NCBI GenBank assembly: GCA_900319365.1
Contig: ONOE01000015.1
Coordinates: 11,135-49,898, forward strand
Origin: an uncultured bacterium
GTDB taxonomy: Bacteria > Cyanobacteriota > Vampirovibrionia > Gastranaerophilales > Gastranaerophilaceae
Length of the DNA stretch: 38,764 nt
Reading direction: 5' to 3'
Positions 1 to 38,764 of this stretch are shown here, one piece after another. Numbering within the stretch: the first letter of the stretch is position 1; every line of letters begins with the position of its first letter. Under the pieces are notes generated by a model, which worked only from the letters and a program-made list of their open reading frames with translations, made no database searches and was not told the origin of the DNA. The position numbers and the translations under genes are program-made.

Positions 1-9
1 AATTCATTT

Positions 10-170
10 CCCTCCACCTCTTGGGGGGAGGATGCCTGAAAGGCAGGAGAGGGGCTATAAAAATTGTCATTCTGAGGGCAAAGCCCGAAGAATCGCCTTA
101 TCCAACAAATAATAACGGTGCGAAGTGCAAGTGCACCCTACTTTTGTTATTGTTGGGTTTCACCCAACCT
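10..170. repeat. Repeat-dense intergenic block
   Basis: No gene is supported in the first 196 bases. The stretch holds several small hairpins: CCCTCC/GGGAGG at 10-15 and 26-31, TGCCT-GAA-AGGCA at 33-45, the GTCATTCTG...GAATCGCC unit at 66-97, a GGTGC...GCACC pair near 117-137, and GTTGGG-TTTCA-CCCAAC near 155-171. The 66-97 unit recurs inverted at 21311-21342, and the CCTCC/GGAGG type recurs near 12723 and 27650. This looks like stacked miniature interspersed repeats downstream of the prepilin-like gene. I see no clear U-tract terminator among them. Confidence 0.6.
66..97 (+). repeat. Interspersed hairpin repeat, GTCATTCTG family, copy 1
   Basis: The unit begins GTCATTCTGAGGGC and ends GCCCGAAGAATCGCC, with GGGC/GCCC forming the centre of a small hairpin. 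An inverted copy lies at 21311-21342. There the centre reads GCGGCT/AGCCG on the matching strand while the flanks are almost identical. This supports a dispersed repeat rather than coincidence. Confidence 0.65.
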
Positions 171-196
171 ACGGACTACCTGCTACGGGATGTATT

Positions 197-1402
197 TTAT
201 TCACCTATGCAAAGAGCTCTGGGACCCGAACCGCTTCCATTAGGATTAGTCTGTCCCTTTGACATTGCAGCAAGTGCGGTTTTATAAGGAATATACACCC
301 AATATATTCCCATATTAGGATTGTTCGTATCACTTTCATTTGACCATATTCTAAGCCAATCCGTGCTTTCTTTTACGCCTATATCTTTATATACGCTATC
401 TTTATTTTTGCTCCAATCTAATCCTGTAAATACTTGTCTTCTTGCACTCTGTTGACGAGCACTTTCTTCTGTAAAAGTAGAACCGGGGTACAACATTTCG
501 GCAATTTTAGCAAGCTCTGCTACGGTCGGTAATCTTCCCCCGACGACCTTTTCGCAATAATCTTTTGACATTTGCCAGTTGTCGTTACCGCCTGAATACG
601 TGGGTCTTGAGTAACTCGGATCGACTTTTTGGATTTCTTTGTACATATTATTATAATCGCTGTCAGAACCGCCTTGCACCTGACTTTTGACGCATAAATC
701 GCCCATATTTACAATGCAGCCCCTGGCTTTTAGCTCTTCTTTTTCGATGGCTTTACAATCTGACGTTATATCTTCTCTGCCTGTGAGCTTTTTATCAACT
801 CGCACAGCCAATTTTGCCCAGCAGTCTTTTATTTCAATCTTACCTCGTGCCAATATTTTCATTGTAAATTTATCAAACCCGTATTTTCTTGAATTTTGGC
901 ATTGGGTCGATTGACTTGTTTGACCGCAGTTTGGTTCTTTATCGCCGTTAACATCAACCGTTAAATAAATATAAGAATTAGGCATTCCAATTTTCAACTG
1001 AGAATCCGAAAACGTCCATATCATTCCGTCTTTTGTAAGAATAGTCTTGCCGCCGTTTTTGGTTTCTTTAACATCAAGTTTATCCGCAAAAAGTGTAATG
1101 AGTTTGGTTTGCGCATTATTTTTTTCTGCACCCCATTTTTCGCATCTGATATATCCCAGACCATCATCTAAACCCGCAGCTACTCTTTGTTTCGGATAAC
1201 AATATTGATCGTTTAGCAGGTTGCTTATTATAGTTTCTGTTGTATAAAACGCTCTTTTTGCCATAACAACGTTTTGATCGGGCAGCAAATTGTGAATAAT
1301 CGGCATCGAAATCGCCGTCAATATAGCAATTACGCCTAATGCAATCAAAAGCTCCGACAAAGTGAATGCATTTTTTTTAGATTTATTTATAAACTTCAAC
1401 AT
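197..1402 (-). CDS. Type IV prepilin-like protein with lectin/FGE-like C-terminus
   Basis: A 401-aa exported protein. Residues 1-11 are a short basic leader (MLKFINKSKKN). A class III prepilin cleavage site AFTLSELLIA follows, with Ala instead of Gly at -1, Phe at +1 and Glu at +5 of the mature protein, then about 20 hydrophobic residues. A prepilin peptidase of the PilD type would be expected to process it. It is long for a major pilin. The C-terminal third carries a cysteine-containing pattern (CEKVVGGRLPTVAELAKI, then WLRIWSN and a final RALCIGE). This resembles the DUF1566/FGE-like C-type-lectin fold seen on bacterial surface proteins, so it may be a minor pilin or pseudopilin with an adhesive tip; that role is inferred. 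A GGAG ribosome site sits 7 nt before the ATG. No other pilus genes are adjacent. The pilin-like N-terminus is well supported; the tail assignment is tentative. Confidence 0.8.
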   Translation of the reverse strand: MLKFINKSKKNAFTLSELLIALGVIAILTAISMPIIHNLLPDQNVVMAKRAFYTTETIISNLLNDQYCYPKQRVAAGLDDGLGYIRCEKWGAEKNNAQTKLITLFADKLDVKETKNGGKTILTKDGMIWTFSDSQLKIGMPNSYIYLTVDVNGDKEPNCGQTSQSTQCQNSRKYGFDKFTMKILARGKIEIKDCWAKLAVRVDKKLTGREDITSDCKAIEKEELKARGCIVNMGDLCVKSQVQGGSDSDYNNMYKEIQKVDPSYSRPTYSGGNDNWQMSKDYCEKVVGGRLPTVAELAKIAEMLYPGSTFTEESARQQSARRQVFTGLDWSKNKDSVYKDIGVKESTDWLRIWSNESDTNNPNMGIYWVYIPYKTALAAMSKGQTNPNGSGSGPRALCIGE

Positions 1403-1534
1403 ATCTCAACTCCATATCTGTGTATACATAAATTTTACATTATTTTTAAGCGTTATGCAATACATTTTCTATTTTTATTTGTGATTTTGTAGTATTCTTA
1501 TTTTGGAAAAGAGAGATTTAAAAAAGAGCATTTT

Positions 1535-2530
1535 ATGATTCACGAATTTTTATCAGATCCGAATTGGATAAATCCGCAAATAGATTACCTTTTGTGGCTG
1601 CAAAATATCAGAATGCACTCAAGCCGAATATTTGAAACAATATTTTTATACATTACAAGGCTTGGTGAATTATATATCCCGACAATCGTTATGGCGCTGA
1701 TTTACTGGTGTATCGATAGCGAAACGGGAATTTATTTGTTTGCGCTAAATGCATGCGGGCTTTGGCTGTCAAAAATTTTCAAAATGGCTGCATGTGTCTA
1801 CAGACCATGGGTTTTGAGTGATAAAATTCACCCTGCGCAAGCGGCAATAAAAATGGCTAAAGGTTATTCGTTCCCGAGTGGTCATACCCTTATGGCAACT
1901 ACCACATGGGGCGGTTTGGCTTTTGTCCTGAGAAAGCACAAAATAATTTGCGCATTGCTTGTAATTCTGGTACTTTTAATCGGGTTTTCAAGAAATTATG
2001 TTGGAGTTCATACTCCGCAAGACGTGCTTTGCAGTTTGTTTATCGGGTTGTTTCTCATTTTTGCCGTTTATTATCTTTTAAAATGGTGCACCAAAAACAA
2101 AAACAGATACCTCTATTTGCTGCCCGTTATTGATATTTTGGGGATAATTACTCTTTTATATATAATTTTCAAACCTTATCCCGCAGATTACGTAAACGGC
2201 AAACTGCTTGTCGACCCCAAAGGCGCAATTTATATTGCTGTTTTATATATGGGTTGGATTTTGGGAATTTTAAACGGTTTATTCTTATCAAAAAGATTTT
2301 TCCCGTTTGATGCACAAAAAGGAAGTTTAAAATTCAAAATAACAAGCGCTTTGGTAGGGATTATTTTGCTTGGCATAATTTGTGCCGCAACAGAAAATTA
2401 TCTTTTCGCATCAGACAGAAGTTTTGTTGTAGTATTCGGTTTGATGTTTGTTATCGGGCTGTTTATCACGGCAATTTATCCGTATATTTTAACAAAATTG
2501 CAAAATAAAACGGTCAAATCAGAAGATTAA
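1535..2530 (+). CDS. PAP2-family membrane phosphatase
   Basis: A 331-aa polytopic membrane protein with the three signature motifs of the PAP2 (type 2 phosphatidic acid phosphatase) family in order. They are KIFKMAACVYRPW (K-x8-RP type), SFPSGHTL (PSGH, general acid His) and SRNYVGVHTPQD (SR-x5-H-x3-D, nucleophile His). Family members dephosphorylate lipid phosphates such as phosphatidate or undecaprenyl pyrophosphate at the membrane face; the substrate cannot be read from sequence. After the catalytic core the protein continues with about four more hydrophobic segments (roughly residues 180-325), longer than minimal PAP2 enzymes. It stands alone: the prepilin-like gene is divergent and lysS converges on its end. 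The ribosome site is weak (AGAG, about 9 nt upstream). Confidence 0.88.
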   Translation: MIHEFLSDPNWINPQIDYLLWLQNIRMHSSRIFETIFLYITRLGELYIPTIVMALIYWCIDSETGIYLFALNACGLWLSKIFKMAACVYRPWVLSDKIHPAQAAIKMAKGYSFPSGHTLMATTTWGGLAFVLRKHKIICALLVILVLLIGFSRNYVGVHTPQDVLCSLFIGLFLIFAVYYLLKWCTKNKNRYLYLLPVIDILGIITLLYIIFKPYPADYVNGKLLVDPKGAIYIAVLYMGWILGILNGLFLSKRFFPFDAQKGSLKFKITSALVGIILLGIICAATENYLFASDRSFVVVFGLMFVIGLFITAIYPYILTKLQNKTVKSED

Positions 2531-2550
2531 ATTCAGATTTTGACCGTTTT
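2507..2550 (+). terminator. Hairpin terminator, PAP2 phosphatase gene
   Basis: AAAACGGTCAAA (2507-2518) pairs perfectly with TTTGACCGTTTT (2539-2550), a 12-bp stem with A-tract and T-tract ends. The left arm overlaps the last codons of the phosphatase gene. Because lysS ends at 2583 on the other strand, the symmetric stem could serve both convergent genes. Confidence 0.7.
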
Positions 2551-2582
2551 AAATATATTATGATTTTTTAAGATTATTCTTA

Positions 2583-4088
2583 CTAATCTTTTTTCTTCAA
2601 TGTCGGGAATGCGATAACATCACGAATTGACGGTGAATTTGTAAGTAACATTACAAGTCTGTCAATACCCATTCCTAAGCCGCCCATCGGAGGAACACCG
2701 TGCTCTAAAGCGCAAATGTAATCTTCATCAATCGGCATTGCTTCTTCATCGCCTTGAGCTTTTGCCTGCATTTGAGCTTCAAATCTTGCTCTCTGGTCTA
2801 TCGGATCCGTAAGTTCAGAGAACGCATTATCAATTTCCCAACCGTTAATTCTTGTTTCAAATCTTTCAGTCAATCTCGGATTATTTCTGTGAACTTTTGC
2901 CAAAGGTGAAATATCACGAGGATAATCATAAATATGTACGGGCTGAATCAAAGTCGGTTCAACTTTTTCTTCAAATACTTTATCTATAACCTGACCCCAG
3001 TTTGTGCATTCTGATGTATCAATATGAAGTTTTTCTGCTTCAATCAGGGCATCTTCAAAAGTTTCAACTTTATTAAAGTCTACGCCCGTAGCTTCTTCAA
3101 CCGCACCGAGCATTGTCTTTCTATCCCATGGCGGAGTTAAATCGATTTCATTATCACCGTATTTAATCTTTGTAGTGCCTAAGACTTCTTTTGCAACGTA
3201 AGAAACAAGTTCTTCAATCAAATCCATCATATCAAAATAATCAACATAGGCCTGATAAAGTTCAATCATGGTAAATTCAGGGTTATGACGGGTATCGATA
3301 CCCTCATTTCTGAACGATCTGTTGATTTCGAAAATTCTTTCGCTTACACCGCCGACCATAAGTCTTTTCAAATACAATTCCGGTGCAATTCTCAAATACA
3401 TATCCATATCTAAAGTGTTATGATGAGTGATGAACGGTCTTGCATTCGCACCGCCTGCCTGCGGGTGAAGCATAGGTGTTTCGACTTCCATAAAACCTTT
3501 GTTGATTAAAAATTCTCTTATCTTTTGGATAATCAAACTTCTTTGTTGGAAAGTCTTGCGAACATCCTCATTCATAATCATATCAACATATCTTTGACGA
3601 TATTTTGTTTCAACATCAGTCAAGCCGTGAAATTTTTCGGGCAAAGGCAAAAGCGATTTAGATAACATCGTAATTGATGTTGATTTTATGGTAAGTTCAC
3701 CTCTGGGAGTTCTGCGAACGGTTCCCTCAAACCCGACGATATCACCTATATCAACAGCCTTTAATGTTTTCATATCTTCAGGTGATAAATTTTCTTTGTG
3801 TGAAAAAATTTGGATTTTCCCAGACGGATCAACAAGGTCAATAAACATACCCGAATTACGAACCGCCATTACACGTCCCGCAACTTTGTAGCTGTCTTGA
3901 GTTTCTTCCCCTGCTGCCAAATCTTTGTATTTGTCCTGCAAACCCTGTGCAGATATATTTTTATCAAATTTATACGGATAAGGATTGATCCCTCTTTCTC
4001 TTAAAGCGTTTGCTTTTTCAATCCTGACTTCACGGATTCTGCCTTCCGATGCTCCGATTTCTTTTGATTTTTGATGATTTTCTGTCAT
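2583..4088 (-). CDS. lysS: Lysyl-tRNA synthetase, class II
   Basis: Charges tRNA-Lys with lysine in the cytoplasm. From the chosen start (MTENHQKS) the protein is 501 aa, the usual bacterial LysS length. An N-terminal OB-fold anticodon-binding domain covers about residues 60-160 (VAGRVMAVRNSGMFIDL). The class II catalytic core follows, with motif 2 in RIFEINRSFRNEG...HNPEFTMIELY and motif 3 in GLGMGIDRLVMLLTN. An in-frame extension upstream to 4202 exists, but its 38 residues are hydrophobic and do not look like LysS. An AGAGGGA ribosome site lies about 8 nt before the ATG at 4088, so I chose that start. It is transcribed alone, with repeat DNA behind it. Confidence 0.97.
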   Translation of the reverse strand: MTENHQKSKEIGASEGRIREVRIEKANALRERGINPYPYKFDKNISAQGLQDKYKDLAAGEETQDSYKVAGRVMAVRNSGMFIDLVDPSGKIQIFSHKENLSPEDMKTLKAVDIGDIVGFEGTVRRTPRGELTIKSTSITMLSKSLLPLPEKFHGLTDVETKYRQRYVDMIMNEDVRKTFQQRSLIIQKIREFLINKGFMEVETPMLHPQAGGANARPFITHHNTLDMDMYLRIAPELYLKRLMVGGVSERIFEINRSFRNEGIDTRHNPEFTMIELYQAYVDYFDMMDLIEELVSYVAKEVLGTTKIKYGDNEIDLTPPWDRKTMLGAVEEATGVDFNKVETFEDALIEAEKLHIDTSECTNWGQVIDKVFEEKVEPTLIQPVHIYDYPRDISPLAKVHRNNPRLTERFETRINGWEIDNAFSELTDPIDQRARFEAQMQAKAQGDEEAMPIDEDYICALEHGVPPMGGLGMGIDRLVMLLTNSPSIRDVIAFPTLKKKD

Positions 4089-4212
4089 TTCAACTTCCCT
4101 CTTAATCTTGTTCGTAAGCAAGAATATAATAACATAAACAAAATAAATATGGACAACAGGTTTTTGCGTATGGGTAAGTCTATCAGCGGATAAATCATTC
4201 ATTTGTTAAATA

Positions 4213-4289
4213 TCGGCATAGCACCCCAAGGGTATTTCCATTCTCTAATGCTCACTATGTTCTCCTAGAGAATGTGGGCACAATGCCGA
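4213..4289. repeat. Interspersed repeat, GTCGGCAT family, copy A
   Basis: Outer arms TCGGCAT (4213-4219) and ATGCCGA (4283-4289) enclose the shared core AGCACCCCAAGGGTATTT and an inner inverted pair, CATTCTCTA/TAGAGAATG. The core is identical to the one at 25652-25672 and close to that at 34261-34279. It fills most of the gap between lysS and the next minus-strand gene. A related GGGCATACCC piece follows near 4311. Confidence 0.7.
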
Positions 4290-4344
4290 ATTACACCAGA
4301 TAAGAAAATATGGGCATACCCTACTTTTATTAATGTTCTTAAAT

Positions 4345-5100
4345 CTAAAACTTGATATTTGTGCCAAAGTTGATTTGTGAGCTTGAAGGTGCGCCGTTGG
4401 TGTACTGAACCTGCCCTGCGCCTGCGCTAAAGTCCATTCTGTCAGCATCTTTAAAAGGGTTTATCTTAACAGAAACTTCCTCTTTGGTCGAACCGCTGTT
4501 TAAATTCTTGGAAAACTTATTCTGAACGGATAATTTTTTATTAATTCTGTATTCGGGAGCAACCGAAATCGTGCCTTTCATTTGCTGCGACGGGGCTGCA
4601 AGCGAATCATTGCTATATGATGCATTAACTGATGTTTTGCTGTTCAAATTGTAATTTGAATACAAAGTTCTTGTCTGCGTTGCGCTATCAGGTGTAAATG
4701 TAGTATCATACTTTGCGCCGACATTACCTTTTTTGAATTTCTTTTCTCTTTTATAAGATGTGGTTTTCTTTTGATAAGCACGATCGGTATCGTACAAATT
4801 CATATTCTGCTGTTGTACATTATCTGAAGAATAGCTCGTTTCGCTATTCAAATTTTCTTTACTGACTTTATTTGAAACTTTTTTGGTTTTGACTTTTGAC
4901 ATATCAAGTTCAATCGCACCGTCATCTTGAGAAACAGTCTGTTCGCTATCTTCGTCCTGCATTTGCAATTGCACGGGTTCTTCCTCCTGCTCGGGCGGTA
5001 CAATTATACCGTAATCGTCTGCGTTGTCAGCATAGCTGCAAGGTATTGAAAAAGCCCCGAATGCGAGCAAGATAAATGATATTTTAAGCAGTTTGTTCAT
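4345..5100 (-). CDS. Secreted protein, possibly outer-membrane associated
   Basis: Not recognised as a named family. The 251-aa product starts with a clear signal peptide (MNKLLKISFILLAFGAF...CSYA, cleavage probably after the Ala near residue 24). An acidic Glu/Asp/Gln-rich stretch follows (about 30-65), then a basic Lys/Ser/Asn-rich middle. The second half (about 130-251) alternates polar and hydrophobic residues, as in beta strands, and the protein ends in Phe (NFGTNIKF), as many outer-membrane beta proteins do. It overlaps the end of pnuC by 17 nt, so the two are surely cotranscribed. The coupling hints at a surface or periplasmic role linked to nicotinamide riboside uptake, but that is inference. 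An AGGG ribosome site lies 9 nt upstream. Low-complexity composition could mislead homology searches. Confidence 0.75.
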   Translation of the reverse strand: MNKLLKISFILLAFGAFSIPCSYADNADDYGIIVPPEQEEEPVQLQMQDEDSEQTVSQDDGAIELDMSKVKTKKVSNKVSKENLNSETSYSSDNVQQQNMNLYDTDRAYQKKTTSYKREKKFKKGNVGAKYDTTFTPDSATQTRTLYSNYNLNSKTSVNASYSNDSLAAPSQQMKGTISVAPEYRINKKLSVQNKFSKNLNSGSTKEEVSVKINPFKDADRMDFSAGAGQVQYTNGAPSSSQINFGTNIKF

Positions 5101-5782
5101 TTTTTATTTCCCTATTCCAGTTATACCAAAAATACAAGCCCAGAACAAAATACGTCGACCACATCAAAATAGTTGCAAAGCAATGTGAGCCATGCATATA
5201 TGCTCCTATCCACATTATTATACTCAATCCGTTAATAATCGTCCACAAATACCATTGTTCGATACATCTTTTTATCGTTAAAATAAACGCCACGACTGAC
5301 AAAACAGTAGTAACAGAATCAATTAAAGAATTTGAATCGCCGTAATGTTTCAAAACAAAATACAATGCCGTAATAAGCACAACCGATCCAAATGAATATA
5401 ACAGGCGTTCTTTTAGGGATAATTTCGTTTTATAAATTTCTTGCGTTTCTTTTTTCATGTGTTTTTTCCATTTTGCAATTCCGACAAACTGCATAGGGAA
5501 ATAATAGAGCATATTCAAGCATAAATTGCCCCAGAATTGATTTTGAAAAGATATTATCGAATAACAGATATTTGAAATCATTCCAAACCCGTAGCAGGAA
5601 ATTTTGCCTTTACCTGCCGTTATTGTTGCACAAATTCCGCATATTGCAGAAATCACGGCAACCGTTTTATCCCTCATATAAACGGATATCAAAACTATTA
5701 ATAAAATTTCGGCAGGAAAAATAATTCTCTCATACTTTCCCCAGCCTTTTAATTCTCCCTTAGCAAAATCTGTTATTTTCAT
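5084..5782 (-). CDS. pnuC: Nicotinamide riboside transporter PnuC
   Basis: A 232-aa inner-membrane protein with about seven hydrophobic segments, matching the PnuC family in length and pattern. Recognisable pieces are NMLYYFPMQFVGIAKW, with the aromatic/Trp cluster on a helix, and EQWYLWTIINGLSIIMW near the end, corresponding to the family's conserved W-x2-W region. PnuC carries nicotinamide riboside across the cytoplasmic membrane by facilitated diffusion, feeding NAD salvage. It is first in a two-gene unit with the secreted protein at 4345-5100. The leader contains a 9-bp inverted repeat (5798-5832) overlapping AT-rich promoter-like sequence and, further up, a strong hairpin (5842-5879), so regulation at the leader is plausible. 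Confidence 0.88.
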   Translation of the reverse strand: MKITDFAKGELKGWGKYERIIFPAEILLIVLISVYMRDKTVAVISAICGICATITAGKGKISCYGFGMISNICYSIISFQNQFWGNLCLNMLYYFPMQFVGIAKWKKHMKKETQEIYKTKLSLKERLLYSFGSVVLITALYFVLKHYGDSNSLIDSVTTVLSVVAFILTIKRCIEQWYLWTIINGLSIIMWIGAYMHGSHCFATILMWSTYFVLGLYFWYNWNREIKNEQTA

Positions 5783-5797
5783 ATTTTTATTCTACCA

Positions 5798-5832
5798 TGA
5801 ACTTTTGCTTATTATATAATTATAAAAGTTCA
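5798..5832. promoter_or_regulatory. Inverted repeat in the pnuC leader/promoter
   Basis: TGAACTTTT (5798-5806) and AAAAGTTCA (5824-5832) are perfect 9-bp arms around a 17-bp AT-rich spacer holding TATATAAT-like -10 sequence on both strands. It could be an operator for a dimeric repressor of pnuC, or an RNA hairpin in its leader. The sequence alone does not decide. Confidence 0.45.
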
Positions 5833-5841
5833 ACTTTAGAA

Positions 5842-5879
5842 AAAACTCTCTCATCTTAATAAACAAAGATGGGAGTTTT
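5842..5879. terminator. Terminator-like hairpin between divergent genes
   Basis: AAAACTC (5842-5848) pairs with GAGTTTT (5873-5879), and CATCTT (5852-5857) with AAGATG (5866-5871), around a small bulge and an 8-nt loop. Read on the minus strand the stem is followed by six T; on the plus strand by four. The genes on either side are transcribed away from it, so it does not end an obvious gene. It may be an attenuator in the pnuC leader or an insulator. Confidence 0.5.
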
Positions 5880-5890
5880 AACCACTATAT

Positions 5891-6937
5891 ATGCGCATAA
5901 ACGGTATTACAAATAAAATATTAACCAATAAAACTTTTTTAAAGGGATTAGAAAAAATTTCAGACCACGGGACATCTTTCGGCGCTGCCGCATCGCTTGC
6001 CATGGCGCTCGGGGTAAGGACTTTTTCAATCTACAATACGCCTGATGTTGGAAAAGAAAATAAGCTCTACCTTATGGCAAATTCCATCTGCTCGGGACTT
6101 GTAAAATTCGGACTGGTTGAAGCTGTTGCGCTCCCGATTGAAAACGCCGTAAACAGAATTGACAAAAATTCCGCCAAATATCTTCAAGCATCCACCCTGA
6201 AAAATTTCAACCCAAATTCTCGGGGCTACAAATTTATTACCCAGATTATTAAGTTAAGCACAGGAGTTCTGACAGCTATCCCCAAATCCGTAATTACGGT
6301 AGCTTTAATCCCTATTGTTATGGCTAAAGTTTTTAAATTCAATCCGTTTGATGAAATAAAAAAAGCAGCCGAAAAATATCCGTATAAAAATATCCCCAAT
6401 CCGTTTTTAAAAGAAAAACCGCCGGAACCTAAAAAAGAAAGTGAATTATCCGTACCGTTTACGGGCAGGCTCGGCGATAAACTTTCAAAAAGCATAGGTA
6501 AAATTATTAACAATAAAAAAGTTCAAAATTTTGCAAAGAAATACGAAATGGAAGATGAAGATATTTATAAACACGTAACCGCCCTGACAGACGTTATGCT
6601 TACATCTGCCGCAGTTGCTCAAACCAACAAATCTGACAGCATAAAAGAAAATTGCAAAAAAGTTTTAAATTACAATAACATAATTTCAACCGCAATCTCA
6701 ATAGGCGCAATGTATACTTTTGACGATCTCATTAAAAAACACACAACCGAATCACTTGAAAAATTCAAAGAATTAAACAAAAATAACCCCAAACTTCCAA
6801 AATATATTCAAGGAATGAACATTCTCCGCCCGACAATAATTTGCGCCGTGGTATATTACGGAATACTTCCGATGTTTTCTACATTTATGTCGGATAAAAT
6901 AGAAAAATTTGTAAATCGCAATAAAAAAGCGGGATAA
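5891..6937 (+). CDS. Hypothetical membrane protein, 348 aa
   Basis: No named family recognised. Hydrophobic, Ala/Leu-rich stretches near residues 30-45, 65-90, 130-155, 230-270 and 310-335 suggest several membrane-associated segments. A basic, Pro/Lys-rich linker lies near residues 165-215 (NPFLKEKPPEPKKES). There is no signal peptide. Its style (small-residue helices, Lys-rich tails, an FGAAASLAMALG stretch) resembles the two proteins at 23697-24868. All three look like the lineage-specific hypothetical proteins common in gut Melainabacteria, as I remember them. It is a single-gene unit: a hairpin precedes it, and a terminator overlaps its stop codon. The start has no clear Shine-Dalgarno, since the nearest GGGAG is 15 nt away. 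Confidence 0.75.
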   Translation: MRINGITNKILTNKTFLKGLEKISDHGTSFGAAASLAMALGVRTFSIYNTPDVGKENKLYLMANSICSGLVKFGLVEAVALPIENAVNRIDKNSAKYLQASTLKNFNPNSRGYKFITQIIKLSTGVLTAIPKSVITVALIPIVMAKVFKFNPFDEIKKAAEKYPYKNIPNPFLKEKPPEPKKESELSVPFTGRLGDKLSKSIGKIINNKKVQNFAKKYEMEDEDIYKHVTALTDVMLTSAAVAQTNKSDSIKENCKKVLNYNNIISTAISIGAMYTFDDLIKKHTTESLEKFKELNKNNPKLPKYIQGMNILRPTIICAVVYYGILPMFSTFMSDKIEKFVNRNKKAG

Positions 6938-6949
6938 AACCCGCCTTTT
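6929..6949 (+). terminator. Rho-independent terminator of the 348-aa gene
   Basis: GCGGG (6929-6933), loop ATAAAA, CCCGC (6940-6944), then CTTTT. The stop codon lies in the loop. Confidence 0.85.
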
Positions 6950-6957
6950 CGTTAGTA

Positions 6958-7470
6958 TTATAAAACCTGTACCAATTCTTCTTTTGTTTTGGATTTTGAA
7001 TGCATAGGCGACGGAGCCGCATCATCTGCGGGGTACCCGACAGGATACAATCCGACAATGTCATAATCTTTTAATTGCGGAAATTCTTCTTTCAAAACAT
7101 TCGGGTTGAAATATCCGACCCATGTTGTTCCCAAACCGAGATCATGAACTTCAAGCATCAAATGTGTTCCGACAATTGCTGCATCAATTTCGGCACCGTT
7201 TTTGTTATCAAATTTTCTGACAAAAGAATTTTTAGAATCAGCCCCGACTGCAAAAATCAATTTTGCTCCAAATGTGTACGGAGTAGCTTTTGCAACTTTT
7301 TCTATCGATTTTTCACTATTAAAAATAAAAATCTTGAACGGTTGAAAATTTACGGCCGTAGGCGCTGCAAGGCATGCCTCAATTATTTTATCAACTTTTT
7401 CACTTTCAACAGGTTTATCACTAAACTTTCTGCAAGAAAATCTTTCTTTTGCGAAATCTAAAAAACTCAT
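6958..7470 (-). CDS. Nitroreductase-family FMN oxidoreductase
   Basis: A 170-aa flavoprotein of the nitroreductase superfamily. The N-terminal ERFSCRKFSDKPV carries the Arg-x-Ser-x-Arg type contacts that bind FMN phosphate. AAPTAVNFQPFKIFIF is the usual A-P-(S/T)-A-x-N-x-Q-P motif, and GLGTTWVGYF is the conserved C-terminal Gly-rich flavin contact. Members reduce nitro compounds, quinones or other acceptors with NAD(P)H, acting as dimers; the true substrate is unknown. It is short but complete for the subgroup found in anaerobes. A strong AGGAGGT ribosome site lies just before the ATG. It is a stand-alone gene behind the terminator at 7508-7541. Confidence 0.92.
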   Translation of the reverse strand: MSFLDFAKERFSCRKFSDKPVESEKVDKIIEACLAAPTAVNFQPFKIFIFNSEKSIEKVAKATPYTFGAKLIFAVGADSKNSFVRKFDNKNGAEIDAAIVGTHLMLEVHDLGLGTTWVGYFNPNVLKEEFPQLKDYDIVGLYPVGYPADDAAPSPMHSKSKTKEELVQVL

Positions 7471-7507
7471 AATAACCTCCTATCAATTTACATAAAAAAT
7501 AATAACA

Positions 7508-7541
7508 TAAAAATGGAAAGGGCCTCGTCGGCCCTTTCCAT
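7508..7541 (-). terminator. Terminator downstream of HAD phosphatase 1
   Basis: On the minus strand ATGGAAAGGGCC pairs perfectly with GGCCCTTTCCAT (12-bp stem, 5-nt loop GACGA) and is followed by TTTTT. It ends transcripts coming from the HAD gene whose stop is at 7641, and insulates the nitroreductase gene. Confidence 0.88.
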
Positions 7542-7640
7542 TCTAAAATGAACAAAAATAACAGTATGAAAACTGCTATTAATATTATAAACTATTTTTC
7601 AGACTTTTCAACCCTGTTTAATACAATATGTTAAAAAATT

Positions 7641-7979
7641 TTAATTATTTTTATACCATACTTTAAAATCCCTTATTTCATTTGTTAAATCCGAATAATT
7701 GCCGTTAAAATTAATAGCTCTGTCATCAATTATCAAGTAACTCGGTTCTTTTACATTGGTAACATTTCGAACATATTTATCAAGTTTATTATCAATAAGC
7801 CATTTTGAAGTACATAAAAGATTTCTTGCTGTAAAAATTACAATCGCATAATTTTTCGAAAGATTCTCCAAAAATTTATCTGCCCCTGTTTTCATAGGAG
7901 GGAAATAAGTTTCATTGAAGTTCCCATTATAATTATTTAATACACCATCCAAATCAATAAGCACAGTCTTTTTGTACAT
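7641..7979 (-). CDS. Small HAD-superfamily phosphatase (XRE-HAD module 1)
   Basis: A 112-aa capless HAD-like protein with all four motifs. LIDLDGVLN holds the nucleophile Asp9 and general acid Asp11; FTARN holds Thr50; Lys77 lies in NVTNVK; and LIIDDRAI holds Asp85 and Asp86, which bind magnesium. The arrangement resembles small NT5C-like 5'(3')-nucleotidases and the phosphatase half of phage polynucleotide kinases, so a nucleotide or nucleic-acid phosphate is the likely substrate; this is inference. A clear AGAGG ribosome site precedes the start. The gene is divergent from the XRE regulator at 8046, with 66 bp between them. A paralogous pair sits at 29225-29914; the two HAD proteins are about 45-50% identical by eye. 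No membrane or export signal is present. Confidence 0.85.
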   Translation of the reverse strand: MYKKTVLIDLDGVLNNYNGNFNETYFPPMKTGADKFLENLSKNYAIVIFTARNLLCTSKWLIDNKLDKYVRNVTNVKEPSYLIIDDRAINFNGNYSDLTNEIRDFKVWYKNN

Positions 7980-7993
7980 ATTATACCTCTATC

Positions 7994-8045
7994 TACTGGG
8001 CACTTACCAGTAAAATTATGTTACTACTTCCAGTAAAATAATCAA
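7994..8045. promoter_or_regulatory. Operator-like repeats between HAD 1 and XRE 1
   Basis: CCAGTAAAAT occurs twice as a direct repeat (8007-8016 and 8030-8039). TACTGG (7994-7999) and CCAGTA (8007-8012) form an inverted pair, and TTACT (8021-8025) with AGTAA (8032-8036) forms another. The downstream copy's TAAAAT (8034-8039) is placed as a -10 box only 6 nt before the XRE ATG. Binding by the XRE protein here would repress both genes. Confidence 0.6.
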
Positions 8046-8261
8046 ATGGATGAAGATTTAATTTATAAATCAATAGGGAAAAGAATTAAATATATAAGAG
8101 AGAAAAAAAATCTTACTCAAGAGAAACTGGCTGAAAAATCAGGATTGAGTTTGGACTATATCGGTAAAATTGAAGTAAGCATAAATAAACCGGGGCTAAA
8201 ATCATTAATTAAAATTGCCAATGCGCTTGACATCCATATTAAAGAATTATTTAACTTTTAA
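8046..8261 (+). CDS. XRE-family helix-turn-helix regulator (module 1)
   Basis: A 71-aa protein that is almost entirely one Cro/C1-type (HTH_3) DNA-binding domain. RIKYIREKKNLTQEKLAEKSG carries the first helices and the Q-x-x-L-A motif. LSLDYIGKIE is the recognition helix region, and SLIKIANALDIHIKELFNF closes the fold. There is no extra sensory domain. It is divergent from the HAD gene at 7641-7979, with repeated CCAGTA-type sites between them, so it probably controls both itself and the phosphatase. There is no Shine-Dalgarno, and the likely -10 box lies 6 nt upstream of the ATG, consistent with a leaderless message. Its counterpart in module 2 (29225-29440) has the same length and the same Phe-rich end. 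Confidence 0.9.
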   Translation: MDEDLIYKSIGKRIKYIREKKNLTQEKLAEKSGLSLDYIGKIEVSINKPGLKSLIKIANALDIHIKELFNF

Positions 8262-8302
8262 TTATACAAGCAAAAACATTTTATCAATTGAATTGATAAA
8301 AA

Positions 8303-8791
8303 TTATTCATGTAAAACAACTTTGCCTGTTTTCAGGGTTTCAGGTACATTGATTACTCTTTGATTTGTGCTGCCGACCCAATGTTTGTTATTATCTTTCA
8401 ATTTTTCAACAAATTCGCCTTCGCAAATTACATCAATGTCTTTAATGTCTTCTAAATCTTTAATTTGTTCCCAAGTATAGCCTGTATAAAGCCAAATAGT
8501 TTTATCAGGCAATAATTTACGGATTTTTTTAATCAATCTGAAAACTTCACTTCTGTTATCCGGGAACAACGGATCGCCGCCTGAAAAAGTTATACCGTCA
8601 ATAAATGGTTTATCAAGAGCCTCAAAAAGTTCTTTTTCGGCAGCCTCATCAAAAGGAAGTCCGCCGTTTTTATCCCAAGTGATAGGGTTCTGGCAGTTTT
8701 TGCAATGGTGATTGCACCCTGAAACCCAGAGCACAACCCTTAATCCGTCGCCGTTTAACATATCCTGTTTTGTAATATCATGATAATTCAT
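8303..8791 (-). CDS. nrdG: Anaerobic ribonucleotide reductase activating enzyme
   Basis: A 162-aa radical SAM enzyme. The iron-sulfur cluster motif is GCNHHCKNCQNP (C-x3-C-x2-C), and SGGDPLF is the SAM-binding Gly-Gly motif. NrdG uses a [4Fe-4S] cluster and S-adenosylmethionine to install the glycyl radical on NrdD, so it acts only without oxygen. Length and N-terminus (MNYHDITKQDMLNGDGLRV) are typical. It lies downstream of nrdD on the same strand, separated by a 151-nt gap filled by an inverted-repeat element. It is probably cotranscribed with nrdD, although that element could modulate it. Confidence 0.95.
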   Translation of the reverse strand: MNYHDITKQDMLNGDGLRVVLWVSGCNHHCKNCQNPITWDKNGGLPFDEAAEKELFEALDKPFIDGITFSGGDPLFPDNRSEVFRLIKKIRKLLPDKTIWLYTGYTWEQIKDLEDIKDIDVICEGEFVEKLKDNNKHWVGSTNQRVINVPETLKTGKVVLHE

Positions 8792-8814
8792 TATTAATCT
8801 CGCAAATTAATTAT

Positions 8815-8940
8815 TTTAAAGTCGTTAAGTCTCTAAGACGATAAGACGATAAGTGCATTATGGTGCTTCGCACATTTTAGGTTTATAAAATTTGTAAAGA
8901 ACTTAAAGACTTAAAATCTTAACGACCTGTCGACTTTAAA
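8815..8940. repeat. Inverted-repeat element between nrdD and nrdG
   Basis: Outer arms TTTAAAGTCG (8815-8824) and CGACTTTAAA (8931-8940) are perfect. A second pair, GTCGTTAAG (8821-8829) with CTTAACGAC (8918-8926), is nested with them. Inside are two GACGATAAG units and a GTGC-TTC-GCAC hairpin near 8863-8873. The element fills nearly the whole intergenic gap and reaches to within 2 nt of the nrdD stop. It looks like an inserted miniature repeat, or a foldable RNA between two cistrons. Confidence 0.6.
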
Positions 8941-8942
8941 CC

Positions 8943-11207
8943 CTACATGCTTACTCTGTCTTTGATTTCTTCCATTTTAGCTTCATTCAAACGAGTGTCG
9001 CCTTTAACTCTGGAATAAGACAGGTAACCGTTCATTCTTTCGATTTTTGTAAGGTTCTTGCTACCGCATACAGGACAAACGTCCATGTTCAATTCTTGAT
9101 GTCCGCAATCATCGCAGTATGAAAGCGATAAGTTAACACCTTCATAGAACCCTTTGTCCATTGCTCTTTCAATCAATGTTTCAATCGCTTTTGTGTTGTA
9201 TGAAATCGGGTATTTAACGTACTGGATTTTTCCGCCGTTTAAAAGTTCCCAGAAACGACCCTCCAAATCTTGTTTTTCTACAGGCCCGATTTTTTCAGTT
9301 ACGTGGCAATGGAAACTGTTAGAAACATAGCCTCTGTCTGAAACCTTATCAACTACACCGTATTTTTTACGGAATTGTTTAACCTGCAAACCGCAAAGGT
9401 TTTCAGCAGGTGTTCCATAAATAGCGTATAACAAACCGTCTTCTTCTTTAAATTCGTTGACTTTTTTGTTGATATATTTCATAACATCAAGTGCGAATTG
9501 ACCGTCTTCAACAAGTGATTTGTGGTTGTAGATTTCTTGTAATTCGTTCAATGCGGTGATACCAAATGATGCGGTTGAAGATTTCAAAACAGGTTTAATC
9601 TTGTCATGGAATCCTAAATGACCGCCGTAGAAACCGCCCTCGCAGAACCCTAACGGGTTGATTGATGCTCTCATTTCACCCAAATAGTCATAAGTACGCT
9701 TGTGAAGATTTCTAATCATTTCAAGATAATAATCAAGAACTTCATAAAAATCTTTGTCTTCTTGTTTAGCTTTTGCATAAATCATAGGCAAGTGCAAGCT
9801 TATGGCACCGATATTAAATCTTCCTACAAATACAGGTTTATCATCTTTATCGGCAGGTTTCATGCCGCCTCTTTCAAACCAAGGTGATAAGAAAGCTCTG
9901 CAGCCCATAGGTGAAACAACTTTTTTGTATTTCTTATACATACTTGCAATATATCCGTCGCCTGATAATGACAACCAATCGGGATACATTGTTTTCTTAG
10001 AACATTCAACACCTGCATCAAACAAGTCATGAAGTTCTCCGCCTTCTCCGTGAAGATTTTTATCATATAAGAATACAATTTTAGGGAACAAGACGGGTTT
10101 TTTGTTGTCTTTTTTACCCTGTCCGTTCTTTCTGACTTCAAGAACCATTCTTGATGCCATTTTTTCGAATTTGCTTGTTCCTAAGCCCATTGTAACTGTG
10201 ATAAACGGATAATCACCGCGGCTTGATGCAACAGAGTTGAATTTGTATTCCCAACCTTGGAAACCATCGTGGAAATCTTTTTCAACATCTTTAACCGCAA
10301 TTTTATCGGCGGTTTCTTTATCAACACCCATGCTTACGTATTTGTTATACTGTCTGTCATAAGTTTTTTGAGCATAAGGAGCCAAAATCTTATCAACTTC
10401 GGGAACCGTAAATCCGCCATACTGTTGGCTTGCTGCTGACATTACGATATCACCGATAACGTCAAATGCAACTTCCAATGATTTAGGTTCGTTATACCAA
10501 AGGTTGCCCATTTCAAAGCCGCCTTTTAATACGTTGCCTACATCAAACAAGCAGCAGTTCATTGTATCACGTCTTGCGTTCATATCGTGAATGTAGATGT
10601 AACCATCTCTGATAGCCTGCAATTCGGGAACAGTCAAGAAGAATTTCTTGTAAAGTTCTCTGTTTAATTCGTTGAAAATCAAAGAACGCTTTGTTGAAAC
10701 TAATGCAGAATCGGAGTTTGAATTTTCTTTATCACCGATGTACATAATTCTTTGAGATTCTTGATAAACTTTATCAAGCATTTTTACAAAATCGATTTTA
10801 TAATCTCTGTAATTTCTGTAGCTTTTTGCAACTTGAGGATTGATATTTTCAAGAGCATTTTCAACTATGCAATGCATTTTGAAAATTTCAATTTCTTTCT
10901 TGCCTGTTTCCAAAACTCTTTGGTTAACATAATCACAAAGAGTTTCAAGTTCTTTATCACTAAAATCTACAAGCATTCTTGCAGCAGATTTTTTAACCGC
11001 TTTAATTACTTTTTGAACATCATAAGGCTCAATCGTACCGTCTTTTTTGATAACTTTTACATCTTTCAATGAAGCTTTAGGATTAATGTTGACGATTTTG
11101 CTCATCGGATTAATCGCATTCAAAGATGACGGCTTTGTAGCTAAGCTCTTATCTTCATTAGATACTACTTTAATATCTACAACTTTCCCCTGATTTAAAT
11201 TTTGCAT
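8943..11207 (-). CDS. nrdD: Anaerobic (class III) ribonucleoside-triphosphate reductase
   Basis: A 754-aa enzyme that reduces ribonucleoside triphosphates to deoxy forms under anaerobic conditions with a glycyl radical. After about 45 unusual N-terminal residues comes an ATP-cone allosteric domain (VKVIKKDGTIEPYDVQKVIK, about 50-140). The catalytic barrel follows, with MNCCLFDVGNVL and FCEGGFYGGHLGFHDK. The C-terminus has a four-Cys zinc site (YCDDCG and CPVCGS) and the glycyl-radical loop RMNGYLS. These features mark NrdD rather than pyruvate formate-lyase. An AAGGAG ribosome site sits 6-7 nt before the ATG. The leader carries a probable cobalamin riboswitch (11272-11390) and a good promoter, so expression probably falls when B12 is plentiful. 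nrdG lies downstream. Confidence 0.97.
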   Translation of the reverse strand: MQNLNQGKVVDIKVVSNEDKSLATKPSSLNAINPMSKIVNINPKASLKDVKVIKKDGTIEPYDVQKVIKAVKKSAARMLVDFSDKELETLCDYVNQRVLETGKKEIEIFKMHCIVENALENINPQVAKSYRNYRDYKIDFVKMLDKVYQESQRIMYIGDKENSNSDSALVSTKRSLIFNELNRELYKKFFLTVPELQAIRDGYIYIHDMNARRDTMNCCLFDVGNVLKGGFEMGNLWYNEPKSLEVAFDVIGDIVMSAASQQYGGFTVPEVDKILAPYAQKTYDRQYNKYVSMGVDKETADKIAVKDVEKDFHDGFQGWEYKFNSVASSRGDYPFITVTMGLGTSKFEKMASRMVLEVRKNGQGKKDNKKPVLFPKIVFLYDKNLHGEGGELHDLFDAGVECSKKTMYPDWLSLSGDGYIASMYKKYKKVVSPMGCRAFLSPWFERGGMKPADKDDKPVFVGRFNIGAISLHLPMIYAKAKQEDKDFYEVLDYYLEMIRNLHKRTYDYLGEMRASINPLGFCEGGFYGGHLGFHDKIKPVLKSSTASFGITALNELQEIYNHKSLVEDGQFALDVMKYINKKVNEFKEEDGLLYAIYGTPAENLCGLQVKQFRKKYGVVDKVSDRGYVSNSFHCHVTEKIGPVEKQDLEGRFWELLNGGKIQYVKYPISYNTKAIETLIERAMDKGFYEGVNLSLSYCDDCGHQELNMDVCPVCGSKNLTKIERMNGYLSYSRVKGDTRLNEAKMEEIKDRVSM

Positions 11208-11271
11208 GACTATCTCCTTTTTCTTATTAAAAAGGCAGAAACGGGTTCATTTCTTTTTACAAAAAACTATA

Positions 11272-11390
11272 CCTATTCCCAAATTCCTGTCTCGAGGTTC
11301 TACTCCCTGACAATTCAAGCATTCCGGCTATTACGGTTGCGGACCAGTGAGGGACTTCCACCCATGCTTTCCTTAAATTGCCTTTCAATT
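11272..11390 (-). promoter_or_regulatory. Probable cobalamin (B12) riboswitch upstream of nrdD
   Basis: Read on the minus strand the nrdD leader contains, in order: TTTAAGGAAAGCAT, GGTGGAAGTCC (11352-11362), CTGGTCCGCAACCGTAA, GCCGGAATGCTT, and a B12-box-like GAGACAGGAATTTGG (11279-11293). AAGCAT (11364-11369) pairs with ATGCTT (11317-11322), closing the GGTG...CCGG region as expected for the conserved core. This order of blocks matches the cobalamin riboswitch family as I know it. I could not resolve the expression platform. A weak AGAAA/TTTCT stem followed by GCCTTTTT lies nearer the gene and may act as terminator. A covariance-model search would settle the identity. Confidence 0.85.
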
Positions 11391-11419
11391 AATATACTAT
11401 AAATTTTGAGAGTATGCAA
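11391..11419 (-). promoter_or_regulatory. nrdD promoter
   Basis: On the minus strand: -35 TTGCAT (11414-11419), 17-bp spacer, -10 TATATT (11391-11396). The predicted start near 11384 puts the whole riboswitch in the transcript. Confidence 0.7.
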
Positions 11420-11603
11420 TAAATTTTCTCAAAAATAAATCATTTGATTGATAGATTTCGGGTAAATATTTAAAATATTGTTACCTATACACTTAAATTA
11501 ACTTTTCTTATCATTATTAAATATTGTAAATTTCTTTTTCAATTGTAAAAAATAGGTTAATATATTGTTGATTTTTAGCGATTACAGATGGAGGATTTTA
11601 TCA

Positions 11604-12038
11604 ATGAATTATACAAAAACATTAGCGACTGTATTATGCTTTACCGTTTTGAGCGCAGGTTGTGCAATGGCAGATACATCATTCACCCCGTTGAATTTTG
11701 ACGATTCAAATGCCGTTAAAGCTCCCGCAACAACTACATCAAAAACAGTTTCGGGCGTTCAGGCTAAAGGAACGGACATGCTTGATCCCGCTCAGGTTAC
11801 GGGCGGAGCAAAAATGCAGGATGCTATTTTGCAAATAGATAATGCACAGGTCGAAGTAAGAAACAATCTGTTAAACTACAAAGCAAAATATGCTGAAATT
11901 GATGCAAGATATCAATCAACAAAAGCCGAAAGAACAGCCATGAAAAAACAAATTCAGCAGGCTGGAAAAAAGATTAAAAATCTTGACAATGCAAAAAATA
12001 AAATCCGTAAAAACTTTGAAAGAAAATCAAATACCTAG
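11604..12038 (+). CDS. Small exported protein or lipoprotein with coiled coil
   Basis: Family not recognised. The 144-aa product begins MNYTKTLATVLCFTVLSAGCAMADTS, a signal peptide. SAGC could be a lipobox with Cys as the lipidated residue, or signal peptidase I could cut after AMA; the -3 Ser makes the lipobox imperfect. The mature N-terminus is Thr/Ser/Ala-rich. Residues about 75-140 are charged and heptad-like (IDNAQVEVRNNLLNYKAKY, then Lys/Arg-rich), suggesting a coiled coil. I chose the ATG at 11604 rather than the in-frame one at 11565 because GGAGG lies 9 nt before it and the signal peptide then starts correctly. The tag gene follows after 8 nt, so they are probably cotranscribed, although their functions look unrelated. 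Confidence 0.78.
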   Translation: MNYTKTLATVLCFTVLSAGCAMADTSFTPLNFDDSNAVKAPATTTSKTVSGVQAKGTDMLDPAQVTGGAKMQDAILQIDNAQVEVRNNLLNYKAKYAEIDARYQSTKAERTAMKKQIQQAGKKIKNLDNAKNKIRKNFERKSNT

Positions 12039-12046
12039 TAAAGATT

Positions 12047-12673
12047 ATGGCTTATTGCAACTGGGGCGGCAGCTCGGATTTAAATCAAATTTATCATGAC
12101 AGGGAATGGGGCATTCCGGTTCATGATGACAGAACTCAATTTGAATATTTGATGATGGAAGTCATGCAATGCGGATTGAGCTGGAGTTTGATGATTAAAA
12201 AAAGAGAAATTTTCAGGGCATGCTTTGATAATTTTGAGTTTGATTTAATTGCAAAATATGACGAAAATGATATCAAACGAATTTTAGCAACCGACGGAAT
12301 GATTAAATCCCGCCGAAAAATTGAAGCGATTATAAATAATGCGCAATGTTTCCAAAAAATAAGGGAACAATTCGGGAGTTTTTGCAATTATTTATGGGGG
12401 TATTCGGATAACAAAACAATTCTTTATAACAAGCACGAACTCGGTTATATCCCCGTAAGCAACGGGCTGTCAGAAATGATAAGCAAAGATTTGAAAAAAC
12501 GAGGGCTAAAATACATGGGGGCAATCACGGTTTATTCTCATTTGCAGGCAGCAGGAATAATTAATGACCATGACAAAAACTGCCCCCGCTATGAATATAT
12601 TAATTCTCACTATCAGACAGTCAGAAAAAATCGGTTTAAAGAAAAAGGCGTAACATTTTTCGGAGATAAATAA
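12047..12673 (+). CDS. tag: DNA-3-methyladenine glycosylase I
   Basis: A 208-aa base-excision repair enzyme that removes 3-methyladenine from alkylated DNA. It aligns by memory with E. coli Tag along its length: YCNWGG...YHDREWGIPVHDD at the start, CGLSWSLMIKKREIFRACF with the conserved QxGLSW-type helix, LKKRGLKYMGAITVYSHLQAAG, and NDHDKNCPRY near the end. The zinc-binding set (Cys4, His17 and the late His/Cys in DHDKNC) is retained, which is the snap-zinc feature of the family. It lies 8 nt after the small exported protein. The ribosome site is poor (AAAG), suggesting translational coupling. Confidence 0.95.
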   Translation: MAYCNWGGSSDLNQIYHDREWGIPVHDDRTQFEYLMMEVMQCGLSWSLMIKKREIFRACFDNFEFDLIAKYDENDIKRILATDGMIKSRRKIEAIINNAQCFQKIREQFGSFCNYLWGYSDNKTILYNKHELGYIPVSNGLSEMISKDLKKRGLKYMGAITVYSHLQAAGIINDHDKNCPRYEYINSHYQTVRKNRFKEKGVTFFGDK

Positions 12674-12722
12674 TAGTAAAAATATTGTATAAGAAAACTT
12701 TTGTAAAACTTTTTAAAAATTT

Positions 12723-12757
12723 AAGACCCTCCTAACCTCCCCATGTCGTGGAGGAAC
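12723..12757. repeat. Interspersed CCTCC/GGAGG hairpin repeat, copy 1
   Basis: The unit AAGACCCTCC...CATGTCGTGGAGGAAC is nearly identical to 27650-27685, where the stem is CCTCCCC-ATGT-CGGGGAGG. Here one T interrupts the right arm. It lies in the 150-bp gap between convergent tag and rsmG. I see no other feature in that gap. Confidence 0.7.
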
Positions 12758-12823
12758 TTTTACATAAATTCAATAATTTGCGAGTATGCAAAGACATAAC
12801 TTGCAATATTTATAGCTAAATAA

Positions 12824-13414
12824 TTATTGTTTTTTGATTACGACAAGATTTCTTTTGAAGTTTTCTTCTAAGGGCAAATCGTATTCGATTATGTCAATGA
12901 TTTTTGAATTGTATTTTTTTAAAACATCTTGGGCATCTTTAATTTCGTCATGCACCCTGACTGATTTATATGCAACAAAATAACCGTCCCTTTTTGTTTT
13001 TGGCATGGCGTATGCGCAAATTTTTTTTAAAGCCGCAACAGCACGGGAAGTTACAACGTTAAACGTTTGATCAAGATTTTCAACACGCATGCAAACAGGG
13101 GTCAAATTTTTTAGTCCGAGTTTATCTTTAAAAGTTTGGACGGCACGGATTTTTTTTGAGATACTGTCAAGCGCACAAATTTTAATCTGCGGATACATTA
13201 TCGCAAGAGGAACTGCGGGAAATCCTCCGCCTGTACCGATATCAAGCAAAGTTTCGGGGGCTCCGTATTTAGAAAAAAATTTTTCCAATGCAAGTGAATC
13301 ACAAATATGCTTTTCCCATAAAAATTTCTCGTCATTTTTTGATATCAAATTGACTTTATGATTTTCTTCTATAAATATTTGCGAATATTTTGTAAATAAA
13401 TCTTTATTGACCAT
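12824..13414 (-). CDS. rsmG: 16S rRNA (guanine527-N7) methyltransferase RsmG
   Basis: A 196-aa SAM-dependent methyltransferase that modifies G527 in the 530 loop of 16S rRNA. The family signature is clear: YSQIFIEENHKVNLIS, EKHICDSLALEKFF, and the SAM loop LLDIGTGGGFPAVPLAIMYP. VVTSRAVAALKKICAYA follows as the RsmG R-A-V/F-A motif. It is slightly shorter than typical (about 205-240 aa) but complete. Its start overlaps the STAND-like ATPase gene by 11 nt, so it is the last gene of that minus-strand unit and probably translationally coupled. This is an unusual setting for rsmG, which often sits near gidA/parAB. Confidence 0.95.
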   Translation of the reverse strand: MVNKDLFTKYSQIFIEENHKVNLISKNDEKFLWEKHICDSLALEKFFSKYGAPETLLDIGTGGGFPAVPLAIMYPQIKICALDSISKKIRAVQTFKDKLGLKNLTPVCMRVENLDQTFNVVTSRAVAALKKICAYAMPKTKRDGYFVAYKSVRVHDEIKDAQDVLKKYNSKIIDIIEYDLPLEENFKRNLVVIKKQ

Positions 13415-15830
13415 ATTTCACTCTATACTGACCGATTTTATCCTGTGGAATAAATTTCTGTAAATACTGAACTTTTTGAACGAATTTTTGAGCATTATCC
13501 TGCGACAGAGATGTTCTTGCAACTTCAAGCGCCTGATGAAGATATTTGTATGCATTTTCATAATCTTTTCTCAGCAGATAATAATTTGCAATTTCAGAAT
13601 CAATATCAGCCATATAAAAAGCTTCATTTAATTCTTTTGCATATTCACCGGATTTCAAAAGATATTCTAAAGATTTGGCGGAATCTCTCGATGAATAGAT
13701 TTCAGACAAATGTCTTGAGCTTGAATAAAGTCCGTTATAATTTTTATCGGTTTTATCAAGCGAAATACTCTTTTCATAACATTTTACCGCCAAATCGGTT
13801 TTACCGAGTTCATCATACAGTTCGCCGAGATTTGCAAATGCTCTGGAAAGATAATTGTTGTCTTTCGTAATTCGGGCACATTTTTGATAATTTATTAATG
13901 CTTGTTTAATATCGTCCTGCTCGTTGTAGCTTTCACCCAATCTGTAATACAATTCTGCCAGTACGGCTTTATCTGTTTGGGCAGAAACTAAAGACAGGGA
14001 GTTTTTATAATATTCAAACGCTTTTTTAGAATCAGACGGAAGTTTTGCAAGCAAAATATTTGCCCTTATTCTCAATTCTTGAGGCAGGCGGGGTTCATTT
14101 TCAAGTTTATCAAGAATATATTTTGCATTATCCTGTTTATAAGTTTCATAATAAACGTTTGCAATATCCAATTGAACTTCCCAAACTTTTTCTTCGTTTG
14201 AAACGTTCAAATAGTAATCCTGCAATTTTGTAAGATATTCAAGAGCATGGTGCCAATCTGATAAATGTTTGTAAACATTTGCCAACTTCCGATAAATTAC
14301 GGGCAGGAATTTGTCAAAGTTTTCGTCATTTTTCTTTGTTAATGCGCTTTGATAAAGCAAAATCGCATGTTTATAATTGTAATTTGCTTCTTCCTTTTTA
14401 GCAGTATTCATAATATCAATTAAATTCATCTTTATCGAACCGAGTGCAACTTCTTTATTTTCGACGGTTTCTTTTACAAAATTGTTTATTGAATCCGCAA
14501 TGTTATCTAAAATCGCCTCATCTTCAAAAACAAAATTTATTTTTTTGAGTTTATCTTCTTTGGATTCCTCTTTTGCTTCCTTTTGCTCTTTTTCGTTTGC
14601 CTGCTGTTTGGGCGTTTCTTCGTGCTCGATTGCAATTTCTTCCGCTTCTTTTTCTTCGGCAATATCTGCTGCAGGTACGGGTGGAGTAACTATTCTGGGC
14701 TTTTTAGGGATAAATAACGAATGATAATCAATTTCGTTGCGCATAGTCTGGCGGGATAATCTCAAATCCCTTTCCATAGGTTTTAAAGGAAGTTGAGTTT
14801 CGTACAAATCAACGCATGCTTTATGCAATTTTATAATTACGTTATTTTGAATTTGCTGTTCGATAATTTCTCTGTAATAATCTTTTAAATATACACTTTC
14901 GCCATCAACTTCAAGCAGCGAATATTTTATAAAAAAGTTTATTCTTTCTTTGTCAAACATATTTATTGATTTGAGCAAATTTACATGAATAGGTATACGC
15001 ATAACTGCAAGCAGCCTGAATAAATGCAGGCTGACAGGATCTATCATAAGCAGAGTTTCTTTTATGATAAATTCCGAAAACGGCATTACACTTTTTGAAA
15101 AAGCCTCCAAAAATTTTGACAAATTGTATTTGCGCAAAATCATTGCATTGACAGAAAGCTTTATATAATTGTAATAACCCCTTGTTTGTTTATACAATTC
15201 GTTTGATAAAGGTCCGAAATTTTTTATGTCGTAACTTTTTAAATATTTTTCAAAATAATCTTTTGAAAATGCAAGAATTGAAACCCTGTCATAATCAATA
15301 TTTTCAAACTCGCTGTAGTCAAAAACTCTTGACGTAATAATTATTTTTACATTCGGGAGTTTGCTTATGTGATTTAGAAAATTCAAAATATCTTTCTTAT
15401 TTTCTTTTAAAATTGCCTGAAAAGAATCAAGAGAAACAACAATCGGATTTTTTACGTAATTAAAATATGCATTTATTTTTTGAACGAAATTTTCTACACG
15501 AATCCTCGGCATAGAAATTGTACCTTTAAGAGCGTAATTTCTGAACGATTCAAAAAAGGACAATAGCATGTCATCAAGTATGGTTGTTTCAAAGCAGGTG
15601 TATTTTATGTACAAAACATTTTCATTCAAATTCTGAGAAATATAATTCAAAAGCTCGGTTTTCCCCGTTCCGCAAAAACCGTTAACAAGCAGCAATTTTT
15701 TATCATCCTGCAAAAAATCACAGATTTGACCTGTCTGTTTTTCATTATTGCCGATTAAATACGGATTATACGGGCTGTCTTTTGGTTCATCTTTTGTATT
15801 TATTTGTTTTTCTATAAAATCTGTATTCAT
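13404..15830 (-). CDS. STAND-like P-loop ATPase with TPR array
   Basis: An 808-aa soluble protein. The N-terminal NTPase (about 25-270) has Walker A GFCGTGKT (residues 51-58), a Walker B-like VVSLD (131-135) in NPIVVSLDSF, and a sensor-like KIIITSR (162-168). This is typical of AAA_16/STAND ATPases. A winged-helix-like stretch follows (about 270-345, including LLAVMRIPIHVNLLKSINMF), then an acidic Glu/Lys low-complexity linker (about 388-430). At least seven TPR-type repeats follow to about residue 790 (for example AVLAELYYRLGESYNEQDDI and AFANLGELYDELGKTDLAV). STAND proteins switch on by nucleotide-driven assembly, with the repeats sensing a ligand or partner. It begins 10 nt after the CHASE2-GGDEF gene, suggesting joint signalling. 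No effector domain is visible. Its function is unknown. Confidence 0.85.
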   Translation of the reverse strand: MNTDFIEKQINTKDEPKDSPYNPYLIGNNEKQTGQICDFLQDDKKLLLVNGFCGTGKTELLNYISQNLNENVLYIKYTCFETTILDDMLLSFFESFRNYALKGTISMPRIRVENFVQKINAYFNYVKNPIVVSLDSFQAILKENKKDILNFLNHISKLPNVKIIITSRVFDYSEFENIDYDRVSILAFSKDYFEKYLKSYDIKNFGPLSNELYKQTRGYYNYIKLSVNAMILRKYNLSKFLEAFSKSVMPFSEFIIKETLLMIDPVSLHLFRLLAVMRIPIHVNLLKSINMFDKERINFFIKYSLLEVDGESVYLKDYYREIIEQQIQNNVIIKLHKACVDLYETQLPLKPMERDLRLSRQTMRNEIDYHSLFIPKKPRIVTPPVPAADIAEEKEAEEIAIEHEETPKQQANEKEQKEAKEESKEDKLKKINFVFEDEAILDNIADSINNFVKETVENKEVALGSIKMNLIDIMNTAKKEEANYNYKHAILLYQSALTKKNDENFDKFLPVIYRKLANVYKHLSDWHHALEYLTKLQDYYLNVSNEEKVWEVQLDIANVYYETYKQDNAKYILDKLENEPRLPQELRIRANILLAKLPSDSKKAFEYYKNSLSLVSAQTDKAVLAELYYRLGESYNEQDDIKQALINYQKCARITKDNNYLSRAFANLGELYDELGKTDLAVKCYEKSISLDKTDKNYNGLYSSSRHLSEIYSSRDSAKSLEYLLKSGEYAKELNEAFYMADIDSEIANYYLLRKDYENAYKYLHQALEVARTSLSQDNAQKFVQKVQYLQKFIPQDKIGQYRVKYGQ

Positions 15831-15840
15831 TATAACTTTA

Positions 15841-17547
15841 TTAATTTACTCTGTTTCTTCCGTGCTCTTTTGCATTATACAATCTTTTATCAGCCGATTC
15901 AATGATTTTGGAGGGCTCTGTTCCGTCGGTTTCGCCGTATGTTGAAACCCCAAGGCTAATGGTAACATGGCTTTCTCTGTTGTTGCTCAATTTGAACATT
16001 TTGGCAGCAACCATATCACAAAGCTTTTGCGCAATCGATACGGCTTCTTCTTTCTTTGCATTGGGAAGAATTATACTCATTTCTTCTCCGCCGTATCTGC
16101 AAACTATATCTGTTGCACGAACATTTTTCTTAAGAGTATAGGCAACCTGTCTTAATACGACATCTCCCGATTGGTGTCCGTAATTGTCATTGAATTTTTT
16201 GAAGAAATCGATATCAAGAATAATCAAAGAAAAGATGGTATTATATCTTTTTGCATGGTTGCAATATCTGAGCATTTGTTCCTGAAAATATCTGTGGTTA
16301 TACAAATCCGTAAGCCCGTCTGTTGTTGCAAGTTTATACTGTTTGTCAAAATCTCTCGATTTGATTAAATATCTGATTACAACTGCAGCGATGAATGTCA
16401 AAATAGCAATATTCAAAGGCGGAACAATTTCTACCCACAAGTTTTTATAAACCATTAAATAGTAAGTCATAATGGTGTATAAGAAATAAACCGTAACAGA
16501 AAGCCCGAGTGCTACAAGTATTGATTCTATTTTCAAAACAAAAATTGCCGTCAAAACCGCAAGAATTATCCCGAGAATTATATTAACAACAGGACTTGTT
16601 TTTTTGATTAAACTTCCGTCTGTCAAATTGTTTACATAAGTCGCCTGAACTTCAACCCCCGGGTATACCTTATCTACGGGAACGGTTTTTATATCAAACA
16701 AACTTGCCGCCGTTGCACCAAAGTAAACTGTTTTATTTTTGAAGTTATAATTTAATTTTCCTTTCCCTTCAGCTGCTTTAAGAAGCTTATACATAGGAAT
16801 ATTTTCAAAAGTTCCCGCACCACCGTACCAGTTTAATATTACGCTGCCGTCTTTGTCGGGTGTAAAGTTCTTCAATTTACCCGTTTTTGAAGAAATCAAA
16901 TACCCCAGCTGAGGATAATATTTCCCGTCATATTTTAAATACAGAGGCATTCTGCGCAAGACACCATCTTCAGATCTTGAAACATTTATCATGCCGATAT
17001 TTGAAGTAGCGTTCAAAATACCCTGCAAAATCACCCTGCAATTTGTGTATTCCATAGCATCAGATGCGTTCGGATAAGGTTTTACGGTCAATTTGTCGGG
17101 CAATTGCGGCGGAATCCTCAAATCTTTAGGCTGATCGTCTAAATTCATTGCGGTATAAACATTATTATATTTTTTAAATATATTTATTAATGTATTATCT
17201 GCCATATCCCCGCTTTTCATTGATTTTACAAACATCAAATCAAAAGCGATATTTTCGGGGTGCTGTTTTTCGACATAATTGACCATTTGGGCATATTTAT
17301 CTCTGGGCAAAGGCCATTCGCCGTAATTATCAAGAATATATTCATAGCTTGCATCATCAATCGCAACAATGACAATGTCTTTGTTATGTTTCCTTACTCC
17401 CGAATTTACCTGAATATTCTGCCTTATGTCAAAAGTTCTGTTTTCCATTGATTGAATAAAAGTTTCATAACTGTTATTTCTCAATCCGAAAAAGACACAT
17501 ATTAATAAAATCAGTATCCAAAATGCATATAAAAATTTCTTGAGCAT
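15841..17547 (-). CDS. CHASE2-sensor diguanylate cyclase
   Basis: A 568-aa inner-membrane sensor. One N-terminal helix (about 5-22) leads to a large extracytoplasmic CHASE2 domain (about 30-310, with DIVIVAIDDASYEYI, GEWPLPRD and PENIAFDLMF). Three closely spaced helices follow (about 320-395), then a C-terminal GGDEF domain (TDGLTDLYNHRYFQEQ onward). The active-site motif is GGEEM, a variant of GG(D/E)EF. An RATD sequence five residues before it fits the RxxD inhibitory site for c-di-GMP. The domain should therefore make c-di-GMP and be product-inhibited, but the Met in the last motif position needs testing. It sits between a small ORF and the STAND ATPase in one minus-strand unit. AAGG precedes the ATG. 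Confidence 0.92.
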   Translation of the reverse strand: MLKKFLYAFWILILLICVFFGLRNNSYETFIQSMENRTFDIRQNIQVNSGVRKHNKDIVIVAIDDASYEYILDNYGEWPLPRDKYAQMVNYVEKQHPENIAFDLMFVKSMKSGDMADNTLINIFKKYNNVYTAMNLDDQPKDLRIPPQLPDKLTVKPYPNASDAMEYTNCRVILQGILNATSNIGMINVSRSEDGVLRRMPLYLKYDGKYYPQLGYLISSKTGKLKNFTPDKDGSVILNWYGGAGTFENIPMYKLLKAAEGKGKLNYNFKNKTVYFGATAASLFDIKTVPVDKVYPGVEVQATYVNNLTDGSLIKKTSPVVNIILGIILAVLTAIFVLKIESILVALGLSVTVYFLYTIMTYYLMVYKNLWVEIVPPLNIAILTFIAAVVIRYLIKSRDFDKQYKLATTDGLTDLYNHRYFQEQMLRYCNHAKRYNTIFSLIILDIDFFKKFNDNYGHQSGDVVLRQVAYTLKKNVRATDIVCRYGGEEMSIILPNAKKEEAVSIAQKLCDMVAAKMFKLSNNRESHVTISLGVSTYGETDGTEPSKIIESADKRLYNAKEHGRNRVN

Positions 17548-17558
17548 AAAAAACCTTG

Positions 17559-17750
17559 TTAATTCACAATTTCAGTATAATTTAACCTTGAGAAATTAGC
17601 AACAATGTTTTTTAATATAAACTTTTCTTCAAGGATTTTATTGTGAAGTTTCAATATTTCGGTATTGTAAGCCAAATCATCAGGCTGTTTCAGGTATCCT
17701 AAAAGACATTCTTCGTTGATGTTCATTTTGTTAATTTCCCCGCTAAACAT
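17559..17750 (-). CDS. Small hypothetical protein upstream of the CHASE2 gene
   Basis: A possible 63-aa protein with no recognised family. It is charged and leucine-rich (YLKQPDDLAYNTEILKLHNK and KILEEKFILKNIVANF), probably helical. The first ATG is at 17750. A second in-frame ATG at 17726 has GGGGA 10 nt upstream and may be the real start, giving 55 aa. It ends 11 nt before the CHASE2-GGDEF start on the same strand, so it would be the first gene of that unit. Composition matches its neighbours, but a short ORF in AT-rich DNA can arise by chance. Confidence 0.45.
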   Translation of the reverse strand: MFSGEINKMNINEECLLGYLKQPDDLAYNTEILKLHNKILEEKFILKNIVANFSRLNYTEIVN

Positions 17751-17861
17751 AGTAAAGACATTCTTATTATTACAGAATTACTTATTAAATAAATCGACTT
17801 TTTATACAGTTTGAAGCAAAATTCCTAATACTATTGTAGGATTTTCAAACAAAATATGCCG

Positions 17862-17897
17862 TTGCCTGTTATTTATTCCATGGTATAATTAACAGGC
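17862..17897 (+). promoter_or_regulatory. Promoter with flanking inverted repeat, ArnT-like gene
   Basis: -35 TTGCCT (17862-17867), 16-bp spacer, extended -10 TGGTATAAT (TATAAT 17884-17889). The arms GCCTGTTA (17864-17871) and TAACAGGC (17890-17897) form a perfect 8-bp inverted repeat that brackets the -10 box and overlaps the -35. This is suitable for a dimeric repressor. Confidence 0.65.
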
Positions 17898-17910
17898 AAG
17901 AGAGCTTTGA

Positions 17911-19602
17911 ATGGAAAAACTATCGAAAATCAAAAATATAATTTTTTCATTTGTATGCAAACATATTGAAATATGTACAATTTTGTTGCTTGCTTTGGTT
18001 TTTTATTTTATATTTTTCTATAATATCGGAGCATATCCTTTAATGGACGTTGATGAAACACGATATGTCGCAATGTCCCGTGATATGTTTCGATCAAAAG
18101 ATTTTATGACATTGTATTTAAACGGTCATTATTTCTTTGAAAAACCGCCGTTATATTTCTGGCAGGAATGTTTATCATTCAAACTGTTCGGCGGAGTAAT
18201 TAATGAATTTAGCGCAAGATTTCCCGTCGCATTATTGGGGTTTGTATTTTCATTTGTCGTATATTTTACCTCAAAGCATTGGGTTAACAGAAGATTCGGG
18301 ATATACACCTCGTTAATTCTTGCAACTTCTTTGCAATTTATTATTCTTGCAAAATATGCAATTCTTGATATAGTTTTAACTTTCTATGTCGGACTTGCAT
18401 TGTGCTGCTATTTTGCGATATTTTTCTGTAAAGAAAATCATAAAAAATACTACCGGTGGTTATTTTATATTTTTACGGGACTTGCAGTTATGGCAAAAGG
18501 CATTCCGGGGATAGCAATACCTGTCGGATGCGTATTTTTTATCTCAATATTTACCAAAAAATTTAAAGAAATTTTTAAACCAAAATACTTCTTTGTCGGC
18601 ATCGTATTGTTTTGCCTGATTGTTTTGCCATGGCATATATATATGTTCAAAATACACAATCCTCTATTTTTTAGAGAATATATAATTAAACATCATATCG
18701 AAAGATTTTTAAATTCTCATGAAATCGGAAGAAAACAGCCGTTCTATTATTACTTTTTAATACTTTCGTGGGGATTTATTCCGTGGATATTTTCGGCCAT
18801 TACAACGGGCATCGAAAGAATAAAAAATCAGGTAAAAAATAAATACTACGAAAAATACCTGCATTTTGATACCCTTGATAATACTCATAAATTAATATAT
18901 ATGTCATGGATTTGTGTTTTTTGGATAATGTTATTTTTCTCAATATCTTCGACCAAACTTCCGACATATATTCTTTCCGTATACTACCCGCTTGCAATTA
19001 TTATGGGGCTTGTCTGGAAAGATTATTCAGAACAAAAACAACACACAAAAGCCATAAATATTTCAGTTGTTGCAGTCGGAATTTTTGCAATTTCAGCAAG
19101 TATTTTGGCAATATTTACTCCGCTGTTTTTACCAAAAACAATCAACTGCTATATTACTGATTTGAAAACTTTTTTAAGTGTTGTACTGTTTATTTTCGGA
19201 GTTTGTTCGCTGATATTTGTTAAAAAGAAATTTTATAAAGGCGTTTTTTGCTACTATGTATTACTGATGATTGTAGTGTCAGCCTTCGGGACAGAAAAAT
19301 TTTACGAACTTGATTATAAATTCGGGCAAAACGAACTTATTGAATTTGCACAATATGCGCAGAAAAATAATTACACAATCAGCACAAAAGGCTTGAACAG
19401 AAAATATTCATTGCTTTTTTATAACGATGAACCCGTTGATTACAACAACAAAAACGAAAGCGTTAAAAATGTTCAAAAGGATTTAAACAAAAAGAAAAAT
19501 TATGTAATCCTCAAAAAGAAAGATTATGAAAAAATAGAAAAACAACTAAACTGTAAAAAAGTTAAACAAGGCAGAAGATACGTAATGATTAAAGGATTTT
19601 AG
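17911..19602 (+). CDS. ArnT-like (GT83/PMT_2) lipid-linked glycosyltransferase
   Basis: A 563-aa polytopic protein with roughly 12 membrane helices in the first 450 residues and a soluble C-terminal tail. The first periplasmic loop has YPLMDVDETRYVAMSRDM, with the catalytic Asp-Glu-x-Arg region of ArnT/PMT enzymes. HYFFEKPPLYFW is the E-K-P-P-L motif, and GLAVMAKGIPG is another family block. Such enzymes move a sugar (aminoarabinose in the case of ArnT) from an undecaprenyl carrier to lipid A or other periplasmic acceptors. The exact sugar cannot be told, and no arn biosynthesis genes are nearby. It is followed after 3 nt by the YkgJ-type gene, and driven by the promoter at 17862-17897. Confidence 0.88.
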   Translation: MEKLSKIKNIIFSFVCKHIEICTILLLALVFYFIFFYNIGAYPLMDVDETRYVAMSRDMFRSKDFMTLYLNGHYFFEKPPLYFWQECLSFKLFGGVINEFSARFPVALLGFVFSFVVYFTSKHWVNRRFGIYTSLILATSLQFIILAKYAILDIVLTFYVGLALCCYFAIFFCKENHKKYYRWLFYIFTGLAVMAKGIPGIAIPVGCVFFISIFTKKFKEIFKPKYFFVGIVLFCLIVLPWHIYMFKIHNPLFFREYIIKHHIERFLNSHEIGRKQPFYYYFLILSWGFIPWIFSAITTGIERIKNQVKNKYYEKYLHFDTLDNTHKLIYMSWICVFWIMLFFSISSTKLPTYILSVYYPLAIIMGLVWKDYSEQKQHTKAINISVVAVGIFAISASILAIFTPLFLPKTINCYITDLKTFLSVVLFIFGVCSLIFVKKKFYKGVFCYYVLLMIVVSAFGTEKFYELDYKFGQNELIEFAQYAQKNNYTISTKGLNRKYSLLFYNDEPVDYNNKNESVKNVQKDLNKKKNYVILKKKDYEKIEKQLNCKKVKQGRRYVMIKGF

Positions 19603-19605
19603 CAG

Positions 19606-20184
19606 ATGTTTGAAAATTATGAAGAATTTTTGAAAGATTTTGACAATATTTTAAAACTTATATTTGACTCACAAAAAAAATACATAAAATGCCAAAAAGG
19701 CTGCTATAATTGCTGCAAAAAAGGTGATTATCCGTTTTCGCAGCTGGAATTTGCATATATCACGCAAGGGTTTATCAAACTGAATGAAAACACAAAAATT
19801 CTTGTCCAGCAAAATATCCGTTCGCTTATGTTTGACAAAAAAGAATGGCAGAAAAAACACAAAGATAAGAATGAAAGATTTGAACACCCCTGCCCGTTTT
19901 TAATCAACAATGAATGTTGCGTATACAAATATCGGGGAATAATCTGCCGAACATTCGGAGTTTGTTATTATGACGATAAAAACGGATACGTCAGACTGCC
20001 CGATTGCGTGCATGACGGATTGAATTATGCTCAATATTTCGACCCGAAAACAAGTATATTAAATATTCCTGATGTACCCAAAATAAATTTAAGAATAGAC
20101 AGGGTTTTATCAAGCGAACTTGCACAAAAATATAACCTTGATTACGGCGAAATCCGCCCCATGCTTGAATGGCTTAAAGGCTAA
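19606..20184 (+). CDS. YkgJ-family cysteine-cluster protein
   Basis: A 192-aa protein with the cysteine pattern of the zinc/iron-chelating YkgJ (UPF0153) family. KCQKGCYNCCKKGDYPFS (C-x3-C-x2-CC) lies near residue 30, CPFLINNECCVYKYRGIICR near 100-120, and PDCVHDG near 145. The Cys cluster probably binds Zn or an Fe-S cluster; the biochemical role of the family is not established. The Tyr-Arg-Pro/Ile-x-Cys-Arg piece (YRGIICRTFG) is the family's best-conserved part. It starts 3 nt after the ArnT-like gene and is cotranscribed with it. In many genomes such proteins sit near envelope glycolipid genes, which fits here. Confidence 0.87.
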   Translation: MFENYEEFLKDFDNILKLIFDSQKKYIKCQKGCYNCCKKGDYPFSQLEFAYITQGFIKLNENTKILVQQNIRSLMFDKKEWQKKHKDKNERFEHPCPFLINNECCVYKYRGIICRTFGVCYYDDKNGYVRLPDCVHDGLNYAQYFDPKTSILNIPDVPKINLRIDRVLSSELAQKYNLDYGEIRPMLEWLKG

Positions 20185-20262
20185 GTTTTTAACCATATAG
20201 AGCCAAAAATTTTACAAGGTTGTATAAGAGGGATTTTTATAATATAATCGACACATACAGTA

Positions 20263-20271
20263 TGGTATAAT
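20263..20271 (+). promoter_or_regulatory. Extended -10 promoter of fabD
   Basis: TGGTATAAT (-10 TATAAT at 20266-20271) lies 32 nt before the fabD start and matches the extended -10 of the ArnT-like gene. No good -35 is seen at the right distance. A second TATAAT is at 20238-20243. Confidence 0.5.
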
Positions 20272-20303
20272 GTTTAATTACAATAAATATGAGGAATAAG
20301 AAT

Positions 20304-21251
20304 ATGGTGAAAAGGATTGCTTTTATCTTCCCCGGACAGGGCGCACAGTCTGTAGGTATGGGAAAAGATTTATATGAAAATTATGATGCTGCAAAAAACG
20401 TTTTTGATACCGCAGACAAAGTTTTGGGGAAAAGCATAACAGATTTATGCTTTAACGGTCCCGAAGAAGATTTAAAGCAAACCGTAAACACTCAGCCGTC
20501 AATTGTTACCATGTCAATTGCGGCTCTTGAAGCTTTCAAATCACAATTGAAGATTTCACCCAACTTCTGCGCAGGGCACAGTTTGGGCGAATATTGCGCA
20601 ATGTACTGTGCGGGAGTAATGGATTTGGAAACAACATTGAAAGCAATCCAAAAAAGAGCCGATTTAATGGGCGAAGTAAAAGGCGGTTCAATGGCAGCTA
20701 TTTTAAATGCACCTGCAGGCAAAATTGAGGGTGCACTTAAAGAAGCATCAAAAATCGGATATGTTGATATTGCAAACTACAATTCTCCCGTTCAGGTTGT
20801 TTTAACAGGAGATGAAAATGCGGTAAAAAAAGCAGGCGAATTGTTACTTGAAGCAGGTGCAAGACGTGTTGTTCCTCTTGCAGTTTCAGGCGCATTCCAT
20901 TCAAAATTCTTAGAAAACGCAAGCAAAGAATTTGCTTCATTTGTTTCTGATTTGGACATATCAAGTGCATCAATCCCTGTTGTAACCAATGTTGATGCAT
21001 CGGCAACCATTTCAAGCGAAGATTTTAGAGAAAAAATGCCAAGACAAATCTGTTCTTCGGTTCATTGGACTCAAACAATAGAAAATATGATTCAAAACGG
21101 CGTCGATACCTTTGTTGAAATCGGACCCGGAAAAGTTCTTGCAGGTTTGAACAGAAAAATTAACCCTCAAGTAACAACTTATAACATTTTTGATAAAGAT
21201 TCATTAGAAAACACCGTTGCAGCTTTCAAATCAGAACTCAGCAAGATATAA
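20304..21251 (+). CDS. fabD: Malonyl-CoA-acyl carrier protein transacylase
   Basis: A 315-aa enzyme of fatty acid synthesis that transfers malonate from CoA to acyl carrier protein. FIFPGQGAQSVGMG is the N-terminal oxyanion region. GHSLGEYCA carries the nucleophile Ser93, and VSGAFHSKF holds the catalytic His near residue 202. FVEIGPGKVLAGL is the conserved C-terminal block. I chose the ATG at 20304 because GAGGAA (20291-20296) then serves as ribosome site. An in-frame ATG at 20289 would overlap it. It stands apart from other fab genes here, though an acyl-ACP thioesterase lies 4 kb downstream. A GC-rich hairpin follows the stop. Confidence 0.96.
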   Translation: MVKRIAFIFPGQGAQSVGMGKDLYENYDAAKNVFDTADKVLGKSITDLCFNGPEEDLKQTVNTQPSIVTMSIAALEAFKSQLKISPNFCAGHSLGEYCAMYCAGVMDLETTLKAIQKRADLMGEVKGGSMAAILNAPAGKIEGALKEASKIGYVDIANYNSPVQVVLTGDENAVKKAGELLLEAGARRVVPLAVSGAFHSKFLENASKEFASFVSDLDISSASIPVVTNVDASATISSEDFREKMPRQICSSVHWTQTIENMIQNGVDTFVEIGPGKVLAGLNRKINPQVTTYNIFDKDSLENTVAAFKSELSKI

Positions 21252-21271
21252 GTTTACAGGTTCATAAGCAG

Positions 21272-21292
21272 GGTGCGCTTGGACAGCGCACC
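21272..21292 (+). terminator. Hairpin downstream of fabD
   Basis: GGTGCGC (21272-21278), loop TTGGACA, GCGCACC (21286-21292), followed by GCTTTAATTT. The stem is strong but the T-tract is interrupted, so termination is probable rather than certain. Confidence 0.6.
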
Positions 21293-21310
21293 GCTTTAAT
21301 TTGTCTAATA

Positions 21311-21342
21311 GGCGATTCTTCGGCTTCCAGCCGCAGAATGAC
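21311..21342 (-). repeat. Interspersed hairpin repeat, GTCATTCTG family, copy 2
   Basis: On the minus strand it reads GTCATTCTGCGGCT...AGCCGAAGAATCGCC-like. It is an inverted relative of the unit at 66-97 with matching flanks and a changed but still self-complementary centre. It lies between convergent fabD and the GGDEF/HD-GYP gene. Confidence 0.65.
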
Positions 21343-21367
21343 GATATACCGTTATCTCCGATTTTTA

Positions 21368-23347
21368 CTAAACGCTTGTTGTTAAAGACGGAGCAATTGT
21401 TATAAAGGCACGAACCAAATCAGAATCCCATTGAGTACCTGCGCCTTCTTGCAAAATTGCGCATGCTTTTTCTATCGGCATACCTTTTCTGTACGGTCTG
21501 TCGCTTACCAAAGCATGGTATGCATCGGCAACGGACACTATACGTGCCTCAAGCGGAATTTCTTCGCCTTTCAGCCCGTCAGGATAGCCCTTTCCGTCAA
21601 GACGTTCATGGTGATATTTTACAATCGGAATAAATTCTCTCAACGCTTCATTTGGAGCAAGAACCTTTTCAACCCCGATTGTAGGATGCTGTTTCATAAT
21701 TTTCCATTCTTCATCATCAAGTTTACCGGGTTTTTTCAAAACTGATTCGGGGATACCGATTTTGCCTACATCATGAAGAACAGCACCGATTTTAATTCTT
21801 TCAACTTCTGCTTCGGGAAGATTTACAGCTCTTGCAAGAGCTTCGGCATATCTTGAAACAGACGTCGAATGACCTTTTGTATACGGATCTTTTGCATCAA
21901 TTGCACCTGCAAGAGATGTTACCATTTCCATAAGGTTGTTATGGTTCAAAATATCAACGTTATTAATTCTTTTAACGAGTTCATCTTCTAAATTGATACC
22001 GTTTTCAAAATGACGTTTTGCAATTATTTCCGCAAAAGAATTTACGGCTACATCATCCCAGAAATTGAAATCTTCGGTACTGATAATTGCAGACATGCCC
22101 TCTTTGTAGCCTTTAACCTGAGAAATATACATTGCCTGTTCGGCTAAAAGCAAGAGTTTTTCCTGATCTTTTGCAGAATCGGGATAAGTCGCAATACCTA
22201 CAGAAACTTTTATCGGCCCGACATCATCAACAAAGCAGCATGACAGGCAATATGTAATATATTCTGCCATATATTTTGCATCCTTGGTGTTTGTATTCGG
22301 CATAATAACGGCTATTTCATCACCGCCGTATCTGCCTGCCGAATCGGTATTTTTAATATTTTGTTTAACTTTCTCGGCAATCGTTTTGATAATTTCATCA
22401 CCTTTGGCATGCCCGAGTTCTCTGTTGATTTTAGTAATATTGTTAACATCGAACATTACAACAGACAAAGGCGATTTGTTTTCCTTTGCCTTTGCAAGTT
22501 CTTTTGCCAAAACTTCCTGAAATCCCCTGTGCGTATACAAAGATGTCAAAGTATCGGTATTTGCAAATTTGTTGGTCTGTTCAAGAAGCTGGATATTATG
22601 AATAAACATGCCCATATAATTTGCAAGGAAAGTTGCAATATTCAAATTTAATCTTGTAATACTTCTGCCTACAAGCATTACACCGATACATTTGTCAATT
22701 GACATCATCGGTACGATAACAGAATCAGCGGCATTCAAATATGAAATATTCAAATAATCAATATTATCGCTGTCTATTACGGTTTTTGTTTTAAAACATC
22801 TTACAATCGGATTTGAATCATCTGATAAGAAAACCTTTGAGCTGTAAGAATTACCGCCTTTTGAATACAATCTTACATTTAAACATTTTGATTTTTCATG
22901 CAGTAGCCCGAACCCTATAAAATTCCATTTGAATTTCTTTACAAATATATCGTTCAAACTGGAAAACAAATTGATTACGCTCGTATGATGTTGAAAAGCA
23001 TCAGAAATACTTTTCATTACTTCATCTTGGCTGATATCTGTATAAACCTTATTTTGTTCATCCGTTAAAGGAACATAAGAATGTGATTTAGTTTTAGCCG
23101 CATTAAAAGTGTTAATGGTTTCTACGATATTGTTAAAATTTTGTTTTTTCTCAAAGGGATTTTGCGCCGTGTGAGTTTCTTTAACAGGCATTGAAACACC
23201 CGCAGCATAGGGATTATTCGGATGCGCAGAAGTTTCGGGCAAAGATTTTTCTATATTGTTAACAATATTACCGATAGGATTGGATGCTAAAATCTTTTTC
23301 TTTGCTTCTGATTTTTTATTTACGATCTTTTTATTAGTTTTTTCCAA
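21368..23347 (-). CDS. GAF-GGDEF-HD-GYP c-di-GMP signalling protein
   Basis: A 659-aa cytoplasmic protein joining synthesis and breakdown of c-di-GMP. Residues 1-105 are a Lys/Asn-rich, probably disordered region. About 110-260 resembles a GAF sensor (VIVPMMSIDKCIGVMLVG). A GGDEF domain follows (TDTLTSLYTHRGFQEV to RYGGDEIAVIMPN). The HD-GYP phosphodiesterase fills the last 200 residues, with HDVGKIGIPE, HHERLDGKGYPDG and DAYHALVSDRPY all intact. The inhibitory site is degenerate (KNTD instead of RxxD). The first codon is TTG at 23347, with CAGG about 10 nt upstream; the next in-frame ATG is some 50 codons later, so the start is uncertain. It is monocistronic. Confidence 0.92.
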   Translation of the reverse strand: MEKTNKKIVNKKSEAKKKILASNPIGNIVNNIEKSLPETSAHPNNPYAAGVSMPVKETHTAQNPFEKKQNFNNIVETINTFNAAKTKSHSYVPLTDEQNKVYTDISQDEVMKSISDAFQHHTSVINLFSSLNDIFVKKFKWNFIGFGLLHEKSKCLNVRLYSKGGNSYSSKVFLSDDSNPIVRCFKTKTVIDSDNIDYLNISYLNAADSVIVPMMSIDKCIGVMLVGRSITRLNLNIATFLANYMGMFIHNIQLLEQTNKFANTDTLTSLYTHRGFQEVLAKELAKAKENKSPLSVVMFDVNNITKINRELGHAKGDEIIKTIAEKVKQNIKNTDSAGRYGGDEIAVIMPNTNTKDAKYMAEYITYCLSCCFVDDVGPIKVSVGIATYPDSAKDQEKLLLLAEQAMYISQVKGYKEGMSAIISTEDFNFWDDVAVNSFAEIIAKRHFENGINLEDELVKRINNVDILNHNNLMEMVTSLAGAIDAKDPYTKGHSTSVSRYAEALARAVNLPEAEVERIKIGAVLHDVGKIGIPESVLKKPGKLDDEEWKIMKQHPTIGVEKVLAPNEALREFIPIVKYHHERLDGKGYPDGLKGEEIPLEARIVSVADAYHALVSDRPYRKGMPIEKACAILQEGAGTQWDSDLVRAFITIAPSLTTSV

Positions 23348-23696
23348 AATTATATACCTGTTGTTACTTTTTCTTAAAGTTCTATAAAAAATTTTTTTGA
23401 CATAATATCAAAAAATTTTTACATTCCTTAAATTATATTACCCCATATTATATTAGCATGAAATACTACGAACAGACGGAATTAATTAAACTTTCCTATT
23501 TACTAACCACCTAATTCGTTATTTACTACACTTATAGTATAAACTATTTATTCGTTTTTTCCAACCCATGTTTTAAGTTTTGTAAAAAATACAAAATTTA
23601 ATAATTCGGTTTTAAGGTAGCAAAAAAATATTTTTTTTCTGTTATAATATATGCGGCAAATAAAGATTAAGAAAACAATAGAAAGCAATAAATATA
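23348..23696. other. 349-bp AT-rich intergenic region with candidate promoters
   Basis: The region separates divergent genes. A plausible plus-strand promoter is TTGACA (23397-23402), 17-bp spacer, TACATT (23420-23425). A second -10, TATAAT (23643-23648), lies 49 nt before the 184-aa gene without a good -35. The only ORF noticed is an 18-codon one at 23458-23514, which I do not support as a gene. No RNA structure of known type was recognised. Confidence 0.4.
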
Positions 23697-24251
23697 ATGT
23701 CCGGTACACAGAAATTAGCCGAGAATGCAAAAAAAGTTTTAATATCAATTGGGAAAAATAACAAGCCTATATATGCCATGATGGCAATTGCCGCAGCAAA
23801 CGGGATTTTCAAACCTTTATCATCTCTTACGGATAAAAAGGCAAAACCTGAAGAAAAAAAATATGCGGCATTGAGAGAATTTATGACAGAGTGTGTTGCA
23901 GTTCCCACTTATTGGGCATGCGGCACCGGGGCAGCAGTTCTCGGGTCAAAATTGTATAAAGATAATCCCGCAAAAAAAGAACTCGCAAGAACAAATATGA
24001 TGTTTTTGGGAGTTTGCGTTGCGGCGCTTGCAGTTATCCCCGCCGTATGTTCGGGCGCTATGAGAGTGCTTGATATAGCATTAGGCAAGCATAAAAAAGA
24101 CTCAAAAGAGCCCGCCGCACAAATTGATGTTACTTCCAAAGCACCGGAAATGAATGTTTATAATAAAGATAATAATGCCGTTCCTAAATTCGGCAACACG
24201 ACTTTATATAATATGAATACGTTTGCAAACAGGGGAGGGCTTAAAATATGA
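23697..24251 (+). CDS. Hypothetical membrane-associated protein, 184 aa
   Basis: Family not recognised. Hydrophobic stretches lie near residues 24-36 (YAMMAIAAANGIF), 65-85 (VAVPTYWACGTGAAVLG) and 100-125 (MMFLGVCVAALAVIPAVCSG). The polar C-terminal tail of about 55 residues is rich in Lys, Asn and Pro. The segment KKYAALREFMTECVAV matches KKYSATKEFLYQLTCLAV in the next protein, so the two seem distantly paralogous. Its stop overlaps the next start by 4 nt (ATGA), showing translational coupling. No Shine-Dalgarno is evident. The general style resembles the 348-aa protein at 5891-6937. Confidence 0.75.
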   Translation: MSGTQKLAENAKKVLISIGKNNKPIYAMMAIAAANGIFKPLSSLTDKKAKPEEKKYAALREFMTECVAVPTYWACGTGAAVLGSKLYKDNPAKKELARTNMMFLGVCVAALAVIPAVCSGAMRVLDIALGKHKKDSKEPAAQIDVTSKAPEMNVYNKDNNAVPKFGNTTLYNMNTFANRGGLKI

Positions 24252-24868
24252 TTTCATCAATTTTAACAAGCCCGACAATTTATAACCTTGCTCAAAACAC
24301 CGCAACTCAAGTCGGCATAGAAACAAGTTTAAAAGCCGTAGGACGTCCGGGATTTATCCTTATAGATAAAGATATTGACAGCAATACGAAAAAATATTCC
24401 GCAACAAAGGAATTTTTATATCAGCTTACATGCCTTGCAGTATCACTCGGTGCGGTTGTACCCATATTTAAAAAAGGCTCATTCGGCATTGCAAGAAAGT
24501 TATTTAAAGATGAAGCGGTATTTAAGGCATTCAAAAAATCAGATGATTTTAATAAATTCCGCAAATTATCTCAAGATGACAAAATCAAAAAATTAAACGA
24601 AATCAACCAAGCTTCAGGCACAAATTATGAATTAAAAGATATCAATGAGGACATGGCTCGAGGCATGATTGAAGTTACCTCTATTGCTGGTTCAATCATG
24701 GGATTATCAATATTGTCGCCGTTGATTTCAAGACCTTTTATCCGCCCTGTTTTGAAGAAATTAGGCATAAGCGGTTCAAAAGATGAACCCCAAAAAGCTG
24801 CCCCGCAGCCCGCTAAACAATCTGCACAACCCCAAAAAGCCGATACAAAACTTGATGTAAAAGCGTAG
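24248..24868 (+). CDS. Hypothetical membrane-associated protein, 206 aa
   Basis: Family not recognised. It is coupled to the preceding gene through an ATGA overlap. It shares the KKY(A/S)Ax(K/R)EF(L/M) segment with it, placed at the start of the main hydrophobic stretch. A second hydrophobic stretch lies near residues 140-170 (EVTSIAGSIMGLSILSPLIS). The C-terminus is a Pro/Ala/Gln/Lys-rich tail (AAPQPAKQSAQPQKADTK) of low complexity. A lysine-rich helical insert (about 90-125) separates the hydrophobic parts. A two-component membrane complex is possible but unproven. The thioesterase gene converges on it with 3 nt between. Confidence 0.75.
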   Translation: MISSILTSPTIYNLAQNTATQVGIETSLKAVGRPGFILIDKDIDSNTKKYSATKEFLYQLTCLAVSLGAVVPIFKKGSFGIARKLFKDEAVFKAFKKSDDFNKFRKLSQDDKIKKLNEINQASGTNYELKDINEDMARGMIEVTSIAGSIMGLSILSPLISRPFIRPVLKKLGISGSKDEPQKAAPQPAKQSAQPQKADTKLDVKA

Positions 24869-24871
24869 AAA

Positions 24872-25621
24872 TTATTTATATTCTATTTTAATAAGGCAAA
24901 TTTCTTCATCATTTGCGGCATTTTTAATTAAATGCATACTGAATTTATCATCATGCTTTACGCATGACAAAATCTTTTCACCGTATTTTGCCTCATGCCT
25001 GTAATAAATATTAATAGCGCCTATTGTATGAGAGTTTCTGAAATCAAAATCAAGCGCTTCAAGCGCCCAGGTCATATAAACAATATTATTTACATGCCCG
25101 TTCATATCCAGATCGTCATACCTTACACGAAAAGTAGTCTGATTATCAAAATCCTCGCATGATTTTAATCTGCGCAAAACCAAATCATCTCCCCTTTTTT
25201 CGAATTTTTTAATATCGGGGTATTTTTGTTCAAGGTTTACAAGCGATTTTGAACTTAAATCAACCATAAGCCATGATGTTGTGGCTCTTAAAAGTCTTTC
25301 GCCATTGTTATCATACGCTTCAAAATCCCTGAAAGAAGTTTGGCGCAAGAAACCTCTGTGCTCGGTTTTTATTTTTACGCATGACAATTCCTGCGGGTAT
25401 TTGTCAAATTCTATTCTGTACCTTATTAAAAACCAACCCAAGTTTTGGGCATTCAAATCATGGTTATTAAACGGCGACAAATCAATATGGCGTGATGCGC
25501 AATCTTGCAGCAGATTTAGCAATGCGGCAGGTTTCAAGCGATAATACAAGTCATGCTCTGCCATAGTAATCGGATATTCAAATTCGAACGTATAAAATTT
25601 ATCTGTCATATCAATTGTCAT
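24872..25621 (-). CDS. Acyl-ACP thioesterase (FatA/FatB-like)
   Basis: A 249-aa double hot-dog enzyme that hydrolyses acyl-ACP and frees fatty acids. The N-terminal hot-dog has FEYPITMAEHDLYYRLKPAA. The middle shows RTEHRG-type sequence (IKTEHRGFLRQTSFRDFEAY) and TTSWLMVDL. The second hot-dog has the catalytic-region motif DLDMNGHVNNIVYMTWALE, typical of this family. I chose ATG 25621, preceded by CAGG 8 nt upstream. An in-frame extension to 25690 exists, but it is encoded by the interspersed repeat at 25645-25700 and is not part of the family. With fabD nearby it belongs to lipid metabolism, perhaps adjusting acyl chain pools. Confidence 0.9.
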   Translation of the reverse strand: MTIDMTDKFYTFEFEYPITMAEHDLYYRLKPAALLNLLQDCASRHIDLSPFNNHDLNAQNLGWFLIRYRIEFDKYPQELSCVKIKTEHRGFLRQTSFRDFEAYDNNGERLLRATTSWLMVDLSSKSLVNLEQKYPDIKKFEKRGDDLVLRRLKSCEDFDNQTTFRVRYDDLDMNGHVNNIVYMTWALEALDFDFRNSHTIGAINIYYRHEAKYGEKILSCVKHDDKFSMHLIKNAANDEEICLIKIEYK

Positions 25622-25644
25622 ACTTTTTACCTGTTTGATTTTCG

Positions 25645-25700
25645 TTGTCGGCATAGCACCCCAAGGGTATTTATGTTGTCGGGATAGCAATCCCGACCTG
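25645..25700. repeat. Interspersed repeat, GTCGGCAT family, copy B
   Basis: The unit is TTGTCGGCATAGCACCCCAAGGGTATTTATG followed by a perfect hairpin GTCGGGAT (25678-25685), AGCA, ATCCCGAC (25690-25697). The copy at 34252-34306 has the same layout, with GTCGGCAT/ATGCCGAC in the stem, so both arms changed together. It occupies the space between the thioesterase and the Na/Pi cotransporter genes. Confidence 0.8.
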
Positions 25701-25704
25701 ATAT

Positions 25705-27462
25705 TTATTCAATCAATTGAAGCGAATACTCTTTCTTGAATTGATCTAATTGCTGAGAAATTCCCGGCAAATCTTCGTCTTTGAGTTTGTTTTTCAAAAC
25801 ATGACGAGGAATAGAAGAATTTATTGACTGAATCATATTTGTTGAAATATTTGAACAATGGTCTGAAATTCTTTCCAAATCGTTTAATACTTCAGCATAA
25901 GCAAAATTTCTTCTTATGTGAACTTTTTCTTTCTTAACCCTGCGAATATGGTTTTTCTTAGCGACATAAGCAATATCGTCAACTACCTGTTCAAACGGTT
26001 CAACCTCATAAGCCGTACGAATATCGTTATATACAAAGGCTCTTACCGTAATATCAAAAACTTCTTTTACGGCATTAACTACCTTTTTCAATTCTTCAAC
26101 AGTTTCAGGGGCAAGAACCCATTCTTTTCTGTGCATTCTTTCAGCTATTTGCAAAATATGGATTGAATGATCGGCAATTTTTTCAAAATCAGATATTGAT
26201 AAAATCAATTGAGAAATCTTATTTGAATTTTCTTCCGTCATATCTTTACCTGACAGTTTTTGCAGGAACGATTCCAGAACATCCTGGTACTTATCGATTA
26301 CAAGTTCGTTTTTATTAACGATTTTTGTAACTTTAGGATTATACTGTTTCAACTGTCTTACAGACATTACAAGAATTTCTCTTGTCAATTTTGCCATTTC
26401 GGCAGTTGTTTTATAGCATTGAGCAATAGCAATTGAGGGTGTAAGGAGCAATCTCTCATCGAGGATAACTTCTTTTTCATTCTTTTTATCTTTAACAAGA
26501 AAATAAGAAATCTTTACAAGCAATCCTCTGAGCGGGAACAGGCAAAATGCGGCTAAAATACTGAATATAGTATGAACAACCGCAATACCGAACGGATTAG
26601 CCGTTTCTAAAAGCGGGAATTTAAAAGTATGGAGCCAAATTTCATAAACCGTTAAAAATATTGCAGCACCGATAACATTAAAACTTACATGAATTGCCGC
26701 AACCCTTTTGGCGTTTGTATTAACTCCGATACTTGATAAAACCGCCGTAATACATGTTCCTATATGTTCACCAGCAATAATAGGAGCCGCAACCATATAC
26801 GAGATACTTCCCGTTAATGACAAAGCCTGCAGCATGCCGACCGTTGCAGCCGAACTTTGAATAATCATTGTTATAATCAACCCGACCATCAAACCTAAGA
26901 ACGGGTTTTTAAATAATGTCAGAGCATGCGTAAATCTCGGATCATTGGCAAGCGGGGCCATAGAATTTGACATCAAACCCATACCAAACATCAAAATCGA
27001 AAACCCGACCAAAAAAGTTCCGGCAGGTTTTCTTTTTGAAAACTTGCTGTTTGAAGTCATTATCATAATGACCCCGATTAAAGCTAAAATCGGGGAGAAT
27101 GATTCGGGTTTTAACATTCTCAAGAAGAAATTTGTACTCTGAATACCCGATAAACTTAAAATCCAAGAAGTAACGGTTGTACCGACGTTTGAACCGATAA
27201 TAATTGCAACAGACTGGGATAATTTCATAATGCCCGAGTTTACAAACCCGACAAGCATAACGGTAACGGCAGATGAACTTTGAATAGCTATTGTCATAAT
27301 CATACCGACCAAAAATCCCGAATACGGATTAGCGGTCAATTGTTCGAGCCATTTTTCCATTTTGCCGCCCGCTATTCGCTCCAAGCCTGATGACATAACA
27401 AGCATTCCATATAAGAAAAATGCCAGTCCGCCCATTAGTGTAAATATTGAAAATATATCCAT
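25705..27462 (-). CDS. Na+/phosphate cotransporter with PhoU-like tail
   Basis: A 585-aa protein of the NptA/YjbB type (Na_Pi_cotrans). The membrane part (about 1-320) has two inverted repeats. Each is marked by a Gln-Ser-Ser motif, TIAIQSSSAVTVML near 60 and TMIIQSSAATVGML near 203, and each is followed by a GSNVGTT or GEHIGTC block. The cytoplasmic C-terminus (about 345-560) is a PhoU-like helical domain (ISDFEKIADHSIHILQIAER and LNDLERISDHCSNIS). The family imports phosphate with sodium. A regulatory role for the PhoU-like tail is inferred. The gene stands in its own unit with repeat DNA on both sides. A GGCGGG-type ribosome site precedes the ATG. Confidence 0.94.
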   Translation of the reverse strand: MDIFSIFTLMGGLAFFLYGMLVMSSGLERIAGGKMEKWLEQLTANPYSGFLVGMIMTIAIQSSSAVTVMLVGFVNSGIMKLSQSVAIIIGSNVGTTVTSWILSLSGIQSTNFFLRMLKPESFSPILALIGVIMIMTSNSKFSKRKPAGTFLVGFSILMFGMGLMSNSMAPLANDPRFTHALTLFKNPFLGLMVGLIITMIIQSSAATVGMLQALSLTGSISYMVAAPIIAGEHIGTCITAVLSSIGVNTNAKRVAAIHVSFNVIGAAIFLTVYEIWLHTFKFPLLETANPFGIAVVHTIFSILAAFCLFPLRGLLVKISYFLVKDKKNEKEVILDERLLLTPSIAIAQCYKTTAEMAKLTREILVMSVRQLKQYNPKVTKIVNKNELVIDKYQDVLESFLQKLSGKDMTEENSNKISQLILSISDFEKIADHSIHILQIAERMHRKEWVLAPETVEELKKVVNAVKEVFDITVRAFVYNDIRTAYEVEPFEQVVDDIAYVAKKNHIRRVKKEKVHIRRNFAYAEVLNDLERISDHCSNISTNMIQSINSSIPRHVLKNKLKDEDLPGISQQLDQFKKEYSLQLIE

Positions 27463-27586
27463 ATATCCCGCCTGTATTATTTTTGCCTAAATCTTTCCAT
27501 ACAGATAAATTATATTAAAAAAAAACTTATACTTCAACATATAGCCCATATATGAATAAAAAAACAGTTATAAAACTTTTCTTATA

Positions 27587-27725
27587 GCAATGCCGACCTA
27601 CAGCTCACAATTTTTGCCAAGAAAATGTTGGCACAATGCCAACCTGATTAAGACCCCTCCTAACCTCCCCATGTCGGGGAGGAACAACATTCACCAAGAA
27701 AATGTAGGAACAATGTCGACCTGCT
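27587..27725. repeat. Mosaic of interspersed hairpin repeats
   Basis: Three repeat types are stacked here. First, an AGCAATGCCGACCT end piece of the GTCGGCAT family (27587-27600). Second, two 28-nt units beginning AAGAAAATGT and ending ACCTG (27619-27646 and 27696-27723), the first with a perfect GTTGGCA-CAA-TGCCAAC hairpin. Third, between them, AAGACCCCTCC...CCTCCCC-ATGT-CGGGGAGG (27650-27685), which recurs near 12723. The nesting suggests one element inserted into another. The remaining gap up to 27462 is plain AT-rich DNA. Confidence 0.7.
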
Positions 27726-27732
27726 ACTTTTC

Positions 27733-29178
27733 TTATTTAAATATTCCGATTTGATATTTTTTGCAGTATCTTTTCAACTCTTTCATTACAACATTTGAAA
27801 GTAAAAATACCGCAATCAAATTCGGAACGGCAAGGAACAAAGTGAACCCGTCAGACAATCCGACAACGCTTTTTAAATTCATGGCAGAACCGATTACAAT
27901 AAATATGCAGTAAATAATTTGAAAAGTTCTGGTTTTAAGTTTTGATTCTCCGAATAAAAATGTCCAGCTTTTTACACCGTAATATGAACCTGACAGCATT
28001 GTAGACAGTACAAAAAATATTGCCATAATTGTTAAAAGTATCGGGAAGTATGACCATACGCTTTCAAATGCGGCAGAAGTAAGTTCAATTCCCGCACCGG
28101 CACCGAGATAACTTTTATAAGCACCCGTTACGACAATTATAAAAGCTGTTGAAGCACCGACAATTACGGTATCAACAAACGGCTGCAACATTGCAATAAA
28201 AGCCTGTGCAACGGGTTTGCTTGTTTTAACGGCAGAAAAAGCAATCGGCGCCGTGCCTAAACCCGATTCGTTTGCAAACATTGCCCTGCGGAAACCCCAC
28301 AGCAAACAGCTCCAAACGCCGCCTGCGACAAGTGCTTGCGGTTTGAAAGCTTCTTTTACTATTAATACGATTGCATTCGGAACGTTTCCGATATTTATCA
28401 AACATATTACAAAAGCGCTTAATACGTATAAACTGCACATCAAAGGGGTTATTTTTGAGGCGAATTTTCCTATCGATTTTATTCCGCCGATAATGATTGT
28501 ATAAGTGATAACAGCAACTATAAGCCCAAAGAGCCATCTGCAATTTGTAAATAATCCCGTAACGTTTGAAACCTGCGTGGTTATGGAATTAATCTGGAAC
28601 AGGTTCCAGCCGCCAATCATTGCAAACACGCAGCACAAAGCGTAAGTCTTTGCAAGCAATGGAGCAAACGGTCTTATCCAATCCGCTTTTAAACCGTTCA
28701 TTATATAATACATCGGACCGCCTGATGAGGTGCCGTCTTTATTTATTTGTCTGAATTTTATACCAAGGAGAACTTCTGAAAATTTCAACGCCATAGAAAA
28801 TATTCCCGCCGTAATCATCCAGAATATAACCCCCGGACCGCCTATTGACACAGCAAGCGCCGAACCTACGATATTTCCCATGCCTGCCGATGCGGAAATC
28901 GTTGCCGCAAGCGCCTGGAAAGATGAAACTTCTCCTTTGCGCTTTCTTTTAATAATGTCTTGATGCTTATACTTTTGAGTAAGCAAATCAAAAGCATGGC
29001 GAAATCCCCAGAACCCTATAAATCTTGTTCTTAATGTAAAATAAACAGCGGCAATGATTAACAATGCTATCAAAAATTCTACTCGAACTCCGTTGATAGT
29101 TACATGAGAAAAAATTACCCCTGAAACCTTATTTGCTATCGGGGTTAAAAAAGTGTCAATCCGGCTGTCTAAATTCAT
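27733..29178 (-). CDS. AGCS-family sodium:alanine/glycine symporter
   Basis: A 481-aa inner-membrane transporter with about 10-11 helices, matching the AGCS (AlsT/DagA) family. Signature blocks are LAATISASAGMGNIVGSALA, GGPGVIFWMITAGIFSMALK, GTSSGGPMYYIMNG and MFANESGLGTAPIAF. These include the Gly-rich sodium and substrate site of the family. It should import small neutral amino acids with Na+; the exact substrate is not readable. Its start lies 46 bp after the module 2 XRE gene on the same strand, but it has its own promoter in that gap (29185-29213). The -10 box is 6 nt before the ATG, implying a leaderless mRNA. Confidence 0.95.
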   Translation of the reverse strand: MNLDSRIDTFLTPIANKVSGVIFSHVTINGVRVEFLIALLIIAAVYFTLRTRFIGFWGFRHAFDLLTQKYKHQDIIKRKRKGEVSSFQALAATISASAGMGNIVGSALAVSIGGPGVIFWMITAGIFSMALKFSEVLLGIKFRQINKDGTSSGGPMYYIMNGLKADWIRPFAPLLAKTYALCCVFAMIGGWNLFQINSITTQVSNVTGLFTNCRWLFGLIVAVITYTIIIGGIKSIGKFASKITPLMCSLYVLSAFVICLINIGNVPNAIVLIVKEAFKPQALVAGGVWSCLLWGFRRAMFANESGLGTAPIAFSAVKTSKPVAQAFIAMLQPFVDTVIVGASTAFIIVVTGAYKSYLGAGAGIELTSAAFESVWSYFPILLTIMAIFFVLSTMLSGSYYGVKSWTFLFGESKLKTRTFQIIYCIFIVIGSAMNLKSVVGLSDGFTLFLAVPNLIAVFLLSNVVMKELKRYCKKYQIGIFK

Positions 29179-29184
29179 AAATAC

Positions 29185-29213
29185 ATTCTACAATAAACAA
29201 ATATTTGTGTAAA
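29185..29213 (-). promoter_or_regulatory. Promoter of the AGCS symporter gene
   Basis: On the minus strand: -35 TTTACA (29208-29213), 17-bp spacer, -10 TAGAAT (29185-29190), then 6 nt (GTATTT) to the ATG. No Shine-Dalgarno fits in that space, so the message is predicted to start at or next to the A of the ATG. Confidence 0.72.
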
Positions 29214-29224
29214 ATCACAGTTAT

Positions 29225-29440
29225 TTAATCAAAATCAAAAAAACTTTTTACATTTACTTTCAAAGCTTTTGCAATATCAAATAGCGTCGCAACAGGTGCA
29301 TTAACTTCTGCCCTTTCAATCATTCCAATATAGTTTCTGCTTAATTTTAACATTTCTGCAAGTTCTTCTTGAGAAAGATTATTAGCTTTACGAGCATATT
29401 TAATATTTTTACCGAGTTTTTTCAAATTTGCCTTTTTCAT
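29225..29440 (-). CDS. XRE-family helix-turn-helix regulator (module 2)
   Basis: A 71-aa single-domain Cro/C1-type repressor: KNIKYARKANNLSQEELAEM, LSRNYIGMIER and LFDIAKALKVNVKSFFDFD. It lines up over its full length with the module 1 regulator (8046-8261), sharing IKY-R, L-Q-E-LAE, YIG-IE and the aromatic C-terminus, but the recognition helix differs. It is divergent from the HAD gene at 29573; the 132-bp gap holds TTGACA-like and inverted-repeat sequence. CATAAT lies 6 nt before the ATG with no Shine-Dalgarno. The AGCS symporter gene follows on the same strand, so read-through or shared control is possible. Confidence 0.9.
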   Translation of the reverse strand: MKKANLKKLGKNIKYARKANNLSQEELAEMLKLSRNYIGMIERAEVNAPVATLFDIAKALKVNVKSFFDFD

Positions 29441-29572
29441 ATTGTTATTATGCTTTTTATATGGTATTTTTCTACCAAATCTTATTTGTCAAAATTCTTG
29501 TAAACTACTTGCCTGTATAAAATTTCTGAGTAAAATTAATGACAAGTATGATTGTTCAAAAATGGCGGAAAA
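29441..29572. promoter_or_regulatory. Divergent control region of module 2
   Basis: TGGTA (29462-29466) and TACCA (29473-29477) form an inverted repeat with a 6-bp gap. It lies between a minus-strand TTGACA (rc of 29487-29492) and the XRE start, a good operator position. Toward the HAD gene, an AT-rich TGTATAAAAT (29514-29523) may serve as an extended -10. GGCGGA (29564-29569) is the HAD ribosome site. The operator sequence differs from the CCAGTA-type sites of module 1. Confidence 0.5.
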
Positions 29573-29914
29573 ATGGCACAAATTTTTAAAAAGAAAATAT
29601 TGATAGATTTAGATGGGGTATTAAATGAATATAAAGGGCAATATTATGCTGATATAATTCCCGAGATAAAAGCAGGAGTAGTCAATTTCTTAGAAAATTT
29701 AAGCAATATCGGAGATTTATACTTATTCACTACAAGGAATTTGAAGCTGTCCGCAAAATGGTTATATGATAATAATATAGATAAATATTTTAAAGATATA
29801 ACAAACGTAAAAATTCCTGCGTTTGTATATATTGATGACAGGGCTATTTGTTTTGAAAATAGTTTTGAAGAAACCTTGGATAAAATAAAAAATTTTAAAC
29901 CATATTGGAAATAA
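29573..29914 (+). CDS. Small HAD-superfamily phosphatase (XRE-HAD module 2)
   Basis: A 113-aa paralogue of the module 1 phosphatase. All four HAD motifs are present: LIDLDGVLN (Asp12, Asp14), LFTTRN (Thr53), TNVK (Lys80) and YIDDRAI (Asp88, Asp89). Motif spacing is nearly identical to module 1, and about half of the residues are identical by eye, with strongest conservation around the active site and in the NFLENLS/KFLENLS helix. I chose ATG 29573 because GGCGGA lies just before it. An upstream in-frame TTG at 29552 would swallow the ribosome site. It has no cap domain, so large or polymeric substrates could reach the active site. The next gene has its own promoter. Confidence 0.85.
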   Translation: MAQIFKKKILIDLDGVLNEYKGQYYADIIPEIKAGVVNFLENLSNIGDLYLFTTRNLKLSAKWLYDNNIDKYFKDITNVKIPAFVYIDDRAICFENSFEETLDKIKNFKPYWK

Positions 29915-29920
29915 ATATAT

Positions 29921-29949
29921 TTGTCCAAAATCAAAATATTTACTATAAT
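29921..29949 (+). promoter_or_regulatory. Promoter of the DUF4127 gene
   Basis: -35 TTGTCC (29921-29926), 17-bp spacer, -10 TATAAT (29944-29949), then 7 nt to the ATG at 29957. The transcript is predicted to begin at the start codon. Confidence 0.75.
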
Positions 29950-29956
29950 AAAAACT

Positions 29957-31291
29957 ATGAAGATTGCATTTTTACCGATAGATAACAGACCTGTCTGCTA
30001 TACTCTGCCCAAGCTTATTGCAGGGATAGACAATGATATTGAATTTTCCATGCCTGACAGAAAATTTTTAGGCGACTTAACAAAACAGGCAGATATAAAA
30101 GAATTATTCAAATGGTTAAAAAATTTACCTCCGCAGGATGCAATAATTATGTCATTAGACACCCTCATTTATGGCGGATTGATTCCCTCACGCAGGTGCC
30201 CCGAAAGTTTTGAGCAATTGAAATCAAGGGTAGATATTTTGAAAGAAATTCTTACCCGCCAAAATGCTAAAATATACGCATGTTCAAGCATAATGAGAAT
30301 TTCAAATAACAACTACAACATTGAAGAAAAAGAATACTGGTCAGATTGGGGAGAAAAAATTTTTAAATACTCCTGTGAATTTGATAAAAACGGGCAGGCG
30401 CAAACCGATGTCCCGCCAGAAATTTTAAAAGATTACCTTAATACGAGAGAAAGAAATTTCAAAATTAATCTTGAATTTTTAAAACTTCAAAAAGAAAGGC
30501 TGATTGAATTTCTCGTATTTTCAAAAGATGACTGTTCACCATACGGACTAAACGCAATTGAAGCAAGAAAACTGCAAAAATCGGGTGCTTTTGTAAAAAC
30601 GGGAGCAGATGAAATTCCTTTAAGTCTTTTATCCCGTTCAATCAATAAAAAACTGAAAATTTATCCGATATTTCTGGAGGGAAATTCTAAAGATTTGGTT
30701 TCGAATTATGAAGATATTTCGGTTGAAAATTCCGTCAAAGGACAAATTGAACTTGCGGGATGCGAAGTGTATGAGCATGACGATGCGGATATTTTGTTAT
30801 ATATAAATAATTTCAAAAATAATCAGGGCGAAATCGTTATGAAACGTGATACAAAACCGTTTGACGGGAAATTTTCCGCACCTGACAGACCGTATATGAT
30901 TGCAGATGTGCGATTTGCAAACGGAGCAGATAATTATTTTGTTAAAGAATTTTTAAAAAACAAAATTGATGATAAAAATTTCTACGGCTACAGCGCATGG
31001 AATACAACCGCAAACACTCTGGGCAGTTTAATTTGCGGGGCTAAAATAAAATACTTTGCCGCAAAAAATTACAACAAAGAAAACTTCCTCAAATTAACAG
31101 TTACAAGATTTTTGGACGATTGGGCTTATCAGGCAAATATAAGACAAATGTTAAAAGAGCCAGACACGGAAAAATTAACTTCTCTAATGAAAGATTATGA
31201 AAATGTTATGAAAAACGCACTCGGGTGGGAAACGGGTGTAAAATATTCATATCCTTGGAACAGATTATTTGAGGTCGAAATATGGATATAA
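29957..31291 (+). CDS. DUF4127 family protein
   Basis: A 444-aa protein of the DUF4127 family, whose biochemical function is not known to me. Recognisable family features are the start MKIAFLPIDNRPVCYTLPK, IIMSLDTLIYGGLIPSRR, ACSSIMRISNNNYNIEEKEY, RPYMIADVRFANGADN and the late GYSAWNTTANTLG. There is no signal peptide or membrane helix, so it is probably cytoplasmic. An in-frame TTG at 29921 lies inside the -35 box and is not the start. The start at 29957 has no Shine-Dalgarno and sits at the predicted transcription start. Its end overlaps mntP by 10 nt, so the two genes are cotranscribed. Confidence 0.88.
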   Translation: MKIAFLPIDNRPVCYTLPKLIAGIDNDIEFSMPDRKFLGDLTKQADIKELFKWLKNLPPQDAIIMSLDTLIYGGLIPSRRCPESFEQLKSRVDILKEILTRQNAKIYACSSIMRISNNNYNIEEKEYWSDWGEKIFKYSCEFDKNGQAQTDVPPEILKDYLNTRERNFKINLEFLKLQKERLIEFLVFSKDDCSPYGLNAIEARKLQKSGAFVKTGADEIPLSLLSRSINKKLKIYPIFLEGNSKDLVSNYEDISVENSVKGQIELAGCEVYEHDDADILLYINNFKNNQGEIVMKRDTKPFDGKFSAPDRPYMIADVRFANGADNYFVKEFLKNKIDDKNFYGYSAWNTTANTLGSLICGAKIKYFAAKNYNKENFLKLTVTRFLDDWAYQANIRQMLKEPDTEKLTSLMKDYENVMKNALGWETGVKYSYPWNRLFEVEIWI

Positions 31292-31824
31292 TTGATTTAT
31301 GTTTGTTATCTTTTGCACTCGGGCTTGATTGCCTTGTAGTATCTTTTTCCCAAGGGTTAATTTTTGTCAAAAACAGAAGAAAAAATTCACTCAAACTTGC
31401 CGTAACCATGGGACTGTTTCAAGGGTTAATGCCGATTATCGGATATGTTGCGGCAAATAAAGTTTATGATTTCATTGTCCCGTACAGCAAATGGATAGTA
31501 TTTACAATATTTTTCGTTCTAGGTTTAAATTTTATACTTGAAAGTTTCAGAAAAGGAGAAAAAGAGGAAATCTGCCGTATAGGTTTCGGATGTTTGATAG
31601 CGCTCGGAATTGCAACGGGTATTGATGCATTGGTATCAGGTGTAACATTAAAGCTCACTTCAACCGTTTTATTGAATGCATGCCTGATAATCGGTGCAGG
31701 TTCATTTATTATGTCGCAAATAGGTTTTTGGAGCGGCAATGTTTTGAAAAATCTCCAAACAAGATATCTGCACATACTGGGCGGATTAATTTTAATCGGA
31801 CTTGCCCTCAAAGCGCTTATTTAA
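31282..31824 (+). CDS. mntP: MntP-like manganese efflux pump
   Basis: A 180-aa membrane protein of about six helices, with the pseudo-twofold layout of MntP (YebN). Each half carries a conserved Asp in a helix: LSFALGLDCLVVSFSQG near residue 15 and ALGIATGIDALVSGVTL near residue 115. GLFQGLMPIIGYVA and LHILGGLILIGLALKAL match the remaining family blocks. MntP exports Mn2+ and protects against manganese overload. No Mn riboswitch is expected here because the gene is the second in its unit. It overlaps DUF4127 by 10 nt and converges on topA, ending 5 nt before it. Confidence 0.88.
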   Translation: MDIIDLCLLSFALGLDCLVVSFSQGLIFVKNRRKNSLKLAVTMGLFQGLMPIIGYVAANKVYDFIVPYSKWIVFTIFFVLGLNFILESFRKGEKEEICRIGFGCLIALGIATGIDALVSGVTLKLTSTVLLNACLIIGAGSFIMSQIGFWSGNVLKNLQTRYLHILGGLILIGLALKALI

Positions 31825-31829
31825 AAAAT

Positions 31830-34130
31830 TTATTTTTCGGTTTGTTGCTGCGGTTCTTTTTTGTATTTGCATTTAGGATTTGAACAGCATACAACATCCC
31901 CGTTTTTAAGTTTTTTTGTTACCAACAGAGATCCGCATTCGGGGCATTTTTCGCCCGTCGGCTCATTCCACAATACAAAATCACAGTCAGGATATTTGTC
32001 GCAGCCGAAAAATATGGTGCCTCGTTTTGATTTTCTCTCAACTATTGTACCCTTGCCGCATTTGGGGCAAGTTACACCCGTTGAGCGTCTGTATGGCTTT
32101 CTGTGGCGGCACTCGGGGTTTGTACATTCCATATATTTTCCGTAAGGTCCGATTTTGAATATCATATCAGAACCGCATTTTTCGCATTTTTCTTCGCAAA
32201 CTTCTTTTGGTTTGTTTTCGCCATCACCGTTTTGCTCGTCTTGCAAATCTTGCAAAATATCCAATGACAATGCGGTTTTACAGTCGGGATATCCGCTGCA
32301 GCCCAAGAATTGAGTTCCTTTTTTACTTGTTCGCAAAACCATCGGACGACCGCAATTCGGGCATTTGACATTAGTTGAAACAGTAACCCTTTGCGCTGTT
32401 TTCATTACATTATTTACTTCATTCATAAACGGAGCATAAAAATCTTTCAAAACCTTTAAATAATCTACCTTTTTATCGGCGATTTCATCAAGTTTTTCTT
32501 CCATGCCTGCCGTAAATTTGTAATCCATAATGTCTGAAAATTCGCTGACCAATTGTTTTGAGACGGCTCTGCCAAGCAATGTCGGATAAAGAACTTTGTT
32601 TTTCTTTTCAACGTATTTTCTTGTTTGAATTACGGTAATAATCGTTGCGTAAGTAGACGGACGACCTATGCCGTATTCTTCAAGAGCTTTGACAAGCGAT
32701 GCTTCGTTAAATCTCGGAGGCGGCTGTGTGAAATGTTGTTTAGGCTCAACTTTTTTGCAAACAACTTTGTCCCCTTTTTCTAAATCGGGAATTTTTTCGC
32801 CCGCATCTTTATTTTCTTCGGTTTCTTCTTCATTGTATAAAGTCAGGAAACCGTCAAATACAACCTTGCTTGTACCTGCTTTGAGAGTATAATCCCCCGC
32901 TTCGATTTCAATTGATTTATTTGCTATTTGAGCGGGTGCCATTTGAGATGACATAAATTTTTCCCAGATTAATTTGTACAATTTATACTGGTCATTATCT
33001 AAATATTTTTTTATGCTTTGAGGGGTTCTTTCAATATATGCGGGACGAATAGCTTCATGCGCATCCTGAACGTTTTGTTTGCCTTTAGCATATACATTTG
33101 CTTTTTCGGGATAATATTTTTCACCGTAATTTTGCAAAATATAATCATGCGCCGCATTTTGCGCATCATAAGATACCCTGACCGAATCAGTTCTCATATA
33201 GGTAATTAAACCGACAGGAGCACCATTCTCAAGTTCAATACCCTCATACAATTTTTGCGCAACCTGCATTGTTTTTGAAACCCCGAACCCGAGTTTTGAA
33301 CTCGCAGCCCTTTGCATTGTTGAAGTGATAAACGGAGCCGTCGGTTTTCTTTTTGTAGTTTTTTTAGTAACTTTTGAAACATTATAAATTGTCGTCGAAT
33401 CTGTTAAATAATCAACAATATCTTGCGCCTGCTGTTGATTTTTAATGGTTTTTTCTATGGATTTGCCTTTAATTTTTGAAACTTCAGATTCAAAAGTCTT
33501 GCCGTCTTTATCCAAAAGTGCATGGATTGACCAATATTCCTGAGGTTTGAAAGCTTCAATCTCATCTTCTCTTTCACAAATCATACGCAATGCAACAGAC
33601 TGAACTCTGCCCGCAGACAGTTTTCTGTTGCCCATTTCTTTCCACAAAACAGGGCTCAACTTGTAACCTACAAGTTTATCTAATATTTGCCTTGTCTGCT
33701 GCGCTTTTACCATATCCATATCAATGGAGCGAGGGTTCTCAACGGAATGTTTAACGGCCTTGGGCGTGATTTCGTTGAAAACAATTCTGCATACTTTGTC
33801 ATCGGGAACTTTTAAAACCTGTCTGACATGCCAAGCTATAGCCTCTCCCTCACGGTCGGGGTCGGAAGCCAGATAAACTTTGCCCGCTTTTTTTGCCAGA
33901 TCGTTTAATTTACGCACAACCTGCTGTTTCCCGGGGATAATTTCAAACTTCATTTTAAAATTATCGTTAACATCAAAACCCAAATTATCCGTTGACGGAT
34001 CTTTTGTAGGTAAATTACGAATATGACCGTAACTTGCCTCTATTTGATATCCGTCGCCCAAAATCTTTTTTATTGTCTTTGATTTAGCCGGAGATTCGAC
34101 TATAACAAGTGCTTTTTCTTTCGTTGCCAT
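31830..34130 (-). CDS. topA: DNA topoisomerase I (type IA)
   Basis: A 766-aa enzyme that relaxes negative supercoils. The Toprim domain (ALVIVESPAKSKTIKKILG and YLASDPDREGEAIAWH) holds the metal-binding acidic triad. The active-site Tyr is in GLITYMRTDSVRVS. The C-terminus has four tandem C4 zinc ribbons (CPNCGRPM..., CEKCGSDM..., CPKCGKGT..., CPECGSLL...), the last ending at a short Gln-rich tail. Length is normal for bacterial TopA. I chose the ATG at 34130; an in-frame TTG at 34142 adds four residues. No strong ribosome site is seen. The gene is monocistronic, with a repeat element and about 120 bp of AT-rich DNA upstream. Confidence 0.97.
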   Translation of the reverse strand: MATKEKALVIVESPAKSKTIKKILGDGYQIEASYGHIRNLPTKDPSTDNLGFDVNDNFKMKFEIIPGKQQVVRKLNDLAKKAGKVYLASDPDREGEAIAWHVRQVLKVPDDKVCRIVFNEITPKAVKHSVENPRSIDMDMVKAQQTRQILDKLVGYKLSPVLWKEMGNRKLSAGRVQSVALRMICEREDEIEAFKPQEYWSIHALLDKDGKTFESEVSKIKGKSIEKTIKNQQQAQDIVDYLTDSTTIYNVSKVTKKTTKRKPTAPFITSTMQRAASSKLGFGVSKTMQVAQKLYEGIELENGAPVGLITYMRTDSVRVSYDAQNAAHDYILQNYGEKYYPEKANVYAKGKQNVQDAHEAIRPAYIERTPQSIKKYLDNDQYKLYKLIWEKFMSSQMAPAQIANKSIEIEAGDYTLKAGTSKVVFDGFLTLYNEEETEENKDAGEKIPDLEKGDKVVCKKVEPKQHFTQPPPRFNEASLVKALEEYGIGRPSTYATIITVIQTRKYVEKKNKVLYPTLLGRAVSKQLVSEFSDIMDYKFTAGMEEKLDEIADKKVDYLKVLKDFYAPFMNEVNNVMKTAQRVTVSTNVKCPNCGRPMVLRTSKKGTQFLGCSGYPDCKTALSLDILQDLQDEQNGDGENKPKEVCEEKCEKCGSDMIFKIGPYGKYMECTNPECRHRKPYRRSTGVTCPKCGKGTIVERKSKRGTIFFGCDKYPDCDFVLWNEPTGEKCPECGSLLVTKKLKNGDVVCCSNPKCKYKKEPQQQTEK

Positions 34131-34251
34131 TTTACTTTTCAAAACCTGATTTATATAAAAAATTAAATTTATATTCTTAGCCTACCACAATTTATATACG
34201 TTAGCAAATTATTGATTTTGCTTTATAAAAAAAACATGCAAAATTTATAAT

Positions 34252-34306
34252 TGTCGGGATAGAACTCCAAGGGTATTTATGTTGTCGGCATGGCAATGCC
34301 GACCTG
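34252..34306. repeat. Interspersed repeat, GTCGGCAT family, copy C
   Basis: TTGTCGGGATAGAACTCC, then AAGGGTATTTATGTT, then the hairpin GTCGGCAT (34284-34291), GGCA, ATGCCGAC (34296-34303) and CTG. Compared with copy B (25645-25700), the GTCGGGAT and GTCGGCAT elements have swapped positions, and the hairpin arms stay complementary. It sits between topA and the methyltransferase gene. Confidence 0.8.
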
Positions 34307-34316
34307 CTTTATGAAT

Positions 34317-35081
34317 TTATTCATTCGCTATTCGTTGTTTTGCGATTTCAAAATATTCTTTATTCAGTTCTATTCCGATAAATTTTCTGTTCAAATGTTT
34401 GCACGCAACACCCGTTGTACCTGAACCCATTGTAAAATCAAGTATTGTATCATTTTCATCCGAATACGTTTTAACAAGATATTCCATCAGTTCAACCGGC
34501 TTTTGGGTCGGATGAAGATTGGAAGTCAAAATATCCCTCTTAAATTGAACAATCTGAAGCGGATATCTTTTGCCATTATCCTTGTACTCATAAGGTTTTC
34601 TGTTTTGACTGTCCACAAGCACTCCGAGTTTTCCGTTTTTAATTTTATTCGTGCGCTTAGCGCCGTTATATTCCACCATTTGCGGATTATAAACGGGCTG
34701 TTTTTTATAAAAAACACAAATAGTTTCTATAACTTTTCCGGGTCTTTTTTTTAGCTGAAAAATATTTGTTGCACGCTCTTTTTGCCAATAAATATCATAT
34801 TTAAATTCATTTATATCGGAAATTCTTAAATAGCTGTTAAACGGCTCGTTCCCGAACAGCAAAATCGGCGTGTTATCATGCCTGATAGCTTTTAAACAAT
34901 CCCACATATCATCAAACGGTATAACACTATCCCATTCGCAAGCAGTCGTGCCGTACGGGATATCGGTAATAATTGAATTAACCCTCACCCCTTGAGATAT
35001 TAATTCTTTCATAACCTCAATGCAATCGCCGTTATACAAGGTTATATCTTTATTTATTTCAGTTTTGTTAAAATTTTTCAT
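34317..35081 (-). CDS. Solitary beta-class DNA methyltransferase
   Basis: A 254-aa SAM-dependent DNA methyltransferase of the N6-adenine/N4-cytosine type. The catalytic motif IV is IITDIPYGT (D-I-P-Y, residues 40-43), near the N-terminus. The SAM-binding motif I, ILDFTMGSGTTGVACKHLN, is near the C-terminus, which is the beta-class order also found in DpnA. A His-Pro-Thr-Gln-Lys-Pro (HPTQKPVELMEYL) segment, typical of the class, precedes motif I. No restriction endonuclease lies nearby. It starts 2 nt after dprA ends and must be cotranscribed with it, which suggests methylation of incoming transforming DNA. Target sequence unknown. It could also be a phage-derived orphan. Confidence 0.92.
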   Translation of the reverse strand: MKNFNKTEINKDITLYNGDCIEVMKELISQGVRVNSIITDIPYGTTACEWDSVIPFDDMWDCLKAIRHDNTPILLFGNEPFNSYLRISDINEFKYDIYWQKERATNIFQLKKRPGKVIETICVFYKKQPVYNPQMVEYNGAKRTNKIKNGKLGVLVDSQNRKPYEYKDNGKRYPLQIVQFKRDILTSNLHPTQKPVELMEYLVKTYSDENDTILDFTMGSGTTGVACKHLNRKFIGIELNKEYFEIAKQRIANE

Positions 35082-35083
35082 TT

Positions 35084-36169
35084 TTATACAGCTCTGTATC
35101 TGTCGCCGTTAACCTGTTTAATCATACCTTTTAATTCCATTGTAGTAAGGTTCATAAGCAGATTATCCAAGCTCAATCCCGTCAATGTCGAAAGCTCGTC
35201 AATTCCCCGTTCTTCGATTTTTATATTATTATAAATTTTTTCTTCATCGGGAGTAAGCGTAGGCAAAGTCAACTGCGTAGGATTATCTTCCGTTCGTTCC
35301 CAACCGAGTGCATCTAAAATATCATTGCCCTCAGTTACCATAGTTGCACCGTTTTTCAAAAGTTTATAAATTCCTTGAGTATTCGGATTAGAAATATCCC
35401 CGGGCATACACATCAATTCTCTGCCCTGTTCAAGTGTTAAATTTGCGGTAATCAACGCACCGCTTCTTAACGATGCCTCAACAACCAAAGTTCCGTACGA
35501 CAATCCCGAAACTATTCTGTTTCTTTGCGGGAATCTGAATTTTATAGGTTCAAATGTCGGATAATATTCTGTTACGACAGCACCGTATCCGTTTTCAATA
35601 TTTTCATAAAGTGTCTTATTCTGCGACGGATAAACATAGTCAAACCCGCTTGCTATAACGCCGATTGTTTTTAAATTATTTTCAATAGCCGATGCATGCG
35701 CAACCGTATCAATGCCCGATGCAAGCCCCGAAACTATGCAGATATCTGTATTGCCGAGCCCTGAAATAATTTTGCGCAAATTATCTCTTGCACCCGAACT
35801 TGCCTTTCTTGACCCGACAACCGCAAGAGTTTTTCCCAAATTACATTCAAACAATTTACCTTTGTAATACAAAACGACAGGCGGATTTTCGATATTTTTA
35901 AGCATATAAGGATAATTTTCATCTTCTAAGGTTAAAAAATTTATCCCTTTAGTTTCAACTGTTGCAAAAACTTTGTCTATATCAATTTTATCCCTGCATT
36001 GAATAAAATTTTGCGCCTTTTTAATGCTTAAACCGTCTATATTTTTTAAATCTTCCAAACTGCAATTGAAAGCTTTTTCAATATCGCCGAAGTAATCGTA
36101 CAGCCGTTTAATAAAGCGGCTGTCAATTTGCTCTATTGATGAAAATGCTATCCAATATTTGTAGTTCAT
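35084..36169 (-). CDS. dprA: DNA processing protein DprA
   Basis: A 361-aa protein that binds incoming single-stranded DNA during natural transformation and loads RecA. After an N-terminal SAM/HhH-like region (FNCSLEDLKNIDGLSIKKAQ), the Rossmann core has AVVGSRKASSGARDN-type sequence, IVSGLASGIDTVAHASA, GVIASGFDYVYP, FPQRNRIVSGLSYGTLVVEA and RELMCMPGDISNP, all classic DprA blocks. A winged-helix domain (IYNNIKIEERGIDELSTLTG onward) closes the protein. It overlaps the TPR protein upstream by 4 nt and is 2 nt from the methyltransferase. This implies that the organism keeps at least part of a competence pathway, consistent with the prepilin-like gene elsewhere in the window. Confidence 0.96.
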   Translation of the reverse strand: MNYKYWIAFSSIEQIDSRFIKRLYDYFGDIEKAFNCSLEDLKNIDGLSIKKAQNFIQCRDKIDIDKVFATVETKGINFLTLEDENYPYMLKNIENPPVVLYYKGKLFECNLGKTLAVVGSRKASSGARDNLRKIISGLGNTDICIVSGLASGIDTVAHASAIENNLKTIGVIASGFDYVYPSQNKTLYENIENGYGAVVTEYYPTFEPIKFRFPQRNRIVSGLSYGTLVVEASLRSGALITANLTLEQGRELMCMPGDISNPNTQGIYKLLKNGATMVTEGNDILDALGWERTEDNPTQLTLPTLTPDEEKIYNNIKIEERGIDELSTLTGLSLDNLLMNLTTMELKGMIKQVNGDRYRAV

Positions 36170-36948
36170 TTCTTTTTGTTCTTTATTCTTTCAACAATTT
36201 TTTGAATATTATCTTTTTCTTCTTTGGGAATATCCATATTCATATAATCTTCAAAATATTCAATGGCATCATCAAAATCCCCACGAGCCATATACAAAAT
36301 TGCAGCTTTTTTATAAGCAAGTGCAAAGCGGTTATTCGTCGCAATGGCTTTTAAGAAGTTTGACAGAGCTTTTTCGGTTTCATCATTAGCCTGATAAGCT
36401 TCACCCAAATAGTAATATATCCATTCGTTATTTTTTTTGTATTCAAGAATATTTTCAAAATTTTCAATAGCAGAATCGTAATTTCCGAGTTCAAAATATA
36501 CTCTGCCCAAATCATAATATGCATCATAATTGTCAGGTTGCTTTTCAAGAATATATTCCAATTCGTCAATTGCCAAATCTCTTTTTGCATCTTCTATATA
36601 AAATCTTGCAAGATAATGTCTGAAAACCAAATCATCAGGCAGATTTTCGATTGCATAAGACAAAATATTTATTCCCTCACCGTATCTTCTCTGATGATAA
36701 TAAATATCAACAAGGTTTATATAAGCCTGAGGGATTTTCGGATTTAACTCAATACTTTTCAAATAATTCTTTTCTGCTTTTTCCTCATTGCCCGAGTTTG
36801 CATAGCACAAACCGAGATTGTTATAGATTTGCGCATTTGTCGGCTCTTTTTCCAAAACAGCCGTAAACAAATCAATTGCGCCGTTCCAATCTTTCTTTTT
36901 TACGCATTCTAAAGCTTTATCTATTTGTTTTGAAATATCATTATCCAT
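36166..36948 (-). CDS. TPR-repeat protein, 260 aa
   Basis: A soluble protein made almost wholly of tetratricopeptide repeats, about seven from residue 5 to 245. Examples are AQIYNNLGLCYANSGNEEKA, PQAYINLVDIYYHQRRYGEG, YDAYYDLGRVYFELGNYDSA and EWIYYYLGEAYQANDETEKA. TPR arrays bind partner proteins; no catalytic domain is visible. There is no signal peptide, so it is likely cytoplasmic. It lies 5 nt after the lptA-like gene and overlaps dprA by 4 nt, linking LPS transport and DNA uptake genes in one transcript. A scaffold role is inference. Confidence 0.9.
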   Translation of the reverse strand: MDNDISKQIDKALECVKKKDWNGAIDLFTAVLEKEPTNAQIYNNLGLCYANSGNEEKAEKNYLKSIELNPKIPQAYINLVDIYYHQRRYGEGINILSYAIENLPDDLVFRHYLARFYIEDAKRDLAIDELEYILEKQPDNYDAYYDLGRVYFELGNYDSAIENFENILEYKKNNEWIYYYLGEAYQANDETEKALSNFLKAIATNNRFALAYKKAAILYMARGDFDDAIEYFEDYMNMDIPKEEKDNIQKIVERIKNKKK

Positions 36949-36953
36949 TTTGA

Positions 36954-37934
36954 TTAAAGTCCTAAACTCATACTGCCATCATCGTTGCCGGAGCCGATAT
37001 TTTTAATAACGGTTCTTGTATTACCTTGAGCATCAAAGCTTTTCGGTTTCATAGTCATTTTTATTCTATCCGCATAAATTGTTCTTACACCCTGAGTAAT
37101 GCTTGAACGCCCGATAAATCTTGCTTCGTTGGGTTTGCCGTTTGAAGTTGCATCAGGATACAAGGTAACTTTCGGACCTGCCGCATAGTAATCCTGATAC
37201 CAAATTCGTACATTGTTGCTTGCATTGAAAACCGAACGCTTCTGGTTATATTCCTGATAGCCCGACTTTAATACCATTTTTTCACCGTTGTCCATAACTG
37301 CGTTTGAAGTCGTATTGCCCGTAGCAACAAGATTTCCCGTAACCGCATCATAAACAAATCTGTCTGCCGTTGACTCGTTATTTTCCTGTTTTACCCTTGC
37401 ATTGCCTGATAATACAAGTCGTTTTAAATCACCGTTTTTATCGGTTGTAATTTGCGCCGCATTGGAAAATGTTTCAATATCTTTATACAACATTGATACA
37501 GCGCCCGTTGCAGTCATAACACCCGTTTTTGTATTGTATTCCTGAACGTTGGCATTGATTACGACAATGGGAGTTTTTCCGTCAAATACGACAGATTGCG
37601 TATCGCCTTCAGCTCTGACAATTTTTGTTATTAACGAAACTTTTAAAATATCTGCTTTTACTTCTCTTTTTTTATTTTTCTTGATTTCAAAAGCATAAGG
37701 TTTGTCATAAAAAGTAGCAGTATCTAATTTTTGATCGTTTGTAACATTTACATCAGCGCTGTCGCCGACAACTTTTAAATCGTCAATCGAAACTTTTACG
37801 TTCCCGTTGAATTTGATTTTATTTTCCTGTTCTTTATAAGTTTGACTTTTAGACTCGATAACAAGATCCGATGCCTGCACGCAAAGTCCCGTCAAAACAA
37901 ATAAAGAAGTTAATATCAATAAGAATTTTTTCAT
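36954..37934 (-). CDS. LptA/OstA-domain periplasmic protein
   Basis: A 326-aa exported protein related to LptA, the periplasmic bridge that moves LPS to the outer membrane. A signal peptide (MKKFLLILTSLFVLTGLCVQA) is followed by several beta-jelly-roll OstA-type repeats. Examples are IKFNGNVKVSIDDLKVVGDS, NTKTGVMTATGAVSMLYKD, LSGNARVKQENNESTADRF and VFNASNNVRIWYQDYYAAG. E. coli LptA is about 185 aa; this protein has nearly double the repeat length, so it could span further or combine LptA with part of the LptD periplasmic domain. I chose ATG 37934, 1 nt after the lptC stop, over an in-frame ATG at 37952 inside lptC. No lptB is seen in the window. Confidence 0.85.
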   Translation of the reverse strand: MKKFLLILTSLFVLTGLCVQASDLVIESKSQTYKEQENKIKFNGNVKVSIDDLKVVGDSADVNVTNDQKLDTATFYDKPYAFEIKKNKKREVKADILKVSLITKIVRAEGDTQSVVFDGKTPIVVINANVQEYNTKTGVMTATGAVSMLYKDIETFSNAAQITTDKNGDLKRLVLSGNARVKQENNESTADRFVYDAVTGNLVATGNTTSNAVMDNGEKMVLKSGYQEYNQKRSVFNASNNVRIWYQDYYAAGPKVTLYPDATSNGKPNEARFIGRSSITQGVRTIYADRIKMTMKPKSFDAQGNTRTVIKNIGSGNDDGSMSLGL

Positions 37935-37935
37935 A

Positions 37936-38517
37936 CTACTTTTTATCCTCATAAACTTTTGAAACTGTGTTGCCGATTATTCTGAAATCTTCATAAGTAG
38001 GACTTATGATAATTTTTTCTGCCGTTGAAAGAAGCGATTTATCTTTTTGGATTCTTACATGACCCTGACCGACAATCGGATCATGCGAACTTGTGTATGT
38101 CAATTCATCAAGTCTTAAAGTTATACCGCTTTCAAGAACGATTAAGATATCTTTGTTTAACGTTATAACTTTTGTTTTAGAATTGTAAGTACCTTTAGCG
38201 GATTTTAAACTCATTGAAACTTTGTTGTCTTTATAAAAGTTTGCCAGAACGCCGTTTAACTGTGCAATACCGGTTTTACCGTCCCAATGACCCGTGTCGC
38301 CGTATATTTCCCAGTATTTTTTATCATTTTTGGTTTCTGTCAAAATTACACCATGGACAACGGCATTTTGCTCGTTTTCCTGACCCTGAACTTGTTTTCT
38401 GTTAAAATCTTGAGTAATGTTTCTGGCAGTAAAAAACGCCCATAATAAAATACCCACAAGCGTAAGTATTATTATTACATATACCCTTTTTTTCTTTGTC
38501 AGTTTCTTAAAATCCAT
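37936..38517 (-). CDS. lptC: LPS export component LptC
   Basis: A 193-aa bitopic protein. The N-terminal KKLTKKKRVYVIIILTLVG is a basic patch and single membrane helix, and the rest is periplasmic with the LptC beta fold (VVHGVILTETKNDKKYWEIY, GKTGIAQLNGVLANFYKDN, ESGITLRLDELTYTS, GQGHVRIQKDKSLLSTAEK). LptC takes LPS from LptB2FG and passes it to LptA, which fits the next gene. An in-frame extension to 38589 would run into a terminator hairpin (38577-38606) and the promoter, so I chose ATG 38517. The predicted -10 box lies 7 nt before it, suggesting a leaderless start. Confidence 0.88.
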   Translation of the reverse strand: MDFKKLTKKKRVYVIIILTLVGILLWAFFTARNITQDFNRKQVQGQENEQNAVVHGVILTETKNDKKYWEIYGDTGHWDGKTGIAQLNGVLANFYKDNKVSMSLKSAKGTYNSKTKVITLNKDILIVLESGITLRLDELTYTSSHDPIVGQGHVRIQKDKSLLSTAEKIIISPTYEDFRIIGNTVSKVYEDKK

Positions 38518-38524
38518 ACCCGAA

Positions 38525-38553
38525 ATTTTAGCACAAAATTCTAATAAAGTCGA
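38525..38553 (-). promoter_or_regulatory. Promoter of the lptC-lptA-TPR-dprA-methyltransferase unit
   Basis: On the minus strand: -35 TCGACT (38548-38553), 17-bp spacer, -10 TAAAAT (38525-38530), then TTCGGGT and the ATG. The whole five-gene run has gaps of 5 nt or less, so this may drive all of it. Confidence 0.6.
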
Positions 38554-38569
38554 TATAATATTTAATCTG

Positions 38570-38606
38570 AAAAAACATCGGGAGTACAAATTTTTGCACC
38601 CCCGAT
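38570..38606 (-). terminator. Rho-independent terminator of the edge gene
   Basis: On the minus strand ATCGGGGGTGCAAA pairs with TTTGTACTCCCGAT (14 bp including two G-T pairs, tiny loop), followed by GTTTTTT. It ends the truncated gene at 38613 and separates it from lptC. Confidence 0.88.
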
Positions 38607-38612
38607 TGTTAA

Positions 38613-38764
38613 TTATTTTTTAGCAACAGCGACCTTTTTGTCGGATTGTTTTTGAATATTCGGACCGCCGTTCATTTTCGCAAAGAATATGTCTATTTTG
38701 GTTTTTAAGTTTGACATTTTTGTGTTTGTTTTGCGAACAACTACATCTCGCCCATTACTCAATT
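38613..38764 (-). CDS. C-terminal fragment of an unidentified protein
   Basis: The last 50 codons of a gene that begins beyond the window edge. They encode a basic tail, including NGRDVVVRKTNTKMSNLKTK and ending KQSDKKVAVAKK before TAA. A good terminator follows. The fragment is too short to name. A standalone 34-codon ORF from the internal ATG (MSNLKTKIDIFFAKMNGG) is possible, but no clear Shine-Dalgarno precedes it. Confidence 0.5.
   Translation of the reverse strand, partial: LSNGRDVVVRKTNTKMSNLKTKIDIFFAKMNGGPNIQKQSDKKVAVAKK

Follow-up and report, generated by a model that had tools for sequence, protein, structure and literature searches.

The window (the whole stretch of 38,764 nucleotides analysed here) contains two copies of a divergent gene pair in which a small XRE regulator gene is set back to back with a gene for a short HAD phosphatase (Table 1). 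When the open reading frames were rechecked, the coordinates and reading frames given for both pairs in a preliminary description of this DNA proved correct. Its proposal that both partners are homologous between the copies was also confirmed, as the two HADs are 46% identical (BLASTP E 4e-35; 45-50% had been estimated by eye) and the two XREs 48% identical (BLASTP E 8e-17). The HAD locus of copy 1 adjoins nrdG and nrdD, and that of copy 2 is flanked by a Na/Ala symporter and DUF4127. Elsewhere in the window a solitary DNA methyltransferase-like gene (34317-36169, minus strand) adjoins a DprA-like gene and lies near topoisomerase I (31830-34142), these names being drawn from N-terminal sequence alone.

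Table 1. Genes and predicted regulatory sites of the two XRE/HAD loci in the window.
Feature	Position	Strand	Description	Basis or remark
HAD copy 1	7641..7979	-	capless HAD phosphatase, 112 aa	ORF, invariant motifs, AF2 model
XRE copy 1	8046..8261	+	single-domain HTH_3, predicted repressor, 71 aa, subtype X5	HTH_3 E 7.5e-16
Candidate outer operator, copy 1	7994..8012	.	TACTGG N7 CCAGTA	34-52 bp from XRE start
Candidate inner operator, copy 1	8021..8036	.	TTACTGG-AAG-TAGTAA on minus strand	near XRE start
Terminator 3' of HAD copy 1	7510..7544	-	stem 15 bp	
XRE copy 2	29225..29440	-	HTH_3, predicted repressor, 71 aa, subtype other than that of copy 1	E 2e-15
HAD copy 2	29573..29914	+	capless HAD phosphatase, 113 aa from in-frame ATG	alignment
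Likely operator, copy 2	29542..29555	.	ACAA N6 TTGT, directly 5' of HAD start	conservation
Likely second operator, copy 2	29474..29489	.	CTACCAA..TTGTCA block	recurs 5' of several XRE2-type relatives

The HAD is a capless (C0) member of its superfamily, with the DxDG, T/S, K and DD motifs all present within 112 residues, and the AF2 model of copy 1 (pLDDT 93) shows the Rossmann-like core without a cap insert. An alignment of 40 relatives revealed no or almost no variation at D9, D11, T50, K77, D85 and D86, in line with the earlier observation that all catalytic residues are kept, and a median dN/dS of about 0.07 for the XRE and 0.08 for the HAD (159 non-independent pairs) indicates that both partners are under purifying selection. 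The model aligned with MDP-1, SCP1 and 2obb at Z of about 10-11, and the dNT-like structure 3bwv was also among the close fold matches, over the core only. Among viral proteins the top fold match was a PNKP-phosphatase-domain protein (E 3.7e-5, 24% identity), with capsule phosphatases also found among the matches. Matches to curated families were all poor, being either generic HAD or, through the N-terminal motif only, NIF. Both copies matched the small phage HADs of PHROG 1238 (E about 6e-8 to 1e-9), copy 2 scored 17 bits against TIGR01689 (EcbF/BcbF), far under the curated cut-off of 162, and among annotated phages and plasmids the direct matches had no more than 24-35% identity. The protein does not belong with the NT5C deoxyribonucleotidases, having no NT5C match in Pfam and no cap. 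HAD relatives that are 42-46% identical and have no XRE occur on a set of viral contigs (L188-L197); in those read, the gene has large tail-like proteins on one side and a protein that binds peptidoglycan on the other, and the look of these contigs suggests viruses of rumen archaea. The window XREs are plain HTH_3 proteins (58.4 and 57.0 bits against a cut-off of 23), for which a Pfam domain search found no sensor domain.

HAD searches covered 386 genomes of the phylum Cyanobacteriota, which are mostly draft, with gene starts set mechanically and related copies that are not independent of one another. The HAD family is patchy, occurring in 114 of the 386 genomes, nearly all of them from one family, with 1 to 13 matches per genome when fragments are counted. 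A divergent small XRE was found at 132 of the 159 HAD copies that are full-length and have a readable context (83%), compared to 24 of 812 other genes (3%), and the HAD-XRE gap is conserved with a median of 67 bp. The preliminary description had allowed that the pairing would be accidental if it were rare elsewhere, and it is instead frequent. XRE-like genes are indeed common (27 matches in the window's genome), so that a chance adjacency of small, abundant genes might be imagined, but the counts refute it, and together with the conserved gap and operators they leave this explanation practically no probability. At a further 13 of the 159 copies the HAD faces another DNA-binding-like protein (DUF6471-like at 8, AbrB-like at 3 and RHH-like at 2, names that rest on weak Pfam scores); one AbrB-like and one RHH-like case lie 340-400 bp from the HAD, with a small XRE nearer in the RHH-like case. 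Two or more divergent XREs are stacked before the HAD at 17 loci. In the window's genome (1.95 Mb in 37 contigs) the HAD occurs five times; two copies are broken, one by two stop codons and one by a frameshift, while the divergent XRE is intact at all five. A programmed frameshift was considered and is not supported, since the breaks sit at different places. In another genome (L069, positions 4104-5483, genome G018) tandem modules carry near-identical HADs and two different XRE subtypes.

Although regulator and enzyme are repeatedly found together, they have not travelled as one unit. A cluster of 33 HADs from more than 10 genera, with a mean amino-acid distance of 12%, carries at least five unrelated XRE subtypes (borders set arbitrarily at 65% identity by single linkage), and for HAD pairs less than 5% apart 42% of the corresponding XRE pairs, taking the nearest XRE, are more than 60% apart. 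When repressor type was mapped onto the HAD tree it changed 52 times, against a minimum of 13 and a shuffled mean of 72, so the association is above random yet far from co-inheritance. The idea of a module, as put forward in the preliminary description, therefore survives as recurrent association but not as co-retention: unrelated XRE subtypes sit on near-identical HADs, other DNA-binding folds also occupy the XRE slot, and the same XRE and operator block stands before pilin-like and glycosyltransferase genes. Because of the 52 subtype changes, and because the same cassettes precede pilin-like genes, we reject a dedicated two-gene XRE/HAD unit. These pairings also bear on the suggestion that the HAD is a toxin and the XRE its antitoxin in an addiction-like pair. 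The small size of the pairs, the broken HADs beside intact XREs and the shuffling of partners among XRE, AbrB-like and RHH-like proteins, all of which are known antitoxin folds, would agree with such a role. On the other hand, the genes are divergent at 132 of the 159 full-length copies and do not form the two-gene operon of type II systems, XREs of the same types are also found with pilin-like genes, and the service of near-identical HADs by unrelated XREs and folds makes direct neutralisation of a toxin unlikely. Since some lineages moreover keep an intact HAD without a regulator, we consider addiction improbable and do not favour it. An HI1420-type antidote at locus L337 was rejected as the HAD's partner, an XRE of another subtype lying between the two.

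Each XRE subtype examined has its own conserved palindromic repeats in the intergenic region; operators were called by conservation alone and the promoter by pattern match. For subtype X5, to which the copy 1 regulator belongs, TACTGG N7 CCAGTA was found in 6 of 6 HAD-linked members with the spacer left free to vary, and within the window this motif has a single site at one mismatch or fewer, where 0 are expected. The outer operator of X5 lies at a constant distance from the XRE, whatever the cargo, in relatives linked to a HAD as in those linked to a pilin-like gene, and the TTACTGGATnTnNTAA block of the inner operator of copy 1 is conserved in X5 relatives. For copy 2, GACAAGTnnGATT precedes the cargo in XRE2-type relatives, be it a HAD (L448), a pilin-like gene (L446) or an exported protein (L450). 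Other subtypes have other palindromes, again with spacers free, including TTTTGCA N4 TGCAAAA and TTGTCCGC..CGGACAA. By eye, the HAD- and pilin-linked X5 cassettes show a TTGACA-like hexamer beside the start of the XRE and, in the interval that separates the operators, a TAACATAAT stretch, and these suggest that the predicted cargo promoter lies inside the cassette.

Of 191 genomes, 52 have the X5 XRE, almost all of them as a single copy. We fetched 30 X5 loci, and at 17 of these the gene divergent from the XRE encodes a type IV pilin-like N-terminus (a motif that picks out 0.65% of background genes), whereas a HAD is the partner at 5 by our automatic rule and at one more (L396) where it lies upstream on the same strand; the remainder face GT8 or GT92 glycosyltransferases or genes without a family call. 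Two further XRE subtypes also have mixed cargos (HAD, pilin-like, GT8 and signal-peptide proteins). HAD- and pilin-linked X5 cassettes share 76% identity across the segment bounded by the XRE start codon and the far edge of the outer operator, and identity then drops to 31% over the 40 bp past the outer operator. Since the XRE and operator block stands before varied genes and similarity ends past the outer operator, the portable unit is the repressor/operator cassette, probably with its promoter included, and the HAD is one cargo among several. A pilin-like gene is also present in the window (197-1402, minus strand), with no small XRE beside this copy; the genome contains at least five paralogues of it, which show 78-84% DNA identity at the 5' end and in several cases lie at contig ends. 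Five pilin-like paralogues lie near five different small XREs (L429, L430, L431, L433 and L441).

Comparison of occupied and empty sites in related genomes supports the earlier view that the XRE/HAD pair is portable and found in different neighbourhoods. The same two genes flank a stretch of about 800 bp where the pair is present (L077, genome G015) and of about 150 bp where it is absent (G033), and at a second site the gap is about 820 bp with the pair (L088, genome G006) versus about 80 bp without (G009). A third genome (G024) carries a related pair at this second site in the opposite orientation. In these two comparisons no recombinase was found within the insert, and no target-site duplications were seen by eye at either empty site. 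The orthologous nrdG and DUF4127 loci in the genus have no XRE/HAD pair, with flanks too diverged to place its ends. These neighbourhoods are relevant to a reading in which the HAD works in nucleotide metabolism as a deoxyribonucleotidase that the XRE tunes. The position of copy 1 beside nrdG and nrdD, the adjacency of 11 HAD loci to phosphopentomutase and the fold match of the modelled HAD to dNT-like 3bwv would favour it, but the nrdG-nrdD loci of other genomes in the genus do without the pair, for which reason a functional link of the HAD to nrdGD was rejected. In addition, copy 2 has a symporter and DUF4127 as its neighbours, the majority of the remaining sites are unrelated, and the XRE has no sensor domain. 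We consider this the least credible of the functional roles that we weighed. The phosphopentomutase-side loci (L018, L020, L022, L076, L166, L181, L318, L335, L342, L346 and L348) come from two genera, have different XREs or none, and represent either a recurrent site or an old insertion.

Phage defence would offer another account, in which infection or host shut-off relieves the XRE and the HAD dephosphorylates nucleotides and halts phage growth. Swappable divergent regulators would resemble, by analogy, those of defence systems, and regulator exchange, patchy horizontal spread, the 1 to 13 matches per genome and the decay of HADs beside intact XREs are in keeping with it, as is the resemblance of the XREs to CapH and restriction-modification control proteins in a PADLOC comparison and the single module that adjoins terminase and portal genes. 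There is also precedent in the CARF-HAD effectors, which hydrolyse ATP, dATP and IMP and cause growth arrest (PMC12715507), and the defence system DS-9 includes a HAD (PMC13092281). Against this, no PADLOC defence model matched the HAD above noise (no match, or E 0.04), the neighbours checked are diverse with no recurrent defence family, and the same cassettes also stand before genes of the pilin-like and glycosyltransferase kinds. Overall we regard an anti-phage effector as unlikely, though less so than addiction. The module beside the terminase and portal genes (L187, 3701-4312) lies directly next to them, with a tRNA-His and an integrase end 3 kb away; the contig is classed as viral, and the module may or may not be phage-borne.

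On balance we lean towards the HAD being an accessory phosphatase gene under a portable, swappable repressor/operator cassette by which it is individually switched. The cassette would consist of the 70-aa XRE gene and about 55 bp of DNA in which two copies of a subtype-specific palindrome and, judged by its pattern, the divergent gene's promoter are located. Both palindromes are most likely bound by the XRE, which would thereby silence the divergent gene as well as its own. At the window loci the cargo is the small HAD phosphatase, predicted to be active, and elsewhere the same cassettes would drive type IV pilin-like genes, GT8/GT92 glycosyltransferases and exported proteins. Paralogues within one genome carry different and presumably non-cross-reacting cassettes, so that each could be switched independently, and the outcome would be that accessory functions, mostly those of the envelope, are expressed rarely or conditionally. 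The HAD itself may remove a phosphate group, either from a precursor of envelope glycan or from a nucleotide. The 14 of 159 HADs without a recognised divergent regulator count against the cassette reading, as do the many XREs whose partner gene has no family call.

More tentatively, and as a possibility we would not bet on, a shared pool of orthogonal cassettes might be swapped among pilin-like, glycosyltransferase, exported-protein and HAD genes so that every paralogue could be switched on its own, giving a surface and accessory variation coded by repressors and not by DNA inversion or slippage. Counting against the envelope side of the favoured reading are the cytosolic location of most HADs and the fact that some cassette cargos are not envelope proteins. 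A HAD variant at three loci (L276, L309 and L329) has an N-terminal signal peptide, e.g. MKKLYLIFLFLFLATTTFGAD-MEKRKTIMIDLDGVLN, and is therefore possibly exported, which weakly fits an envelope link. If these ideas are correct, a large and mostly uncultured gut lineage holds many natural repressor-operator pairs of differing DNA specificity, which stand before individual accessory genes and pass from gene to gene and from genus to genus, and thereby a simple route to diverse surface and enzyme expression within a population. It would also supply orthogonal regulators and offer a concrete test of the way in which small mobile genes are silenced, and at least 159 active-looking HAD phosphatases would gain a putative regulatory context.

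A search of the available literature library found no paper on the XRE/HAD pair, and the individual on-off control of accessory genes by portable repressor cassettes looks unreported. The closest parallels are phage-type repressor/operator switches and the control (C) proteins of restriction-modification systems, with which the cassettes share a small single-domain XRE, divergent promoters, paired operators and an implied autoregulation, all as predicted; here, however, a single accessory enzyme or surface gene is controlled, and within a bacterial family the cassettes move from one cargo to another, unrelated one. Type II toxin-antitoxin systems with shuffled antitoxin DNA-binding domains are likewise small two-gene accessory loci with partner swapping, multiple copies per genome and decay of the putative effector, but the genes described here are divergent, give no sign of protein-protein neutralisation as far as their sequences go, and share their repressors with pilin-like genes. 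EcbF/BcbF (TIGR01689) and the small phage HADs of PHROG 1238 are similar in being short capless HADs with an IDDRA-type motif IV, although the window HAD falls far below the TIGR01689 cut-off and the viral relatives, with one exception, have no adjacent XRE. Finally, the CARF-HAD (Chp) effectors of type III CRISPR systems also employ a HAD phosphatase as effector, but Chp sits in the membrane and carries a CARF sensor, whereas the protein at copy 1 is a stand-alone HAD of 112 aa with a separate repressor.
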